Assembly: GCA_030427805.1 (NCBI GenBank)
Contig: JAUICP010000002.1
Coordinates: 186,001-250,000 of the forward strand
Length of the DNA: 64,000 bases
DNA from: Bdellovibrionia bacterium
Lineage (GTDB): Bacteria; Bdellovibrionota; Bdellovibrionia; Bdellovibrionales; JAGQZY01
Direction of reading: 5' to 3'
In this document: piece after piece, positions 1-64,000 of the stretch
How positions within the stretch are numbered: position 1 is the stretch's first letter
Layout: each line of letters opens with the position of its first letter
Translations under genes and position numbers: made by a program
Notes under the pieces: generated by a model
Database searches by the model: none
Told to the model about the DNA's origin: nothing
What the model saw: only the letters and a program-made list of their open reading frames with translations

Positions 1-2139
1 TATCTGTTTGAATCGCCTCGTAAAATCCACTCGCATGCGCTCTAAAAATTCATCCAGGTTATAAGCCGAGGCCAGATATTCTCGTCCCGGCAACCAATAT
101 AAAGATGTTGCCGCCATAAAGGCAGGGTGTATCCCGACCGCGCGAATGGGTTGAGCGTTTGTAGAATCCTGTATGTTTCCAGGGAGACCCGCAAAGGCAT
201 AGTCCGTGATCTCCCAGACATTGCTTTTTAATGGATTTGCGCGCCCCTGGGTCAAAAAACTATTGGCTCTACAAATTGGTAAATCACTGTCTCCGTTAGA
301 GCAAAGAGCTCGTCCGTGATAACGACAGTTTGCTAGAAACTCTTCGTAGTTTTCATTGCCGCTAAACTGGGTCTGTAAAAAATTGAATCCCACTTGGAGA
401 CTTCTAAAACCAGGTCTGAGAAGTTTATCTATCATCAATTGAAAATATCGATGGGGCTCTACCTGATAAATATCAAAAAGACCGAAAAAGAGAGAATAGT
501 AAAACACCATCTCTAGCTCGTAATACTCAACACCAAGACTTGTTCCCGTTCCGAAGTCAAACCAAGGAGCGTACTGACCATCAAAGAACACGTTAATGAT
601 ATCCTTGATATCAATGGTCACTACTCCTCGACCAAACTGATAGGTTCTGATGCTAAAGTCTTCATCTGCAAGGTAATACATCATAAGCATCATATTCGGA
701 AAACTCACATAGAAATTGATATTTCTCGGAATTGCCTCTAGATCATCCATGATTTCTCTAATCGGAGAACTCGAGATGAGATCTGTTAAGTGCTCTGAAA
801 AATAGTTTCTGTAAGCAGCTTTGAGAGAATTGAGTTCCGAAATGTACCGATTCCAACGAGGACTCATTTGATCCGCTTGATCGAGTGCACGTTTTAAAAT
901 TTTCTTGCGACTGGGTGAGTCCTCTTGGTTTTCTACGCGATTTAAAAAATACTGTGCAAGCTGTCGACTCGATCTGAGCGAAAGAGCCAGTAATTTTAAT
1001 TTTGAGAAGCTGTGAATTTGCGCAGCCAAATCTTCTTTAGGAATTCCTATGGATAGAAATTCTAATAAATTCTGCTTGGCGCTATCACTAAGAGTATTCA
1101 GTGATATTTTTTCAAGAATAATACTAGTAAAAGCTGATGGCTGCTGACTCTGTTCTGAAAGCCCAAGAACCTCAAGGTGGCGTGATGTATTTATTTGATT
1201 GGACCTCAATACTCTATCAAAGTCATCTAGCTCTTCTCCACTTTCGCTGTGCGAACGTTCAATTCCTTCGTGAACTTGAACTATGAACTCACGATTGTCT
1301 TTGAGTTCAGAGTCCATTAGTTTTGCGAGCCAAAGATTAAATATCAGACTCCTTTGCGGGCTGTCACTATCATCTAAGAAATCAGTCACGCCGAAATCTC
1401 GAAGAAAACTGATCAAGACTTCTGACGATTCACCAGATGACTCTAATATCAATGACAACGTCTGAAGATGCTTTTGCCTCAATCCATCAGAAAGCGGACT
1501 CTGCAAAAGCTCTCGGGCCCGCCTAAGATAAATAAGATCGGTTTGCTCAGTTTCTTGAGCGATATGTAGCGAGTAAGTCAAAAACATTAAATTATAGTAT
1601 TCACTCAAATCGTGTCGACTTGGGATATAGGTGTGCATAAATCCAAGTGTTTGCGGAATAGTTCTAAAAAACGATAAATTAAGGCACTGACTGATTTCGC
1701 CATCTTCATTCCAATGGCAATCCTGAATAATATAGTTCAAGTATTCTTGCAGGTCTCCGCGCTGATCTTCACTGAGTCCCTCATAATTATCGATTTGAAG
1801 AACCTTTGTAAAGGCCCGGCCAAGCCATGTGAAATAGGATCTGAACTGATCCTCCTGGGCTTTAGCTTCTTCTCCCGGAAAACCTAAGCGATTAACTTCG
1901 GTTAAAACTGGCTTAATAATGAGTTGAAAAATCTGTTGGGTTTCAAGAGATTCGAGCTCTTCAATTGAAGTCTCAATGAGAGCATGAGTCTCTGGTCCCT
2001 CATCACCAAGGGTTGAGTCAGGAGCTGTTTCGAGAACTCCTGGACCAGAGTGATTTTGAATAGGGGGTGCTTTTGAACCATCGCAGGCCACCATGAAGAC
2101 AGCTAATAAGAGGCTAAAAGCGAGAAAGAAAGACTTCAC
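1..2139 (-). CDS. Giant lipoprotein, 3' end outside window (paralogue of next gene)
   Basis: The frame is open from a GTG at 2139 to the window edge, 713 codons, so the C-terminus is missing. The N-terminus is a lipoprotein signal (MKSFFLAF..., lipobox MVAC, Cys about residue 20). The GTG lies 2 nt after the stop of the upstream gene and has AAGGTGG about 10 nt before it, so translation is probably coupled. No known domain was recognised. Around residue 480 the segment with PNMMLMMYY, then VFFDGQYAPWF, aligns with PQMMMLAYQ and AFFDRGFPPWF at the same depth in the neighbour, so the two are paralogues (seen). Likely anchored in the envelope. Function unknown. Confidence 0.85.
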   Translation of the reverse strand, partial: MKSFFLAFSLLLAVFMVACDGSKAPPIQNHSGPGVLETAPDSTLGDEGPETHALIETSIEELESLETQQIFQLIIKPVLTEVNRLGFPGEEAKAQEDQFRSYFTWLGRAFTKVLQIDNYEGLSEDQRGDLQEYLNYIIQDCHWNEDGEISQCLNLSFFRTIPQTLGFMHTYIPSRHDLSEYYNLMFLTYSLHIAQETEQTDLIYLRRARELLQSPLSDGLRQKHLQTLSLILESSGESSEVLISFLRDFGVTDFLDDSDSPQRSLIFNLWLAKLMDSELKDNREFIVQVHEGIERSHSESGEELDDFDRVLRSNQINTSRHLEVLGLSEQSQQPSAFTSIILEKISLNTLSDSAKQNLLEFLSIGIPKEDLAAQIHSFSKLKLLALSLRSSRQLAQYFLNRVENQEDSPSRKKILKRALDQADQMSPRWNRYISELNSLKAAYRNYFSEHLTDLISSSPIREIMDDLEAIPRNINFYVSFPNMMLMMYYLADEDFSIRTYQFGRGVVTIDIKDIINVFFDGQYAPWFDFGTGTSLGVEYYELEMVFYYSLFFGLFDIYQVEPHRYFQLMIDKLLRPGFRSLQVGFNFLQTQFSGNENYEEFLANCRYHGRALCSNGDSDLPICRANSFLTQGRANPLKSNVWEITDYAFAGLPGNIQDSTNAQPIRAVGIHPAFMAATSLYWLPGREYLASAYNLDEFLERMRVDFTRRFKQI

Positions 2140-2141
2140 GA

Positions 2142-5100
2142 TTAAAGCCCACCTTCTGAACAGTTCCCTTCACTTTGATAGAATCCCCTGGTTTCTCGGC
2201 CATGGAATTCACGCATCCGGTCGCGATAGGCATCGATATCTTCCTGGCCCAGGTACGAAAACTGACCTCGTCGGTCTCTTGAAATCGTTGAACGATCCAA
2301 TGTGTATTGTAGCTGAATCCCTTCAGAGTCACGATCGGCTTCTGTCGCCCGTTGAGCTGCCTCGCTCAGATTATTGAGAGCATCTTCATAGATTCTTACA
2401 TATTTTTTATACTCACATCGCACGAGCTCCTTAGCAAGAGGCTCTATTTCGAAAATAAAGAATCCTAAGTTCTTTTGGTTTCTGTAGTAGGTATAAGGTT
2501 GATGAAGGGAATCTTTAGTCCACTCCGCATTCGTTGAATTATCGAAAATCAATTTATAGATTGGCTTGAGATATGACCATGGTTGGGTCCAATCATCACG
2601 GTCAATATAGAGATTTCGAATCGAAATCTCATTATACATCTCGTCCTTACCCATGAGTTGAAGGTACTCTTCATCCTCAGGGTAGATATTTAGCATTCGA
2701 GCCGAATCCTTAACGTGTTCCACAATGTCATCACCTGTGACATTGATCTCTCTTTCTTGGGTTTGACATTGTCGCCAGCTCACATAGCCTAAATCGACTT
2801 CTTCTGGCTCTACAACCTCTTCATCCACGGCTGGAACCACCAAAGTACTCTCACTGGCACCAGTCCCAGGGTGATGATCCGCTTGAGGAACTCTCGTACT
2901 ACAATGAAGTGCCTTTTTACCCTTGAGCAGTAAAAGTTCTACGAGCAATTTATTATATTCCTTTACATAGTTGCCGGGAGCCGACCGAGTAAACCAATTT
3001 ACTTTCGCGTCGCCAACACCATTCAAAGATTCCATTGCTTGTCGCAAAAACTCGTTCAAAGTTGGAGTATAAGAAACTCGTGTCGACTTCTCTTCAGTAT
3101 AAGAGTTTCCTAAACTTCTCAGATCACTAATGGGCGTAATAACCATCTCGGGTGCAATTCCTCTCTCGGGATGGACCAAGTAGTTTTTGAGACGAAAATG
3201 AATATCTACATTTGAATAGTTAAATACAACTCTTCGGCTTCCACCTTCTGAGCTAACTATAATTCGATCTAATCCTGAATAGGGTCTGGTTCCAGAGGTC
3301 CTATGAATAATAGGGAGTTCACTATCAGGAATTAAAAAGCTCGAGTTCAACACCTCGATTAGACTTCTTTCTCCCTGACTGTTTCCAAACTCTATTAAGG
3401 AAGACAATAAGTCATCGTTTGATCCCGAAGATAAAGTTTGTAAAACATCTGAAAATCTCGCATCGGGGCCAAACTGGGTGATAATTCGCATCCAGTAATA
3501 AATCTTACTCAGATAATTCTTTTCTCGCTCTATCAGAATTCTTTGGCGAGCTCGCTCAACACCGTGGACACCTTTAATACATTTTCCGAAGGTACTATGC
3601 CAATCCACTGAGTAGGCCCAAAACCTTCGAACCATATCTTCTTTTTCACTTAAAAAGGATTCCAGATCACAAATTTCTCGGTGAATATCACTACTAGGGC
3701 TATCACAATTGAGTTGTGTCGAGTCAGAAATTCCATTTGTCGCCTTGAGTACTTCAAAGAGGGAGCGAACAAAAGACAAATTCGGCAAAATTTCGTTGCG
3801 CACCTTGTGTAAGAGTTCTCCCATTCCTTTTAAATGCTTCAAAGGATAACTGAGAAGTCCATCATTGGTATGAAGAGACATCGGCCCTAAAAAGCTAGTC
3901 TGAGTCACATCTTTAAAGCTCAGATCGTACTTAGCCGAAGGAAGCGTACCAACCTCTGCAAGCCATTCTTCAGAAAACATTTTCTTATCAGACACAGCCT
4001 TGAGTTCGGAGCACGCCTTTCGCATTTCTGAATATTGGGCTTTTCTTAAATGGGATTCATTATTGTCAATCTCGATACCGAGTTTTCGAATATCTTCCTG
4101 CAGGTATTTACCCATCACCGTGCGCATGAAATCAAATTCATTATGACTCGACTGATCCGAAGAATGATTTTTGAACGTCGATGTTTTTATGGCGTAGTAG
4201 AACGTATAAATAAGTTGATGCTTTTTTAAAGGAATTCTGTCGTTTACAAAGACAAACCACGGTGGAAAACCTCTATCGAAAAACGCATTGATAATAAGCT
4301 TCGTCGGAATTGTGAACCTATAACCTCGAATATTAATATCAATATCGGGAATATCCTGATCTTCGAGCTGATAGGCCAGCATCATCATTTGAGGATATAC
4401 AGCCATATACTTAACATTTTTTGAGACCGTCAAAAGTACTTTCTCAGTATCCTCGTACTCCTCGTGACTTCGAAGGTTCTGTGAAGCAAAATTTCGAATC
4501 ACTTCGATTCTCGAAATAAGGTCACTCCACTGATTTGATAAATCCATGCTTTGCTCTATGACATAAATAGCTGTTCGCCTCGGGTCCATGTCCTGCGTCT
4601 CAGCGTAAGCCTGGATCATGTACTCATTTGTCAGGAGTAGCATCTGAGCGAGTAGTAATTTTGTGTATTTGTTAATATGGGCAATCATTCGAGTCGAGTC
4701 TTGACGGGTATACTGATATAATTGCGATGCATATTCAGAAGAAAACTCTTCTTTGATAAGACCATTTAAGATAAATAGATATTCATCTGAATCTAAGTGA
4801 AGATCTAAATCTAAGTTTCGAGACAATTCCATACCGTGATTGGTTTGAAATCGCTCGATGATTTGCCGCAAACTCTGGTCCATTAGGTAGCTACTCGGAT
4901 TAGGACCTGAACTACCGGTTAGTTTTTCACTCAATGTACTCAGAAATTCGCTATTTAATGATTCACAATTCGATCCATCAGCACAATCGTAAAGAAAGTG
5001 TTGAAAAGCATTTTGCAGTAAGGCTCTTGCGGTATCACTATTGTAACTATCATCGAGTGAAAAAATACTTGCCCTTTGGTAAAACTGCTGAATCCTAGGG

Positions 5101-5813
5101 TCTTCTGGGTTTTCAATTCCTTCACTGACAATCAAATTCAAAGCTTGCATGTGTCGACTATAAAGCTCGGAATCAATCTGATCCGCCAGTCCCATTAATT
5201 CTTCAGACCGAATTACAAAAAGAGTTCTTAACTCTGTATCAAGGGAGTGATTCTTTAAGATGAAAGACATTTGCAAATACCGATAGTACTCTACGGGGTC
5301 GTCGATACTTTTTGCCATCTCCTGAAGAATTGCCGCAGAAATTGAACTTCGATAAAAGTATCTAATATTATGGCAACTATCTAACTTATTATCGCACCAC
5401 GAAAAAAGAACCTCTCTATAATTCTCCAAAATAGAGGCCAGTCCCTCTGGGCGGCTTTCAGACTGCAGAACTAAAAGTAATGACTGATTAAAGATATTTA
5501 ATAATTCAACGAGCTTTGCACTAGGAGGAGTTTCAACACCTTCGATGGACTCCCTATTTAAGACAATTGGGTGGTAAACGTTAACAATCGAATTGAAATG
5601 ATCTAATGGACTCGTCAAATCACTCTGCATTTGTCGGATCGCTTCAATATCGACATCAACGAGATTCTGCTCTTGAACAATGGGATTTGCTTCTACCTCA
5701 ATATGGGCCCTAGAGTTATCAACTCCCTCATGTTCATTTCTGGGCTTTGAATCGATCGTACAGCCTTGTAGAACGAGAGCGAATATTGGTAAAAGAATTA
5801 AGCGCTTCATCAT
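2142..5813 (-). CDS. Giant lipoprotein of unknown function, 1223 aa
   Basis: Starts MMKRLILLPIFALVLQGC, a lipoprotein signal with lipobox LQGC, then a long mature protein rich in predicted helix and without a recognisable enzyme motif. The start has a GGGGG ribosome site 6 nt upstream. It lies 9 nt behind the metalloprotease gene and 2 nt before a paralogue, so the three probably form one operon. The C-terminal part holds a low-complexity acidic hinge (about residues 990-1010, VDEEVVEPEEVD) followed by a Tyr- and Glu-rich tail. Shared segments with the downstream gene near residue 475 (MMMLAYQ, FPPWF) show ancient tandem duplication. The role may be as a surface or protease-partner protein, which is inference from context only. 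Confidence 0.88.
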   Translation of the reverse strand: MMKRLILLPIFALVLQGCTIDSKPRNEHEGVDNSRAHIEVEANPIVQEQNLVDVDIEAIRQMQSDLTSPLDHFNSIVNVYHPIVLNRESIEGVETPPSAKLVELLNIFNQSLLLVLQSESRPEGLASILENYREVLFSWCDNKLDSCHNIRYFYRSSISAAILQEMAKSIDDPVEYYRYLQMSFILKNHSLDTELRTLFVIRSEELMGLADQIDSELYSRHMQALNLIVSEGIENPEDPRIQQFYQRASIFSLDDSYNSDTARALLQNAFQHFLYDCADGSNCESLNSEFLSTLSEKLTGSSGPNPSSYLMDQSLRQIIERFQTNHGMELSRNLDLDLHLDSDEYLFILNGLIKEEFSSEYASQLYQYTRQDSTRMIAHINKYTKLLLAQMLLLTNEYMIQAYAETQDMDPRRTAIYVIEQSMDLSNQWSDLISRIEVIRNFASQNLRSHEEYEDTEKVLLTVSKNVKYMAVYPQMMMLAYQLEDQDIPDIDINIRGYRFTIPTKLIINAFFDRGFPPWFVFVNDRIPLKKHQLIYTFYYAIKTSTFKNHSSDQSSHNEFDFMRTVMGKYLQEDIRKLGIEIDNNESHLRKAQYSEMRKACSELKAVSDKKMFSEEWLAEVGTLPSAKYDLSFKDVTQTSFLGPMSLHTNDGLLSYPLKHLKGMGELLHKVRNEILPNLSFVRSLFEVLKATNGISDSTQLNCDSPSSDIHREICDLESFLSEKEDMVRRFWAYSVDWHSTFGKCIKGVHGVERARQRILIEREKNYLSKIYYWMRIITQFGPDARFSDVLQTLSSGSNDDLLSSLIEFGNSQGERSLIEVLNSSFLIPDSELPIIHRTSGTRPYSGLDRIIVSSEGGSRRVVFNYSNVDIHFRLKNYLVHPERGIAPEMVITPISDLRSLGNSYTEEKSTRVSYTPTLNEFLRQAMESLNGVGDAKVNWFTRSAPGNYVKEYNKLLVELLLLKGKKALHCSTRVPQADHHPGTGASESTLVVPAVDEEVVEPEEVDLGYVSWRQCQTQEREINVTGDDIVEHVKDSARMLNIYPEDEEYLQLMGKDEMYNEISIRNLYIDRDDWTQPWSYLKPIYKLIFDNSTNAEWTKDSLHQPYTYYRNQKNLGFFIFEIEPLAKELVRCEYKKYVRIYEDALNNLSEAAQRATEADRDSEGIQLQYTLDRSTISRDRRGQFSYLGQEDIDAYRDRMREFHGRETRGFYQSEGNCSEGGL

Positions 5814-5822
5814 CTTAACCCC

Positions 5823-8800
5823 CTACCTTTTAAGAAAATGGTCGAACACCTGAGGGAGCCACCATCCGTTGATTACGGTTGCGGTACTAAAAAGCATACT
5901 CAAGCCTTTAACCGCTTCTTCGCAGGTTTCAGGGTGAGGTGGTGTCGATGCGTACCTTTCGGATTCATAGTACTTTGCGTATTCAGCTTGTATTGAGCGA
6001 AAGAAAGTCGTCTGATGCTCTCTGAGTAAAGCAATACCCGGAGGCGCTAAAAATCCTTCAAACTCACTCTCACCTGCGCTTGAATTAACAAAGAAAGTGC
6101 TTAATCCATTCCTAGTCCCACTCGGGCCATCGACACAATGGTTAAACACGACATTATACTTTTTCGCCAGAGACTGCCTTAAACCGTGGCTCGCAAGCGG
6201 ATCGTTAGGATCATCTTCAAACTCGAGTTTGTAAGCAATAACAAATCCAGAGCTGTCACTTTCCCACTTAAAATCAGAAATCGGAGAGAGAATCATTCCC
6301 TCGGGAGCTCGCGGTAGAATTTTACCGCTGGGAAGGAGATAAACCTCTGGAATTGAAGTTTCACCACCCGTACGGAAGTTGTAAAGAGTTGCTGTGAACT
6401 GTTTAACACGATTTTCGTCATCATCATTTTCTTGTTTAGCCAGACGGATCGCCACAAAATCATAACTTGGGTTAAATCGAAAAACAGTCTGATCTCTTAA
6501 AATCTCTTGATACTCATTTGGAACACGAAGCGAGTCATTACCCCACCTCATATTAGAGAGAAAGTAACCTAAAGAAAGAACCGATTGACCAATCATGGTG
6601 TACTCATCTTCGCCATTCGATGCAAAGTCTAGGTTTTCCATTACGGCATCTCTAACCGTCTCAGTAAATTCATACGGATAAAGTGTGTTGTAAGTAAATA
6701 AGGTCTGCGCGGAATGGTACTGGGAGAGTGGCACCAACATTCCTCGATAGGTGATGTAAGGTGTCTGACCCGTTAGGTTAATCAAAGAAACATCTTTTAA
6801 AGGACGTACAGAGAGCGTTCTCCAGGTACCTTCTGCTCGAGATACATCCCAGTCACCACCGAAGGCATAGGTGATATATCGATCGTCGTAGTCCATTTCT
6901 GTATAGTCTTTCCCCTGGAGGGTAACAAGGTCTCGATAGGTTCGAATTGCTAAAGCATTGACCTGACACGCTTCTTTGAGCCCCTGGTTTTCTTCCATTG
7001 CAAACAGGTTGTCGTAAAAGTTCTGTACATGACCCGGGACCTGTTCATCGTGACAAGCCTTAGAAAAATTCAATAGGTAGTCTTTATTTTTGCTGATTTC
7101 TTTAAATGCTGAATCTCTGTACTTCCACCTCATGTCATCATAAAAAAGTCGAATCGCTCCAAGGTTTCTAAGTGAATTGTGCCATAAGTAGGCTTCAGCT
7201 CTACCGGGGTTTCCTCCACGCGTATTAGAGAAAGATATGAGAGTTGGAACTAAATTGTCTGTTAAATTTGATGCATAATTTTTTACGATACTCATCGCAT
7301 CGGAGCCAATATCCCAACGACGACATAGAGGGTCTGGCCCCCAGCTCGCATCCATATCATTACATTGTGGCAAAAAGCCGTGATCTGGAGGAATTCTCGC
7401 CGTTGAGTCCAATTCTATATAATCCCACTGGTCCGTTTGGGAATTATATTTTGGATATTTATTGTGGTAGAGATACGCCAACATCTGAACATCATAAGGA
7501 CCGGGCTCTAAGTCCTCGGGAGTAAACATAACTTCGGTTTTTCCATTGGAATAGCCCATAACAGTTGTGATATTAGTGTAACCAGCCTCTTCCGAAGCTT
7601 TGTCTTTTAATTCATTGAACACTGCAGATGGGAGTGTTCCTTCCTTAGGAAGTAAATTGGCCTTAAAGTTATGCCCTAATCCAAGAAAATGTCCCATCTC
7701 GTGGATGAGTACGCCCTTAATGAGGGTTTTAGCAACGCCTCCTGGAGTTTTTCCTGATTTAAATATTTGGTAACGCCAATCCAGTGCGACTTTGTCAAAA
7801 GTTCTACTCAAGTCTTGAATCGGAATATTCGAAAAATGGGCATATTGATTCTGTGCTTTTTCTAATAAGAATTGTGTTTGGTCATCTTGCGATAAGTTTG
7901 AAAATTCCTCTTCGCTTATTCCAGAAAACATTCTTCGATAGTCGACCGATGATGGATCAATCTGCGGAAAGTCTAAAATGTCGATGAGTCTGTTTCTTGA
8001 CCAGTAGTCCTGGTTTTCACCGACAAGGTTTTGCGATACTAGGTCAAGCTCCGACAGTATACTCTGAGCACTCTGTTCTACTAGGTTATCTCGAGAAAAC
8101 TCTTGTTCTTGCCCTTGTAGTTGCGCAAATAGATCAGCATTACCCTCATTAGCAGCAAGCTCTTCGGCGTAGGAAAGTATCGAAGTAAAGGAGTTCATGG
8201 AAAAGCTACTACTACCTCTTAAATACTCAACGAGTTGGGCTCGATCTCCTCGTGAATGGGATCCATCACTGAACGCCGGCGGAAGTGATACGGCATCAGG
8301 AATTTGATAACTAAATGGATTCAGTTGAATTTCACGAGATAACCCCTCCGAGCCATCCATCGATAGCTGAGAGAGAAGACTTGTCGGAGTATAGGCCGTA
8401 ACCATGTGATCTATCATTCCACCAAATACGGTGACTTGGCCCCAAATAATTTCTCCATTAGTGACATCTGGGTTGACCATAGCCACCCCTAAAGGTGACC
8501 CACCCCGAGAGGAGATTCTCTTATCATCGACAAAGGTAATTGTGCTTCTTCTCAAATCAAATGATCGCTCAGGCGTTTCATCAGATACTTTGAAATATTC
8601 GTGGGTGTGTTCAGAGCCGGGGCTATGTGCCTCTGTTAAAGCTCTATTCCAATCGTCGACGATCTCGTAACCAATACTCTTGTATTCTTCCGGAAACCCA
8701 TAAAGGTATACAGTGTGTTGTTTCGATAGGTCCCAGTGGGATACATAGTAAAGAGTTTCATTTTCTTCGGTCTTCTGACTGAGCTTAAAGACAGGGTTAA

Positions 8801-9500
8801 TGTATCTGGAGTTTTCCGTATGATAATAGCGCCGTTCAAAATTAGAATTTGTCTCAAACTCTAAAAAGTTAATTCTAAAACGCGCTTGATTCTCGGAGCC
8901 AAATCGAGCTCCAGAAACGTGTACGGTAAAGCCTAAGAACCCATCTTGTTTATCGAAGTCTATATCGTCGACGCTGAGAACTCGATAGGAGTCATAAACA
9001 CTAGCAAAGGCCCATTTTTCAAAACGAATTCCCTCTAAATTGAGGCTCATGTTTGGCCGAGCACTCCAATGGGATCGACTTGTATTGCGAATAGTGACAT
9101 TTGTCTCTCTGCCTCGAGCGTCTCTGCTTCTTTCTTCGTAATAGTGAGCTGATATAGGAATTGTAACTGCAACGGGCCACTTATCTGGCTCGTTAATATA
9201 GCTGGGATCTACCAAGTGTCCCCGCAAGAATCGCTCAGAAATAGTCCACTTGATATTGCAACCATAGGCTGAGTTTAAGTTATGGACTGAAAGGGCTTCT
9301 GCAACATAGCCGGTTTCCATTTCTGAGGCCCAGCCACATGCAAATTTTTTGTCAGAAGAGAAAAAGTCCTTCGAGAAGGCCTTTAAGGTTGGTGCCGGAC
9401 TTTCTTCTGCCGGACGCTTAAAGCTACACGCCGTAAAGATGAGACTGACCAGCAGAACACGAAGAATAAAAAATGAATATCTAACAATAAGCCTTTTCAT
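5823..9500 (-). CDS. Lipoprotein zinc metalloprotease, 1225 aa
   Basis: The N-terminus MKRLIVRYSFF...FTAC is a lipoprotein signal. H600-E-M-G-H604-F-L-G-L-G-H610 is a complete metzincin-type HExxHxxGxxH zinc motif with E601 as catalytic base, followed by a likely Met-turn (VMGY) about 50 residues on. The arrangement is like the large zinc-dependent metalloproteases of delta-type proteobacteria. The roughly 590 residues before the catalytic core and 550 after are unassigned. I chose ATG 9500 over the in-frame GTG at 9509; neither has a clear ribosome site. It is first in a three-gene operon with two giant lipoproteins. Expected to digest protein at the cell surface or periplasm; substrate unknown. 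Confidence 0.88.
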   Translation of the reverse strand: MKRLIVRYSFFILRVLLVSLIFTACSFKRPAEESPAPTLKAFSKDFFSSDKKFACGWASEMETGYVAEALSVHNLNSAYGCNIKWTISERFLRGHLVDPSYINEPDKWPVAVTIPISAHYYEERSRDARGRETNVTIRNTSRSHWSARPNMSLNLEGIRFEKWAFASVYDSYRVLSVDDIDFDKQDGFLGFTVHVSGARFGSENQARFRINFLEFETNSNFERRYYHTENSRYINPVFKLSQKTEENETLYYVSHWDLSKQHTVYLYGFPEEYKSIGYEIVDDWNRALTEAHSPGSEHTHEYFKVSDETPERSFDLRRSTITFVDDKRISSRGGSPLGVAMVNPDVTNGEIIWGQVTVFGGMIDHMVTAYTPTSLLSQLSMDGSEGLSREIQLNPFSYQIPDAVSLPPAFSDGSHSRGDRAQLVEYLRGSSSFSMNSFTSILSYAEELAANEGNADLFAQLQGQEQEFSRDNLVEQSAQSILSELDLVSQNLVGENQDYWSRNRLIDILDFPQIDPSSVDYRRMFSGISEEEFSNLSQDDQTQFLLEKAQNQYAHFSNIPIQDLSRTFDKVALDWRYQIFKSGKTPGGVAKTLIKGVLIHEMGHFLGLGHNFKANLLPKEGTLPSAVFNELKDKASEEAGYTNITTVMGYSNGKTEVMFTPEDLEPGPYDVQMLAYLYHNKYPKYNSQTDQWDYIELDSTARIPPDHGFLPQCNDMDASWGPDPLCRRWDIGSDAMSIVKNYASNLTDNLVPTLISFSNTRGGNPGRAEAYLWHNSLRNLGAIRLFYDDMRWKYRDSAFKEISKNKDYLLNFSKACHDEQVPGHVQNFYDNLFAMEENQGLKEACQVNALAIRTYRDLVTLQGKDYTEMDYDDRYITYAFGGDWDVSRAEGTWRTLSVRPLKDVSLINLTGQTPYITYRGMLVPLSQYHSAQTLFTYNTLYPYEFTETVRDAVMENLDFASNGEDEYTMIGQSVLSLGYFLSNMRWGNDSLRVPNEYQEILRDQTVFRFNPSYDFVAIRLAKQENDDDENRVKQFTATLYNFRTGGETSIPEVYLLPSGKILPRAPEGMILSPISDFKWESDSSGFVIAYKLEFEDDPNDPLASHGLRQSLAKKYNVVFNHCVDGPSGTRNGLSTFFVNSSAGESEFEGFLAPPGIALLREHQTTFFRSIQAEYAKYYESERYASTPPHPETCEEAVKGLSMLFSTATVINGWWLPQVFDHFLKR

Positions 9501-9677
9501 ACTGAACACATATTACAATTCCGTTGCCAAGCGGGCTAAATTATTAGGTAGTAATTACAGATACTTAGGGGAGTCCATATTATTGGCGAGCCAGGACGGG
9601 TGTTTAATTTTGAGACACTTTAGACCCTTTAAGGAATCTCTCGCCGCAAAGATAGATGGCGAAAAAAATTGAATATT

Positions 9678-11183
9678 CTAAATTGCTTCTCGGGATCTCT
9701 CTACGAGGGATGAAAAGTAAACCTTTTGCGGTCCATCAAGACCTTTTATCGAGGCATTGGAATCGCAATCAAAGAGCTTTTGCATCTCTGGTGTCAAGCA
9801 TTTATGAACCTCTTCAGAAATCACGAATTGAGCAGAGTAGGTTTTGCAAAGCGACTCTAATCGCGAAGCTTTGTTAACAGGATTACCTAAAATAGTATAT
9901 TGCTTCCTATTTTTAGCACCAACCATCCCGATCATTACAATGCCGTAGTGAGCCCCAACACCAATTTCAATCGATGGTAAACCCTTGGCTTCTATGTCGG
10001 TACTGACCTTCTCGACTTTCGCAAATAATTGAATTAAAGCTTCGGTAGTTTCTCGAACTAGTGAAAGCACGTTGCCGTCCTGTTCACTAAGAGTATAGGC
10101 TAGAACACCATCACCAATAAATTTATCTAAAATTATATCGTGAGTCTCAAAATGTTGAGTGAGGCACTCATAATAAGCATTCAGCCAACGGACTAAGTCA
10201 TCACCATTGAGTTTGCGTGCAGTCTCGGTGAAATTTCTCAAATCAATCATAAACACACAGGCTGTTCTCTGCTCAGTTTGATTCTCAATTTTCTCTTCGT
10301 TAAGCACTTTTTCTGCTACCCGTGGAGAAACAAATTGAGTAAAGCCCTGTAATAAACGTTTTTTCTCTTTGATGGTTTGCGAAGACTGATTGAGAGCTTT
10401 GCCCACCTCAAATAGACCATCTAAGTTGTCGAGACACAAATCCCTCAATTTATTTTTCTGCCCGAGCGACACGGCTTTTTGTCTAAGACGCTGAATAACA
10501 AATCCCTTTTTCAAATAGTCAAAGAAGCTATAAAGAACGAACCAGCCAATCATCCACGCCGCAGCAATTAGGATATTAGTCACCCTTCGACTCGAGTCGA
10601 TCCAACTCGACCCCTGATCCATAGCTTCAACAACCATTCCCGTAAAAAGCCCCATACATATCAAGGGTGTCAAAAACCCGAGAACAAGGTGGTAGTACTC
10701 AGATACCCACTGGGAAGAATTCGATTTGCTGGGCGTTACCCCCTGTGCTCCATCAAAGGTTTCCACCACCATTAAATAGTCATTGAGCTTTACGATAAGA
10801 GAATAGGTCGTGATAAGAATCGCTAAGAACATAAGTTTTAAAACGGGAGTATAAGGAGTTCCGGTTTCAGCCACTCGTTTAAGAAATTCTGGTAGAATAA
10901 TGGCGACTAAAAGACCATATCCGATTGTATACAAAATATGAAATGGAAGGTTTAGTCTTAAGATACTACTTCTAACTTGTGCTCTGACCTTTACTAAAAT
11001 TAAACTGCAAAAAAGGTTGTACAGAGCAATAATAACAAAAGCTCTTACATAAAAGTCACAGCCCTCCCAGAAACCATGGGACCTTAGAATAGGACAAACC
11101 ATTGTCCCAAACTTCGACATGATCCCCGTGGCAAGTACCCCGAGAGACAGTGATAATAGGCTGGTTAATAAAAATATTCTCAC
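9678..11183 (-). CDS. Membrane-bound class III adenylate/guanylate cyclase
   Basis: 501 aa from a GTG start. The N-terminal 225 residues hold about six hydrophobic segments (near 5-22, 46-64, 84-103, 113-132, 165-185, 203-222). A linker then leads to a class III cyclase catalytic domain from about residue 300. Metal-binding D314 (FMIDLRNFTE) and D358 (FIGDG), base-contacting K354 and T430 (YTILGN), and transition-state N437 and R441 (NPVNKASRLE) are all present. The Lys/Thr pair is usual for bacterial adenylate cyclases, so cAMP is the likely product, though nucleotide choice cannot be proved here. The catalytic domain should face the cytoplasm. It stands alone, facing away from the divergent dehydrogenase gene. 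Confidence 0.9.
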   Translation of the reverse strand: MRIFLLTSLLSLSLGVLATGIMSKFGTMVCPILRSHGFWEGCDFYVRAFVIIALYNLFCSLILVKVRAQVRSSILRLNLPFHILYTIGYGLLVAIILPEFLKRVAETGTPYTPVLKLMFLAILITTYSLIVKLNDYLMVVETFDGAQGVTPSKSNSSQWVSEYYHLVLGFLTPLICMGLFTGMVVEAMDQGSSWIDSSRRVTNILIAAAWMIGWFVLYSFFDYLKKGFVIQRLRQKAVSLGQKNKLRDLCLDNLDGLFEVGKALNQSSQTIKEKKRLLQGFTQFVSPRVAEKVLNEEKIENQTEQRTACVFMIDLRNFTETARKLNGDDLVRWLNAYYECLTQHFETHDIILDKFIGDGVLAYTLSEQDGNVLSLVRETTEALIQLFAKVEKVSTDIEAKGLPSIEIGVGAHYGIVMIGMVGAKNRKQYTILGNPVNKASRLESLCKTYSAQFVISEEVHKCLTPEMQKLFDCDSNASIKGLDGPQKVYFSSLVERSREAI

Positions 11184-11339
11184 GTTTCATTATCGGAATT
11201 TAAGACAGGTACCCTGAGTAAAGATACCTGGCACAAGGTCATGTTTTAGGTATAAAGATGACTATGGAATCCAAATATTATCCTCCAATCAAGAGAAATT
11301 AAATTTAAACGACTCTCAGTCTTACCCTTTCAATGAGAA

Positions 11340-12359
11340 ATGGAATTTTTATTGAGAAATAACATTAGAACCACTATAAAGAGCGTCTACCAAGGATTAG
11401 ACGTGAACTATTTTTGCTTATTAGTAATGATTCTTCTTCTTTTTCCCTTTCAGGGAAAAACCATCGGCCTATGTGAAATTCAGCTACTGACACAACACAG
11501 TTTCTTCGTTGGAGCCAATGGCAATCCGGGTAGTCGACCGGTGGCATTTATCACAGGAGGCTCCGCTGGAATCGGAAAAGCTCTTGCCATTGAATATGCC
11601 AAACGAGGCTATGACCTGAGTCTATCGGCGCGAAGAGCCGGTCAACTCGATGAAGTCGCAAGAGAAATCACAGAGATGTTTCCAGAAGCCTCTGTACTCG
11701 GAACTCGCGCCGATGTTAGAAACGAAGATGAACTCTATTCTCAGTCGATTCTTACTAGAGCTTATTTAAAATCAGTGAACGTAGTCATCGCCAACGCCGG
11801 TGTCGCCGTTTCTGGCAACCTTTCCGAACTCTCTGACGAGGAATTTCGATTTCAATTCGATGTGAATGTTTTTGGCTTAAGAAATACAATACGGGCAGTC
11901 CACGAAGACCTATTAGAAAATCGTGGAAAGATCGGGCTTATTGGGAGTGTCAACGGTATCGTTGCATTTCCTAACTCTGGCGCTTATGGCGCAAGTAAGG
12001 CAGCTGTTCGTGCGATGGCTGATTCTTGGCACGGTGAATATGCCCCTCATGGAGTGAGTGTTACTCATATCTTACCTGGATTTACCGAGACTGAATTCAG
12101 ACAAAGAGAGTCTCATTTTCAAAACACAGAAGCTCGGGCAGAAAACGACCGCATTCCTACTTTCCTACGTCAGCCAGTTGCGGTAGCGGCAAGAAAAATA
12201 GTCAATGCTATTGAATCAGGTAGACGACAGAGAATTCTTACCTTCCACGGAAATTTTGGAGTCTTTTTAGAAAAGTATTTTCCTAGGCTCGCAGCATTCT
12301 TTAAAATAAAAATTGAAGAGTCTCGCCTTAGAAATAGAGAACAGGACTCTTCTTTATAG
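11340..12359 (+). CDS. Short-chain dehydrogenase/reductase (SDR)
   Basis: A classical SDR core begins around residue 67. It shows the nucleotide-binding TGGSAGIG, NAGVA after strand 4, catalytic Ser in GSVNG, and Tyr/Lys in YGASK. The conserved set predicts an NAD(P)H-dependent oxidoreductase; the substrate is unknown. The 66 residues before the core include a hydrophobic stretch (LVMILLLFPF), so either a membrane anchor is real or the true start lies later, for instance the GTG just before AFITGG; no convincing ribosome site decides this. The C-terminal segment after residue 310 is basic and amphipathic, as in membrane-associated SDRs. The last 6 nt overlap the convergent TerB-like gene. Confidence 0.85.
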   Translation: MEFLLRNNIRTTIKSVYQGLDVNYFCLLVMILLLFPFQGKTIGLCEIQLLTQHSFFVGANGNPGSRPVAFITGGSAGIGKALAIEYAKRGYDLSLSARRAGQLDEVAREITEMFPEASVLGTRADVRNEDELYSQSILTRAYLKSVNVVIANAGVAVSGNLSELSDEEFRFQFDVNVFGLRNTIRAVHEDLLENRGKIGLIGSVNGIVAFPNSGAYGASKAAVRAMADSWHGEYAPHGVSVTHILPGFTETEFRQRESHFQNTEARAENDRIPTFLRQPVAVAARKIVNAIESGRRQRILTFHGNFGVFLEKYFPRLAAFFKIKIEESRLRNREQDSSL

Positions 12360-12737
12360 GTCAATGGCAAGAAGATCGGCTATATCCTTAAGGGCTTTTT
12401 CTTCAGCATCATTGTACACCCCGTCGGCTATCAATGCTTTTCTCGCCACATTGATAAGATCTCGCGACTTCGAATCGTCTCCAGAAAACGTCTCTATCCG
12501 GCTTTGAGCCCTTGCCAAACCATCATCAAAGTCAGATTCGAAGGCTTCAATTAATTCGAGATAAGCCTCCGAGAAGTCGTCTTCGGAGATTTCGTCGACA
12601 AAATCAAGAGCACTCAAATATTCAATAAACCCATTAACCTCTGCCCGAGTCACATGGCCATCGGCCGCACAAACCCAAGCATATACGGCAGCTGCCGCAT
12701 TTACGAATTCATGATGTTGACGCTCTTGATCTGTCAT
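12354..12737 (-). CDS. TerB-like domain protein
   Basis: 127 aa, all-helical and acidic. Two half-repeats carry the TerB-type Ala-Asp-Gly-x-x-x-x-x-E signature: CAADGHVTRAEVNGF near residue 24 and IADGVYNDAEEKAL near residue 106. TerB-like domains bind metal and sit in tellurite and stress-response systems, but no ter genes are nearby, so this is a stand-alone cytoplasmic protein. ATG 12737 follows GTGAGGGATCG, an acceptable ribosome site. The 3' end overlaps the convergent SDR gene by 6 nt, and a secreted protein gene lies 12 nt upstream, so the two minus-strand genes may share a transcript. Function otherwise unknown. Confidence 0.72.
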   Translation of the reverse strand: MTDQERQHHEFVNAAAAVYAWVCAADGHVTRAEVNGFIEYLSALDFVDEISEDDFSEAYLELIEAFESDFDDGLARAQSRIETFSGDDSKSRDLINVARKALIADGVYNDAEEKALKDIADLLAIDL

Positions 12738-12749
12738 CGATCCCTCACT

Positions 12750-13205
12750 TTAGAGATTGTTTTCTAGGAAGTCTTTTACCTTTTTATCAAGATTAGAAGT
12801 TCCCGGCTTGACCATCATGGTAAGCGCTCCCTTCTCAATCTTAAGAGTCAGTTCCTTGTCATTAGACATTTTACAAACTACTTTCTTAATCTTCTTCTTA
12901 AATTCAGGAAGAACGATTTCTTTCATGTCTTTATCACCGCACATTGCCTGCATTACTGAACGTGGCGAATCACAATAGGATGCGGCACTTGTATTGGCTG
13001 CCATAAAAGGCTTTACGAGCCCTTCATCAATAACTACCGGTAAATCATACCCGCACTTGTCCTTAAACCATTTTCCATAGCTCTGACTTGGGTCATCCAT
13101 GTACTGCTTCCAAGCTTTTAGCTGTTTCTTTTCTTTGATATTGAGAGCTTGAGATTCAAAACTAAGTCCGAAGGTCACGATTGCAAGAATTAAGAAATAT
13201 TTCAC
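12750..13205 (-). CDS. Small secreted four-cysteine protein (paralogue of 46163 gene)
   Basis: 151 aa from a GTG start preceded by GGAG at 8 nt. The N-terminus KYFLILAIVTFGLSFESQA is a signal peptide. The mature part is Lys-rich with four cysteines (KCGYD, SYCDS, MCGDK, VCKM). The order of spaced cysteines, a basic KKIKKVVCKM helix and a final Lys-rich amphipathic segment match the secreted protein at 46163-46690 (KLKKVKKYTCKM), so they look like distant paralogues. No named family was recognised. Expected to be periplasmic or exported with two disulfides (inference). Lies 12 nt upstream of the TerB-like gene. Confidence 0.75.
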   Translation of the reverse strand: MKYFLILAIVTFGLSFESQALNIKEKKQLKAWKQYMDDPSQSYGKWFKDKCGYDLPVVIDEGLVKPFMAANTSAASYCDSPRSVMQAMCGDKDMKEIVLPEFKKKIKKVVCKMSNDKELTLKIEKGALTMMVKPGTSNLDKKVKDFLENNL

Positions 13206-13728
13206 TTTTAGTCTCCACTGTAGTTAGAAAGAATTATCTATCTTACAAATGTGCCACTCGATTCAATCAGAATCAATACGATTAAAGCTCGCTCAAAGTC
13301 GAGTTTTTTCATTTTGAACTCAGCATTACAGGCCATCTCACAACTGAGGATTAACCAAAATCGAGTTTTCCACCCCACTACTACCATAAAAATTAAATGG
13401 CCATTAAAGCGTAGATGACCTCTAAAGAACCCACAGAAATTCGCTCAATTCAGATGACCTCAAATAAGGGAATGGGATGCCACGAAGGAAAATTGCCATA
13501 CTTGGATAGATTCTTTCCCCACTCTGCCAAACTAATGAAGAACAGACAGCTACAAAATAAAATGCGAAAAAGCTGAAGATCCAGAAGACTGATTGGAGCT
13601 TCCGAAATATTTAGAACTCTTCTCCATGGGAGAGGTTTTTGAATCCCTAATTTTTTTAGAACTAAAGCCCAATTCTTTCCAATAACCTTATGGAAATTCT
13701 CTTTTGAGCTATGCAGAAAGTCAAACCA
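13206..13728. other. Intergenic region, weak small ORF and hairpin
   Basis: About 520 nt without a confident gene. A plus-strand ORF of 53 codons (13415-13576, beginning MTSKEPTEIRS) has no good ribosome site. About 50 nt after it a hairpin with arms CTTCTCC and GGAGAGG (around 13619-13635) is followed by TTTTTG, which could terminate plus-strand transcription. A small mRNA or sRNA is possible but unproven. Confidence 0.25.
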
Positions 13729-14259
13729 CTATTCAATACAACAACGAAAGGCATTTAATGCCGTAACACTATCGATTCGTCCCGCTGCATAGTCGTCGCA
13801 GGTCGCAGTACCTCGAACAACTCCATAAAAGTTTGTCGAGAACACGACTTCGTCGACCCACTCATCATCGCCCGTCATATTATTGGGTCCACCATCAAGG
13901 CAGGCATCGTACCATTGCTCCGGAGTACAGAGTCTCGATTTATTGCCATCAGAATTGGAAAGGCCCAAGCAAGTATTCTTTGCATCCAAAAATTGATCTG
14001 TAGCTCTTTGATCGGTCTCAATACAGAAAGTTCCGCGGGCCCCAGGGCTTCCTATGATTTCAAAACCTGTCGGACAGGTCACTGGACCTCCGCCAACTTC
14101 TCTCCAATTAGTACCGTCACAAAAGACCATGGTTTTCTTAGTGAAGTCATATTTAAAAGTACCTTCGGGACTGGAGCCACAGAGTGACCACGCAGATGGA
14201 ACCCCTAAGAATGCAATAGCGAACTGAATCAAGACAAAACACTTAATAGACTGATGCAA
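13729..14259 (-). CDS. Secreted Cys-rich protein with lectin/FGE-like domain features
   Basis: 176 aa from a TTG start that has GGGGAGGG 6 nt upstream. The signal peptide ends near SAWS. The mature protein carries about eight to ten cysteines, a short N-terminal module (FKYDFTKKTMVFCDG), then a segment with TFCIE, RLCTPEQWYDAC and the terminal FRCCIE. The pattern 'xxCIE ... A...C ... LCTxxQW..AC ... FRCC' recalls the carbohydrate-binding or formylglycine-generating-enzyme-like fold common in secreted proteins of this lineage. Assignment to a family is inference. Likely periplasmic or exported and disulfide-bonded. Divergent from the SOD-like lipoprotein gene. Confidence 0.7.
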   Translation of the reverse strand: MHQSIKCFVLIQFAIAFLGVPSAWSLCGSSPEGTFKYDFTKKTMVFCDGTNWREVGGGPVTCPTGFEIIGSPGARGTFCIETDQRATDQFLDAKNTCLGLSNSDGNKSRLCTPEQWYDACLDGGPNNMTGDDEWVDEVVFSTNFYGVVRGTATCDDYAAGRIDSVTALNAFRCCIE

Positions 14260-14503
14260 AACGCCCTCCCCAATAAAAGTATTAATCGGGAGCCCCCTAG
14301 GGCCTCTAAAGATTCCTTATCAATAAAGAACAGCTAAGGGCGAGAAATCAATACATCTTATATATCTCTATCTATTGAGATTAATAAGCTAGAGATCCTA
14401 GCAATTAATACGTCTCATTCTAAAACACTATAAGACAATACGATTTAGTGAATAAGTTAAACAGCTGTAAATCTCATTACCAAACAAGACAAATTCTGCT
14501 GCG

Positions 14504-14534
14504 TTTAAGGCGGCCCCCCCCTTGCAATTATAAT
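14504..14534 (+). promoter_or_regulatory. Candidate promoter with poly-C tract in its spacer
   Basis: A perfect -10 TATAAT lies at 14529-14534, 40 nt before the ATG of the SOD-like lipoprotein. Between it and TTTAAG (14504-14509; 19-nt spacer) or TTAAGG (18-nt) is a run of eight C (14514-14521). Loss or gain of C would change spacer length, the layout of slipped-strand phase-variable promoters. The -35 match is weak, and use of the promoter is inferred. Confidence 0.45.
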
Positions 14535-14573
14535 TTTCCGGAGAATGGGTATCAGAATTGGTCTGGGGGGACT

Positions 14574-15941
14574 ATGGGATTAACTGTCAGAAGGCTGTGG
14601 GCAGCCTTTGTACTCATCTCTTTTTCACTAACTCTAATGATTTCTTTTCAAAACTGTGCGGAAGATGCCTTTACGGCAAATAAATTTACGCGCCCAATTA
14701 CAGGTACAAGGGATTCTGATGGAGACGATGGAAAAACCGATGGACCATCATCTTCAACGAAGATTCTAAGTAGTCTTTATACAGGTAACTTCCTTGCGAC
14801 AGCAGCAGGATTACTTCTATACCCAGACCTTTCCGGAAAGGCCTGGCTCTCTCGATCTCTAGCTGGAAAAACGGAAGTTTATGTTCATGTTAACGGCTTA
14901 ACTCCGAGTCGAGATTACATGGCCCATGTACATAACTTACCCTGTAGCCTCGGTGGTGGTGGACACTATCTTATTGATCCCAACGTCGTCGGTACGGTCG
15001 AAGCCAATGAAATTTGGCCTTCATTTACAACGGACCCCAACGGAAATGCTGTTGGCTATGCTGCGGTCAACTCCCACATTGCGCGACCAGAAGCTCAGTC
15101 TGTTGTCGTCCACGAGCCTGGATCTGGGGATCGAATTGCCTGTGTGGATCTTCATGAAAACCAGGCCACTACAACATCAATTGGCGGTTACTTTAAAAAT
15201 GGGGCTGGTGGAAATACTCTTGACCTAAACATCGGTGGTACCGCGACAATTACTCGTAATAGCAACGGAAATACTGAGGTCGATGTCTCCGTGAGAGGAC
15301 TACCGGCAAGCCTGGCAAATTATCCAGCACACGTACACAATCTTCCTTGCGAAATTAATGACGGTGGTGCTCACTATATGATCGATCCAACATCAACCGT
15401 TGTCGAAGAGGCCAATGAAATTTGGCCGATTGGCTCATCAGATGCTAGCGGAAACAGTATCACTCATTTTGTTAAACAAGGACATCGAGCCCGTCCCGAA
15501 GCTCAAGCGATTGTAATTCACAATCCTGCCGATGGTTCTCGGCTCGCTTGTGCCACCCTGAATCTTAGAAACCAATTTAAGATTCTCGACGCTGGTTTGT
15601 TAGCAGAATTAGATGTACTCGGTACGATTTCAATTAGTCGAGGACTTGATGGCACAACAAAAATTACCCTAGATGTTGCCGGTCTCGATTCAAACACTGA
15701 TTATGGGGCCCATGTACATAACTTACCCTGTAGCCTCGGTGGTGGAGGTCACTACAAAATCGATCCCGATGTTTCAGAAGTCATTCGTGAAAACGAAATT
15801 TGGCCGAGCTTCAAAACCGATGATACTGGACGCGGATTAGTTGATTTAACAGTAGCTCATTTAGCGCGCCCCGAGGCTCAGTCAATTGTCATCCACGAGC
15901 CAGGAACTGGAGCACGCCTCGTTTGCGCCGATTTTGAATAA
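14574..15941 (+). CDS. Lipoprotein with three Cu-site SOD-like repeats
   Basis: 455 aa; ATG 14574 is preceded by a GGGGGG ribosome site. A lipoprotein signal ends ISFQNC (Cys28). Three repeats of about 110-120 residues follow, each with HVHNLPC, GGHY or GAHY plus IDP, NEIWP, ARPEAQ, a VVHEPG-like strand and a final Cys (ACVDL, ACATL, VCADF). This matches the Cu/Zn superoxide dismutase fold: HxH, the bridging-position His and the late His give the copper site, and the two cysteines match the SOD disulfide. The zinc-loop His/His/Asp set is missing, replaced by the NEIWP segment. Predicted envelope-anchored copper-only SOD-like or copper-binding protein; activity is inferred. Confidence 0.8.
   Translation: MGLTVRRLWAAFVLISFSLTLMISFQNCAEDAFTANKFTRPITGTRDSDGDDGKTDGPSSSTKILSSLYTGNFLATAAGLLLYPDLSGKAWLSRSLAGKTEVYVHVNGLTPSRDYMAHVHNLPCSLGGGGHYLIDPNVVGTVEANEIWPSFTTDPNGNAVGYAAVNSHIARPEAQSVVVHEPGSGDRIACVDLHENQATTTSIGGYFKNGAGGNTLDLNIGGTATITRNSNGNTEVDVSVRGLPASLANYPAHVHNLPCEINDGGAHYMIDPTSTVVEEANEIWPIGSSDASGNSITHFVKQGHRARPEAQAIVIHNPADGSRLACATLNLRNQFKILDAGLLAELDVLGTISISRGLDGTTKITLDVAGLDSNTDYGAHVHNLPCSLGGGGHYKIDPDVSEVIRENEIWPSFKTDDTGRGLVDLTVAHLARPEAQSIVIHEPGTGARLVCADFE
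14921..14959 (+). repeat. 39-nt exact direct repeat, copy 1
   Basis: Identical at every base to 15707-15745, 786 nt downstream. It encodes the HVHNLPCSLGGG segment of repeats 1 and 3 of the SOD-like lipoprotein. The intervening repeat 2 copy differs. Confidence 0.9.
15707..15745 (+). repeat. 39-nt exact direct repeat, copy 2
   Basis: Second copy of the 14921-14959 sequence. Identity at the DNA level, beyond what protein conservation needs, suggests recent duplication or gene conversion between modules 1 and 3. Confidence 0.9.
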
Positions 15942-15963
15942 TGACAGTATCTATTCAAACCAA

Positions 15964-16746
15964 TTAATTCGTTTCTTGAACGATTTTAATAATTTGATCA
16001 TTAAAGTTTAATTTTAGGTTCGATATCCCTTTGTTGGGATTATCGAATCTCGATAATAAGTACTTAATACTTTCTAGGCGAGCTACCTTTTTGTTGTTAC
16101 CTTTTATTCGGACCCAAGTTGCATAGACTGGAGACGTCTGCGCAAACATTTTTTTTCGGTAATCAGAAAAAACTTCGAATTTTTCGTGGGCCAATAAATC
16201 TGTAGAACTGAGCTTCCATTGCTTTAAAGGGTTTTCCTTTCTTTCTGCTAGACGCCTTTTCTGCTCTTGAAGATCGATCGAAAACCAAAACTTAATAAAA
16301 GAGATCCCTTCATCGACAATCATTTTTTCAAATTCCAAAACCTGCTTCATAAAGAGCTTATATTGAGCTTCAGTACAAAATCCAAGAGCTGGCTCAACTA
16401 TGGCCCGATTGTACCAGCTTCGGTCGAATAGAACCATTTCTCCGGCGGCAGGAAAGTGCTTTACATACTTTTGAAAGTACCATTGAGAAGCAACTTCTTC
16501 GCTCGGCTTTCCAAGGGCGACGACTCTTAGGTGCCGAGGATTTAGATATTGGGTGTAGCGCTGAATAGCACCTCCCTTACCCGCCGTGTCCCTTCCTTCA
16601 AACAATATGATCACCCTTTGCCCAGTGTCTACGATGTACTTCTGTAAATTTAAAAGCTCTAGCTGAAGGCCAATGAGTTCCTTTTGATAGTCAACATCCG
16701 TTTCCTCTAAAAACTCTTCTAAATCGACGATTTGATTTGAATCCAC
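15964..16746 (-). CDS. ppk2: Polyphosphate kinase 2 family protein
   Basis: 260 aa, normal length for a one-domain PPK2. The P-loop GRDTAGKGG (residues 51-59) and the Walker B-like LFDRSWYNRA (106-115) with the PPK2 lid region (FEVFSDYRKKMF) are present. The family transfers phosphate between polyphosphate and nucleoside di- or monophosphates in the cytoplasm; direction cannot be told from sequence. It starts at GTG 16746 with AGAGG 8 nt upstream. Transcribed alone, convergent to the SOD-like gene (22 nt between stops). Confidence 0.93.
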   Translation of the reverse strand: MDSNQIVDLEEFLEETDVDYQKELIGLQLELLNLQKYIVDTGQRVIILFEGRDTAGKGGAIQRYTQYLNPRHLRVVALGKPSEEVASQWYFQKYVKHFPAAGEMVLFDRSWYNRAIVEPALGFCTEAQYKLFMKQVLEFEKMIVDEGISFIKFWFSIDLQEQKRRLAERKENPLKQWKLSSTDLLAHEKFEVFSDYRKKMFAQTSPVYATWVRIKGNNKKVARLESIKYLLSRFDNPNKGISNLKLNFNDQIIKIVQETN

Positions 16747-16882
16747 GACATACCTCTTTAAGTACTACTCAATTTAATACTAACCGGAGCAAAACCGGAA
16801 ATGAAGAAATAGCCCATAATACACGGGGTCAAACCCTATCTAGTCCCTTTATAAAATAAGACTTGAAGGTATAATCGTTTTT

Positions 16883-17476
16883 ATGAGTCTTCTCCGATTT
16901 TTTGCCCCTATTGATTTATTTTTAGCACTCCTTGTGACCTGTATTGGCCCCCTTACTTTTTCTTCGCAGAAAGGAATGCCCATGAAAATTGTTGATCAAC
17001 TCAATCAGATAGAGACTGATTTCAATATTGATTACGAGGTCGACCCTAAATACTACGACAATCAACTCACTCACTTTTACAAAAGAAGTCTTGAGGAAGG
17101 AATTAAGTTTTTCGAACTTAAAGGTGAAGAGTTTCTTCAAAAAATTCGATGGCAGTCCCTCTATACCAACAAATATATTCGCCAAAACACCCGGGACACT
17201 AGAGCTGTTTGCAAAGAACTCAACAAAGAGAATAGATTTGCTCGCGATGCCTACTATGAGATTTCAAAAATTCTATACGAGAATAAGAATAGAATTGAAC
17301 ATGAGCAAAATGCCATTAAAGAATGGCTCGTAGACAAACGTCGATCTAAAAGCAAACCTTTTGTTCTTATGCACTTCGTAGCGGCAAAAATTGCCTTAGA
17401 AAACAAAGACAAACGATCTTTTCAAGAAGCACTCCGAGAAATTAAAAAAATAAATTGGGAAGAATTTAAACCCTAA
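16883..17476 (+). CDS. Hypothetical protein, possible N-terminal anchor
   Basis: Not recognised. From ATG 16883 the protein is 197 aa and begins with a hydrophobic segment (IDLFLALLVTCIGPLTF). A second in-frame ATG at 16981 has a better ribosome site (AAAGGA, 6 nt away) and would give a 164-aa soluble protein beginning MKIVDQLNQIETDF. A TATAAT at about 16870 is so close to the first ATG that a transcript from it would be leaderless there, which favours the internal start or a different promoter. The body is helical and charged. It ends 4 nt before the stop of a convergent cytochrome gene. Confidence 0.6.
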   Translation: MSLLRFFAPIDLFLALLVTCIGPLTFSSQKGMPMKIVDQLNQIETDFNIDYEVDPKYYDNQLTHFYKRSLEEGIKFFELKGEEFLQKIRWQSLYTNKYIRQNTRDTRAVCKELNKENRFARDAYYEISKILYENKNRIEHEQNAIKEWLVDKRRSKSKPFVLMHFVAAKIALENKDKRSFQEALREIKKINWEEFKP

Positions 17477-17480
17477 CCTA

Positions 17481-18479
17481 TTATTTCAGTTCCTGGCTGC
17501 ATCTCTTTTTTAAATCGGCTTTAGGCTGTGCCTGGAGGCAAGCTTTAAAGTAAACCTCCGGAAGCTGCGAAAGCTCCTTGAGCTTTAAATTTTTGTAGAG
17601 ATGACCTAACTCATAGAAAGTCTGTGCTCGCAGTTCAGAAACCGTCTTTTTACTCTGAATTTGACTGTGCTTTTCCAAAGTTTCCCTAAGATAGAGAACG
17701 TAATTCATATCATGACTCTCTGTTTTGTTATCGGCCTTAGAGTTAGCTTCCCACATAGCTAGGTCATTTTGCCAGCGTTGAATCGTGGCTAACTTATCTT
17801 TGGAGTCTTTAAACTTCTTTGCGAGTTTTACTAAGTAATTCCTAGCCCTTTCAAAGTCTTGCATAGACCGAAGAGAAACCACTAAATGAAGTTTTGCCAG
17901 GTCAATTAAAGGTAAGGTTGTCTTCTTTTTAACACTCTCCCTTTCGATCCACTTGAGAGCCGACTTAAACTCCCTGAGTGCACCAAAGACAACCACTTTT
18001 GACCGAGGGAACGGCGTCGCAATCCCAGTAATTTCAGATTTACGGTTCGAAAAACTGGGACCGACATGATAGGCCGTATGACATGCAAAACAATTTTGAA
18101 TCAGACCGTGAACCTTTTTTTGCGCGAGATCATATTTCTTCTTCTCGTAAAGGCTTCGAACTTGCGAGAAATCCTTAAACGAGGACTTGGCTTCGTCAGC
18201 TAAAGGAGCCGCCCCAACATATTGACGACCGACCTCTCTGGGTAATTGGTGAGCCGAATTAATAAATTGATTCAATGTTCTCAGAATATATTCTTTGTTT
18301 TTAGGAGACCTGAATTCTCGGTGGGAGTAAAGAAAGGGATAGCCATCCTGTAGACTTTTAGCCAAGGTTTGCATACTTCTCTTCCAAGCCATCGGCTCTT
18401 GAGACTTCTTTTCTTTGGCAAAACTAACACACGCTGAGGCCAATACGAATACAAAAATAATTTGCACCTTATTAAACAC
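17481..18479 (-). CDS. Periplasmic mono-haem c-type cytochrome-like protein
   Basis: 332 aa from GTG 18479, with GGAGG 5 nt upstream. The signal peptide is FNKVQIIFVFVLASACVSFA. One haem c site, C130-F-A-C133-H134, lies in a helical domain, followed by about 190 residues rich in helical TPR-like patterns (LAKLHLVVSLRSMQDFERA). The covalent haem implies export and a role in electron transfer; the donor and acceptor are unknown. It sits 22 nt downstream of another secreted-protein gene, probably co-transcribed, and near two other haem proteins (19419, 20905). Confidence 0.8.
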   Translation of the reverse strand: MFNKVQIIFVFVLASACVSFAKEKKSQEPMAWKRSMQTLAKSLQDGYPFLYSHREFRSPKNKEYILRTLNQFINSAHQLPREVGRQYVGAAPLADEAKSSFKDFSQVRSLYEKKKYDLAQKKVHGLIQNCFACHTAYHVGPSFSNRKSEITGIATPFPRSKVVVFGALREFKSALKWIERESVKKKTTLPLIDLAKLHLVVSLRSMQDFERARNYLVKLAKKFKDSKDKLATIQRWQNDLAMWEANSKADNKTESHDMNYVLYLRETLEKHSQIQSKKTVSELRAQTFYELGHLYKNLKLKELSQLPEVYFKACLQAQPKADLKKRCSQELK

Positions 18480-18501
18480 CCTTACCTCCTATACCCATTT
18501 A

Positions 18502-19212
18502 TTAAAATTCAAGGGAGTCGACGCTTCTCACGAGGGTTCCAAGCGCGTCGATCATTAAATCCTCATCGAGAATGATCCCTTTTTCATCTTTAAAGTCACG
18601 CCAATCATCTGGCTTTAAAAGACTCATATACTGATCTATTAAATACATTCCTCGAATTGAAAACCAAACAGCATTAAAGGGTTGAGCAAAATAGTCACAG
18701 GTTTCGCTGTTAAAATAAGGAAGCTCTTTATCAATGCCGAGACCCACAGAGTAAATTATTTCTGAAAGGACCGTGATCAATTTCAACCTAAACTCTTCAC
18801 GATACGGTTCGTCTGTTATCATAGCCAAATGGACGTCAGCGTTTTCTATAAAGCCGGCCAAAAAGTTATTATAGGTTGTATAGAATTCCAAAAATAATGG
18901 TGCAACATCCTTCTCTATTCGAAAATTTTTACCTCGCTTATGAAGGAGTAGACGTAAATGAATTTGGTTTTTCTGGATGAATCTTTGGTGCTTTCGGACC
19001 CAGGCCTGAAGCTCGGGATACTGTTTAGTAAATTCAGTGATATACAAAAAAGGTTCATTTCGTTGAACTCGACTCGATACCTTAAAAAACTCTGATTTAT
19101 AGTAGGTCTGAATTCGCTTCACTTCACAAGCAGTTGGATCTTTCGCCTTAGAGCAGTCAGCTTGTGATAGAAATGGAAATAGAAAAACTAGAGAAAAAAG
19201 TAGAAATCGCAT
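18502..19212 (-). CDS. Secreted protein of unknown function
   Basis: 236 aa with signal peptide MRFLLFSLVFLFPFLSQA. The mature protein is helical with aromatic residues and three cysteines (DCSKAKDPTACEV near the N-terminus, ETCDYF). No family recognised. Immediately upstream of, and co-oriented with, the mono-haem cytochrome gene (22 nt gap). This suggests a shared role in periplasmic electron transfer or haem protein assembly, but that is context only. Confidence 0.72.
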   Translation of the reverse strand: MRFLLFSLVFLFPFLSQADCSKAKDPTACEVKRIQTYYKSEFFKVSSRVQRNEPFLYITEFTKQYPELQAWVRKHQRFIQKNQIHLRLLLHKRGKNFRIEKDVAPLFLEFYTTYNNFLAGFIENADVHLAMITDEPYREEFRLKLITVLSEIIYSVGLGIDKELPYFNSETCDYFAQPFNAVWFSIRGMYLIDQYMSLLKPDDWRDFKDEKGIILDEDLMIDALGTLVRSVDSLEF

Positions 19213-19300
19213 AATAACTAAGTAATAAACTTCCGATTAAATTCAAGTTACTAAAATCACACGTGAACTTAATTCAAGAGGCTGACAAAAAGGGGGCTTC

Positions 19301-19321
19301 TATAATGTATTGATATTACAT
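19301..19321 (+). promoter_or_regulatory. TATAAT element with overlapping inverted repeat
   Basis: TATAAT at 19301-19306 overlaps the inverted repeat ATGTATTGATATTACAT (19305-19321, five perfect outer pairs), about 100 nt before the TsdA-like gene. No good -35 was found, so the promoter may need an activator bound to the repeat. Candidate operator only. Confidence 0.35.
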
Positions 19322-19418
19322 GGCTTTTAGTGGTTTTCACCATTAAGTCCATTGTAAGCAAGCTGATATTGGGCCCAAGACATTTTCGCTAAAATAGTAG
19401 TAGATTGGAGGTTGTGCT

Positions 19419-20270
19419 TTGATGACATCAACAAAAAATCTACCTTTAAAATATATCTTAGGAATATTACTACTCGTCCTTTTCAGTTTATTAATATTCT
19501 CAGATCTCAGTGCGAAAGATAGCAAGAAGAAGCTTGTCGTTCCGGATATCAATAAACTCAAAGATGGCGATTTCAAAAAGAGTGTCTTGCGCGGGCAAGA
19601 TCTCGTTAAAAAAACTCCCGATCTACTCCCTGATCATGTTGGCGGAAAAATTTCCTGCACCAATTGCCATCTGCAAATGGGAACTCGAGCAAAAGCCGCT
19701 CCATGGGTTGGAATTATAGCCCGCTTTCCCCAGTATCGAAAACGATCTGCAAGTAACGCCACAATTGAAGACCGGATCAACGGTTGCTTCCAGAGAAGTA
19801 TGAATGGAAAGCCCCTCAAGAACGACAGCCAAGCCATGAAAGATATGGTCGCCTATATGACTTTTCTCTCACAGGGGTATAAAAAAGGCGATCACGTTTT
19901 GGGCCAGGGAATTCCCAAACTCGTTCTCAATCAAGAACCCGACGTAGAGAATGGAAAAAAAGTCTATATGGCGAAGTGTGTAGCTTGCCACCAGATTACG
20001 GGGCTCGGAATTTCAGTCGGCGAATCCCGAGTTTCAATCTTTCCTCCCCTCTGGGGAAAAGACTCATACAATATTGGAGCTGGAATGGCTCGACTCCATA
20101 CAGCCGCAGGCTTTGTTAAACACAATATGCCCCAAGGACAAGAAGGAACTCTCACTGACAAAGAAGCCTGGGACGTCGCCTACTATTTTTCAAGACAAGA
20201 TCGCCCCGACTTTAAGAACAAACACAAAGATTGGCCAAAAGGTGGAAAACCAAAAGATGCTCGCTATTAA
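19419..20270 (+). CDS. tsdA: TsdA-like di-haem cytochrome c (thiosulfate dehydrogenase family)
   Basis: 283 aa with an N-terminal membrane segment or signal (residues 10-28). Two haem c motifs are present: C80-T-N-C83-H84 and C187-V-A-C190-H191. Between them, RFPQYR and ATIEDRINGC113FQRSMNGKPL match the TsdA/SoxA-type haem-1 region, whose conserved Cys is an axial ligand in characterised TsdA. TsdA interconverts thiosulfate and tetrathionate in the periplasm. Substrate here is inferred. GGAGG lies about 10 nt before the ATG. Its end overlaps the next gene by 17 nt. It fits the sulfide-oxidation locus 12 kb away. Confidence 0.8.
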   Translation: MMTSTKNLPLKYILGILLLVLFSLLIFSDLSAKDSKKKLVVPDINKLKDGDFKKSVLRGQDLVKKTPDLLPDHVGGKISCTNCHLQMGTRAKAAPWVGIIARFPQYRKRSASNATIEDRINGCFQRSMNGKPLKNDSQAMKDMVAYMTFLSQGYKKGDHVLGQGIPKLVLNQEPDVENGKKVYMAKCVACHQITGLGISVGESRVSIFPPLWGKDSYNIGAGMARLHTAAGFVKHNMPQGQEGTLTDKEAWDVAYYFSRQDRPDFKNKHKDWPKGGKPKDARY

Positions 20271-20898
20271 AAGCCTCCTCATAGTGCTCGCTATCTCTTT
20301 TACACTGCCAGCTCATTCCTTAGATGAAAACTGGGGAATTCTGCGAATAAGGGGTAAAGTTGAGGATCATCACTATTCTTTCAAGTATGTTAAAAGAGAC
20401 TTGATCGAACCCCAGTACACAGGGTTCTTCAATTGGTACGAACTCAACTACGGAAGAAAGTTAGGCACTTATCTTTTAGAAGCTGGAATCGGTTTTCTCG
20501 ACTTCGATAAAAAAGTTGATGAGCTTCGATTTACACAAAACATTTATCGAAATTTGAAATCAGAATACGGAAGCTTCAATCTTAGACTGGGACTCGAGGA
20601 GCGATCCTTCAAAAACGATGACCATCTTTACTTTCGCACGAGAATAAGAGCTATTTATATCTACCCAGTTTATAAGTATTTTAATCCTTCCATTTACGAT
20701 GAGTTTTTTGCCGTCTTCAATGGCTACGATAAGTTTTATACCGGTTTTAACGAAAACCGCTTGGGAATCGGATTTAATATGAAGCCCCTAGACCAACTTT
20801 CACTCAGTTTCTACTGGACCTTCGCTGGTTTTAAATCCTATACAGAGACCATTAAGTACAGCAATTGGCTGCAAAGCTTTATTGTTTGGAAGTTCTAA
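20254..20898 (+). CDS. Putative outer-membrane beta-barrel partner of the TsdA-like protein
   Basis: I place the start at ATG 20254, giving 214 aa with signal peptide MLAIKSLLIVLAISFTLPAHS. The longer frame upstream runs inside the cytochrome gene and would bury the signal. The mature part alternates hydrophobic and polar residues and is rich in Tyr/Phe (YELNYGRKLGTYLLEAG, SFYWTFAGF), ending in a WKF that resembles a terminal beta-strand with aromatic end. That suggests a small outer-membrane barrel. Overlap of 17 nt with the cytochrome indicates translational coupling. No family name recognised. Confidence 0.68.
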   Translation, partial: KMLAIKSLLIVLAISFTLPAHSLDENWGILRIRGKVEDHHYSFKYVKRDLIEPQYTGFFNWYELNYGRKLGTYLLEAGIGFLDFDKKVDELRFTQNIYRNLKSEYGSFNLRLGLEERSFKNDDHLYFRTRIRAIYIYPVYKYFNPSIYDEFFAVFNGYDKFYTGFNENRLGIGFNMKPLDQLSLSFYWTFAGFKSYTETIKYSNWLQSFIVWKF

Positions 20899-20904
20899 TT
20901 CTAT

Positions 20905-21420
20905 TTACTTCTTTGGAACAAAGATCGAGTAGATACCTCTTAGGTCTCCGGCCTTAAATCCGAAGGCTTTATCCTCAGGATACTTCTTCTTAACAAAGTC
21001 TGGACGCTTGTTTTTGTTTCCATGACAATTCAGACACGCCGTCTTTACTTCGATTCGGCGGTAGTAACGGAATCCATTAGAGGACATTTTCCACAGGGAT
21101 AACAACTCCTTGTCTTCGACCATAGATTTGAGAATTTTCTCTTCTTCTGGATTGGGGATGTGCTTGGGGTTTCTATATTTATGGGAAACCTGTCTGATCT
21201 TGTAGCTATTGTCTTTGGCGAACTTTTTAAGTCTCATTCCAACGGGCTGACAAACAGCTTTAAAGGTCTCTACTTTCACCTCGCCCTGGACTCCGGACAC
21301 CAAACTTTCACGCATATTGTTAACGGATTCGATTTCCGAAGTCACTTTTTCAAAATCACCGCTCCCCATTGCAAGAAATGGAGCAAATATTAGAAAAAAC
21401 ATTAGTATTCGGTTTTGCAC
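20905..21420 (-). CDS. Tll0287/DUF3365-like haem protein
   Basis: From GTG 21420 the protein is 171 aa. That GTG has AAAGGAG 5 nt upstream and gives a clean signal peptide (QNRILMFFLIFAPFLAMGSG); the ATG at 21462 is too near its own purine tract. The body shows the DUF3365 pattern: QVSHKYRNPKHIPNPEEEKIL, FRYYRRIEVKTAC, haem-binding CLNCHG, and KAGDLRGIYSI at the end. This family binds haem c in a PAS-like fold and may sense redox or gas. Periplasmic. Convergent with the barrel gene (6 nt between stops). Confidence 0.83.
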   Translation of the reverse strand: MQNRILMFFLIFAPFLAMGSGDFEKVTSEIESVNNMRESLVSGVQGEVKVETFKAVCQPVGMRLKKFAKDNSYKIRQVSHKYRNPKHIPNPEEEKILKSMVEDKELLSLWKMSSNGFRYYRRIEVKTACLNCHGNKNKRPDFVKKKYPEDKAFGFKAGDLRGIYSIFVPKK

Positions 21421-21530
21421 CTTTACTCCTTTGAACTGAAGATTCCTTATCTTAAACTCCATCTCCTCCCCACAACAAGCTGCAATTTAAAATGCTTCTG
21501 ATGAAATTTATCCTATGATAGAATGAAGTG

Positions 21531-22460
21531 ATGCTAAGCAATGAAGAGTTATCAAAATTTAGTAAAATTTCAGTTTGGCCGAGTTTGTACTACCTCATTG
21601 CCGATTACCTGCTCATTGGTCTTTGCTTTTATTTGGTAAGTGCCCACGGAAATCCTTTCGTCTATATTTTTTCATTCATTCTTATCGCGAGAACTCAACT
21701 TGCCTTGGCTATATTGATGCACGATGCTTCACATAGACGACTTGCTCAAAGCCGACCCATAAACGACTTTATTGGACAGTTTTTAATTGCGGCCCCCCTC
21801 TTTTTTTCGATGTTTTCATACCAAAGATTTCACTTAAAACATCACCGCATCCCAATGCAAGACGATGACCCTGATATCAGCCTAACGGGCGGCTATCCCA
21901 TTTCTAAGAAAAGTTTTTTACGTAAAATATTCCGAGATTTATCAGGGGTCTCCTATTTTAAATTCATTGGTTACTTCATATACAAATCACGTAAAAAAAA
22001 CGATAAAACCAAGAAAACTTTTGAGGAACATTCGAAGCTCGAGTCTTACTCCCGTCTTACGATTGCCTTGAGTATTCTAATTAGTAACCTCGTTTTAATC
22101 TCTATTTTATATTTACTGGGCAACCCGTGGCTGTATCTATTCTTTTGGTTTTTGCCGATGGTGACCATGCTTCAGTTTTTACTCAGAATTCGCGGCATCA
22201 CTGAGCACGCTGGGTACAAGGGAATTGATAGCAAAAAACTCGAAGATCAAGCCCATATTTCGAGAACCCTTGTCAATCCCCTACAAACTTTCTTCTTTGC
22301 TCCTCATAGTGTTAACTACCATATAGAGCATCATATTTACCCAGGCATCCCTCATTATCGCCTAAAAAAGGTTCATAGACTTCTCAAAGAAAGAAAGAGT
22401 CTTCCTGAGAAAAATCTCTATCAGGGATATGGCCAGGTATTAAAAGAACTTATTAATTAA
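21531..22460 (+). CDS. Membrane-bound fatty acid desaturase family protein
   Basis: 309 aa from ATG 21531; a GTG just before it at 21528 is possible. The three histidine clusters of the family are present: HDASHRR (about residues 64-70), HLKHHRIP (101-108) and HIEHHIYP near residue 265. They sit between hydrophobic pairs near 20-38, 44-62, 75-92 and 175-210. Such enzymes hold a di-iron centre and introduce double bonds into, or hydroxylate, acyl chains at the inner membrane, using a separate electron donor. The exact substrate is unknown. The stop overlaps the convergent regulator gene by 4 nt. Confidence 0.9.
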   Translation: MLSNEELSKFSKISVWPSLYYLIADYLLIGLCFYLVSAHGNPFVYIFSFILIARTQLALAILMHDASHRRLAQSRPINDFIGQFLIAAPLFFSMFSYQRFHLKHHRIPMQDDDPDISLTGGYPISKKSFLRKIFRDLSGVSYFKFIGYFIYKSRKKNDKTKKTFEEHSKLESYSRLTIALSILISNLVLISILYLLGNPWLYLFFWFLPMVTMLQFLLRIRGITEHAGYKGIDSKKLEDQAHISRTLVNPLQTFFFAPHSVNYHIEHHIYPGIPHYRLKKVHRLLKERKSLPEKNLYQGYGQVLKELIN

Positions 22461-23296
22461 AATTCGTCGGCGATCTTTTCGTCAAGAGTATCAATCGCAT
22501 TGAGAAAGAAGGCTGGTATTTCGCCTTTTGATTCTTCACTTTTCATCATTTCAACAATTTTTTTATTCGTCCTTCTCTGAAGATTAACTATTTTTGAATA
22601 GGCTGTCTTATTCAATGAAACAGAGAAGTTAGAAAAAATGGGAGAGTACTTGGGATTTGCCTGGGCGTGCTTATGAGGTTTAATAAAATCTGCAACAGCC
22701 TTAAAGTGATCGACAAATACATCATTAGACAGAAGAAAATTTCCCTTTAGACCGTAGTAAACCCCATCCTTTAGTTCAATAAGTCCCTCATTGATCAACG
22801 ACATTACTTGCTTTTTACCGTGCTGTCCGAATAGGTCGAGTAACTTTGTTTCCGTAATTCCAGCATCATTGCTAGCGATCTTAAAAATTAAATACTTTAC
22901 CGGGTCAGACAGGGACTCCGTCAAGTCATCAGAGTATGTTGCCTGGTTTAGCTCGTCCAGAAAACCCATTTTTTGATTAAAAAAATCTGAAACAGAACTA
23001 GGAACCAAGGTTAATAGTATTTTAACATCATCAGTTCCATAGAGATAAGAGAGGAGATTAAAAATGGTTGTCACATTGGGAACCGTTTTTATTTTTCCTT
23101 TGTATATTCTGCGCAGAGTCGGCTCGCTAATAGAACACCGTTTACTCAAACTATTAAGACTCAATTGCTGATTTCGATCTAGATACTTTTCTAATTCAGA
23201 ACGCAAGAAAGCAAGAACTTCCCCTTGTTCTCTTCTTTCTTCTTCGAAACTAGAACTAGAGGCTTTCGGTTGTCTGAATTTTTCGACTTCCGCCAC
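22457..23296 (-). CDS. HTH transcriptional regulator-like protein
   Basis: 279 aa from GTG 23296, placed by GGAGGAG 6 nt upstream; the longer ATG start at 23311 lacks this spacing. Residues about 25-75 form a Cro/C1-type helix-turn-helix (SLNSLSKRCSISEPTLRRI). A roughly 200-residue helical C-terminal domain with a winged-helix-like segment (ETKLLDLFGQHGKKQV) follows. The build resembles the TIGR02147/DUF4423-type regulators common in this lineage; that family link is inference. The start lies inside the end of the upstream secreted-protein gene (41-nt overlap), so the two are probably coupled. Confidence 0.72.
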   Translation of the reverse strand: MAEVEKFRQPKASSSSFEEERREQGEVLAFLRSELEKYLDRNQQLSLNSLSKRCSISEPTLRRIYKGKIKTVPNVTTIFNLLSYLYGTDDVKILLTLVPSSVSDFFNQKMGFLDELNQATYSDDLTESLSDPVKYLIFKIASNDAGITETKLLDLFGQHGKKQVMSLINEGLIELKDGVYYGLKGNFLLSNDVFVDHFKAVADFIKPHKHAQANPKYSPIFSNFSVSLNKTAYSKIVNLQRRTNKKIVEMMKSEESKGEIPAFFLNAIDTLDEKIADEF

Positions 23297-23867
23297 TAAA
23301 TTCTCCTCCATCTAGTAATGCTTCTCTTAAAACTTCGCTTTCCTGACAATCGCGTATTCTAAAGTAATGGGTCCCAAGAAACTTCTCCGAGTCGAACCGG
23401 TCTCTCACGGTTTTTCTGTAAAAATCAACCTTGAAGTTCAAACTTTCAAATTCAGAAATCGGAGCCCAAAGAACCTCTGAAATCGAATCCGAACACTCTA
23501 TTTGAGAACGAGCGTAAGACTTGCGCGACTCCCTGAGAGCCCTTGAATATGATGTAAAGTATTTAAAGTCTTTGCCAAAGCGCTTTTCTTTGAAATTAAC
23601 TTTCCACTCTAGGCATCGAGGTCTCGGTTTTATGGTTTGCACCGTATTGGTATAAACACATAAAGAATTTGGCTTTACCGATAGATTAGTTCCCGGAATG
23701 CGTTTATTCCAAACTCTTTTTGAAAACCGATTAGATAAATAGGCCTCTACGGAACTCGAACGATCAAATAAATCTTGGGCTTTATTCTGAGCTCTATCGC
23801 TGTCAACTTTTGCCGAGGCACTCGTCACCGTGAACAGCACACAAAAAAGGCCTATCAACTTGACCAT
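23256..23867 (-). CDS. Secreted protein, paralogue of 24018 gene
   Basis: 203 aa with signal peptide (MVKLIGLFCVLFTVTSASA) and a GGGGG site 5 nt before ATG. The N-terminal half, with AQDLFDRSSSVEAYLSNRF, IPGT and LCVYTNTVQT, and the C-terminal VDFYRKTVRDRFDSEKFLG match the neighbour at 24018 almost position by position, while the middle is shorter. The C-terminal tail past FRIRDCQ overlaps the regulator start. It is a basic, four-to-six cysteine envelope protein. No known family. Confidence 0.78.
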   Translation of the reverse strand: MVKLIGLFCVLFTVTSASAKVDSDRAQNKAQDLFDRSSSVEAYLSNRFSKRVWNKRIPGTNLSVKPNSLCVYTNTVQTIKPRPRCLEWKVNFKEKRFGKDFKYFTSYSRALRESRKSYARSQIECSDSISEVLWAPISEFESLNFKVDFYRKTVRDRFDSEKFLGTHYFRIRDCQESEVLREALLDGGEFSGGSRKIQTTESL

Positions 23868-23964
23868 TACAACCCCCTTAAAAAATTGCCATAACTTACC
23901 TGTTTACAAATAGTTAAGACAAGAACTCGCCTACAAACTGTAATTTATTTAAAGCTATTTATTG

Positions 23965-23992
23965 AAAAAACCCCACAATGATCTATGTGGGG
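23965..23992 (-). terminator. Rho-independent terminator
   Basis: Stem arms CCCCACA and TGTGGGG (23971-23977 and 23986-23992) with an 8-nt loop, followed on the minus strand by TTTTTTC. It lies 26 nt after the stop of the secreted-protein gene at 24018. Confidence 0.85.
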
Positions 23993-24017
23993 CTCATTAT
24001 TCAACTTAAGACGCAAA

Positions 24018-24692
24018 TTAATTGCACGACTGAATAGGGTAAATATGGCGACCTAAAAGTTTCTTGCGGTCATATCGATCATGAGCCGTTTTACGATAGA
24101 AATCAACTTTGTAAGTCGTAGGAACCACTCTTTTTACCATTCCCTCTTCCATACAGAATTCTGACCCTCTCGCCTTGCTGCTGTTCTCTGCATAGCGACG
24201 AGCCTGGCTTCTAGTACTGAAACGCTTAATTTTGCTAGAGTCTTCAAGCTTCACACCCCAAGCAACACATCGCTCTACCATGCTTACGCGAGGAGCAGAG
24301 ACAATTTTCTCGAAGGAATCAGTACAATAAGGCTTGCCCTTACCATTTGATCCTTCAGCTTTTCGTTTTGCACGCGAGTAGCTTGAGAAAACAGCTGTGT
24401 ATCGACCAAATTCTGCTTCATCAAGATTAACTGTCCACTCTGTACAGAAAGTTCTCGGAGTTGTTGTTTGGATCGAATCATGAGTCAAACAAAGACCACT
24501 AGGTGAATACCAAGTAGATGTTCCAGGAATATTAATATTCCAACCTCTCTTAGTAAATTTATTTGAAGCCATTGCTTCCTCAGCAGTCATAGAGTCAAAT
24601 AGTCTTTGAGCGCGATTCTGTTTGTCATCATCTTTTTTTGCATATGCGTTTAAAGAAATAAGTACTGTTAGTAAAGTAATGAGTAACTTCAT
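24018..24692 (-). CDS. Secreted Cys-rich protein, paralogue of 23256 gene
   Basis: 224 aa with signal peptide MKLLITLLTVLISLNAYA, preceded by AAAAAGGGGG. It shares AQRLFDSMTAEEAMASNKF, IPGT, LCLTHDSIQTTTPR and VDFYRKTAHDRYDRKKLLG with the neighbouring 203-aa protein. It also contains two similar internal segments (FSSYSRAKRKAEGS and FSTRSQARRYAENS, each flanked by Cys and EW or WGV), which points to an internal duplication. Basic, probably periplasmic or secreted; no family name known to me. A terminator follows. Confidence 0.8.
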   Translation of the reverse strand: MKLLITLLTVLISLNAYAKKDDDKQNRAQRLFDSMTAEEAMASNKFTKRGWNINIPGTSTWYSPSGLCLTHDSIQTTTPRTFCTEWTVNLDEAEFGRYTAVFSSYSRAKRKAEGSNGKGKPYCTDSFEKIVSAPRVSMVERCVAWGVKLEDSSKIKRFSTRSQARRYAENSSKARGSEFCMEEGMVKRVVPTTYKVDFYRKTAHDRYDRKKLLGRHIYPIQSCN

Positions 24693-24944
24693 TCTTCCCC
24701 CTTTTTATTAATCTGTTTACTAGAGACCTAACGAAGGAATAATTAATCGGTCAAACTTGCTTGAAACTCTTGGGACTTTATTATCGTCTTCTAGATAGGT
24801 GACGAATTCCAAAGTGACCTAAAAGGGCCAGGAATCTTCGTCACCATTTGAAAAAATCAAGGGTGACAGGGCTATGCGTTGTTTCTGAAAATAGATTCTA
24901 GAAAGGTATTCGTAAAAGTGAGTGCCGCGCAGCTATTAGCCGAA

Positions 24945-25358
24945 CTAAAACCCTAATAGAGTTAATACGACTTTTCGTTCTTGAGCCTGGTTGCGATGTT
25001 CAAATAAATAAACACCTTGCCAGGTTCCCAAGCCCAATCTTCCGTAGGTAATTGGGATAGAAATTGCTGTTTCTGTAAGGCTTGATTTCAAATGAGAAGT
25101 TGTATCATCAGGGCCCTCTGCCGTGTGCCGGTGCCATGACTCCCCCTCTGGGGCGAGCCTGTCATAGAACTCTTCGAGATCTCTTCGGGCCGAAGGGTCT
25201 GCATTTTCTTGAATCATGAGTGAGGCTGATGTGTGTTGAATAAATACATTGAGTAAACCGTGTTCGGGCAATTCTCCTTTAAACTCCTCTTCAATAAAGT
25301 GAGTTATAGGGTTTAAACCTCTGCCTCGCGTTTGAATTGTAATTACTTTTTGCTTCAT
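24945..25358 (-). CDS. yjbQ: YjbQ/UPF0047 family protein
   Basis: 137 aa from ATG 25358, the usual family length (the frame also extends to a TTG at 25391 without a ribosome site). Family hallmarks are GLLNVFIQHTSASLMIQEN, the HRHTAEGPDDTTSHLKSSL stretch with conserved His/Asp residues, and GTWQGVYLFEHR near the end. Members have been linked to thiamin phosphate synthase activity and form compact trimers with a metal site; the physiological role is unsettled. Cytoplasmic. It follows closely on the 25372 gene and is probably co-transcribed. Confidence 0.92.
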   Translation of the reverse strand: MKQKVITIQTRGRGLNPITHFIEEEFKGELPEHGLLNVFIQHTSASLMIQENADPSARRDLEEFYDRLAPEGESWHRHTAEGPDDTTSHLKSSLTETAISIPITYGRLGLGTWQGVYLFEHRNQAQERKVVLTLLGF

Positions 25359-25371
25359 AGTATGACTAACT

Positions 25372-25869
25372 CTATTGAGTTTTAACTTCAACTAGGAGTT
25401 CATTGAGTTCCCAAAGAGAGGTCATCATCTCAGCGAGCTCTTCGTTCAGCGTAATGTTTGAAGGATTAATAAAAATATGTCCATCAGAATCTGCTCGAGT
25501 CGCCGCCCATAGAAACTTCTTCAGTTGCTCAGCACTCAGCTCACTACAATTTATAAAGCTAAAATTGAGAACAAAACTACTCTTCTCTTGGAAGTAATTT
25601 GAAAAAAGCTGATCGACGGCAGACTCAACACTTCCCGCTTCAATTAACCCTGCTGCCGAAAAAGAATCTCCTTCAGAAAAGCCCTTTGGATTTTCAACGA
25701 GATCATTGGTTGAGTCACTAAACTCATAGCCATAAATTGGAATCATCTGAAAATGAGGGCTATTATCGCAAAGCTTTTTGGCCATCTCATTATTAATATC
25801 GGTTTCGGGATCATTCCCAGGGCCATTCTTAGTCTTGATATGCTTTTCAATATCCTGAAGTAGTTGCAA
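25372..25869 (-). CDS. Hypothetical cytoplasmic protein
   Basis: 165 aa from a TTG start with AGGTGAG 5-6 nt upstream. No signal peptide. The protein is acidic, with a central beta-strand-rich portion (SFVLNFSFINCSELSAEQL) and a helical C-terminus ending ELNELLVEVKTQ. I do not recognise a family. It ends 13 nt before the YjbQ start, suggesting a two-gene operon. Nothing in it points to a function. Confidence 0.65.
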   Translation of the reverse strand: MQLLQDIEKHIKTKNGPGNDPETDINNEMAKKLCDNSPHFQMIPIYGYEFSDSTNDLVENPKGFSEGDSFSAAGLIEAGSVESAVDQLFSNYFQEKSSFVLNFSFINCSELSAEQLKKFLWAATRADSDGHIFINPSNITLNEELAEMMTSLWELNELLVEVKTQ

Positions 25870-25999
25870 ATGAACTCACCTTTTCTTTAAATTTCAGCTA
25901 ATTACAATGTTTTCCACTGTCTGCCGGAGATAGTCAAACTGAGTTTTTGAAAGGCTGAGTCAGAGGGATTTTCCACTCTATGAGTGCTTTAAAGAGCCC

Positions 26000-26554
26000 C
26001 TATTCGACAGCACAAGTCGAAGGCAGAGATTGAGTTCCCTGGTCATCAGGGTCATTGACCACAGGAGGATCTGGGTCAGGCTCGGGGGCCGGCAAATCTG
26101 CCGCACTATTGACGATGGAAACATCAGCACAAGAATAGTAGTTTCTAGGGTTTTGTGGATCTTCAGTCATGACCTGAATCATCTGAATCGTACACTGGGT
26201 ACATGTTTGATCTGGCAATGTAAACGTGGCCTCATACTGATGCGGAAGAGTTCCGGGATCATCTTGTGTATCTACTATTGTGCCTAAGTTTTGCCACGTC
26301 ACTTCACCGTCAAAAGATATATTAAATTCGTAACGCCCAGGATGCTGAATTGTCTCTTCCCACTGAACAGTAATCTGACTTCCTCGGACAAAATAACTTA
26401 AATCGGACGTTGCTAACACTCCACCACAAGGGGCCGTTTTCAAACCCGGATTATTATCCCGCGGCGGCAGATTTCCGTCGGATTTCAAACGGGCATGGGC
26501 AAAGGCAAATTGCGCCAACAGCAGAGGAAGTAAACTGAAAAGCAAGGCTCTCAT
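26000..26554 (-). CDS. LPMO-like secreted copper protein
   Basis: From ATG 26554 (GGAGGG 9 nt upstream) the protein is 184 aa. The signal peptide ends FAFA, so mature protein would start with His (HARLKSDG), as in lytic polysaccharide monooxygenases whose N-terminal His forms the copper brace. Further features are the PCGG segment near residue 40, a beta-sandwich body with paired cysteines (QTCTQC, YSCADVS), one candidate second His (LPHQYEATF) and a Pro/Asp-rich linker with a C-terminal CAVE. It resembles the LPMO-like proteins found in delta-type bacteria; catalysis is unproven. Start overlaps the preceding lipoprotein stop by 4 nt. Confidence 0.72.
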   Translation of the reverse strand: MRALLFSLLPLLLAQFAFAHARLKSDGNLPPRDNNPGLKTAPCGGVLATSDLSYFVRGSQITVQWEETIQHPGRYEFNISFDGEVTWQNLGTIVDTQDDPGTLPHQYEATFTLPDQTCTQCTIQMIQVMTEDPQNPRNYYSCADVSIVNSAADLPAPEPDPDPPVVNDPDDQGTQSLPSTCAVE

Positions 26555-27039
26555 AATAAGCTCCCTCCTTCTCGACACTTTTCGATCGATCGAGAAAGTG
26601 CTTCATCAATTGACTCTGCTTCTGCAGAAAATAAGACCTTATTATTGTGCAGAACAAGTCGGTTCGCACAGGATACTTCGACAGAGTTATAAGCAGACCC
26701 CTCTAAGAAGAGAGTCGATTCTTCATTCGACTCGTCGATATGACCTGTAGAAAAACTCAGTTGCCTCACTGGCACACAGACTTCTCCGTGCCCATCTAGA
26801 TTAAGACATTCATTTAAACTCTCTGTAGAGTTACTGATATTAGGTTTAAAAACTCTCTTTTCGCAGGAGTAGTTTTTTAGATCTTCACAATGTACTGGGA
26901 CACTGAAATTAATGGCTTTTAGGGTATGAGCTGGAGAGGGACTACACAAGAAATTCGGGTCTACCGTTAGTTCCGATGAACAATTTTGATAGCCTATGAT
27001 TGATAGAAAACAAAGCCCTAAAACAAAGATCCGTCCCAT
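26551..27039 (-). CDS. Lipoprotein upstream of the LPMO-like gene
   Basis: 162 aa. MGRIFVLGLCFLSIIGYQNC is a lipoprotein signal with the QNC-type lipobox. The mature part has seven cysteines, several probably disulfide-bonded pairs (VHCEDLKNYSCEK, NECLNLDGHGEVC). The TGA stop overlaps the LPMO-like ATG (ATGA), so the two are translationally coupled and may act together at the cell surface. Family unknown. Confidence 0.78.
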   Translation of the reverse strand: MGRIFVLGLCFLSIIGYQNCSSELTVDPNFLCSPSPAHTLKAINFSVPVHCEDLKNYSCEKRVFKPNISNSTESLNECLNLDGHGEVCVPVRQLSFSTGHIDESNEESTLFLEGSAYNSVEVSCANRLVLHNNKVLFSAEAESIDEALSRSIEKCREGGSLL

Positions 27040-27208
27040 AAGATTAGTTTACACGAGGCCTGCCCAAGAATCGTCCAAAGCTTTGAATTTGTCATTTGGA
27101 AAGCGTAAAACTCCTTTACAGTCCTTTAAGGACTTGAAAAGAATCACTTATTTAAAGGCGTACGCAAAGTCTTCACAGAGGGATTTCTCATATTGATACA
27201 GAGGCTGA

Positions 27209-28237
27209 TCAAAACCCTGACAGGCGCAAGCGCCCTGCCTTTTTTGCTGTTCTCTTAGTGGTCTTCACTTGAGAGATTTTTGCACACGAAAGAAATTCAC
27301 CCTTATGAACAAGGAACTCTCCCAGAGCCTCTCCATGGTAACTCAAACCCGATTCTTCAAAGAGCGTTGGGGTCCAGCCAATATTAAATTCTTTAGAGGG
27401 TCGGAGTCGTCCCAACTCTACACTCTGGATACTACCCCAGTTGTTTAATATAAGTGTCTGATCGACGACTCCCATTTTTGTAATAATAGAAATCACTCCT
27501 GAACTTCTTCTAGAAATCGAAAAGTTTTCAACAGCACTATTTTTTTCCAGGCTGGTTCGAATTATTCCGTTAAATGCTTTATCGGAATTGCTAGATACAG
27601 TTAGGCCAGAGACAGCGACGTACAATTGATTTGCCGACTTAGTAATACTGACGGCCAAAGATTTATGACCATTAGGTTGAGATAAACCCAAGTCTCTTTC
27701 AAACTGCAAATACTCGGTTTCTTGATCGATGTAGGCAAGCCCTCGCAAACCGTTGGCCACTATAATATAGCCACCCATCGAAACCATGTCGAAAGCTCGA
27801 TCGTATTTATGGTCGTAAGAGGATGATGGAAGCTCTATTGAATTCAAAAGATGTCCGTCTAATGAAATCACGTCCACACGATTTTCTAACAGAACCCATA
27901 ACCGATCATCAGTCAGTTCTATATCATAAACTTTATCTTGAACCCTATAGATAACTTTCGAAGTATAAGGTGCTACTAGAGAGGTTTTTTCAATCCTATA
28001 ATTCCTCTGGGAAAAATCCCGAATAGAAGAGAAAAGCTCCAGATTGTTCCAACTAAAATTTGGTCTCGCTATTAGATAAGCGCTCGGCACTCCAGAAGAA
28101 CTTTGTGAGTAAACACTGTCCTGACAAAATCGGCTAAAACTCTCACTATTCATATAATCGTAGATCGAGCTATTTTGCCCATGAGCTGTAGACACTACTA
28201 ACGCTGAAACTAAAATTACGATAATTCGATAAATCAT
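27209..28237 (-). CDS. Secreted propeller-like protein
   Basis: 342 aa with signal peptide IYRIIVILVSALVVSTAHG. The mature part is mostly beta: repeated strand pairs such as KVYDIELTDDRLWVLLENRVDVI, GGYIIVANGLRGLAYID and QLYVAVSG fit blades of a beta-propeller, though no signature assigns a subfamily. The last 15 residues are strongly basic (KTTKRTAKKAGRLR). GGGAG lies about 10 nt before ATG. It is divergent from the kinase gene at 28356. Function unknown; ligand binding is the general role of such folds. Confidence 0.7.
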   Translation of the reverse strand: MIYRIIVILVSALVVSTAHGQNSSIYDYMNSESFSRFCQDSVYSQSSSGVPSAYLIARPNFSWNNLELFSSIRDFSQRNYRIEKTSLVAPYTSKVIYRVQDKVYDIELTDDRLWVLLENRVDVISLDGHLLNSIELPSSSYDHKYDRAFDMVSMGGYIIVANGLRGLAYIDQETEYLQFERDLGLSQPNGHKSLAVSITKSANQLYVAVSGLTVSSNSDKAFNGIIRTSLEKNSAVENFSISRRSSGVISIITKMGVVDQTLILNNWGSIQSVELGRLRPSKEFNIGWTPTLFEESGLSYHGEALGEFLVHKGEFLSCAKISQVKTTKRTAKKAGRLRLSGF

Positions 28238-28355
28238 AGAATGAAATCTCCCTTAGAAAAAGCATCGCAAACTAACGACTATAATCAAGATCTTAGTCAG
28301 CTTTTAAAAGAATAAGATAGACGCAAGCGAGCAATTTAATTTAAAATCTAAAGGT

Positions 28356-29078
28356 ATGATTAAAGAGTTTAATTTAGAAGAAGGTCGAATTCTTGCGGGT
28401 CGTTTTACGGTGACCCAATTCTTAGGAGGAGGCACCGAAGGCGAGGTCTATAAAGTCGTCGAGGCCCACACTAATAAAGAACGAGCCATAAAGCTATTTT
28501 ACCCCCATAAAAATCCAGGATTTAAAGTCAGTGCTCGATATGCAAAAAAACTCGATAAACTGAGAAACAGCCCCTTGGTTCTCGACTACCTGTCCCATGA
28601 GGTCCTCATCATACGCAGAGAAAAAGTAGCCTGTCTTGTCTCTGAATTCATCCAAGGGGAAATACTCGGCGATTTTGTTTATAAGCAACGAGGAAAGAAG
28701 CTGGGAATCTTTCCAGCCATTCACCTTCTTTACACAATCGTAAAGGGAGTTGAGTCGATCCACTGGCACGGCGAATACCATGGAGATCTTCACCTCGACA
28801 ATATCATCATCAGAAGATTTGGGCTCGAGTTTGATCTTAGCATTATCGACTTCCACCATTGGGGTGATTCAAAAAAAGAAAATCGTGAAGAGGATTTGGT
28901 CAAAGCGATTCGAATTTTTTACGATATCTTAGGTGGCGCACAAAAGTACAACAGCCTGCCCAAGTCTATTAAGTATATTATTTGCGGCCTTAAACGCAGC
29001 CTAATTCTTAGTCGCTTTCGAACAGCAACCGATTTAAGAACTCATCTAGAAACCATGGATTGGTCCGATGCAATTTGA
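28356..29078 (+). CDS. Ser/Thr protein kinase-like
   Basis: 240 aa, single kinase domain without a transmembrane segment. The Gly loop is GGGTEGEVYKV (24-34). Other elements are ATP-anchoring K46 (ERAIKLF), the catalytic loop H142-G-D144-L-H-L-D-N149, and the metal D165 in DFHHWG replacing DFG. The essential Lys, Asp, Asn and Asp are all kept, so catalysis is plausible although the loop is atypical (HGDLHLDN as in lipopolysaccharide or small-molecule kinases). The 3' end overlaps the PP2C phosphatase start by 11 nt, giving a coupled kinase/phosphatase pair. Confidence 0.87.
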   Translation: MIKEFNLEEGRILAGRFTVTQFLGGGTEGEVYKVVEAHTNKERAIKLFYPHKNPGFKVSARYAKKLDKLRNSPLVLDYLSHEVLIIRREKVACLVSEFIQGEILGDFVYKQRGKKLGIFPAIHLLYTIVKGVESIHWHGEYHGDLHLDNIIIRRFGLEFDLSIIDFHHWGDSKKENREEDLVKAIRIFYDILGGAQKYNSLPKSIKYIICGLKRSLILSRFRTATDLRTHLETMDWSDAI

Positions 29079-29844
29079 TCCGGTCCTGCTCACTGAAGTT
29101 GATGGGTATGAAAAGGGAATTCTCGATTGGGGAATGTATCGAATTGCTTTTTTAAACTGCAAGAATAAAGAAAAGTCCCCGCATAATGAAGATAGTCTTT
29201 TTATTAACTTCAAGGGTTCCCACTTAATCGCTGGTGTTTCGGATGGGGCCGGCGGGCACCCCAAGGGAAAAGAAGCTGCAAAGATAGCGGCATCTTTGAT
29301 GTTTAAATCCTGCCAAAATAGTAAATCTAATTTTTTAAAAGTGATTCAAGAAATCAATTCCCAAATCATAGATTTAAAAGTTGGTGCTGGGGCCACGCTC
29401 GCGAGTGTTTCTATTAAAGATGATTCGGTTCGTTTTTTTTCAGTGGGCGACTCAGAAATTATATTATGGAACTCCCAGGGCCGAGAGATTTATAGTAATA
29501 TTCCAAGCACAACTATTGGTCATAAAATTGAAGCCGGACTCTTAGAGCAAAACGAATCTCTAGAAGATCCGGATCGCCATCAAGTCAATAATATGCTCGG
29601 CGAAACCCTTATTCGAATTGAAGCAACTAATCGTATCGAACTCAAAAAGTATCACACTCTCCTGGTGGGAAGTGATGGTGTCTTTGATAATTTTACCCAT
29701 GAAGAGTTGAAAGAAATGGTCGGCACAGGCCCTTTTGACCAATCTTTTAATTCCTTTGCCGATCAGTGCATCAACTCTGACAACCTCCCACGTAATAAAG
29801 ACGATGATATTTCATTCATATTGATTCGAAAAATCAGCTCCTAG
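29068..29844 (+). CDS. PP2C-type protein phosphatase
   Basis: 258 aa with PP2C motifs: E41/D42 region (HNEDSLF), D59-G60 (GVSDGAGGH), GAGATLAS, SVGDSEIIL, SDGVFDN and a terminal DDISFILI. The metal-binding aspartates are all in place, so Mn/Mg-dependent Ser/Thr dephosphorylation is expected in the cytoplasm. It starts inside the kinase gene and most likely reverses its phosphorylations. Regulatory domains are absent. Confidence 0.92.
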   Translation: MQFDPVLLTEVDGYEKGILDWGMYRIAFLNCKNKEKSPHNEDSLFINFKGSHLIAGVSDGAGGHPKGKEAAKIAASLMFKSCQNSKSNFLKVIQEINSQIIDLKVGAGATLASVSIKDDSVRFFSVGDSEIILWNSQGREIYSNIPSTTIGHKIEAGLLEQNESLEDPDRHQVNNMLGETLIRIEATNRIELKKYHTLLVGSDGVFDNFTHEELKEMVGTGPFDQSFNSFADQCINSDNLPRNKDDDISFILIRKISS

Positions 29845-29914
29845 AACCAGTGGTCTCCTAATTGCAATTACCTCTCTAGATAAGGAATGAGCCTCAGGAG
29901 AAACCTGTAAATAC

Positions 29915-30886
29915 ATGAAATCACGAACAAAAGTCTTATCATTACGAGCTTTTTTGGCCCTTTTTGTGCTGTTATTTATACAATCTTGGGCAATGAATTC
30001 ACACTGTGAACCCGGTGAGACTGAATGCCGCTTTCCCTGTGTCGTCGAAGTCCTCACTAAGAGCGAGTCAGCCCGATCCACCCTCGGCTTTACCCAAGGT
30101 GAGACTATTTTAATCGATCGCTATGTGGACCGCTGGTTTAATGAGTCCATAGGCCCACAAAGTGAGGCTGATCTTTGCCTGTTTTTTCAACCACCCGAGC
30201 AGATCCTCGAAATTAAATGTGACGAAATTGAAATAAAAAAAGTAGGCGAACCCAATCATGAATTCGCAAAATTTTTGAGCTCGAAAGGTGTACTCCTTAA
30301 AACTCATCCTCTAAAAAACAATTACTTTGTCAGTACTTCTGACGATGGCCACCATAAATTCGAACGATGGTTTGGCAACTTTGCATGGGATATTCAAACG
30401 ACGAGAGGTGGTCAGATTTATCAAGGTACGGGAACGTCTCTGCAAGACCATTTTAGTTTTGGAGAAAAGGTTTTCTCTCCGGTCAGTGGTAAAATCGCAA
30501 ACATCGTTCGAGATCGATTTGATCGACCTGTTGTATTAGATCTCGAAAATGCCCCTCCAATACCTGATAACGAAAAAACACCGAATTACATATTAATTCA
30601 AGTCCATGGCAATCTATTCTTTGAAATCGTACATTTTAAAAAAAATTCCATCCCAAAAAATCTAAAGATAGGAGATACCGTTAATACCGGTGATTATCTT
30701 GGAGAAATTGGAAACTCCGGAGTTAGCTATATTCCCCATCTCCATTTTACAAGTTATTATAAAAATACAAAGGGCCGGTTTATGAGTATACCGACCCTTA
30801 TTCAATCGCAAGAAAATCCAGACCATGCTATTCAACCGCCAACAGGCACTCGCTTTCGATTTTGCGAATCACTTTTTAAGAATTGA
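29915..30886 (+). CDS. M23 (LytM)-type peptidase with altered zinc ligand
   Basis: 323 aa with a signal or anchor (LRAFLALFVLLFIQSWA). The C-terminal half is an M23 domain. HxH is intact (H275, H277 in PHLHF), as is the preceding His (EIVH240). At the first zinc site the usual HxxxD is N155-F-A-W-D159, so one ligand is Asn. The protein may therefore be a noncatalytic LytM regulator or have weakened activity. M23 proteins act on peptidoglycan cross-bridges in the periplasm. It is 70 nt downstream of the kinase/phosphatase pair, same strand. Confidence 0.85.
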   Translation: MKSRTKVLSLRAFLALFVLLFIQSWAMNSHCEPGETECRFPCVVEVLTKSESARSTLGFTQGETILIDRYVDRWFNESIGPQSEADLCLFFQPPEQILEIKCDEIEIKKVGEPNHEFAKFLSSKGVLLKTHPLKNNYFVSTSDDGHHKFERWFGNFAWDIQTTRGGQIYQGTGTSLQDHFSFGEKVFSPVSGKIANIVRDRFDRPVVLDLENAPPIPDNEKTPNYILIQVHGNLFFEIVHFKKNSIPKNLKIGDTVNTGDYLGEIGNSGVSYIPHLHFTSYYKNTKGRFMSIPTLIQSQENPDHAIQPPTGTRFRFCESLFKN

Positions 30887-30887
30887 A

Positions 30888-31340
30888 TTACATTTTCTTC
30901 TTTTTGGTCACACTTGAAGAGATTTTCTCAAGAGCACCTGTCATTTTGCCCATCAACTTATCTTTTTTATTGAGTTTATAGGTCTTTTTAAAGACCATAG
31001 GTTTTTTATAAGAAACTTTAACTTTACCCTTTGAGTCCTGCTGAACCAAGAACTTCATTGGTAACTCGATACCCATCATTTGGTCATCATTCATTAACTG
31101 GGTACCAACTTTTGGATTACCAAAAATGATTAAGGTCGTTGGGTTTAACTTCATACCCACTTTTTGAGCACCTTGGTGGTGAGCAATCGTTTTAAAATGA
31201 GTAAGTCCCTTGGCTTTAATTGTCTTTTCAAGAGTTTCTACAGTCTTATCAAAATTCATTTGGCTTTCTACCGTAAGAAAGTCACTCGCACTTGCCAAAC
31301 TTGTCATCAAAAATGTGATAGCTATTAATATGCCTTTCAT
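30888..31340 (-). CDS. DUF302 family secreted protein
   Basis: 150 aa with signal peptide MKGILIAITFLMTSLASA. The DUF302 fold is shown by MNFDKTVETLEKTIKAKGLT, AHHQGA, LIIFGNPKVGTQLM and ELPMKFLV. DUF302 domains occur alone or fused to other modules and are proposed to bind small ligands; no reaction is known. A Lys-rich C-terminus (KKKKM) follows. The ATG has AGGGGG at 6 nt. It lies 2 nt from the end of the convergent M23 gene. Confidence 0.85.
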   Translation of the reverse strand: MKGILIAITFLMTSLASASDFLTVESQMNFDKTVETLEKTIKAKGLTHFKTIAHHQGAQKVGMKLNPTTLIIFGNPKVGTQLMNDDQMMGIELPMKFLVQQDSKGKVKVSYKKPMVFKKTYKLNKKDKLMGKMTGALEKISSSVTKKKKM

Positions 31341-31426
31341 TGATACCCCCTATGCCTTCTGGTTTAAATCGGCACTTGTAAAATCGAGTCAAGCTAGCAC
31401 TATGTTTTTAGCGCTGTCTATAAGAA

Positions 31427-31461
31427 GAATAAAAATAGGACAAACTCTTGGTGGTTTGCCC
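31427..31461 (-). terminator. Terminator of the sulfide operon
   Basis: Stem arms GGGCAAAC and GTTTGTCC (one G-U pair) with an 8-nt loop, followed on the minus strand by TATTTTTATTC. It lies about 40 nt after the sulfide:quinone reductase stop. Confidence 0.65.
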
Positions 31462-31499
31462 TTTATATGAAACCTATTCGAACCGGTTACGCTTCGAGT

Positions 31500-32681
31500 T
31501 CAAAAATAGCCACGCATCATCGCTTTCCAATACAAGAGCGGCAGCATAACTTTTTTAAGAAAATACATCGATTTACGCTCTTTTGCCTGATCAAAAGGAA
31601 AGGTCTCAGTCGGCTTTCCTTCGTAATCAAACTCAGCCAATATGCACGTCGAACGACTCGTAACCAGTGGGCAAGAAGCATATCCATTATATTTCGCATC
31701 TCCCTTGTGGCCATCAATTTCGGCCAAAAGATTTCGAATTAAAACGGGCGCTTGCTTGCGAATAGCTGCTCCGGTTTTCGAGTTGGGTAAACTACTAGCG
31801 TCGCCAATAGAGAATACATTCTTATACTTGTTGTGCTGGGTTGTGTACTTATCGACATCAATCCAACCGGCTTCATTGGCCAAAGGACCATTCTTAATGA
31901 AGTCTGGAGCGGACATTGGAGGGGTGACATGAATCATGTCAAACTTCTCCTCAAAAACGTCTCCACTATCCATATCCTTGAAATAGGCTGTTTTATTCGG
32001 ACCATCGATTCGAACAAGGTCGGACTTATAACGGGTATTGATCTTTCGATTGGCAATTACTTTTTCTAAGGCCGCTTTGTACTTAGCGACTCCAAAAATC
32101 CCACCACCCGCGGATACAAATTTAACTTCAACGTCCGAACGAACGCCATTGTCTCTGAAGGTTTCTTCAGCCAAGTACATGATCTTTTGTGGTGCCCCCG
32201 CACATTTTATGGGAGTACTCGGGAAGGTAAAAAGAGCTCTTCCCGACTTGAGAGAGTTCATAGTCTCCCAGGTGTAATCAACAAAATCCTTTGAATAATT
32301 GCAACAAACTCCATTTTTACCCAAAGTATCGGTCAGACCTTCAACTTTGTTGTAATCAACCTGAATTCCGGGAGTCGCAACTAAATAGTCATATTCGACG
32401 ACCTCTCCACTTTTCAGTTTAATTTTATTTTCGTCGGCCAAAATTTCAGAGACATACTCTTTAATCCATCGAACATCAGACGGAATAAAGTCAGCCATCG
32501 GTTTAGCGGTATCTTTAAGAGGGACAACACCCGCACCAACTAACGTCCACAGAGGTTGATAATAATGGGTTTCATTGGGTTCGATTAATATAATTTCGAT
32601 ATCTTTACGATTGCGGTGAATATTTCTTATAACAGGAAGACCGGCTGTCCCCCCTCCAATCACAGCTAGTTTTTTCTTCAT
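31500..32681 (-). CDS. sqr: Sulfide:quinone oxidoreductase (type II-like)
   Basis: 393 aa from ATG 32681 with GGAGGGG immediately before. The FAD-binding VIGGGTAGLPVI and second nucleotide-fold segment VKFVSAGGGIFGV are present, plus the SQR cysteines in NGVCCNYSKD and PIKCAGAPQK and a Cys pair near the end (YASCPLVTSRSTC). FSIGDASSLPNSKTGAA is the FAD-contact region. The enzyme oxidises sulfide to persulfide or polysulfide and passes electrons to quinone at the membrane; membrane contact is suggested by the hydrophobic C-terminus (LLYWKAMMRGYF). Downstream of persulfide dioxygenase. Confidence 0.92.
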   Translation of the reverse strand: MKKKLAVIGGGTAGLPVIRNIHRNRKDIEIILIEPNETHYYQPLWTLVGAGVVPLKDTAKPMADFIPSDVRWIKEYVSEILADENKIKLKSGEVVEYDYLVATPGIQVDYNKVEGLTDTLGKNGVCCNYSKDFVDYTWETMNSLKSGRALFTFPSTPIKCAGAPQKIMYLAEETFRDNGVRSDVEVKFVSAGGGIFGVAKYKAALEKVIANRKINTRYKSDLVRIDGPNKTAYFKDMDSGDVFEEKFDMIHVTPPMSAPDFIKNGPLANEAGWIDVDKYTTQHNKYKNVFSIGDASSLPNSKTGAAIRKQAPVLIRNLLAEIDGHKGDAKYNGYASCPLVTSRSTCILAEFDYEGKPTETFPFDQAKERKSMYFLKKVMLPLLYWKAMMRGYF

Positions 32682-32707
32682 GGTCCCCTCCACAGTTAAG
32701 ATCCCCC

Positions 32708-32737
32708 AATTAACCTCGTTTCAACAAGATTAGTCAA
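32708..32737 (-). promoter_or_regulatory. Candidate promoter of the SQR gene
   Basis: On the minus strand TTGACT (32732-32737) is followed after 18 nt by TTAATT (32708-32713). The whole is flanked by arms AGATCCC and GGGATCT, which could form a long-loop stem. Strength and use are inferred. Confidence 0.4.
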
Positions 32738-32775
32738 GGGATCTCCCGTTTGAATAGATTGAATGGGGCCGCCAA

Positions 32776-33636
32776 TTACTCGCGAATTGGAATTTTCAGA
32801 TAGGACATTCCATTATTCTCTGGCTTGGGCAGCTCTCCGTTCTGCGCATTCACCTGGATACTTTGCAGTAGCAGGTGTGGAGCCATTAACCCAGCATCTC
32901 GGTTGTTTCTAAACTCAACGAATTCTTCTTTCGTTGTTTCTGCCTTAAGCTGGATATTCGAAGTCTTCTCTTCGCCGATTGTAGACATAAACTTAAGGTC
33001 CCTGCCTCCAGGCTGATAATCATGACCCGTGTATACTTTTGTATCATCTGGTAGCTCATAAAGCTTATTATGAATTGAGTTATACAAGTCCTCAGCACTT
33101 CCCGCTGGGAAGTCACATCGACCCGTTCCAAAATCTGGCATAAATAGGGCATCACCAGTAAACACAGCTTCTTTGTTAACCAGGTAGGATACACAAGCTG
33201 GCGTATGTCCCGGAGTATGAATAGTATCTACTTCAATCGATCCAGCCTGTAGTTTTTCACCGTCGTTTAGTAGCTTATCAAATGCCTTTCCAGTGGTATC
33301 AAAATCATCTCCGAAATTAAATAAGCCTTTAAATGCCTCCTGAACAAGAGTGATGTTTTTATGTATTGCGGTCGTGGCCGATGGAATCTTTTCTTTAATA
33401 TATTGAGCCCCTGTCAAATGATCTGCATGAGCATGGGTTTCCAATATATAGTGAAGTTTCAAATTATTATCTTTTATAAAACTAATTACCTCTTCAGCCG
33501 ACTTCGTTGCCACCTTTGATCCAAATGGCTCGTAATCTAAAACCGGGTCAATAACGACAGCATCTTTGGTGCCCTCGTCATAAACAAGGTAAGTGAGAGT
33601 AAAAGTTGGTTCGTCGTAAAATTCTTTGACCTTCAT
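32776..33636 (-). CDS. ETHE1-type persulfide dioxygenase
   Basis: 286 aa from ATG 33636 (AAGGAGG, 6 nt). It has the metallo-beta-lactamase fold with HAHADHLTG, the downstream His in HTPGHTPAC, the Asp in FTGDALF, and GHDYQPGGRDL at the end, so the metal ligands of ETHE1/Blh are all present. Such enzymes oxidise glutathione persulfide to sulfite with a mono-iron centre. Here it would consume the product of the SQR gene 94 nt downstream, and sulfite would leave by the TauE/SafE protein encoded upstream. A strong promoter lies 60 nt upstream. Confidence 0.93.
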   Translation of the reverse strand: MKVKEFYDEPTFTLTYLVYDEGTKDAVVIDPVLDYEPFGSKVATKSAEEVISFIKDNNLKLHYILETHAHADHLTGAQYIKEKIPSATTAIHKNITLVQEAFKGLFNFGDDFDTTGKAFDKLLNDGEKLQAGSIEVDTIHTPGHTPACVSYLVNKEAVFTGDALFMPDFGTGRCDFPAGSAEDLYNSIHNKLYELPDDTKVYTGHDYQPGGRDLKFMSTIGEEKTSNIQLKAETTKEEFVEFRNNRDAGLMAPHLLLQSIQVNAQNGELPKPENNGMSYLKIPIRE

Positions 33637-33695
33637 TTTTGGCCTCCTTGATAACTTCATTATAGGGAGATTGTTGTTTCAGTAATATAACGAGG

Positions 33696-33724
33696 ATTAT
33701 AATTCACAGTGTTTTTTTATACAA
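33696..33724 (-). promoter_or_regulatory. Promoter of the persulfide dioxygenase gene
   Basis: Minus-strand -35 TTGTAT (33719-33724) and perfect -10 TATAAT (33696-33701) are separated by 17 nt. The transcript would begin about 50 nt before the ATG. Confidence 0.6.
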
Positions 33725-33758
33725 AATTGAGATTATTAGGGTTAGTCATTTCAAATAC

Positions 33759-34556
33759 CTAGCCGTAGATCTGTTGAGCGAGAATAAATGACCCCATGAC
33801 CAGGACAAAATAGCCAAACCCCTTCTTCAGCTTTCCCCCTGGAATCATTTTGGATAGATAGGAGCCGACAAATATCCCACCTACTGCAATGGCAGATACG
33901 ATCAGCAAAAACATCCACTCGATATCAGGGTTCACCATGACATCACCAATAAAACCAAACAGAGATTTAAAAGATATGATCATTAAAGACGTACCCACGG
34001 CGACTTTCATTGGAAGCCTCGCCAAAACTACCAGAGCTGGGATAATAAGAAATCCTCCACCAGCACCTACAAAGCCCGTTAAAGCACCGACGACCAGCCC
34101 TTCGACGGCGATCAATGGATAGTTCATCTTTATTTCTTGAGTTTTTTCCGATTCAGTTTCTTTTCGCCCCCGAATCATCGATACCGATGCAAGAATCATC
34201 ATCATCGCAAAAACAAGCATAATGAAGATGTCTTTGGTAACTACGAGACTTCCAAGACTAAAAATTTCATCTGGAAGTTTTGGAATGATAAATGCCCGTG
34301 CGGCGAAAACACCCATAAAGCCAGGGACCGCGAAAGTCGCCCCGACCTTAAAGTTTACGAGCTGTTCTCGCATTTTACCAAAGGCCCCAAATCCAGAGGC
34401 GAGACCGACAATAAAAAGTGAATAAGCCGTTGAATTAACAGCGTCCACACCAAAGAGGTAAAGAAGAATGGGAACCGTAAGTATCGAACCTCCCCCACCG
34501 AGTAGGCCGAGAGAAATTCCCATGACGAACATCAATAGATAACCGACGATTTCCAT
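33759..34556 (-). CDS. TauE/SafE-family sulfite exporter-like permease
   Basis: 265 aa with eight hydrophobic segments. The paired family signatures GGGGSILTVPILLYLFGV (N-half) and GAGGGFLIIPALVVLARL (C-half) are plain, each followed by AVNSTAY or AVGTSLM. Members move sulfite, sulfoacetate or other anionic sulfur compounds across the inner membrane. Substrate is inferred from the surrounding SQR and dioxygenase genes. A separate promoter with an operator-like repeat precedes it. Confidence 0.9.
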   Translation of the reverse strand: MEIVGYLLMFVMGISLGLLGGGGSILTVPILLYLFGVDAVNSTAYSLFIVGLASGFGAFGKMREQLVNFKVGATFAVPGFMGVFAARAFIIPKLPDEIFSLGSLVVTKDIFIMLVFAMMMILASVSMIRGRKETESEKTQEIKMNYPLIAVEGLVVGALTGFVGAGGGFLIIPALVVLARLPMKVAVGTSLMIISFKSLFGFIGDVMVNPDIEWMFLLIVSAIAVGGIFVGSYLSKMIPGGKLKKGFGYFVLVMGSFILAQQIYG

Positions 34557-34593
34557 AACTTAATTCCATCCTTCTCGAGTGAAAATTTAGATA

Positions 34594-34622
34594 ATTCCAG
34601 TACCTGGAATGTCTCTATTATA
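34594..34622 (-). promoter_or_regulatory. Promoter and operator-like inverted repeat before TauE gene
   Basis: A perfect TATAAT (34617-34622, minus strand) lacks a -35 at normal spacing. The repeat ATTCCAG-N3-CTGGAAT (34594-34610) covers the predicted start site 7 nt downstream. The pairing of a strong -10 with a start-site repeat suggests a regulator-controlled promoter. Inference. Confidence 0.45.
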
Positions 34623-34659
34623 GCGTCGGGGCAATTATTATTTTATAAGCAGGATTACA

Positions 34660-35259
34660 TTAGTTTGACTTTTTTTGAGCCAAAAACTGGACAACCGCAC
34701 TCTGGCCACTATGCCCAACTCCCTCTTGAATTTCGCGCTCCAATTCCTCAGATTTTACTATATTAAAATCTGAGAAACTCTCTTCGAGCTGGCTCTTCGT
34801 ATACATGAGGTCCGCAGATGGTGGCCCTCCGGTTTTATAGTTGAGTTGTTCGGGTCGATAAGCCTCAACCAAAAAGTACCCGCCCGGCTTAAGGGCTTTT
34901 TTCACATTTTTAAAAACATAGTCTTTAAATTGATCAGGGCCATGAAACCAAATAGCAGTGATAAGGTCGTACTCATTTTCCATAAAATGGTAATCCATTA
35001 CATCGGTTGGAGTAACCGTCAGTAAAGAGAGACCCAAATCATTGGCCGTTTTATGGAGTTTAGCCAAACCAACCGGAGAAAGGTCAATGGCATCCACATC
35101 CAAACCCTTCTGCAAGAGATACAGGGCATTTCGACCTTCTCCCGCTCCCAAACAAAGAACTCTTTGCCCTTCTTTGAAATAACCTTCACATGACTTCAAA
35201 AAATCATTGGGCTCTTTACCATAGTGCCATTCGTCTTTATCGTATTTTTCATCCCACAT
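34660..35259 (-). CDS. Class I SAM methyltransferase, thiol/tellurite type
   Basis: 199 aa from ATG 35259 (GGGG, 6 nt). The Rossmann methyltransferase motif I is VLCLGAGEGRNALYLLQKG (near residue 33), then DAIDLSPVGLAK, DLITAIWFHG and LKPGGYFLVEAYRPEQL. The N-terminal WDEKYDKDEWHYGKEPNDFL is typical of the TehB/thiopurine and thiol methyltransferase group. Small-molecule sulfur or chalcogen methylation fits the locus; the true acceptor is unknown. Downstream of the YeeE genes (30 nt). Confidence 0.85.
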   Translation of the reverse strand: MWDEKYDKDEWHYGKEPNDFLKSCEGYFKEGQRVLCLGAGEGRNALYLLQKGLDVDAIDLSPVGLAKLHKTANDLGLSLLTVTPTDVMDYHFMENEYDLITAIWFHGPDQFKDYVFKNVKKALKPGGYFLVEAYRPEQLNYKTGGPPSADLMYTKSQLEESFSDFNIVKSEELEREIQEGVGHSGQSAVVQFLAQKKSN

Positions 35260-35289
35260 AGAAATCCCCAAAGCTTCAATTCCAGTTAT

Positions 35290-35727
35290 TTAGGGAAATA
35301 TTCTATCCACAAGTGGCTTAGAGAGTCTAAATAAATACATTCCGCCAAGCATCGAAGCCACAAAAACCAGACTTCTCCAGTCTCCTGAGGCCATACTAGT
35401 TATGCCCGGTCCCGGACAAAATCCACCGATTCCCCAGCCTATTCCAAATAGGGCCGCTCCCGCTAATAAACTTGGTGAGAGATCATTGCGTGTCGGTACA
35501 TGGAACTGATCCTCTAAAATAGGTGATTTTCGTTTTCTAACCAGGCGATAAAGTACCGCATGGGAGCCAATTGCTCCAATCATTACGAAAGCGAGAGCCG
35601 GGTTCCAGCCACCGTTTAATCCAAAAATATCGAGGAATGCCACTACTTTCTGAGGTTGAGTCATTCCAGAAACTCCTAGACCGAGAGCAAATAAAATTCC
35701 TACAACAAGTGCAACTAGATTATTCAT
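35290..35727 (-). CDS. YeeE/YedE-family half-transporter B
   Basis: 145 aa, four hydrophobic segments. It carries the FALGLGVSGMTQPQKV and GIGGFCPGPGI signatures; the Cys in GFCPGP is the conserved residue of the family. Paired two-gene YeeE/YedE (PmpA/PmpB-like) proteins are thought to import thiosulfate or sulfane sulfur for persulfide metabolism. It starts 1 nt after the stop of the partner gene, with AGGAGGG. Confidence 0.92.
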   Translation of the reverse strand: MNNLVALVVGILFALGLGVSGMTQPQKVVAFLDIFGLNGGWNPALAFVMIGAIGSHAVLYRLVRKRKSPILEDQFHVPTRNDLSPSLLAGAALFGIGWGIGGFCPGPGITSMASGDWRSLVFVASMLGGMYLFRLSKPLVDRIFP

Positions 35728-35728
35728 A

Positions 35729-36166
35729 TTACTGCCCTCCTAAGAAGAAGTAGGAAACGAGGGCAACGGCAATCATCCCGAAGGCCATAAATGTACCTGT
35801 TGCAACTATGGAACGAAGTGAAAACCGACTAATTCCGCAAACACCGTGACCACTGGTACAACCGTTTCCAAGTACCGTTCCATAACCGACAAAGAGTCCC
35901 GCTACTATGAGTTGCAGATAACCAAAATCAAGTGAGTTCTCTAATGTACTCGGATAATTCAAAGATAAAATAAATCCTCCTGCTACGAGCCCGAATATAA
36001 AAAAGCCGCGCCAGATCCAATCGTTTTTTGATAAATTAATAAACCCATAGGCGATTCCACTAATCCCAGTCACTCTGCCTTTGAATAAAAGCATAAGCGT
36101 GACCGACAAACCAATGAGAACTCCTCCCAGGAGAGCCATTAAAATTTCTTCTGAATTGATTGTCAT
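35729..36166 (-). CDS. YeeE/YedE-family half-transporter A
   Basis: 145 aa, four hydrophobic segments. The signature GNGCTSGHGVCGI has the two conserved cysteines at the pore. Together with the next gene it forms the two-protein version of a transporter that is one long polypeptide in E. coli YeeE. It begins next to the rhodanese stop (TAA immediately followed by ATG) with AGGAG upstream, so translation is coupled. Confidence 0.92.
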   Translation of the reverse strand: MTINSEEILMALLGGVLIGLSVTLMLLFKGRVTGISGIAYGFINLSKNDWIWRGFFIFGLVAGGFILSLNYPSTLENSLDFGYLQLIVAGLFVGYGTVLGNGCTSGHGVCGISRFSLRSIVATGTFMAFGMIAVALVSYFFLGGQ

Positions 36167-36493
36167 TTAACTTCTCCTCAAATTAAGTTCATTCCACATC
36201 AGCATTCCACCATCCATATTGTAGACTGACTTAAAGCCTCGCTCTAAGGCCTGCAGTGTTGCGACTTCAGAGCGGCGTCCACTTCGACAAATAAAAACGA
36301 TTTTCTTGTTCTTGTCAGCTTCTTCAAGGAAGACATCAAGCTCGTCACCCAAGGTTTTCAAGTGAGATCCAGGTACATGCCCTAATTCTCCCGAGAACTC
36401 TTCTTGAGAACGAACATCGACAAGTTCAAAATCCTTGTCATCCAGTAAGTCGTTGACCTCTTGGGGCGATTTCAAAGGAACTGGGCTAGACAT
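36167..36493 (-). CDS. Rhodanese-type sulfurtransferase
   Basis: 108 aa, single rhodanese domain. The active-site loop FICRSGRRSE holds the catalytic Cys, and FELVDVRSQEEFSGEL is the N-terminal hallmark. It would carry sulfane sulfur from the YeeE transporter to other acceptors in the cytoplasm. Close in sequence to the rhodanese at 55355 (shared ELGHVPGS or ELSHIPGS, GGM and WNE). Start ATG 36493 has GGAG 7 nt upstream. Confidence 0.95.
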   Translation of the reverse strand: MSSPVPLKSPQEVNDLLDDKDFELVDVRSQEEFSGELGHVPGSHLKTLGDELDVFLEEADKNKKIVFICRSGRRSEVATLQALERGFKSVYNMDGGMLMWNELNLRRS

Positions 36494-36504
36494 AATGGGA
36501 CTCC

Positions 36505-36819
36505 TTAATCATTTTCATTTCTTACTGGGTAATTTCGATCTACCCACTCCTGAAAGTTCTCCTGCAGAAGAGCGATATTATCGAAGTAACCCGAGTTTTT
36601 TAATATTTTCAAAACCCGATTCTCAGGGGCAATGAGCACAAAAAGTCGACCTTCTTCAGTCTCGATTTTATCGAGGGGGAAAAGTTTTTCGGTCATCCAT
36701 TGTGAACCAGGTATGTGAGCTTGGTCAAAACACTCCCGCGGCCTGAAATCAAAAATCTCGATACACTCAGGCTCATTTTTCCACAAATCGTAAAGGTTTT
36801 TCAGGTTCATCAAGAACAT
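36505..36819 (-). CDS. Rhodanese-like protein lacking the catalytic Cys
   Basis: 104 aa. The fold is clear (IFDFRPRECFDQAHIPGS, then GYFDNIALLQENFQEW), but the active-site position reads LIAPENRVLK, without Cys, so sulfur transfer by the usual persulfide is excluded. Perhaps it is a sulfur-carrier partner or regulatory subunit of the next rhodanese gene, 11 nt downstream. It is the first gene after the regulator, preceded by a 16-nt palindrome at 36853. Confidence 0.8.
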   Translation of the reverse strand: MFLMNLKNLYDLWKNEPECIEIFDFRPRECFDQAHIPGSQWMTEKLFPLDKIETEEGRLFVLIAPENRVLKILKNSGYFDNIALLQENFQEWVDRNYPVRNEND

Positions 36820-36852
36820 AGAAATAAGGTAATCGATTTGCGAGGGAGCTAA

Positions 36853-36868
36853 TATAAGCTAGCTTATA
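36853..36868 (-). promoter_or_regulatory. Perfect 16-nt palindrome, candidate operator
   Basis: TATAAGCTAGCTTATA is a perfect palindrome 34 nt before the rhodanese-like ATG, in the 103-nt gap after the Crp/Fnr gene. On the minus strand it overlaps a candidate -10 (TATATT). A regulator binding there would block or control the rhodanese-YeeE-methyltransferase transcript. The cognate factor, perhaps the adjacent Crp/Fnr protein, is inferred. Confidence 0.6.
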
Positions 36869-36922
36869 AATTGAATTGAAGTTGGCTACTTTTTGAGGGG
36901 GCCGTTTAAGTTACTGAAATAA

Positions 36923-37570
36923 CTAGAGATAATCTGTGCCTGTCTCGCTCAGAAAGCCAAGTAGCGCATTTTCATCGACAATTTCCAAATAGCGACGGTC
37001 CTGCTTTATTGCTCCTTCTTTCTCGAGCTCAGCCAAAGCTTTAATGACAGTGGGAGTTCGACTCGCAACATAGTTTGCAATTTCGGTTCTAGTCCACATA
37101 TGTTCTGGGTAAAGTTTTTTAAATAGCAATAGCGCCGAAGCGACCCTTTCAAGAATATGAGCTTCAGAAACGAGTACACTTCTGTTTTCGGCTCGTCGAA
37201 GCTCCTTTGCTAAGGCTCTGGCCAAGAAAAAATAACTCTTAGGATTTTCATCGAACAATTGAATCACTTTTTGCTTTTCAACCAAAATCATATTTGTAGG
37301 TTCTAAACATTTAGCTGATGCGTGATAGGTTTCACCAGAAAACAACGTTCTATGACCAAAAAACTGGTCGGCCTTAAAAATTCTCAAGAGACTTTCGTTG
37401 CCCGTCGGAGAAAGCTTAATTAATCCGACGAGACCTTTTTCGATATAATACAAATGGGTCGGAGACTCTCCTTCGCTGTATATGAGATCCCCTCGCTGAA
37501 AAGACTTTTGAGAGCCTATAGCGAGCAGACTCTTGACGACTTGCTGTTCTTCTTCTCGGCTAAAATCCAT
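36923..37570 (-). CDS. Crp/Fnr family transcription regulator
   Basis: 215 aa, normal length. The cyclic-nucleotide-type sensory domain (residues 20-115, with GDLIYSEGESPTHLYYIEKG and FFGHRTLFSGE) is followed by a dimerisation helix and a winged HTH (MWTRTEIANYVASRTPTVIKAL). Only one Cys (C87) is present and the FNR iron-sulfur Cys set is missing, so an oxygen-sensing cluster is unlikely; a sulfide or persulfide input through another residue or ligand is inference. It heads the sulfide locus and is the probable regulator. Weak ribosome site. Confidence 0.9.
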   Translation of the reverse strand: MDFSREEEQQVVKSLLAIGSQKSFQRGDLIYSEGESPTHLYYIEKGLVGLIKLSPTGNESLLRIFKADQFFGHRTLFSGETYHASAKCLEPTNMILVEKQKVIQLFDENPKSYFFLARALAKELRRAENRSVLVSEAHILERVASALLLFKKLYPEHMWTRTEIANYVASRTPTVIKALAELEKEGAIKQDRRYLEIVDENALLGFLSETGTDYL

Positions 37571-37699
37571 GATCTAAGACTAGTATCTAAATGGCTTTTT
37601 GGCTGCAAAAACCCTAGATATTGCAAGGCGTTGGCTTCTTTACATGACAGGATCGGGACCTTAAGTTTGACTATATGCTCTTATGAAAAGGGAGAACCT

Positions 37700-38401
37700 A
37701 TGCTCATTCGCTGCCTTCTTGGAATACTAATACTCGCGGCTTTACCCGTCGGCGCTCAACCCGATAAAAATCGTATTTTTACAAACGCGATTATTATGGA
37801 CCAGCCCCCGAGTTGGCTCAAGGCTGTCCGTGTGCGCAAAGTAACGAGACGAATGCAGCGAAAGCTTGAGTGGACAATTCATCGAATTCCTGTCCACTAC
37901 TACTCCTCGAGCGAAGCCTTTGGAGCAGCCCATGGTTTGGGGCCTAAGGCCATCGCAGTCACAATTAATCGCTCCGGAAGCCAGGTCGTCCATTTAGGCC
38001 CAAGAGTTACCGATGAAAACTTTGACGAAGTCTTTGGTCACGAACTCGTTCACGTCATTTTGGCGCAAAAGTATAAACAAGCCATACCAAAGTGGTTCGA
38101 AGAGGGGCTCGCCAATCATTACGCAAACAAAGGTAAGGTCGACTATAAGTGGCTTCTCAAAAACGGCTTCCCAGAAGATGTAAGAAAAGTTGGCCACCCT
38201 TTCAAGCTGAGTCCTGAAAAAATTAGATACCACTACAAAGTGTCTCAAGCTCTCGCAGAGATGCTCGATCGTAAGTGTAAACTCGTCAATCTCATTAGCC
38301 TGAGTGTCGGTCGCAGTATGGAGCCCTTTATTAAAACCTACTGCGAAATTAAAGATCTCAATGAAGAGTTTAAAAAGTGGGTTAAGAAAAAGGCCAAGTA
38401 A
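37700..38401 (+). CDS. Secreted gluzincin-like metallopeptidase
   Basis: 233 aa from ATG 37700 (AAGGGAG, 5 nt); the open frame further upstream overlaps the divergent regulator and is not used. Signal peptide MLIRCLLGILILAALPVGA. A zinc motif FGHELVHVILAQ (HExxH) is followed 17-20 residues later by WFEEGLANHYA, the third-ligand Glu helix of peptidase MA-like gluzincins. It is expected to cleave peptides in the periplasm or outside. Divergent from the Crp/Fnr gene. Confidence 0.85.
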   Translation: MLIRCLLGILILAALPVGAQPDKNRIFTNAIIMDQPPSWLKAVRVRKVTRRMQRKLEWTIHRIPVHYYSSSEAFGAAHGLGPKAIAVTINRSGSQVVHLGPRVTDENFDEVFGHELVHVILAQKYKQAIPKWFEEGLANHYANKGKVDYKWLLKNGFPEDVRKVGHPFKLSPEKIRYHYKVSQALAEMLDRKCKLVNLISLSVGRSMEPFIKTYCEIKDLNEEFKKWVKKKAK

Positions 38402-38413
38402 TAGGGAACATTA

Positions 38414-38436
38414 GGCGAAATAAGCGCTTTTTCGCC
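38414..38436 (+). other. Hairpin between peptidase and menB genes
   Basis: Arms GGCGAAA and TTTCGCC (38414-38420, 38430-38436) surround a 9-nt loop containing AGCGCT. No T-run follows on the plus strand, so this is not a clear terminator. Confidence 0.3.
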
Positions 38437-38507
38437 CTTGAGTGATAATAAGAAAAGATATACAAAGTCCAGGTATCTATTTGCCAAATAATATATGGAG
38501 TATTTGA

Positions 38508-39401
38508 GTGAGCTCACAAAAAGCTAAACCATCGGAAACCTTTAATCCCGAAGCCTGGGAATTGGTACCCGAATTTAATTTCGAAGACATTACTTACCAC
38601 CGTGGCAAAAACCAAAAAACCGTGCGAATTGCCTTCAATCGCCCCGAAGTCAGAAATGCCTTTAGACCACAAACAGTGGACGAACTTTACAAGGCCATGC
38701 ATCACGCCGCAGAGTCTTCAGATATAGGTACTGTTATTTTAACAGGAAATGGTCCTTCTCCTAAAGATGGTGGCTGGGCTTTTTGCTCAGGTGGAGACCA
38801 GAGAGTCCGAGGAAAAGATGGCTATCAGTATGGTGACAAATCTAAGCTCGGTCGACTTCACATTTTAGAAGTTCAAAGATTGATTCGTTTTATGCCTAAG
38901 CCGGTCATTTGTGTTGTCCCTGGGTGGGCCGTCGGTGGCGGACATTCTCTTCACGTCGTTTGTGACCTTACTTTAGCAAGTAAACAACATGCTGTTTTCA
39001 AACAAACGGATGCGGATGTGGCAAGTTTCGATGGGGGCTATGGTTCGGCCTACCTCGCAAAAATGGTGGGACAAAAGCGCGCCAGAGAAATCTTCTTTTT
39101 AGGGGCCGATTATACAGCTGATGAGGCCATGCAAATGGGAATGGTTAACAAATCGATCGACCACGATCAGCTCGAAGTCGTTGCTCTCGAATGGTGTGAA
39201 ACAATAAATAAAAAGAGTCCAACGGCAATCAAAATGCTTAAATACGCTTTCAATCTCACAGATGACGGCATGGTTGGTCAGCAATTGTTTGCAGGTGAAG
39301 CCACCCGGCTTGCCTATGGAACCGCTGAAGCCCAAGAGGGAAGGGATGCGTTTTTAGAAAAGCGACCCCAAGATTACAGTCGCTTTCCATGGATATTTTA
39401 A
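38508..39401 (+). CDS. menB: 1,4-dihydroxy-2-naphthoyl-CoA synthase
   Basis: 297 aa from GTG 38508 (GGAG, 7 nt). Crotonase fold with MenB signatures: RPEVRNAFRPQTVDELY, FCSGGDQRVRGKDGY, GWAVGGGHSLHVVCDL, DVASFDGGYGS and the terminal QDYSRFPW. It performs the Dieckmann-type ring closure of o-succinylbenzoyl-CoA in menaquinone synthesis, in the cytoplasm. No other men genes lie in the window. Menaquinone use agrees with the SQR that feeds a quinone. The stop overlaps the convergent lipoprotein gene by 4 nt. Confidence 0.95.
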   Translation: MSSQKAKPSETFNPEAWELVPEFNFEDITYHRGKNQKTVRIAFNRPEVRNAFRPQTVDELYKAMHHAAESSDIGTVILTGNGPSPKDGGWAFCSGGDQRVRGKDGYQYGDKSKLGRLHILEVQRLIRFMPKPVICVVPGWAVGGGHSLHVVCDLTLASKQHAVFKQTDADVASFDGGYGSAYLAKMVGQKRAREIFFLGADYTADEAMQMGMVNKSIDHDQLEVVALEWCETINKKSPTAIKMLKYAFNLTDDGMVGQQLFAGEATRLAYGTAEAQEGRDAFLEKRPQDYSRFPWIF

Positions 39402-41830
39402 TTTAATTTTCCTGACTTTTTAATTTGCTGGATCGATTTAATTTTCAGGTAACTTCCATTTAAGTTATAGGCATCCAAGGTTTTGACCTTTTCGTTGTTG
39501 CGACTCTTAGTCAGTAAAAATTCGAAGGCTTGCTGAGCACTCCACTTATAGGTAGTCACTTGGGTTTTATTGTGAATATCAACATAGGAGTCGATTGCAT
39601 AAAAACCGGCATCTACTTCCTCTTCGAAAAACTCAAAAGTTCTTTGATCGTATTTTCTCAGTTTTGAGTAGACCTTCCCTTCGGGACTCTGAAGATAGTG
39701 GCTCACAAAATTGGACATCCCTATTGTCAATAACTCCAGATCCGCAAGAATTTGTTTGAGACCTGATAATTCTTCTCCCCCAAGAGAGTCTCTTATCAGC
39801 TGAGAATTTGAATTTTCAATAAGGGCTGCCTCGTTTAACAAATTGGCGAGGGCAGAAACCAATATGGTATTTGTTTTGGTTTCTGCGAACTGATCACCAA
39901 ATTCATTTTGATCAATGATTGCACCCATAGCTGACTGTTTTTCTGGTCTCGGATCTTCATCATTGAATGCGACAAAATCAAAGTTCTGATTAGCCACATA
40001 GAGGCCCATCCCTTTGTAGCTCAAGTTTTTAACCAATAGCACACAATTCGCAAACACCATGGCGTAAATGGCGTCTTTCGGAAAGAGCTTTTGATTGAGA
40101 GTTTCAGACGAAAAGTCCTTTAAGATGTCTTGTACGTAGACGCCACCTAGCCCCTCATCAAAAAGACTTCGATTCCAGTCCTGAAAGAACGGCATAAATG
40201 ACGTTAAAACTCTTATGAGCCGACCATGGGAACGCCAAAAAACAGAAGAACTCTCACTCGACTCCAAGTAGGTTGGCTCTTTGATCAATGGTAAGTCGAG
40301 AGCGTATTCGATCCTCTTAGAACTCTTGACAAAACTGTAAGAAGATTCAATGTAGGATCCATCGTAGGTTTTTACTCCAGATAAATCGAGAGTAAACTCT
40401 ATAAAACTCAATAGGAGCTTGTCTGCCTTATCAACACTTAACTTGTCATCAGTTACCAAAAAGAGGTGTATCAGTTCGAACAACAATGCCTTTACCTCTA
40501 AATTCGAAGGCATTAATTCAGACGATTCACTCTCTGAAAGGAATGAATCTTTTATTTTCATCTTACCTGGAAACTGTTCTTTAAAGCGGAAGAAGCTCTT
40601 TTCATTCAGCTCGCTACCTACTATCAGATTTTTAACAAAACTAACAGGATCACGGGTTACTTGATCAACTTGGTTATAGCTCTTGCGAATTCCAGCAAGA
40701 ATTTTCTCAGAAAGTAGAGAATCAATATCCTTTAAGAAGTCTAAAGTTTCTCCTTTAACCACATCGATTAACACTTCGGATGCTGCACGGTCGACTTGAT
40801 CCCGAATTTTCAATACACCATAACCCTCAATTTCCGGAATTATGGCAAGTTCCCGAACAAAATACCTAACCGGTCCGGCACAACTTTTAGAGGGAATGTA
40901 ACAGTATAGTTCTCCCTCATTTCGATTTCTTAAAAACTCATAGAGATCCCTCGATTGACTCGAAAATACCTGTTCCCGGTCTTCAGGTGATGTTATTAAC
41001 CAAGACCAAACTATCAATTCAAAGGCTGTCGAGGCATCGTGGACCTGAGAGATTGAGTAGGCAATATAGCGAGCTTCTTCGAGGTCCTGTAGAGTCTCAC
41101 TGGAAAGATCTATTTCATACTCCCCTATAACTCGATCTAAAATGTTCAGAGAATTCGCTAAACTTTTAGAGTTCTCAAGTTGAGTTAAAAGGCGACTGAG
41201 ATTTTCTATCTCAGCCCTCGTATCTCCGCTTTTCAATTCTTTTTCTACTTCAACAACAATGGGCTCATAAACATTGAAAGCCCTCAACTGCTTAGGCACT
41301 AAATCAAAATAATCAAAAACATAGGCTTTTGTTTGACTCAGTTTAAACCGTGACAAACTAGGCCATCGGTAATTTCCAGAAAGACGATTGAGTTTACTTG
41401 GCACTATTTGTGAGGCACTATTTAAAGTTTCTTTCACACCACCAATTTCAGTCTTAACATCATCGTAGGCAAAGCCTAAAAGAGCATCGACGTATTTACC
41501 ATTAGCAAGTTTCTCTTCTTCAAAGAAGTAGCCCAACGATAAAACCTGCTCGATCATGGCAAGAGTTTTTTCTTTCTCCACAGCATTGTTAGTAGAGTGG
41601 CTAATGTATAGGCGCAGCTTTAAGAACTTAAGAAGATCCGTGGTACTTAACTCTATATCTAATTGATCTAAGCTCTGTAAAGGGAAGGGTAACTCGGCAT
41701 TGTAGGCTAGCTTCTGCGAAAACTCACGATTGATAATAAGTTGCGGAATCGGCTCCGGTTGAATATCCTCAAGCTCTGGAGCACAATTGACGAATAACAA
41801 AGATGTCAGTAGCAGTAGTATTAATCTCAT
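39398..41830 (-). CDS. Large lipoprotein, paired with outer-membrane protein
   Basis: 810 aa; MRLILLLLTSLLFVNCAPE is a lipoprotein signal. The mature protein is helical and acidic without known motifs. It begins 7 nt downstream of the putative outer-membrane protein gene and is surely co-transcribed. Size and layout recall the giant lipoprotein genes at the left end, but I saw no clear sequence match to them. The ATG has AGGGG upstream. A complex with the barrel protein is plausible but inferred. Confidence 0.82.
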   Translation of the reverse strand: MRLILLLLTSLLFVNCAPELEDIQPEPIPQLIINREFSQKLAYNAELPFPLQSLDQLDIELSTTDLLKFLKLRLYISHSTNNAVEKEKTLAMIEQVLSLGYFFEEEKLANGKYVDALLGFAYDDVKTEIGGVKETLNSASQIVPSKLNRLSGNYRWPSLSRFKLSQTKAYVFDYFDLVPKQLRAFNVYEPIVVEVEKELKSGDTRAEIENLSRLLTQLENSKSLANSLNILDRVIGEYEIDLSSETLQDLEEARYIAYSISQVHDASTAFELIVWSWLITSPEDREQVFSSQSRDLYEFLRNRNEGELYCYIPSKSCAGPVRYFVRELAIIPEIEGYGVLKIRDQVDRAASEVLIDVVKGETLDFLKDIDSLLSEKILAGIRKSYNQVDQVTRDPVSFVKNLIVGSELNEKSFFRFKEQFPGKMKIKDSFLSESESSELMPSNLEVKALLFELIHLFLVTDDKLSVDKADKLLLSFIEFTLDLSGVKTYDGSYIESSYSFVKSSKRIEYALDLPLIKEPTYLESSESSSVFWRSHGRLIRVLTSFMPFFQDWNRSLFDEGLGGVYVQDILKDFSSETLNQKLFPKDAIYAMVFANCVLLVKNLSYKGMGLYVANQNFDFVAFNDEDPRPEKQSAMGAIIDQNEFGDQFAETKTNTILVSALANLLNEAALIENSNSQLIRDSLGGEELSGLKQILADLELLTIGMSNFVSHYLQSPEGKVYSKLRKYDQRTFEFFEEEVDAGFYAIDSYVDIHNKTQVTTYKWSAQQAFEFLLTKSRNNEKVKTLDAYNLNGSYLKIKSIQQIKKSGKLN

Positions 41831-41837
41831 GAATCCC

Positions 41838-43076
41838 CTAAAAATAAATCTGTAAAATCAATTCCTGTGTCAGTTGCCTATTAATGTTTGTTCCCCTAAA
41901 AATATCTGAAACCCTAAGCTCCAAAAACATGGGCAACAAACTCTTTGTTTCTAAATAGTAGTCAATTGTATTGAAGCTGATTCCGAACTTCATCATGTGT
42001 CGGCTCGACTCAGTATCGGCAGCCAAAAGGTCATATCGACTACCACGTTCACCACTGTAACTGTCTTGGGATCTGCCAATGTATTCGTAGCCAAATCCCC
42101 ATTCAAAAAATTTAAGAAACTTATGATGTATCGATGAAAACACACGTATAGTATCACCCAAATCTCGACTTAGATTTTCTTTTTGATGAACGTCAGGAAG
42201 CTCGTCCTCTTCATTGAGCGGCACTCTTGCGATTGTTTCATCGGGCAGAGTCAGTCGATAGGAGGCCCCAGTTCGAATAAAATAGCTAGGAATAACCTGA
42301 ACCGAAGCCAATAGTTCCTGTTCAACATAGGTTTCTCCAAATATTCCTAAATCCAAAATGTCATCGGGATCGTCCGCGGGGCCTGTGGGCAAGTTAATCG
42401 TCGTTGTCGAAAGATTGATGGTATCCTTCCCCCAGGGGAAGGCATAAAGTGCGGCAACTTGAATATCCCCCATGTAGGATTTATTTTGCGAACGAACTTC
42501 TTTGTAACCCCGTTCTCGCAAATAGGACTTAAACTCTCCAACAATATCTACATCGAGCTCTTTAAGGGCGCCATCGAGTTCAGCATTTACACCACCATAG
42601 ATTTCTTTAAGTTGGTTCACATTGCCTTCGACTCGATCCAAACGAACTCTATTTTTATAGCTTATGATTGGAATCCCGAGACCAATCGTTAGTGCGTCGG
42701 TGACACCGAAGGCTACTGTCGGCACCGAGTAACTCACCTCTGGCTTTAAATTAATGTCGATTCTTCCCAGATGAATATCATTGCCAATTCCAAAGTTCCC
42801 AAAGGAATTCAAGACATCGCGAAGCTCGGTAATTTCAGGGCGAATTCCACTGAGCCTTTCGTAATCAAAATTAATTCGTGAAAGTTGAGAGAGTGACTGA
42901 AGCTGGCCTTCGCTACTAAACTTTTGCTCTATTTGAGAGACCCAGCCCTGGCGCATCGAAACCATGCGACGCCCATCGGGAAGTACGTCAGGTGCATTAA
43001 ATCCGCTGGCGGCGCAAACGAATCCACTGAACAAAATAAAAGTTAGTTGCGGAATGAATGATCCTAAACCCTTCAA
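41838..43076 (-). CDS. Outer-membrane beta-barrel-like protein
   Basis: 412 aa from a TTG with GAGGGGA 5 nt upstream. Signal peptide about 25 residues (QLTFILFSGFVCAASG). The mature portion shows many amphipathic strands ending with aromatic pairs (IPIISYKNRVRL, TIGLG, INLSTTTINLPTG, YFIRTGASYRLTLPD) and finishes ELILQIYF, the C-terminal Phe signal of outer-membrane barrels. It looks like the phenol-degradation or fatty-acid transporter-type barrels, but the subfamily is not decided. First gene of the pair with the 810-aa lipoprotein. Confidence 0.78.
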   Translation of the reverse strand: MKGLGSFIPQLTFILFSGFVCAASGFNAPDVLPDGRRMVSMRQGWVSQIEQKFSSEGQLQSLSQLSRINFDYERLSGIRPEITELRDVLNSFGNFGIGNDIHLGRIDINLKPEVSYSVPTVAFGVTDALTIGLGIPIISYKNRVRLDRVEGNVNQLKEIYGGVNAELDGALKELDVDIVGEFKSYLRERGYKEVRSQNKSYMGDIQVAALYAFPWGKDTINLSTTTINLPTGPADDPDDILDLGIFGETYVEQELLASVQVIPSYFIRTGASYRLTLPDETIARVPLNEEDELPDVHQKENLSRDLGDTIRVFSSIHHKFLKFFEWGFGYEYIGRSQDSYSGERGSRYDLLAADTESSRHMMKFGISFNTIDYYLETKSLLPMFLELRVSDIFRGTNINRQLTQELILQIYF

Positions 43077-43303
43077 GACAGTCCCCTCTAGTCTTGTGAC
43101 ACCCTATAACAGCCCTATTCAGAGCAATCCTCATTCCGAATCTCAGCTCACAACCATCGATCAGAGGCCCTCTCCTCCTAAAAAAAATCTAATTTTTTTT
43201 CATTTTTTCTGACCAATATTTGGCAACATTCAGATCCGTACCAAGCGAGATTCACCCTATTAGGTATTGCATTGTAACTTTTATAGGAATTCGACCTTAA
43301 AGC

Positions 43304-43328
43304 AAAAAAAAGACTCCCTGTGGGAGCC
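43304..43328 (-). terminator. Rho-independent terminator
   Basis: Arms GGCTCCC and GGGAGTC (one G-U) with loop ACA, then eight T on the minus strand. It lies 30 nt after the UDG-like gene stop. Confidence 0.85.
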
Positions 43329-43358
43329 TTTTTAATCAATCAAATTCCGAGTCTCAAT

Positions 43359-45884
43359 TTACTGAGCCAGTCTGTAAAAATTGGCTTCACAAGATCCTGC
43401 AGATGAACCAACCATCTCAAGACCGGGAACTTCTGTTCGAACTACTTCGAGAGCACTTTCTGCACTACGCTCTCGGAGACCCGCATAGAAAGCTCTTTCC
43501 CGACGCTCAACTTCTTGTCGGCGACGCTCAAAGTATTGGGCCACAGACTCTTCAGGAGAACGAAAACCCATCTCTTCATGTTCGGCTAAAACGCGTTCCC
43601 AACCTCTCTCTTCGCTTCTTGAGAACTCACCTTCAAACTTAGCAGCCCAATTGGGAGCTACGGCAGCAAAGGCTTTACCTTGATATTTACCACGACCAGA
43701 AATAACACGGTCTCCAGAAGTACCTTCCCAGACACGAGCAACAAAGGTCAGATGGGAACGTGGAATATCAGCTCGATCTCCAGAAATATTTCTGCGACGA
43801 TATCTTGAACCCAACTTAGATTTGAGCGCAGATCCACCTGACTTAATTCCCGAAGAAGCACTATTTCCTCTCTCGATCGTAACGATCTTAGGGCTTTTCA
43901 CTTCTAATTCGTCTAAAATTCGCTCAAGTTCTTTTGCTGCATACTCACCATCGGCTACAAAAACCTTTGGTCGCGTTGTCTCGAGAACCTTTTCAATTAC
44001 CTTTTCACGGTAAGTTCGAGTCGCATAAAGAGCATCGTTCCACTCAGCTTCAGAAGCCCCATCCATTCCCACTGGAAGAGTTTTAAGAACGAAGTACTTG
44101 TCATCAATACCTAAATCCCTAAATATTCCGTGTAAGTACTGACCTCTTTCGCCTGTTAAAGCTCGTGAAGTCATGATGTCATCCCAACCATGGGGATCGG
44201 CTAAAACAAATACTTCTGGGTCATCGAGAGTTCCACGGTAGTGACCGAAGTAACCAGTATCCCGATGGGTTTGCGAAAAAATCTCTCTTGTTTCTGTCGA
44301 GTCTTCACTGGCATCTGGAAGGTATCTTCTGAATACACGCTCAACATCAGCTGGAAGACCTTGATCAAATTCATACTTCCACTCATCGTAAAGAGGACGC
44401 CCTGTTCGCACCATCCAATTATTTGGAAGAGCGTCATGGCGGTCATCTTTTTTCATTCTATCGAGAATGCGCTTTAGTTCACTTTTACCATTTGATCCAA
44501 AAATATTTTTATCACGCTCTCCACCTATGATCACAGATTGATCAAATCTTACTGCCGAAGAAACTGGAGTTAGGCGGATGTCTGGCGTACCAAGGTCACC
44601 GTGTGAGAGTGGAACAGAGGCTCTTCCGTATTGATAGGGCTTTCCTCTTTCGAAGTTACTTTTTCCACCTTTTTCAGCACGTGGAGCTTTCCAACCTTTT
44701 CGAACCCAACTTTTTGCGTCCGCGACAAGTCCCTCATTTACGATTTTAGAAGGATCGCCACCATCGGTTTTCACGATCGACAGATATGTAGGATGTGGAG
44801 AATCGAGAAATAAAACATCAGGGGCGGCAAAGCTTCCACCCTTCCCGTCGGGAATTCGCATACCTTTAAGGCGTCGAGATTCTGCAGACTCCCAATTGAA
44901 TCCACCCAGCTGCTCTGCGCGCATAATTCCATTATTCATCGGTCCGCTGTAGTTGATCGCGACAAGATCTAAAGCATCTTTCCAGTGATCCTTAAGAAGT
45001 TGCTGAGCCAACTTAACATCTGAACTATTTTTCATGCTGAACTCTTTCCAGCGACCACGATGCATTTTATGGAGGACCGAATAGAGCGATTTTCCATCTT
45101 TAGTAAGAGGGATCGCAGCTTCGTTATTGCCACCAGCTCCGACCATTTCAAATTCTGGAACTAAGTAGCGACGAGCGTCTTCGTCAGAGATATAACCATC
45201 AATTTTACCGCCGATGTACTCGTAAAAACTACCACCGGCATCTTTTCCCGCTTGTCCGAGCATAAGAACCATTTTGAGTGAATCTTGGTTTCTCTTCATA
45301 ACCCAAGCGAGAAGCTTATTTCTAAACTCTGAGTAGGGGCTATCATGGGCGAGACTCCAAAGTCTGTTTTCTGTAACACTCAGGTTGGTAAAGAATTTTC
45401 TACCATCTTCTTTAACCTCAATAACAGGAGTACTGCGGCTGCCGTACTGACCAGAAATAGTATTCGTAAAAAGGTTCGTAAAAAAGATCTGCTCAAAAAC
45501 CCCGAAGTGTGAAGCCATGTCGTGAACACGACCACCGAATCCAGCAATACCGGGGCGGTTAGCGAACTCAGCAATGTGCGTGGCATCCTGACCAATAGCT
45601 AATATCTGGATACAGTTCTTGCACAAAAGGCCACGTATCGCCATGTTTCCCCAATCCGGTCGAAACTTTTGGCCGTCCTTATAACTGGGAGCAAGTACAT
45701 CAAGTAGTGTCGACCCGAGGGGAGTATTTGGATGACTGTTTAAAATTTCGATCAATTCTTTGATTTCGGGATCATTAACGTCAGGGATAGAGTCGATCGT
45801 CGTATAGATCTCTTGCGCAAAAGCAGAGACACTAAACAGGATCGCAATAACGATTAATTTTATGCGAAAAAGTAGGCTAGCCAT
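43359..45884 (-). CDS. Exported protein with two uracil-DNA-glycosylase-like modules
   Basis: 841 aa with a signal peptide (IVIAILFSVSAFA, cleavage near residue 23). Module 1: IGQD at 97-100 in LAIGQDATHIAE, then FGGRVHDMA, FFTNLFTNT (134-142), LMLGQAGKDA (207-216) and SPHPTY (362-367). These are in the order of UDG superfamily motifs (GQDP-type water-activating loop, Asn strand, LG strand, HPS-type loop). Module 2: VFVLADPHGWDD (558-569), LKTLPVG, KVFVADGEYAAKEL (640-652), PRSHLTF (708-714). It keeps the layout with altered residues. A glycosylase outside the cytoplasm would be unusual. Activity and DNA binding are inferred. AAGGA precedes the ATG and a terminator follows. Confidence 0.7.
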   Translation of the reverse strand: MASLLFRIKLIVIAILFSVSAFAQEIYTTIDSIPDVNDPEIKELIEILNSHPNTPLGSTLLDVLAPSYKDGQKFRPDWGNMAIRGLLCKNCIQILAIGQDATHIAEFANRPGIAGFGGRVHDMASHFGVFEQIFFTNLFTNTISGQYGSRSTPVIEVKEDGRKFFTNLSVTENRLWSLAHDSPYSEFRNKLLAWVMKRNQDSLKMVLMLGQAGKDAGGSFYEYIGGKIDGYISDEDARRYLVPEFEMVGAGGNNEAAIPLTKDGKSLYSVLHKMHRGRWKEFSMKNSSDVKLAQQLLKDHWKDALDLVAINYSGPMNNGIMRAEQLGGFNWESAESRRLKGMRIPDGKGGSFAAPDVLFLDSPHPTYLSIVKTDGGDPSKIVNEGLVADAKSWVRKGWKAPRAEKGGKSNFERGKPYQYGRASVPLSHGDLGTPDIRLTPVSSAVRFDQSVIIGGERDKNIFGSNGKSELKRILDRMKKDDRHDALPNNWMVRTGRPLYDEWKYEFDQGLPADVERVFRRYLPDASEDSTETREIFSQTHRDTGYFGHYRGTLDDPEVFVLADPHGWDDIMTSRALTGERGQYLHGIFRDLGIDDKYFVLKTLPVGMDGASEAEWNDALYATRTYREKVIEKVLETTRPKVFVADGEYAAKELERILDELEVKSPKIVTIERGNSASSGIKSGGSALKSKLGSRYRRRNISGDRADIPRSHLTFVARVWEGTSGDRVISGRGKYQGKAFAAVAPNWAAKFEGEFSRSEERGWERVLAEHEEMGFRSPEESVAQYFERRRQEVERRERAFYAGLRERSAESALEVVRTEVPGLEMVGSSAGSCEANFYRLAQ

Positions 45885-46162
45885 CTTATAGGTCCTTTTC
45901 TAAATTTCTTAATGCAGCGCATTAGTAGCATGAAATCACTGGATTTGCCTATGAAAAACCGATCAGTTTAAAGGGGGAATGAAAAATAGACAAAGCCCTA
46001 GCCCTTTTAGGTTTTCGACTGAAATATTCAACGGATGAGGGGTCTAGATCCGAAGAATAAGTAAAATACGGCCGGACCCCATAAAATCTTAGCCGTGACA
46101 GTAAGGCAATTTCCCCTAGAATTAGAGGAGAACTCAGCTCTATATAATAGGAGGAATCATCC

Positions 46163-46690
46163 ATGCGAATCTTAGCCCTACTCTCGTTCACTTTGCTTTT
46201 TAGCGTGACCACTCAAGCTCAATTTGGATTTAAAAAAGGAGGCTTGGGAGATAAAGTTAAGTCCGCTGCGAAAGAAAAGGCAGACACGGCAAAAGACACA
46301 AATCTTCAAGAAGCTGCAGCATTTAAACTTGCTGAAAAAAAGCTTTCGGCAATCACCAAGAAAACCAACAAGCAATGTAAACTCAAAATGAAAGGCGCTT
46401 TTGACAAGGCCAGTTTCACTGGGAAGCTTAAAGACAAAGATTTAAAAGCCCTTGGTGGAGTTGCTTGCGAGGAGGCCCTTGTAGCTGTTCAGGGGATTTG
46501 TCGAAAAAAGAGTTTCCGAAAGAAACTCAAAAAGGTTAAGAAATACACCTGTAAAATGGCGGGTGGTAAAAGTAAATTAAAAATGGATGGAGCCGAGCAC
46601 CTGGTTGCCGAGATCCAACCGAGTAAATTAAACATCGATAAATTTAAAGTAGACGTTGTTAGCTTCTTTGCCTCTAAAAAGAAAAAGTAA
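46163..46690 (+). CDS. Secreted Lys-rich four-cysteine protein
   Basis: 175 aa, signal peptide MRILALLSFTLLFSVTTQA, GGAGG before the ATG. The mature part is about 25% Lys with four cysteines (KQCKLKM, VACEEAL, GICRKK, YTCKM). The Cys order and basic context match the protein at 12750 and a distant relationship is likely. Predicted periplasmic or exported; no family known. It runs 2 nt before the VanX-like gene, so a common transcript is likely. Confidence 0.75.
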   Translation: MRILALLSFTLLFSVTTQAQFGFKKGGLGDKVKSAAKEKADTAKDTNLQEAAAFKLAEKKLSAITKKTNKQCKLKMKGAFDKASFTGKLKDKDLKALGGVACEEALVAVQGICRKKSFRKKLKKVKKYTCKMAGGKSKLKMDGAEHLVAEIQPSKLNIDKFKVDVVSFFASKKKK

Positions 46691-46692
46691 TT

Positions 46693-47304
46693 ATGCATGA
46701 AAGCTTACTTGATGAGGGGTTTGTTCATTTCGACCCCTCTTTTTTTTCGATTTACCTCCCCTATGCGACCCCTGAAAACGTAACTGGAGAGCAGCTTTAC
46801 ATAAACCACGCCTGCTATGTGAAAAAAGAGGTTTATGAAGCGCTCGTCGGTGTTAACAAAGAACTTCAAAAGAAAGACTACCGCCTACACATCTGGGACG
46901 CCTACCGACCATTTCATATTCAAGAAAAGCTCTGGGCCTTCTGCCCCGATGATCGCTATATCGCAAGGCCTGTGCGGAAAGATGGCAAAATGGTCAGTGG
47001 CTCTAACCACAGCCGAGGCAAAGCCGTCGACCTCACCATTGTCGATGGTAACTTAAACTATCTCTCCATGCCTTCAGGATTTGATGATCTTTCGGAAAAA
47101 GCCTGGAGAACTCCCGAAAAGTGGTCTAACGAAATCCGAGAGAATATGGAACTTTTCGAGACTTTGATGATCAAAAATGGATTTAAGGCGAACCCCAATG
47201 AGTGGTGGCATTACGACTTTTTAGGAGAGGTACAAAAAGATCAGCTTTACGATGTTGAGCTACCAGATATCGATAACTCTACCCTTCCTCCCCATAAAGC
47301 TTGA
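46693..47304 (+). CDS. D-Ala-D-Ala dipeptidase (VanX/DdpX family)
   Basis: 203 aa, no signal peptide. The M15D signatures are HIWDAYRPFHIQEKLW, SNHSRGKAVDLTI (zinc His and Asp) and EWWHYDF (third zinc His). These enzymes cleave D-Ala-D-Ala, usually for cell-wall recycling in the cytoplasm or for glycopeptide resistance. Nothing nearby suggests resistance (no vanH/vanA), so use of peptidoglycan-derived dipeptide is the simpler reading. It follows a secreted protein gene by 2 nt and runs into the TrmB-like gene. Confidence 0.92.
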   Translation: MHESLLDEGFVHFDPSFFSIYLPYATPENVTGEQLYINHACYVKKEVYEALVGVNKELQKKDYRLHIWDAYRPFHIQEKLWAFCPDDRYIARPVRKDGKMVSGSNHSRGKAVDLTIVDGNLNYLSMPSGFDDLSEKAWRTPEKWSNEIRENMELFETLMIKNGFKANPNEWWHYDFLGEVQKDQLYDVELPDIDNSTLPPHKA

Positions 47305-47306
47305 AG

Positions 47307-47918
47307 ATGCCCCGTCAATTTAATCCAGACAAGATTCCAGTGCCTAAGGATGTACGTCCCTTCGAGCCTCCAGAGGGAAACATTGCACTTGAAATAGGTT
47401 GTGGTGTTGGTTATCACCCCGTTCAATTTGCTCTTGATAACCCCGGAACCTTTTTAATCGCCATCGAACGTACAAAAGAAAAATTTGAAAAATTCCAGAG
47501 AAGATATGAAAACCATGATTCACCAAAAAATCTCTATCCTGTATTCGGAGATGCCATTCCATGGATTCACCATAAACTTCCCGATCATTGCCTCGATCAG
47601 ATATTTATCCTCTACCCAAACCCCTACCCCAAATCAAAACATCAAAATCGAAATTTTTTAAACATGCCTTTCACTCAAGAACTCATTAAAAAACTTAAAA
47701 CGGGGGCTTCGATCGAACTCGCTACCAATTCAAAAGACTACGTAGAAGCCATCGAAGGAAATTTAAAAAGTTTAAATTCAATGGGATTAGAACTTAACGA
47801 AAAGACAGTCATTCCAAAAGATTTTAAATGGCGCACACATTTCGAAAAAAAGTATCTAGAGAGAAATGAGGAATGTATTAATCTTGTTTTTAAATATCAC
47901 AATCGTAGTCAAGACTAA
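47307..47918 (+). CDS. TrmB-like SAM methyltransferase
   Basis: 203 aa from ATG 47307, 2 nt after the dipeptidase stop. IALEIGCGVGYHPVQFA is motif I; AIERTKEKFEKFQRR follows and ILYPNPYPKSKHQNR lies where TrmB has FPDPWPKKRHHKRR. Overall design matches tRNA (guanine-46-N7) methyltransferase, but the normal Asp of the PDPWPK loop is Asn, and Trp is Tyr. It may be a divergent paralogue with a different RNA target, or less active. A TTG at 47301 is an alternative start. The 3' end overlaps the convergent VWA gene by 29 nt. Confidence 0.78.
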   Translation: MPRQFNPDKIPVPKDVRPFEPPEGNIALEIGCGVGYHPVQFALDNPGTFLIAIERTKEKFEKFQRRYENHDSPKNLYPVFGDAIPWIHHKLPDHCLDQIFILYPNPYPKSKHQNRNFLNMPFTQELIKKLKTGASIELATNSKDYVEAIEGNLKSLNSMGLELNEKTVIPKDFKWRTHFEKKYLERNEECINLVFKYHNRSQD

Positions 47919-49023
47919 CACGAGTATTGGGCGGAAGTGGACGATCAAATCGAATCACTAAGTCTTGAAAATCATAAGTGATTTGAACTGCTGGATTGGG
48001 TTCAGGAATGAACCGAATATCAACCTTGTCATTGCGAGGACGACAGTCGAGCCGAACGGCAGTAACTCGATCTTTAATATTAGAGCCGATATCACCCATT
48101 TGCTGACCGTAATCAGAGGCACAAATATTTCCAATTTCACCCGCCGTAAGCTGGGCAAACTGCTTATAAAGATACCCGTAATGGCCCTTAACTCCGCCAT
48201 TCTGGTTGTCTTGAGTGTACTTACAAGAACTGTCTCCGGGCTTTGTGATAATCGCATGGACCGCTAAACTCTTGCTTGGGTAATAGGTATTGAGTCGATC
48301 AATAAAGGTTTGCGGCTGATCATAATTTTCCAGTGGATATCCTGGGATATCTCCCATAATAGCTCCTCTAGAATATCGAGTTCGACTTCTCTCATCTTCA
48401 TCAGCAAGAATGACTATTGCTAAATGAGCATCATCTCTAAAGAAATTCTCTTCATTTCTATCAAGAGCCATATTGGCGGCGTAAATCCCTCTTTCATCTG
48501 GAGACGGACAACTCGCAGTCTTAAATCCCGAGTTTTCACAGGCTACAGTTTCATCTCGCTTTACCGTATTTCGAAACTTAGAAATAACATTCGATGAAGA
48601 GGGCGATAAAACCTTCTCGCCACTACCAAACTCTAAAAAACGACCGTCTTGATAGGCTCCATAATTATTGGCTGCCTTGGGACCATTATTAGGAGACACC
48701 GATACATCTGTAGTGATTACAGCGATTCGATAATCGAGATCTTTAATTTTGTCGAAGAAGTTTGGAAAGCGATTCGCCATCGCCGCCTGCTCAGTAGACA
48801 TTGAACCTGAGTTGTCGGTCACAAATAGAATATCAACGGTCGCGGGCCCAATAATAATATCGTCAGAAAATGCCTTGAAACAGTCATCTCCAACACACTG
48901 ATTACAATCAATTCCTTCTTGTTCACAGCGAGGAGCTTCCGAAAATTTAACATCGGAACAGGCAATTAGAAACATCACCGTCGTAAAGCTTAAAATAAAC
49001 CTATATGTTTGTTTCAACGTCAT
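47890..49023 (-). CDS. VWA-domain lipoprotein
   Basis: 377 aa. A lipoprotein signal ends FLIAC. A von Willebrand A domain starts with VDILFVTDNSGSMS, the complete MIDAS motif DxSxS, and later has ILADEDERSR and a Cys-rich insertion (CENSGFKTASC). The C-terminus is beta-rich and may be a separate module (VRLDCRPRNDKVDIRF to DYDCDI). VWA domains bind protein partners through Mg; surface display is expected. AGGAG lies 5 nt before the ATG. Function in adhesion or assembly is inferred. Confidence 0.87.
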   Translation of the reverse strand: MTLKQTYRFILSFTTVMFLIACSDVKFSEAPRCEQEGIDCNQCVGDDCFKAFSDDIIIGPATVDILFVTDNSGSMSTEQAAMANRFPNFFDKIKDLDYRIAVITTDVSVSPNNGPKAANNYGAYQDGRFLEFGSGEKVLSPSSSNVISKFRNTVKRDETVACENSGFKTASCPSPDERGIYAANMALDRNEENFFRDDAHLAIVILADEDERSRTRYSRGAIMGDIPGYPLENYDQPQTFIDRLNTYYPSKSLAVHAIITKPGDSSCKYTQDNQNGGVKGHYGYLYKQFAQLTAGEIGNICASDYGQQMGDIGSNIKDRVTAVRLDCRPRNDKVDIRFIPEPNPAVQITYDFQDLVIRFDRPLPPNTRVSLDYDCDI

Positions 49024-49225
49024 TAGTACTCCTCACGTTTACTTTTCCAAGATATGTGCCAAAATGATACGATAGGTAAATCGCTGTAATAACTAGTGTT
49101 TTCATAAATTACTCAAAATACCGGCGTACAGGAAGTCGACAATTTCGCCCTTCTTGTTGTCTGGAATTGTCCTGCCTAAAGTCTGATCAAGTCGCCACGA
49201 ATGGTCCCTTGATATAAAGGCTAAA

Positions 49226-49654
49226 ATGTCTTCAAATAAAGAGATGAGAGTTTTTATAGGTACAATCTTAGTTTTGTTATCACTATTTATTGCCGGAGCC
49301 GCTTACATTGATCTCGGGTTTTGGATGAAGCCCTCTGAGGAGCGCTTATCGATCATCTGGGAACGGGATTTAAATAATCTCAAAACATTAAAGAGGCTAC
49401 CTGCAGTTTTTCAAGATATCGGGAAAATCGAAGTATCCAGCCCAGATGCACGCATTGCCGAGTGGCTGGACAAGGTGAAAATTCCAATTGCGAAAAAGAA
49501 AGACGGCAACCATCTTCTGCAAATCATGGTCATCCAGTGGATTGAAGGCAATAAATACGGAGTCGTCATTCAATACGATGTGCTCGATATGACCCAAGAA
49601 AACAACAAAGTCTTTGAGTTAGGCCGAACCTTCCACGTCGGCTATATGTGGTAG
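49226..49654 (+). CDS. Hypothetical single-pass membrane protein
   Basis: 142 aa; ATG 49226 is preceded by AAGG. One N-terminal hydrophobic segment (MRVFIGTILVLLSLFIAGAAY) anchors the protein, with a mainly soluble alpha/beta remainder ending HVGYMW. Not recognised. Stands alone between two convergent minus-strand genes; no operon link seen. Confidence 0.65.
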   Translation: MSSNKEMRVFIGTILVLLSLFIAGAAYIDLGFWMKPSEERLSIIWERDLNNLKTLKRLPAVFQDIGKIEVSSPDARIAEWLDKVKIPIAKKKDGNHLLQIMVIQWIEGNKYGVVIQYDVLDMTQENNKVFELGRTFHVGYMW

Positions 49655-49684
49655 AATCAAACGATCAAAATCATATCAGATGAA

Positions 49685-49936
49685 TTATGTTTCGTCGCCT
49701 TCTGGCAACCCTTGGGTTTCAGGCCCCACTGAATCAGGAACACAAACAATCGGAAAACGGGATTGATTAAACCCCATCGGGTTTTCGTCGGAACTAAACA
49801 TAAAAGCCCTTGAGCCAAACATAAACTTCGGTGAGGTACCGGGAGTACAATCGCCGGCGACCCGAGAGACTGTACAATTCTGCGAAGAGATCACAAACTC
49901 TCTGATTTCACCAGGCTGGGCGTTGTGATTCGGCAT
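49685..49936 (-). CDS. Small Cys-containing ORF, maybe the shifted 3' part of the neighbour
   Basis: 83 aa from ATG 49936, overlapping the end of the 49908 gene by 29 nt in another frame. No signal peptide, although it has exported-protein features (Cys pairs QNCTVSRVAGDC, Phe/Ser-rich strands, VCVPDS). A one-base frame change near 49910-49936 would join it to the upstream secreted protein. Either a translationally coupled small gene or an authentic or sequencing frameshift. Confidence 0.5.
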   Translation of the reverse strand: MPNHNAQPGEIREFVISSQNCTVSRVAGDCTPGTSPKFMFGSRAFMFSSDENPMGFNQSRFPIVCVPDSVGPETQGLPEGDET

Positions 49937-50546
49937 AACCTATGATCTCCGTTCGACCACAGCCAAAACCATCGAGAGCATTTTCGATATCTTGTTGAGA
50001 AACTTCTTTTGGGAAAGCCCGTAAGATCATTTGGCCACACCCTAGTTGAGAGCAGCGACAACGAAGAGGGTTATCAGGCTGCTGATCTCTTTTTACAACG
50101 ACCGTCATATGGCAACCTGGCTTTAAATCCCCATGGCCTATCCCTCGATGGGGCCAACAGTTAACAGACACCGAAGTTGTTCTCTCTCCACACTTAAAAA
50201 TTAAACCATCTTTTGTACAGTATTCTCTATGGGGCAAGAAGGGATACTGTGAATGGGCATTCACGGAAAACTGTCGTGTCTCTCCGAAACCAAACTGAGC
50301 ATAACAAAGTCTTCGGCGAACTCTATTTTCTAGGCTACCGGCTGAGACCGGAACAGAACCAGCGTCTTGATAAATTTGATTGAGTTCTCTTATTTGTGAA
50401 TTCATATCTGAAGCCTGAGACGGCTGGCAGTCATCTTTGACATCAAAGCTGGACAATTCAAAGTTGATACAAGATTCATTTTGCGCAAAACCTGCTTGAG
50501 CAATTCCTGTCAGTAGGAACAACAATATAAAAATAGATAAATTCAT
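49908..50546 (-). CDS. Secreted Cys-rich protein of unknown function
   Basis: 212 aa from ATG 50546, chosen because it gives the signal peptide MNLSIFILLFLLTGIAQAG and because a TATAAT lies at 50573-50578, too near the ATG at 50567. The mature portion has twelve or so cysteines (CRCSQLGCGQM, CHMTVVV, FGCGRTE) typical of disulfide-rich exported proteins. No family recognised. The last 29 nt overlap the next frame (49685-49936). See the frameshift finding. Confidence 0.65.
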   Translation of the reverse strand: MNLSIFILLFLLTGIAQAGFAQNESCINFELSSFDVKDDCQPSQASDMNSQIRELNQIYQDAGSVPVSAGSLENRVRRRLCYAQFGFGETRQFSVNAHSQYPFLPHREYCTKDGLIFKCGERTTSVSVNCWPHRGIGHGDLKPGCHMTVVVKRDQQPDNPLRCRCSQLGCGQMILRAFPKEVSQQDIENALDGFGCGRTEIIGYAESQRPAW

Positions 50547-50810
50547 TCTTAGTCCCGACTTCCCCATGTCCTATTATATCATAGTTTTAGTTTTCGGCCC
50601 TTGAAGTATTTGTTAACAGACGAGTATACCTTTCTCAGTGGCCGATCTCTTCGATTTCTATCAATTCTAAGAACTATCAATAACTCTGAAGCCATCGATC
50701 AAGGCCGATTCGCACTCTAAACTATTGATTTAACGACATTTTTCTCTTTGATTTGCATGACAAGGATTGACACCCTCACCCCTTATTCTAGTTTCAAGGG
50801 AGATAGTAAA

Positions 50811-50978
50811 ATGCAAGTTAAGTACGAAAAAATGGTAAAGAAGAATTTGATAATCGCATTCATGATTGTATCAGTTCCTATGGCAGCCCTGATCGCTGTT
50901 AATTTTAAGGAACTCAAACGGGGTTGGAACCAAAAATTCGTCCAAGGCACAGTTGTTCAATCGTCTCTTGTTAAATAG
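50811..50978 (+). CDS. Small membrane protein, 55 aa
   Basis: ATG 50811 with AAGGGAG 7 nt upstream. MVKKNLIIAFMIVSVPMAALIAVNF is one transmembrane segment with Lys on both flanks, and a short basic C-terminus (KELKRGWNQKF). A good hairpin and T-run directly after the stop support an independent transcript. Family unknown; small regulatory or envelope peptides have this build. Confidence 0.6.
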   Translation: MQVKYEKMVKKNLIIAFMIVSVPMAALIAVNFKELKRGWNQKFVQGTVVQSSLVK

Positions 50979-50991
50979 AAGCTTCTACTTC

Positions 50992-51038
50992 GGTCCTCAG
51001 AGGGGAGGGAAAGACCTTTGAGGACCACTTTTCTTTTT
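50992..51038 (+). terminator. Terminator after the small membrane protein gene
   Basis: Arms GGTCCTCA and TGAGGACC (50992-50999 and 51019-51026), then ACTTTTCTTTTT. It starts 13 nt after the stop of the 55-aa gene. Confidence 0.75.
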
Positions 51039-51111
51039 CAATGCAAATAATTTTCAAAAAACAATTTCGCTTATTTAGATTCTTTTAATTCTGCCCATTT
51101 AGAACCTGCAT

Positions 51112-51142
51112 AAAAAAATCGGGCTACATTTCTGTAACCCGA
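51112..51142 (-). terminator. Terminator after esterase gene 2
   Basis: Ten-base arms TCGGGTTACA and TGTAGCCCGA (one G-U) with GAAA loop, followed by TTTTTTT on the minus strand, about 27 nt from the stop at 51170. Confidence 0.85.
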
Positions 51143-51169
51143 CAACTCTACCTTTTGTTGGCAATTCAA

Positions 51170-52225
51170 CTACTTCTCCATCCTATGACGAAGGCAAGTT
51201 TTCAAAAAGCCAAACACTTGATCTACCATCTGACTATCACCAAGACTGGAATAAAATTGATATTTTATTCCCAGCTTTTTAAGATTCGTTCGTCCATAAT
51301 CTTTTGCAATATTTGCCGGCTCACCAGTCGATAAATAACGTCCGAACTCTGCACCATGGATGTTTCCAGAACCATAACCGCCTATTCCCGAGCTATGAAC
51401 CATGATGACTTCAAAGTCATCGCTCGCATCGAGATGACTAATCGGAGAGGCTTCCAGGTAACTGGCAGCTAAGACTCTGTTCCAGTACCTAGGAGCTCTG
51501 GCCCACTGGCCAAGCTTCAAACCGTAGAGGTAACTTAAACCTTCATCAGGCTCTTGCATGTCAGGGTGATCCAGTAAGTCGATCACTTCAGGAATGTTTA
51601 ACGTCGTTTGAGTATTCACCAACCCGAGGCAACGAACCTTAGAAGACTCTCTTTGTACGGGATCGCTACTATTCGTTTTTTTCAGGTCATCATGCATGAC
51701 GGTCCAAGCTGAAATACCACCTCCAGCAGAAGATCCTCCGACAGCGAGTTTATTCTTATCGATACTATGACTACTCGCAATTTGTCTTAACTTCTGAATC
51801 GCTCGCGCGCCATCTGCCATCTGCACAGGATAAGGCATCGAATTGCTCTTCCTAAAAGGAAACTCTCCAGATAGCCTATAATCGATGGTTGCCCAGGCCA
51901 TTCCATCATCAAGGTACTTTCTAGCGGGCATAGTCCCTCTGATGCCTGAGTTTCTATTCACTTGTTCCATATAGTAGCCGCCACCGTGAATATAGATGAC
52001 CAAAGGTATCTTTACCCCCGCTTGAACGTTATTGGGGAGATAAAGATCAATTTTCTGTAAAGCGTGACTCCCGTAGGAGATATTTTTCACGCATCTAAAG
52101 TTCTTCCCCTGAACCTTACATTGTTTATAACTCTGTGCTTTTGCTACTAAAGTGATCGCAAGCATCATCATTATAATAGTTAAATTACACAACACCACAT
52201 TTGAGAATTTCCAATAATTCTTCAT
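51170..52225 (-). CDS. Secreted alpha/beta hydrolase (esterase), copy 2
   Basis: 351 aa from ATG 52225 with GGAGG 4 nt upstream. Signal segment MKNYWKFSNVVLCNLTIIMMMLAITLVAKA. Hormone-sensitive-lipase-type features: oxyanion HGGGYYM, nucleophile GGSSAGGG, and a His near the end (SGNIHGAEF). It should hydrolyse ester bonds in the periplasm or outside. About 70% of positions appear shared with the next gene, a tandem duplicate. A terminator separates the two, so each is transcribed alone. Confidence 0.88.
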   Translation of the reverse strand: MKNYWKFSNVVLCNLTIIMMMLAITLVAKAQSYKQCKVQGKNFRCVKNISYGSHALQKIDLYLPNNVQAGVKIPLVIYIHGGGYYMEQVNRNSGIRGTMPARKYLDDGMAWATIDYRLSGEFPFRKSNSMPYPVQMADGARAIQKLRQIASSHSIDKNKLAVGGSSAGGGISAWTVMHDDLKKTNSSDPVQRESSKVRCLGLVNTQTTLNIPEVIDLLDHPDMQEPDEGLSYLYGLKLGQWARAPRYWNRVLAASYLEASPISHLDASDDFEVIMVHSSGIGGYGSGNIHGAEFGRYLSTGEPANIAKDYGRTNLKKLGIKYQFYSSLGDSQMVDQVFGFLKTCLRHRMEK

Positions 52226-52243
52226 TCTTCCTCCGAAGGTTGT

Positions 52244-52260
52244 GACAAGCCCTAATCCCA
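52244..52260 (-). repeat. Shared leader of the tandem esterases, copy 2
   Basis: A 17-nt sequence (minus strand TGGGATTAGGGCTTGTC) 18 nt upstream of the ATG is identical to 53423-53439. Confidence 0.85.
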
Positions 52261-52290
52261 ATTTAAAATTCCTCAAGATAGAAGGTTTTT

Positions 52291-52316
52291 AAAAAGGGGT
52301 CGCAAATCGCGACCCC
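52291..52316 (-). terminator. Terminator between the tandem esterases
   Basis: Arms GGGGTCGC and GCGACCCC (8 bp) with a five-base loop, then TTTTTAAAAA on the minus strand. It lies 27 nt after the stop of the 52343 gene. Confidence 0.85.
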
Positions 52317-52342
52317 CAACACTTCCTTCTACCGACTATTTC

Positions 52343-53404
52343 TTATTTATTTACACAAGCCTTAACAAAGTTGAATATCTTATTTGTGATCTGCTTGTTG
52401 CTGAGTGCTGGATGAAGTTCATTTTTTATACCCAGTTTGTCGAGCGTTTGCGTTCTATTGTAATCCTTCGCGACATTTGCTGGTTCACCGGATTTTAGAT
52501 ATTTTCCAAACTCGGCACCGTGGATATTTCCTGAACCATATCCAAACCTTTTGTCATAAGTCATAATGACTTCAAAATCATCGCTGTCATCCAAATGTGT
52601 CATTGGTGAGGCTTCCAGGTAACTAGCTGCTAATACTTTGTTCCAATATTTAGGAGCTCTGGCCCATTGACCAAGCTCAAGACCGTAGAAGTAACTCAAT
52701 CCTTCATCGGGCTCTTGCATATCTGGGTGATCGAGTAAGTCAATCACTTCAGGAATGTTCAAGGTCATTTGCGCGCGAACCAGTGCAAGACATCGAAGTT
52801 TCGAAGATTGTTTTTCAATTGGATCACTACTGTTGGATTTTTTTAGATCATCGTGCATGACAGTCCAAGCAGCGATACCGCCTCCGGCAGAAGATCCACC
52901 CACGGCGATTCTATTTTTATCTATACCGTGATAGTTGGCAGTATGCCTTAACTTTTGAATCGCTCGTGCCCCGTCAGCCATTGCTACTGGATAGGGCATT
53001 GAATTACTTTTTCGGTATGGATATTCTCCAGAAAGCCTGTAATCAATGGTCGCCCAAGCCATACCAGCATCCAGGTACTTTCGCGCAGGAAGATTTCCAG
53101 TCAATCCCGATTCTCTAGTTTGATCAGGCGAATAGTAACCGCCGCCATGAATATAGATAACTAGTGGAACCTTAACTCCGGCGGGAACATTGTTAGGTAA
53201 GTAGAGGTCGTACTTTTGTAAGTTATGCGCCTGCCCTTCAATTCCGTAGGAAATATTTTTTGCACACCTAAAATTGACTCCGTCTACATTACACTGTTTG
53301 TAATTTTGCGCCTGTGAGTCCAATGCAAACAATACGGATATCAATGCGATTATTAAATTACACAACAATACACTTATGACCTTACTAATACTTTTACTTT
53401 CCAT
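52343..53404 (-). CDS. Secreted alpha/beta hydrolase (esterase), copy 1
   Basis: 353 aa from ATG 53404 (GGGAG). Signal segment SVLLCNLIIALISVLFALDSQA. HGGGYYSPDQ, GGSSAGGG and SGNIHGAEF repeat the layout of the neighbour, with small changes around the lid (YDKRFGYGSGN). Substrate unknown; likely ester or carbohydrate acetyl groups, by analogy to feruloyl or acetyl esterases (inference). Divergence is largest at the N- and C-termini. Confidence 0.88.
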   Translation of the reverse strand: MESKSISKVISVLLCNLIIALISVLFALDSQAQNYKQCNVDGVNFRCAKNISYGIEGQAHNLQKYDLYLPNNVPAGVKVPLVIYIHGGGYYSPDQTRESGLTGNLPARKYLDAGMAWATIDYRLSGEYPYRKSNSMPYPVAMADGARAIQKLRHTANYHGIDKNRIAVGGSSAGGGIAAWTVMHDDLKKSNSSDPIEKQSSKLRCLALVRAQMTLNIPEVIDLLDHPDMQEPDEGLSYFYGLELGQWARAPKYWNKVLAASYLEASPMTHLDDSDDFEVIMTYDKRFGYGSGNIHGAEFGKYLKSGEPANVAKDYNRTQTLDKLGIKNELHPALSNKQITNKIFNFVKACVNK

Positions 53405-53422
53405 TTCATCTCCCATGTCTGA

Positions 53423-53439
53423 GACAAGCCCTAATCCCA
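53423..53439 (-). repeat. Shared leader of the tandem esterases, copy 1
   Basis: The same 17 nt lies 18 nt before the ATG of the first esterase. Identity outside the coding region implies either recent duplication or a shared control element. Confidence 0.85.
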
Positions 53440-53599
53440 CTATTAAAACAACTCAGCTCGAAGGAAGTTTCGATGACGACTGCAGTAATTTTGAATTTAA
53501 ATTTTTGCTAGATAATTAATTGGCAGATTTAAAAAGTTAGACAGTTCGCTCCTCGATAGCTTTTATATAAAGATGCGAAGACTGTTTTTTAGAAAAGAA

Positions 53600-53645
53600 A
53601 AAAATAGAAAGAAAATTTCATCACTCTTCAGTACAAAGAGTGATA
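53600..53645 (-). terminator. Probable terminator of glycine-rich gene
   Basis: Arms ATCACTCTT and AAGAGTGAT surround a short loop, then a T-rich tract (TTTTCTTTC, TATTTTTTTC) on the minus strand. It is about 36 nt after the stop. Confidence 0.45.
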
Positions 53646-53680
53646 TTCAGAAATAATGTATCGATATGAAACAGGTGTGA

Positions 53681-54697
53681 CTACCAACTGATAACTATTA
53701 ATCCAGATGTACCATCGAGTGATTGAGATATGTCTCTACCATCGGGAAGAGTACCGATAACTGAGAGTCCTCCACGGCCACTCAACTCTTCGTAATCTTC
53801 ATCATCTTCGCCACCAGCAAAACGATCTTGCCCCGTTTCTGATGTTATGACTTCTCCTGAGAGCAATGAAGAGCCTCCTCCGCCACCAGCACCACCTGTA
53901 AGGGCTCGGCCGCCACCGCCGCCGCCAAAGTATCCGGCGCCACCACCGCCGCCTCCGGCGATGTTACCGCTACCACCAGGGCCACCAATGCTAATGCCTT
54001 CACCAGGATCTCCACCCAGAGGTGTTTGCGCGAGGTTCGTTCCTCCGGAGCCACCATTCCCGTCAACTCCGTCAGAACCGGATCCGCCTCCGCCTGAGCC
54101 TCCGGAACCACCTTGGTCCTGTAAACCTCCCCCTCCTTGGGTCGCATCACTCGCCACTTGGCCATCTAAACCATTACTTATTCCTGCCGGCCCGCCAGCG
54201 CTTCCCGCAGACGTTCCACCGCCGCCTCCACCAGCTCCGCCGGCAGCAATAAGCAATGGTATAGCTCCTCGAGCAATCGCAGAAGCTCCACCGCCACCTC
54301 CACCAGAAGCCTGAGTGGGATCACCCACTCCTGCCTTTCCTCCGGAAGCGACAATGATTTCAAGTTTTTCATTGGGTCTGACTGACAGACTTGAATGAAT
54401 ATAAGCCCCACCACCACCTGTGCCACCAAGTTCGGTAGATATTCCTCCAGCTCCTCCTCCGGCTCCCCAAACTTTGACTACTATTGTTTGGCAGTTGGGC
54501 GGAACCTGGAAGTCATAAGAACCAGCTTCGTTAAAAATGATTTTGCCAGGTATACACTGACACGATTGACTATCTGAATCGCAAAATTGATCGGCTCGAC
54601 TGCTAGAAGATAAGTCGCTTGCAACTTCCATCTTCGAGCATGCACCAAGCCCAAGGCACACTACTAGGTAGAAGACCCCTGTGAAAATCCCTTTCAC
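53681..54697 (-). CDS. Glycine-rich lipoprotein
   Basis: 338 aa from GTG 54697 (GGGAG, 5 nt; the GTG at 54703 is too near). A lipoprotein signal ends LGLGAC. After a Cys-rich neck (CDSDSQSCQC) the protein has a strand-rich start (IVVKVWGAGGGAGG) and long tracts of GGGG with Ser and Ala. This is the plan of bacterial Gly-rich surface proteins (VxVWGAGGGGG...). High local GC from Gly codons explains the skew. A surface or matrix role is inferred. A hairpin follows at 53621. Confidence 0.82.
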   Translation of the reverse strand: MKGIFTGVFYLVVCLGLGACSKMEVASDLSSSSRADQFCDSDSQSCQCIPGKIIFNEAGSYDFQVPPNCQTIVVKVWGAGGGAGGISTELGGTGGGGAYIHSSLSVRPNEKLEIIVASGGKAGVGDPTQASGGGGGGASAIARGAIPLLIAAGGAGGGGGGTSAGSAGGPAGISNGLDGQVASDATQGGGGLQDQGGSGGSGGGGSGSDGVDGNGGSGGTNLAQTPLGGDPGEGISIGGPGGSGNIAGGGGGGAGYFGGGGGGRALTGGAGGGGGSSLLSGEVITSETGQDRFAGGEDDEDYEELSGRGGLSVIGTLPDGRDISQSLDGTSGLIVISW

Positions 54698-55017
54698 AAA
54701 CACTCCCTCGCTCTATTTAATTTTTACTACACTCTTTTTAGAATAATTTTAGATAGACATGCTTTTATAGAAAACGTACGGGTAGCGTCTAACTCTCGCG
54801 CTCTATGATGTATCGTTATATTACGACTGAGTGCCTCGTATAGGGAAGTGTAATTTATGAAAAGTCTCAGATTGATCCAGACTTGCGCTCTTAAATCGCC
54901 ATTCTCTTCGCAAAAAGCAAAAGAGACTGTTTATTAAGAGGCCAGCAAATGTCCATTTATCCACTACGAAGAGAAGTTGATAAAGTGAATTTTTAATTCT
55001 TGAGTATTTGGGGCTAA
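54698..55017. other. Intergenic region
   Basis: About 320 nt with no credible coding frame. It presumably holds the promoter for the glycine-rich gene; no clear -35/-10 pair could be decided. Nothing else seen. Confidence 0.4.
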
Positions 55018-55188
55018 CTACTTGTCCTTCGAAGACACTGAGTCTTTAACTCGCTCTGCATTTCGCTTCACACTCTCGATTTCTCGCTGTGTTCTTTGTA
55101 CCTTGTAGATCATATTGGCGATGTCATAAAAGGCTGAAATACCGGTGAGACGTCCTAATGATCGAAATAAATCTGATACAGCTCGCAT
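55018..55188 (-). CDS. Small helical protein, 56 aa
   Basis: A 56-aa frame, below the usual ORF-size cut-off. ATG 55188 has GGGGG 5 nt upstream. The sequence starts MRAVSDLFRSLGRLTGI, then YDIANMIYKVQRTQREIESV and a charged helix (KRNAERVKDS). It looks like one amphipathic segment followed by a coiled coil. No relatives recognised. The start site, ribosome site and coding bias make it plausible. Confidence 0.55.
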   Translation of the reverse strand: MRAVSDLFRSLGRLTGISAFYDIANMIYKVQRTQREIESVKRNAERVKDSVSSKDK

Positions 55189-55354
55189 GAAGCCCCCTTT
55201 TATTTAATCCTCTAGGATATGAGCTGTGATTTCAATTGGGCCTTCAACTAGGTTTTTCAATACAAGTCTTTAAAAGAACTAGTTATTTTAATCACAATCA
55301 CGTAAACTAAAGACGTATTTAAATTAGCTTTGTTTATCAACAAGTGAGGAAACA

Positions 55355-55699
55355 GTGGCACAACCGAACGTTACAAAAGCCGGAAGCATTTTTGAAGTGA
55401 CCTGTGATGAACTTTCTAAGTCATTTAAAAACTGCATTTTGGTCGACGTTCGCCCTGAAAGTGAGTTCTACGGTGAACTCAGTCATATTCCAGGTTCCAT
55501 TCGTCACACCTTGGGAGAAGAGCTCAATGACTTCCTCGACTCCTATCCAAAAAAAGATGACCAGTTGATTTTCATTTGCCGACGAGGAGGCCGCTCCGAA
55601 ATGGCGGCACTTCAAGCTGCCGATAAAGGCTTTTCTAATCCTGTTAATCTACTCGGTGGAATGATCGAGTGGAATGAAAAGTCCTATCCAACCGGTTAA
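55355..55699 (+). CDS. Rhodanese-type sulfurtransferase
   Basis: 114 aa from GTG 55355 (GAGG). It has LVDVRPESEFYGEL and the active loop FICRRGGRSEM with Cys. It is close to the rhodanese at 36167 and probably part of the same sulfane-sulfur network, though encoded 19 kb away. Cytoplasmic sulfur transfer from thiosulfate or persulfide. Alone in its transcription unit as far as can be seen. Confidence 0.93.
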   Translation: MAQPNVTKAGSIFEVTCDELSKSFKNCILVDVRPESEFYGELSHIPGSIRHTLGEELNDFLDSYPKKDDQLIFICRRGGRSEMAALQAADKGFSNPVNLLGGMIEWNEKSYPTG

Positions 55700-55825
55700 T
55701 CTACAAGTGGTAGGCATTTTTATCCCTCCAACTTTCAGAGAGAAATAGTAAGTCCATTTCACAAGAAAAATTCCTACTCTTAAACTAAGAAAGGTTGTTT
55801 CTACTTTCATAAGAAGGAGAGGGTT

Positions 55826-56647
55826 GTGCTTAAGTGTCCATTCAATTTTTCTGTTTTATTATTACTAATTACTACGACCCTTGTCTCTTGTGGCAATAAT
55901 GAATTAAATACTAATATTGAAAAGCACTTTGAACTTTCTGATAACGAATTTATCTCCGATGATATGATTTTACTTAGGGGCGAGAAAAAGTCGGATCTCT
56001 CCAGTTCAAGCTATAGTGGTTTTCGTTATTACGAAACACGACCCTGGCCAAATGGGTTATTGCCCATTGAATTCGATCGGAAAATTTCATCAGCTCGTAG
56101 GAACCGATTTTTAAATCTTTGCAACGATGTATGGGGAGCTAATGCAGATATTCAATGTGTGCCATGGAGTGAGGCTCGGCATGGAGACCTTAAGATCTAT
56201 CTCACTCAAGACAACAGTGGCTGCTGGTCCCACGTGGGAGCCGCCCCAAGTCACCTTTCCCAAACGAGGAGGATGAATCTGTCCTCCTTTGGTTGCTGGT
56301 CGAATCGAGTTATCCTCCACGAACTAGGTCACGCCCTGGGCTTGCTTCACGAACACCAACGCCCCGATCGTGACCAATTTGTTAAAATCTTTAGTGAAAA
56401 CGCCCATGAAAAATACAAGTATGCATTTCAGCTCTTGGTCCCCAAAAGCTCGAATACAATTCAGGTCGCTTCTGCCTACGATTTTAAGTCGATCATGCAC
56501 TACAATAGCCAAGCTTTTTCTAAGAACGGAAGAAAAACCATCACAGCATTACCTGAATATAGGCAATACGAAAACTCATTTGGCAGACTTAACAACTTGA
56601 GCCCTACGGACCACAATACTCTTAAGCATATTTATGGTTCTAAATAA
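55826..56647 (+). CDS. Astacin-like (M12A) zinc protease, lipoprotein
   Basis: 273 aa from GTG 55826 with AAGGAGAG upstream. The lipobox ends TLVSC (Cys22). The zinc motif H165-E-L-G-H-A-L-G-L-L-H175-E-H-Q-R-P-D-R-D is the full astacin signature; the Met-turn SIMHYNS is present. Two N-terminal Cys pairs (LCNDVWG, QCVPW) correspond to astacin disulfides. Envelope-anchored protease, potentially used on prey or host protein (inference). The 3' 72 nt overlap the convergent VanZ-like gene. Confidence 0.93.
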   Translation: MLKCPFNFSVLLLLITTTLVSCGNNELNTNIEKHFELSDNEFISDDMILLRGEKKSDLSSSSYSGFRYYETRPWPNGLLPIEFDRKISSARRNRFLNLCNDVWGANADIQCVPWSEARHGDLKIYLTQDNSGCWSHVGAAPSHLSQTRRMNLSSFGCWSNRVILHELGHALGLLHEHQRPDRDQFVKIFSENAHEKYKYAFQLLVPKSSNTIQVASAYDFKSIMHYNSQAFSKNGRKTITALPEYRQYENSFGRLNNLSPTDHNTLKHIYGSK

Positions 56648-57013
56648 AAGTATGGCGAGGACCATACCAGTAATATTAGGTATAAAATCGATAAGCCGCC
56701 CGTGCCGTGTTGGCGTCCACATCTGTAGACTTTCAGTCAAAAGACTCAAAACTAGAACAAAACCAAGAGTGTAAGTATATTTTCTCCGCCCAAAGGCTAA
56801 GAGCGACAGCAATGTCATCACGAAAAATCCTTTAATATGAGCTAAGTTACCAAACCCAGCAGAGATTTTTTGCTGACTCACACTCCAATCAAAGTGAATT
56901 TCATTTTCAAAAGAAAACTCTTCTCCACCCTTTTTAGAGGTTGTCGCGTGATTAATCGACAAAAAGAAAAATACAATTAACAAAGAAACCAAAAGGATAC
57001 GAAATAGATTCAT
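56576..57013 (-). CDS. VanZ-like membrane protein
   Basis: 145 aa from ATG 57013 (the frame extends to a TTG at 57043). Four hydrophobic segments with the VanZ family loops: IKGFFVMTLLSLLAFGRRKY, then LTESLQMWTPTRHGRLIDFIPN (the conserved E..Q...R.......D..N pattern) and a last membrane helix. VanZ proteins affect teicoplanin sensitivity in other bacteria; the biochemical role is not known. The end overlaps the astacin gene on the other strand. Confidence 0.85.
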   Translation of the reverse strand: MNLFRILLVSLLIVFFFLSINHATTSKKGGEEFSFENEIHFDWSVSQQKISAGFGNLAHIKGFFVMTLLSLLAFGRRKYTYTLGFVLVLSLLTESLQMWTPTRHGRLIDFIPNITGMVLAILLFRTINMLKSIVVRRAQVVKSAK

Positions 57014-57149
57014 TGGGAATAATGCTCCCAACCCTGGTCTCAAAACTCAAACAAAAGTGATCTCTGTAAAGCCAGGTTTTACCTTAGACTCTATTGTACT
57101 CCGAGGAGGAACTAACGAAATTAAAGAGGATTTTCGAAGGAATTTGGGC

Positions 57150-57179
57150 AAAAAAAAGGCCGAGGTTTTATCCTCGGCC
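57150..57179 (-). terminator. rRNA operon terminator
   Basis: Eight-base perfect arms GGCCGAGG/CCTCGGCC with loop ATAAAA, then TTTTTTTT on the minus strand, a few nt after the 5S gene. Confidence 0.92.
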
Positions 57180-57186
57180 ATAAAAT

Positions 57187-57299
57187 AGGCATCGTGCTAC
57201 TCTCACACATCGTCTACAATGCATTACCATCGCCGCAGGCGCACTTAACTTCTGAGTTCGGAATGGGTTCAGGTGTATCCACGCCGCTATAGACACCTT
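57187..57299 (-). rRNA. rrf: 5S ribosomal RNA
   Basis: The minus strand reads GGTGTCTATAGCGGCGTGG, then the conserved CCATTCCGAACTCAGAAG core and GATGGTAATGC, ending GATGCCTA, which pairs with the 5' end. Ends estimated to about 2 nt. Confidence 0.93.
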
Positions 57300-57473
57300 A
57301 AAATCTATAACAATTATTCAATTGTATTTTCAAAGGCCACCGAAGCGGACTTTAAAAATCAAACTGAAAGGATCAGTTGCATTTTCACTTTTAATTAGAA
57401 CCTTTAAGCTAATTAAAACTTTGTACATTAATCATTTTGAAATCGATTTAACTTAATCAACTAAATTTATCTT

Positions 57474-57489
57474 AGAGATTTTTAGTTAA
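57474..57489 (-). other. 23S processing stem, 3' arm
   Basis: Sixteen bases that pair perfectly with the 23S leader arm at 60413-60428 (minus strand TTAACTAAAAATCTCT against AGAGATTTTTAGTTAA). The long-range stem encloses the 23S, the usual RNase III substrate. Confidence 0.8.
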
Positions 57490-57508
57490 AGTGTATCTTA
57501 CTCGAAAA

Positions 57509-60400
<2,892 letters not shown>

Positions 60401-60412
60401 CGAATAAATCCC

Positions 60413-60428
60413 TTAACTAAAAATCTCT
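60413..60428 (-). other. 23S processing stem, 5' arm
   Basis: Pairs with 57474-57489 over 16 bases; see that entry. Confidence 0.8.
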
Positions 60429-60531
60429 GAGAGAAACTTCAGTCTCAAGAAAATCGATCTACTAAATTCTTAACGTACAAATGTTTTTAGCATTCTAAGT
60501 TCTAATTAATTGTTGCTAATGCAACTAAATC

Positions 60532-60556
60532 CTATTCAGTTTTCAAAGAACAAAAA
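60532..60556 (-). promoter_or_regulatory. boxA-like element before 23S
   Basis: Minus strand GTTCTTTGAAAACTGAATAG resembles the boxA antitermination element, here between tRNA-Ile and 23S. It probably recruits NusB/S10 to keep transcription processive. Confidence 0.65.
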
Positions 60557-60607
60557 AGTTCATCTGACTTGTGCTAGAGAAGTTGTAATCTTGGGCCACC
60601 AAAAAAT

Positions 60608-60684
<77 letters not shown>

Positions 60685-60700
60685 ACGAGTCAGTTCACTC

Positions 60701-60734
60701 TTTCAAAATTGAATAGCTAGAAATAAATGTGATG
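60701..60734 (-). other. 16S processing stem, 3' arm
   Basis: Minus-strand CATCACATTTATTTCTAGC continuing to the CTTTGAA-type tract pairs with the leader at 62390-62427. The core GAATAGCTAGAA and ATAAATGTGATG are matched, interrupted by a GCC bulge in the leader. Confidence 0.8.
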
Positions 60735-60779
60735 TTCGACCTGGAGTTTTCGAAGATTACACGTCTTCGAACTCTTAAA

Positions 60780-62300
<1,521 letters not shown>

Positions 62301-62358
62301 AAAATATTTACATATTTCAGTACTCTGGAAAGAAAGTACAAAATGTTTCTCAAAAAAA

Positions 62359-62385
62359 CTTGTAATAACGCTAAGTTATTACGAG
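62359..62385 (-). other. Hairpin in the 16S leader
   Basis: Eleven-pair stem (CTTGTAATAAC and GTTATTACGAG, one G-U) with a five-base loop, inside the large leader stem and close to the mature 16S start. A likely processing or antitermination structure. Confidence 0.55.
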
Positions 62386-62389
62386 TCCC

Positions 62390-62427
62390 ATCACATTTAT
62401 TGGCTTCTAGCTATTCATTTTTCAAAG
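62390..62427 (-). other. 16S processing stem, 5' arm
   Basis: Leader sequence pairing with the 60701-60734 arm; it directly follows the boxA. Confidence 0.8.
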
Positions 62428-62433
62428 AGCAAT
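62419..62433 (-). promoter_or_regulatory. boxA of the 16S leader
   Basis: Minus strand TTGCTCTTTGAAAAA is the antitermination boxA (TGCTCTTTA-type), about 10-20 nt after the predicted start site. Confidence 0.7.
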
Positions 62434-62449
62434 TAAGAACGTGAAGGGA

Positions 62450-62479
62450 GTTATAAGGAAAATAGGGGGTCAGAGTCAA
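62450..62479 (-). promoter_or_regulatory. rRNA operon promoter
   Basis: Minus-strand -35 TTGACT (62474-62479) and -10 TATAAC (62450-62455), 18-nt spacer. Start predicted near 62443, just before boxA. Confidence 0.6.
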
Positions 62480-62860
62480 TAGCCAAGGCGAAAAAAAATG
62501 CGATTCGGTGATTTTTTTTTGACCATCCTCGTCAGAAAGGAGTTTATATCAATATTATATGTGTATTCGCTTTTTAACCTAATTTAGGTAGTGAATTGAT
62601 TACTTTTTAAGCCTGTACTGCATTAAATTTTAATCTAATTTTTAGGGTCCATACTTTTTTACCCCTGAAAATGAGTCGGATCCTTCATGAGAATGAATAA
62701 ATGGACCTGAAGAGATATATTAAGTATTTAATATTACTAGAAAAAATAAAAACATTTTTATAAAAACTGTACGCATACACCGAAAAAGAAACAGCTAAGT
62801 TATGGATCTTACAGAAGGTTTTCGGAACGATTGATAAAAAAGCGAGTAAAAACTCATTGG
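62480..62860. other. Gap between rRNA promoter and tRNA-Ala
   Basis: No gene seen in about 380 nt. On the minus strand a second candidate promoter, TTAGGT (62577-62582) and perfect TATAAT (62554-62559) with a 17-nt spacer, could add an upstream start for the rRNA operon. Confidence 0.4.
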
Positions 62861-62863
62861 GAC

Positions 62864-62889
62864 AAAAAAAAAGCAGCCCCGTGGACTGC
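62864..62889 (-). terminator. Terminator of tRNA-Ala
   Basis: Arms GCAGTCC and GGGCTGC (one G-U) with loop ACG, then nine T on the minus strand, about 12 nt after the tRNA 3' end. Confidence 0.85.
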
Positions 62890-62901
62890 GTTTTTTTAAT
62901 T

Positions 62902-62977
<76 letters not shown>

Positions 62978-63186
62978 ACATGGAAATATGAAGACGTAGT
63001 TTTTAATCAAAAGAGGAAAAAAATCAAAGCTTTTGTGAGTTCATAAGAAATTTTTTTGAGAAAAGGACTCCAAAAGGGCCAACACCGAATTTTCGATAAA
63101 AAATGCTAATGGAAAGTAGGTTAAAAAAAGAGCGAGTCGGTTCTAAATAATATCTAATCTTTTATATTTTGGGGTCACTCGATTTG
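62978..63186. other. Short AT-rich gap
   Basis: About 210 nt. Upstream of tRNA-Ala a weak TTGATT/TAAAAA pair (16-nt spacer) may be its promoter. Nothing else seen. Confidence 0.25.
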
Positions 63187-63702
63187 TTAAGCGCTCGCTT
63201 TTATAGACATGGCTGGTATTCGACTCATCCACTCTCTTTCGCGAGTTAAATCAAAACCAACTTCTTCGCCACCAGCTAGTACCGATTCAAAAACACGTCT
63301 TAAAACTTCGATCTCTTCAAAGCCTTCAAGACTGTCAGCGTGTAAGGCTTCTTGAATCGCTTCAAAAACACTAACGATGTCTGGAGTTGTTACCACTTTA
63401 GGAAGTTTATCCATGTTAATTGTGGAAAGTTCAGAAGGTCTAAAGCCAATTAGAGTATCCGTAAGTAGAATCTTTTTTTCATGACCAAAATTAATCTGTA
63501 AAAAAGGTTCTCCCTTAGAGTCAACTCGCTGAATGACATTCTTAATGTCGACGTAAGCAATACCTAAACACTTACCATCAAGAATTTGAGAAACCTCAAA
63601 GTGATCCTCAAAACAGACTAGGGCAAGGCCCGAAGACTTTTTAATATAAGAGATTATCTGCTCTGCTTTGTTATTATGTTGTGTTTGTCCAGAAAAGCTC
63701 AA
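63187..63702 (-). CDS. Hypothetical cytoplasmic protein
   Basis: 171 aa from a TTG at 63702, placed by GGAG 5 nt upstream. An in-frame GTG at 63723 gives 178 aa but has no ribosome site. No signal peptide. The N-half is beta-rich (SSGLALVCFEDHFEVSQIL, GEPFLQINFGHEKKILL), the C-half helical and acidic (GFEEIEVLRRVFESVLAGG). A PilZ- or PH-like N-domain is possible but not supported by any motif I can point to. Function unknown. Confidence 0.68.
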   Translation of the reverse strand: MSFSGQTQHNNKAEQIISYIKKSSGLALVCFEDHFEVSQILDGKCLGIAYVDIKNVIQRVDSKGEPFLQINFGHEKKILLTDTLIGFRPSELSTINMDKLPKVVTTPDIVSVFEAIQEALHADSLEGFEEIEVLRRVFESVLAGGEEVGFDLTREREWMSRIPAMSIKASA

Positions 63703-63925
63703 AATTTCTCCTTCAGAACTCACATTATTAATCGTCGATGCCTAACAAAGACTTTACGTTTCTGAATTGATAAATTGCGAAAAACGCAATTTTCTGGTCT
63801 CTCTGTTTCAAGAAAAAACAGGACCTGATTAGTTGTTTTACAATCTGCTAGAAGATTGACCTAGACCTCATAATAATCTTGCCCATTGGGCTAGACAGTA
63901 CTAATTAAAAGGAATAGGAGGCCCA

Positions 63926-64000
63926 ATGCTCATTTCAAGATGGCAAGCCAAGGTTTTGCCGAGTTATGAACAAATTCGCACCATATTTTTAGCCGAAGAA
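63926..64000 (+). CDS. 5' end of a gene, possibly a cupin-type protein
   Basis: ATG 63926 is preceded by GGAGG at 6 nt. Only 25 codons are present: MLISRWQAKVLPSYEQ, then IRTIFLAEE. The opening resembles small cupin proteins that begin with (F/L)ISRWQ and an Ile-Phe-x-(A/S)EG helix; too short to be sure. Confidence 0.5.
   Translation, partial: MLISRWQAKVLPSYEQIRTIFLAEE

Follow-up and report, generated by a model that had tools for sequence, protein, structure and literature searches.

A predicted exported protein with two uracil-DNA-glycosylase-like modules, and its exported gene neighbours, in the Bdellovibrionota

The window analysed here, a stretch of 64,000 nucleotides from a Bdellovibrionia bacterium, carries a gene for a putative exported protein built of two modules that resemble uracil-DNA glycosylases (UDG); its features are listed in table 1. 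Such a protein had been proposed in an earlier sequence-only reading, and the open reading frame lies at the coordinates given there. A copy is present in a sister species (L002, a Bdellovibrionia bacterium MAG), with identities of 97% for the protein and 92% for the DNA. The two differ by 176.5 synonymous and 31.5 non-synonymous changes (dN/dS 0.04), so the open reading frame is a real gene under purifying selection. Since a terminator-like hairpin lies directly 3' of the gene, co-transcription with the next gene is improbable. An operon that would include the downstream genes at 41838-43076 and 39398-41830 was discounted, because the gap of 283 bp holds this hairpin and neither gene recurs beside members of the UDG-like family. 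Close by in the window are a Peptidase_M15 gene (46693-47304; D-Ala-D-Ala dipeptidase family, Pfam E 3.6e-32) and a lipoprotein gene (47890-49023) whose product, by the look of its sequence, resembles a von Willebrand factor A domain (VDILFVTDNSGSM).

Table 1. Features of the UDG-like gene and its product, by position in the window
Feature	Position	Strand	Remarks
Gene for the predicted exported two-module UDG-like protein	43359..45884	(-)	841 aa, ATG start
Predicted Sec signal peptide, residues 1-23 (MASLLFRIKLIVIAILFSVSAFA, followed by Q)	45816..45884	(-)	Predicted cleavage between AFA and Q; from sequence, heuristic
N-terminal UDG module, residues 66-470	44475..45689	(-)	Catalytic residues conserved; profile A8 matches BdiUng
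Motif 1 GQD, residues 98-100	45585..45593	(-)	Water-activating Asp position; D/E100 in 69/70 aligned relatives
TNLFTNT, residues 136-142	45459..45479	(-)	Uracil-binding Asn position N137; N137 in 70/70
LMLGQAGKDA, residues 207-216	45237..45266	(-)	Core strand and Gly turn; G210 in 71/71
HPTY, residues 364-367	44784..44795	(-)	Motif B-like His-Pro; H364 in 70/71, P365 in 71/71
C-terminal UDG module, residues 538-762	43599..44273	(-)	Degenerate active site; profile A9 and Foldseek match BdiUng
LADPHGWDD, residues 561-569	44178..44204	(-)	Altered motif 1 keeping D563; D563 in 71/71
KTLP, residues 601-604	44073..44084	(-)	Thr in place of uracil-binding Asn; T602 in all long forms
IPRSHL, residues 707-712	43749..43766	(-)	Family-specific, follows the position of the lost His-Pro loop; corresponds to IAKDLP..WM of BdiUng
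Intrinsic-terminator-like hairpin directly 3' of the gene	43307..43333 (minus: 43333-43307)	(-)	12 pairs, T tract; consensus match only

Relatives of the protein were found by protein search in 35 of 144 genomes of the class, and a profile search of the phylum identified the UDG-like family in 80 of 369 Bdellovibrionota genomes, representing 51 of 182 genera. The family comprises long forms of about 790-910 aa, the kind to which the window protein belongs, and short forms, mostly of 640-750 aa. A search of genome contigs with the window protein, which tests weakly beyond the phylum, had the sister species as its sole match, and no homologue was found among viral contigs, phages and plasmids. 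The gene is also absent from the 24 listed genomes of one genus (g7, probably Bdellovibrio), so it is not required for predation in general. At its C-terminus (43359-43395) the window protein has a cysteine and, shortly after it, an aromatic residue or leucine, as do about one third of the long forms (for instance, SCEANFYRLAQ and SCQALFQ). This SCxxxF-like motif was counted in 14 of 42 long forms and in 74 of 1,088 background ORFs, and is therefore enriched, not general.

Taken alone, the window protein gives sub-threshold matches, with residues 569-659 to Pfam UDG (PF03167; E 0.062, 13.8 bits against a gathering score of 24.3) and with residues 70-150 to BdiUng in the PDB (E 0.024). Among its relatives, all 11 short forms (best E 1.2e-7) and 8 of 19 long forms match Pfam UDG, and relatives such as L039 (30.1 bits) exceed the gathering score. 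When searched against the PDB, the long-form profile (A1) finds Blr0248/BdiUng with E 3e-10 and the short-form profile (A2) with E 3e-26, both modules of the latter aligning to the single BdiUng chain. Separate profiles of the N-module (A8; 5gn2, E 7.4e-20) and of the C-module (A9; E 2.3e-12) lead to the same protein, which is the sole significant PDB match of the whole-family profiles and of each module profile. A low-confidence AF2 model of the C-module (pLDDT 44) has BdiUng 5gn2 as its top Foldseek match (E 1e-5), and family 4 UDG, SMUG1 and UdgX structures follow; because Foldseek scoring also uses amino-acid similarity, this match partly overlaps with the sequence evidence. The N-module model, made with one near-identical partner, reached a pLDDT of 29, and for this module the UDG fold, alpha/beta/alpha with a four-stranded parallel sheet, is assigned from sequence profiles only. 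Thus the profile searches, and for the C-module the fold search, return UDGs and not another superfamily; together with the homology between the modules described below, they bear out the two UDG-like modules of the sequence-only reading.

The match to Blr0248 is significant for the family and the module profiles, and on this sequence evidence the protein is assigned to the UDG superfamily, specifically to the BdiUng branch. Motif 1 reads GQD[AG] in most long forms and GQEG in short forms, the Pro of the BdiUng-class GQDPA being absent. The window protein has GQDAT and HPTYLS, and not the GQDPY and HPSPLS of family 1 (Ung). The GE[AG]PG motif and Fe-S cysteines of family 4 were not found in it, the CKNC before motif 1 not being conserved, and neither the KRRIH loop nor the GEQPG of UdgX occurs as a string in its sequence.

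The four motifs of the first set stand at the residues originally proposed for them, and the second, more altered set, which had been placed at residues 558-714, spans about 550-719. Among 71 aligned proteins, the N-module positions G98, Q99, D/E100, N137, N199, G210, H364 and P365 are conserved, no more than one or two proteins deviating at any of them, with mostly Asp in long forms and Glu in short forms at position 100. Family 1 UDG uses the Asp of motif 1 to activate water and the His of motif 2 to stabilise uracil as it leaves (PMC5387724); by analogy, D100 and H364 would play these roles. The C-module retains the catalytic Asp (D563) alone: Thr or Ser takes the place of the Asn (Thr in every long form, one of the two in almost every short form), and no His-Pro loop is left. 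As it keeps only the Asp, the C-module is probably a non-catalytic, degenerate partner. The earlier suggestion of activity on foreign DNA or of lost catalysis would thus be divided between the modules, the catalytic residues of motif 1, the Asn strand and motif B being present in the N-module and lost from the C-module. Two relatives have an impaired N-module: in L047 (218-2521) it is damaged, motif 1 having changed from GQE to GPA with loss of the acid, and in L049 (6439-8118) its middle is missing.

The two modules are homologous to each other. Residues 549-733 of the window protein match residues 118-278, in the N-module, of a short-form relative by BLAST, and alignment of N-module with C-module profiles gives a probability of 99.3% (E 2e-20) for the short forms and 96.7% (E 3.5e-10) for a mixed set. 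In a tree of 71 N-modules and 71 C-modules the two groups separate completely, with support of 1.0, indicating that the duplication predates the radiation of the family. BdiUng is reportedly a dimer, and by analogy the fused modules may form a built-in dimer.

The signal peptide recognised in the sequence-only reading is plain in the window protein, and by a heuristic most relatives have Sec-like or lipobox N-termini, 13 of them being called lipoproteins. In all, 84% of the UDG-like proteins were called exported, against 45% of neighbouring ORFs under the same lenient heuristic, and the negatives include some proteins truncated by contig ends. The family therefore mostly carries an export signal, from which we infer a location beyond the inner membrane. 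Two conventional UDGs encoded elsewhere in the genome, L053 (a family 1 Ung) and L052 (another UDG), have no export signal. DNA glycosylases are regarded as intracellular repair enzymes; here the sequence data support an exported two-module UDG-like protein.

Clustering of the neighbourhoods of 75 relatives and annotation of the recurrent neighbours revealed three families with export signals: NADAR/gp30.3-like proteins, EEP nucleases (PF19580) and amidohydrolases (PF01979), of which 93%, 88% and 93%, respectively, were called exported by the lenient heuristic. The NADAR-like partner, a protein of about 220 aa with a predicted signal, matches Pfam NADAR and gp30.3 below the gathering score and has YbiA as its best match in the PDB. 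The amidohydrolase profile is nearest to MTA/SAH deaminase, atrazine chlorohydrolase, and guanine and 8-oxoguanine deaminases. Among the genes that recur beside the family, none was identified as a DarT-type toxin gene. At six loci (L102, L103, L104, L105, L106 and L109) a small, predicted exported protein of about 180 aa is encoded directly downstream of a short-form gene, with a gap of -15 to 28 bases and in several cases a lipoprotein gene after it; the one member scanned had no Pfam match.

The NADAR-like gene is found in 111 of 369 genomes, in 72 of the 80 that have the UDG-like gene versus 39 of the 289 others (Fisher odds ratio 58, p 2e-38), and by genus in 47 of 51 versus 12 of 131. 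The correction of these tests for phylogeny is partial, and the association holds separately in the families f3, f9 and f12 and in the remainder. Within the class, 32 co-occurrences were observed and 10.7 expected, whereas Peptidase_M15, a negative control equally patchy in the class, gave 10 observed and 11.4 expected (p 0.68); chance co-occurrence of patchy genes was rejected on the basis of this control. Of the 41 genomes with an amidohydrolase gene, 35 also have the UDG-like gene. EEP nucleases are so widespread (227 of 369 genomes) that little can be concluded from their co-occurrence by itself, and the informative part is the adjacency of a close subgroup.

Adjacency at 5 kb or less, for which chance predicts about 0.4% per genome, was counted by hand, clade copies not being independent: the UDG-like gene is this close to the NADAR-like gene in 10 of 72 genomes and to the amidohydrolase gene in 19 of 35. 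All six pairings of the four genes are seen as neighbours. The UDG-like, EEP and NADAR-like genes are consecutive at four loci (L098, L101, L112 and L121), and at six others (L163, L164, L165, L182, L183 and L184) the NADAR-like and EEP genes stand together as a pair, apart from the UDG-like gene. In the genome of the window, the gene of a predicted exported EEP nuclease adjoins that of a predicted exported amidohydrolase on the same strand (G000:C7:88641-92026; L171:6642-10027), and a predicted exported NADAR-like protein is encoded at G000:C3:495513-496196 (L151:6514-7197), where by eye the gene lies downstream of aspartokinase-like and decarboxylase-like ORFs of amino-acid biosynthesis. The four components thus occupy three separate loci, on C1 (the window), C3 and C7, and form no operon in this genome. 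The patchy distribution of the family and its absence from g7 indicate that the exported set is optional. The company of exported DNA-cutting and base-handling enzymes suggests an unrecognised extracellular base-processing system.

The explanation that we favour, with a probability of roughly 0.5, is an exported BdiUng-like glycosylase with an active N-module and a degenerate C-module that works on foreign DNA together with exported partners. The fused pair would consist of a catalytically competent N-module and a C-module that is probably a DNA-binding or dimer-like partner. Its site of action would be the periplasm, the outer membrane or the surroundings of the cell. By cleaving the N-glycosidic bond of uracil, or of related bases that are oxidised or deaminated, the pair would generate abasic sites in foreign DNA; the EEP-family nuclease would cut DNA or abasic strands, the amidohydrolase, of the purine-deaminase kind, would process the bases set free, and the NADAR-like N-glycosidase would be a further member of this loose exported set. 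The likeliest source of substrate in this lineage would be prey or environmental DNA, and in relatives of Bdellovibrio secreted nucleases digest prey DNA, the nucleotides of which are reused (PMC7925074). As the substrate range of BdiUng-like enzymes is wider than that of Ung (PMC8307549), uracil, 5-hydroxymethyluracil and xanthine are plausible substrates. With the odds somewhat against it, we also propose that the pseudo-dimeric UDG, NADAR, EEP nuclease and deaminase constitute an undescribed extracytoplasmic base-excision set that dismantles foreign DNA. Its substrate would be damaged or modified foreign DNA; abasic sites may be where the exported EEP nuclease acts, and base excision would serve as a digestive or scavenging pathway.

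Alternatively, both modules could be catalytically dead, and the protein an exported scaffold that binds DNA or nucleotides, for example in DNA capture at the cell surface. The lack of Asn and His-Pro in the C-module, the predicted lipoproteins among the relatives, the Glu that short forms have at the Asp position of motif 1 and the missing acid in L047 would fit this scaffold, which we nevertheless consider unlikely, since the Gln, Asp/Glu, Asn and His-Pro of the N-module are near-invariant in 70 relatives and would be needless for pure binding. The partners could also be read as pointing to extracytoplasmic nucleobase salvage by an N-glycosidase whose substrates would be free nucleosides, nucleotides or some modified small molecule: relatives of the NADAR/YbiA-like protein act on riboflavin intermediates and ADP-ribosyl-guanine, and the amidohydrolase is close to guanine and MTA/SAH deaminases. 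Salvage is similarly doubtful, however, because the nearest solved relative is a DNA glycosylase and the EEP nuclease indicates nucleic acid.

An offensive or defensive enzyme, introducing abasic sites into base-modified DNA of prey, competitors or phages, seems very improbable. The phylum is predatory, anti-phage systems, predicted or known, include some with NADAR and UDG domains (PMC13092281), and one partner weakly matches NCBIfam NF053876, but the UDG-like protein has no match in PADLOC, for which reason membership of a defence system was rejected, nor in PHROG; the searches of phages, plasmids and viral contigs gave no homologue, and export is ill-suited to intracellular defence.

If the favoured explanation is correct, base excision also operates outside the cytoplasm, and N-glycosidases join a prey-digestion arsenal of predatory bacteria that to date lists nucleases. 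The roles of stand-alone NADAR proteins outside toxin-antitoxin operons have been described as unclear (PMC11125620), and the exported set offers a possible setting for them. Our searches of the literature turned up neither an exported UDG nor such an exported set.

Among known systems, the secreted nucleases of Bdellovibrio (Bd0934, Bd3507) are likewise exported nucleic-acid enzymes of the same phylum (PMC7925074, PMC3593177), but they are nucleases, and the papers searched mention no N-glycosidase in this group. The NADAR/YbiA/gp30.3 N-glycosidases resemble the partner gene product in Pfam and YbiA similarity, and the partner differs by its predicted export. Family 4 UDG and UdgX have the motif order and, as predicted, the fold in common with the family, with weak NCBIfam and PDB matches, whereas their GE[AG]PG motif, conserved Fe-S cysteines and KRRIH loop are absent from it. 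The likeness to BdiUng (Blr0248) of Bradyrhizobium diazoefficiens (PDB 5gn2, 5gn3, 5gnw and 5grk), a separate UDG class with a broad substrate range, extends to each module, which alone matches BdiUng best in the PDB. Shared features are the GQD/E motif 1, the NTF strand, the YR-K helix followed by the Gly strand, and the downstream I-x-x-x-DLP..WM. BdiUng itself is intracellular and consists of one module of 272 aa, whereas the UDG-like family, in which the second module is without the active-site Asn and His-Pro, is made up of two-module, predicted exported proteins of 650-900 aa.
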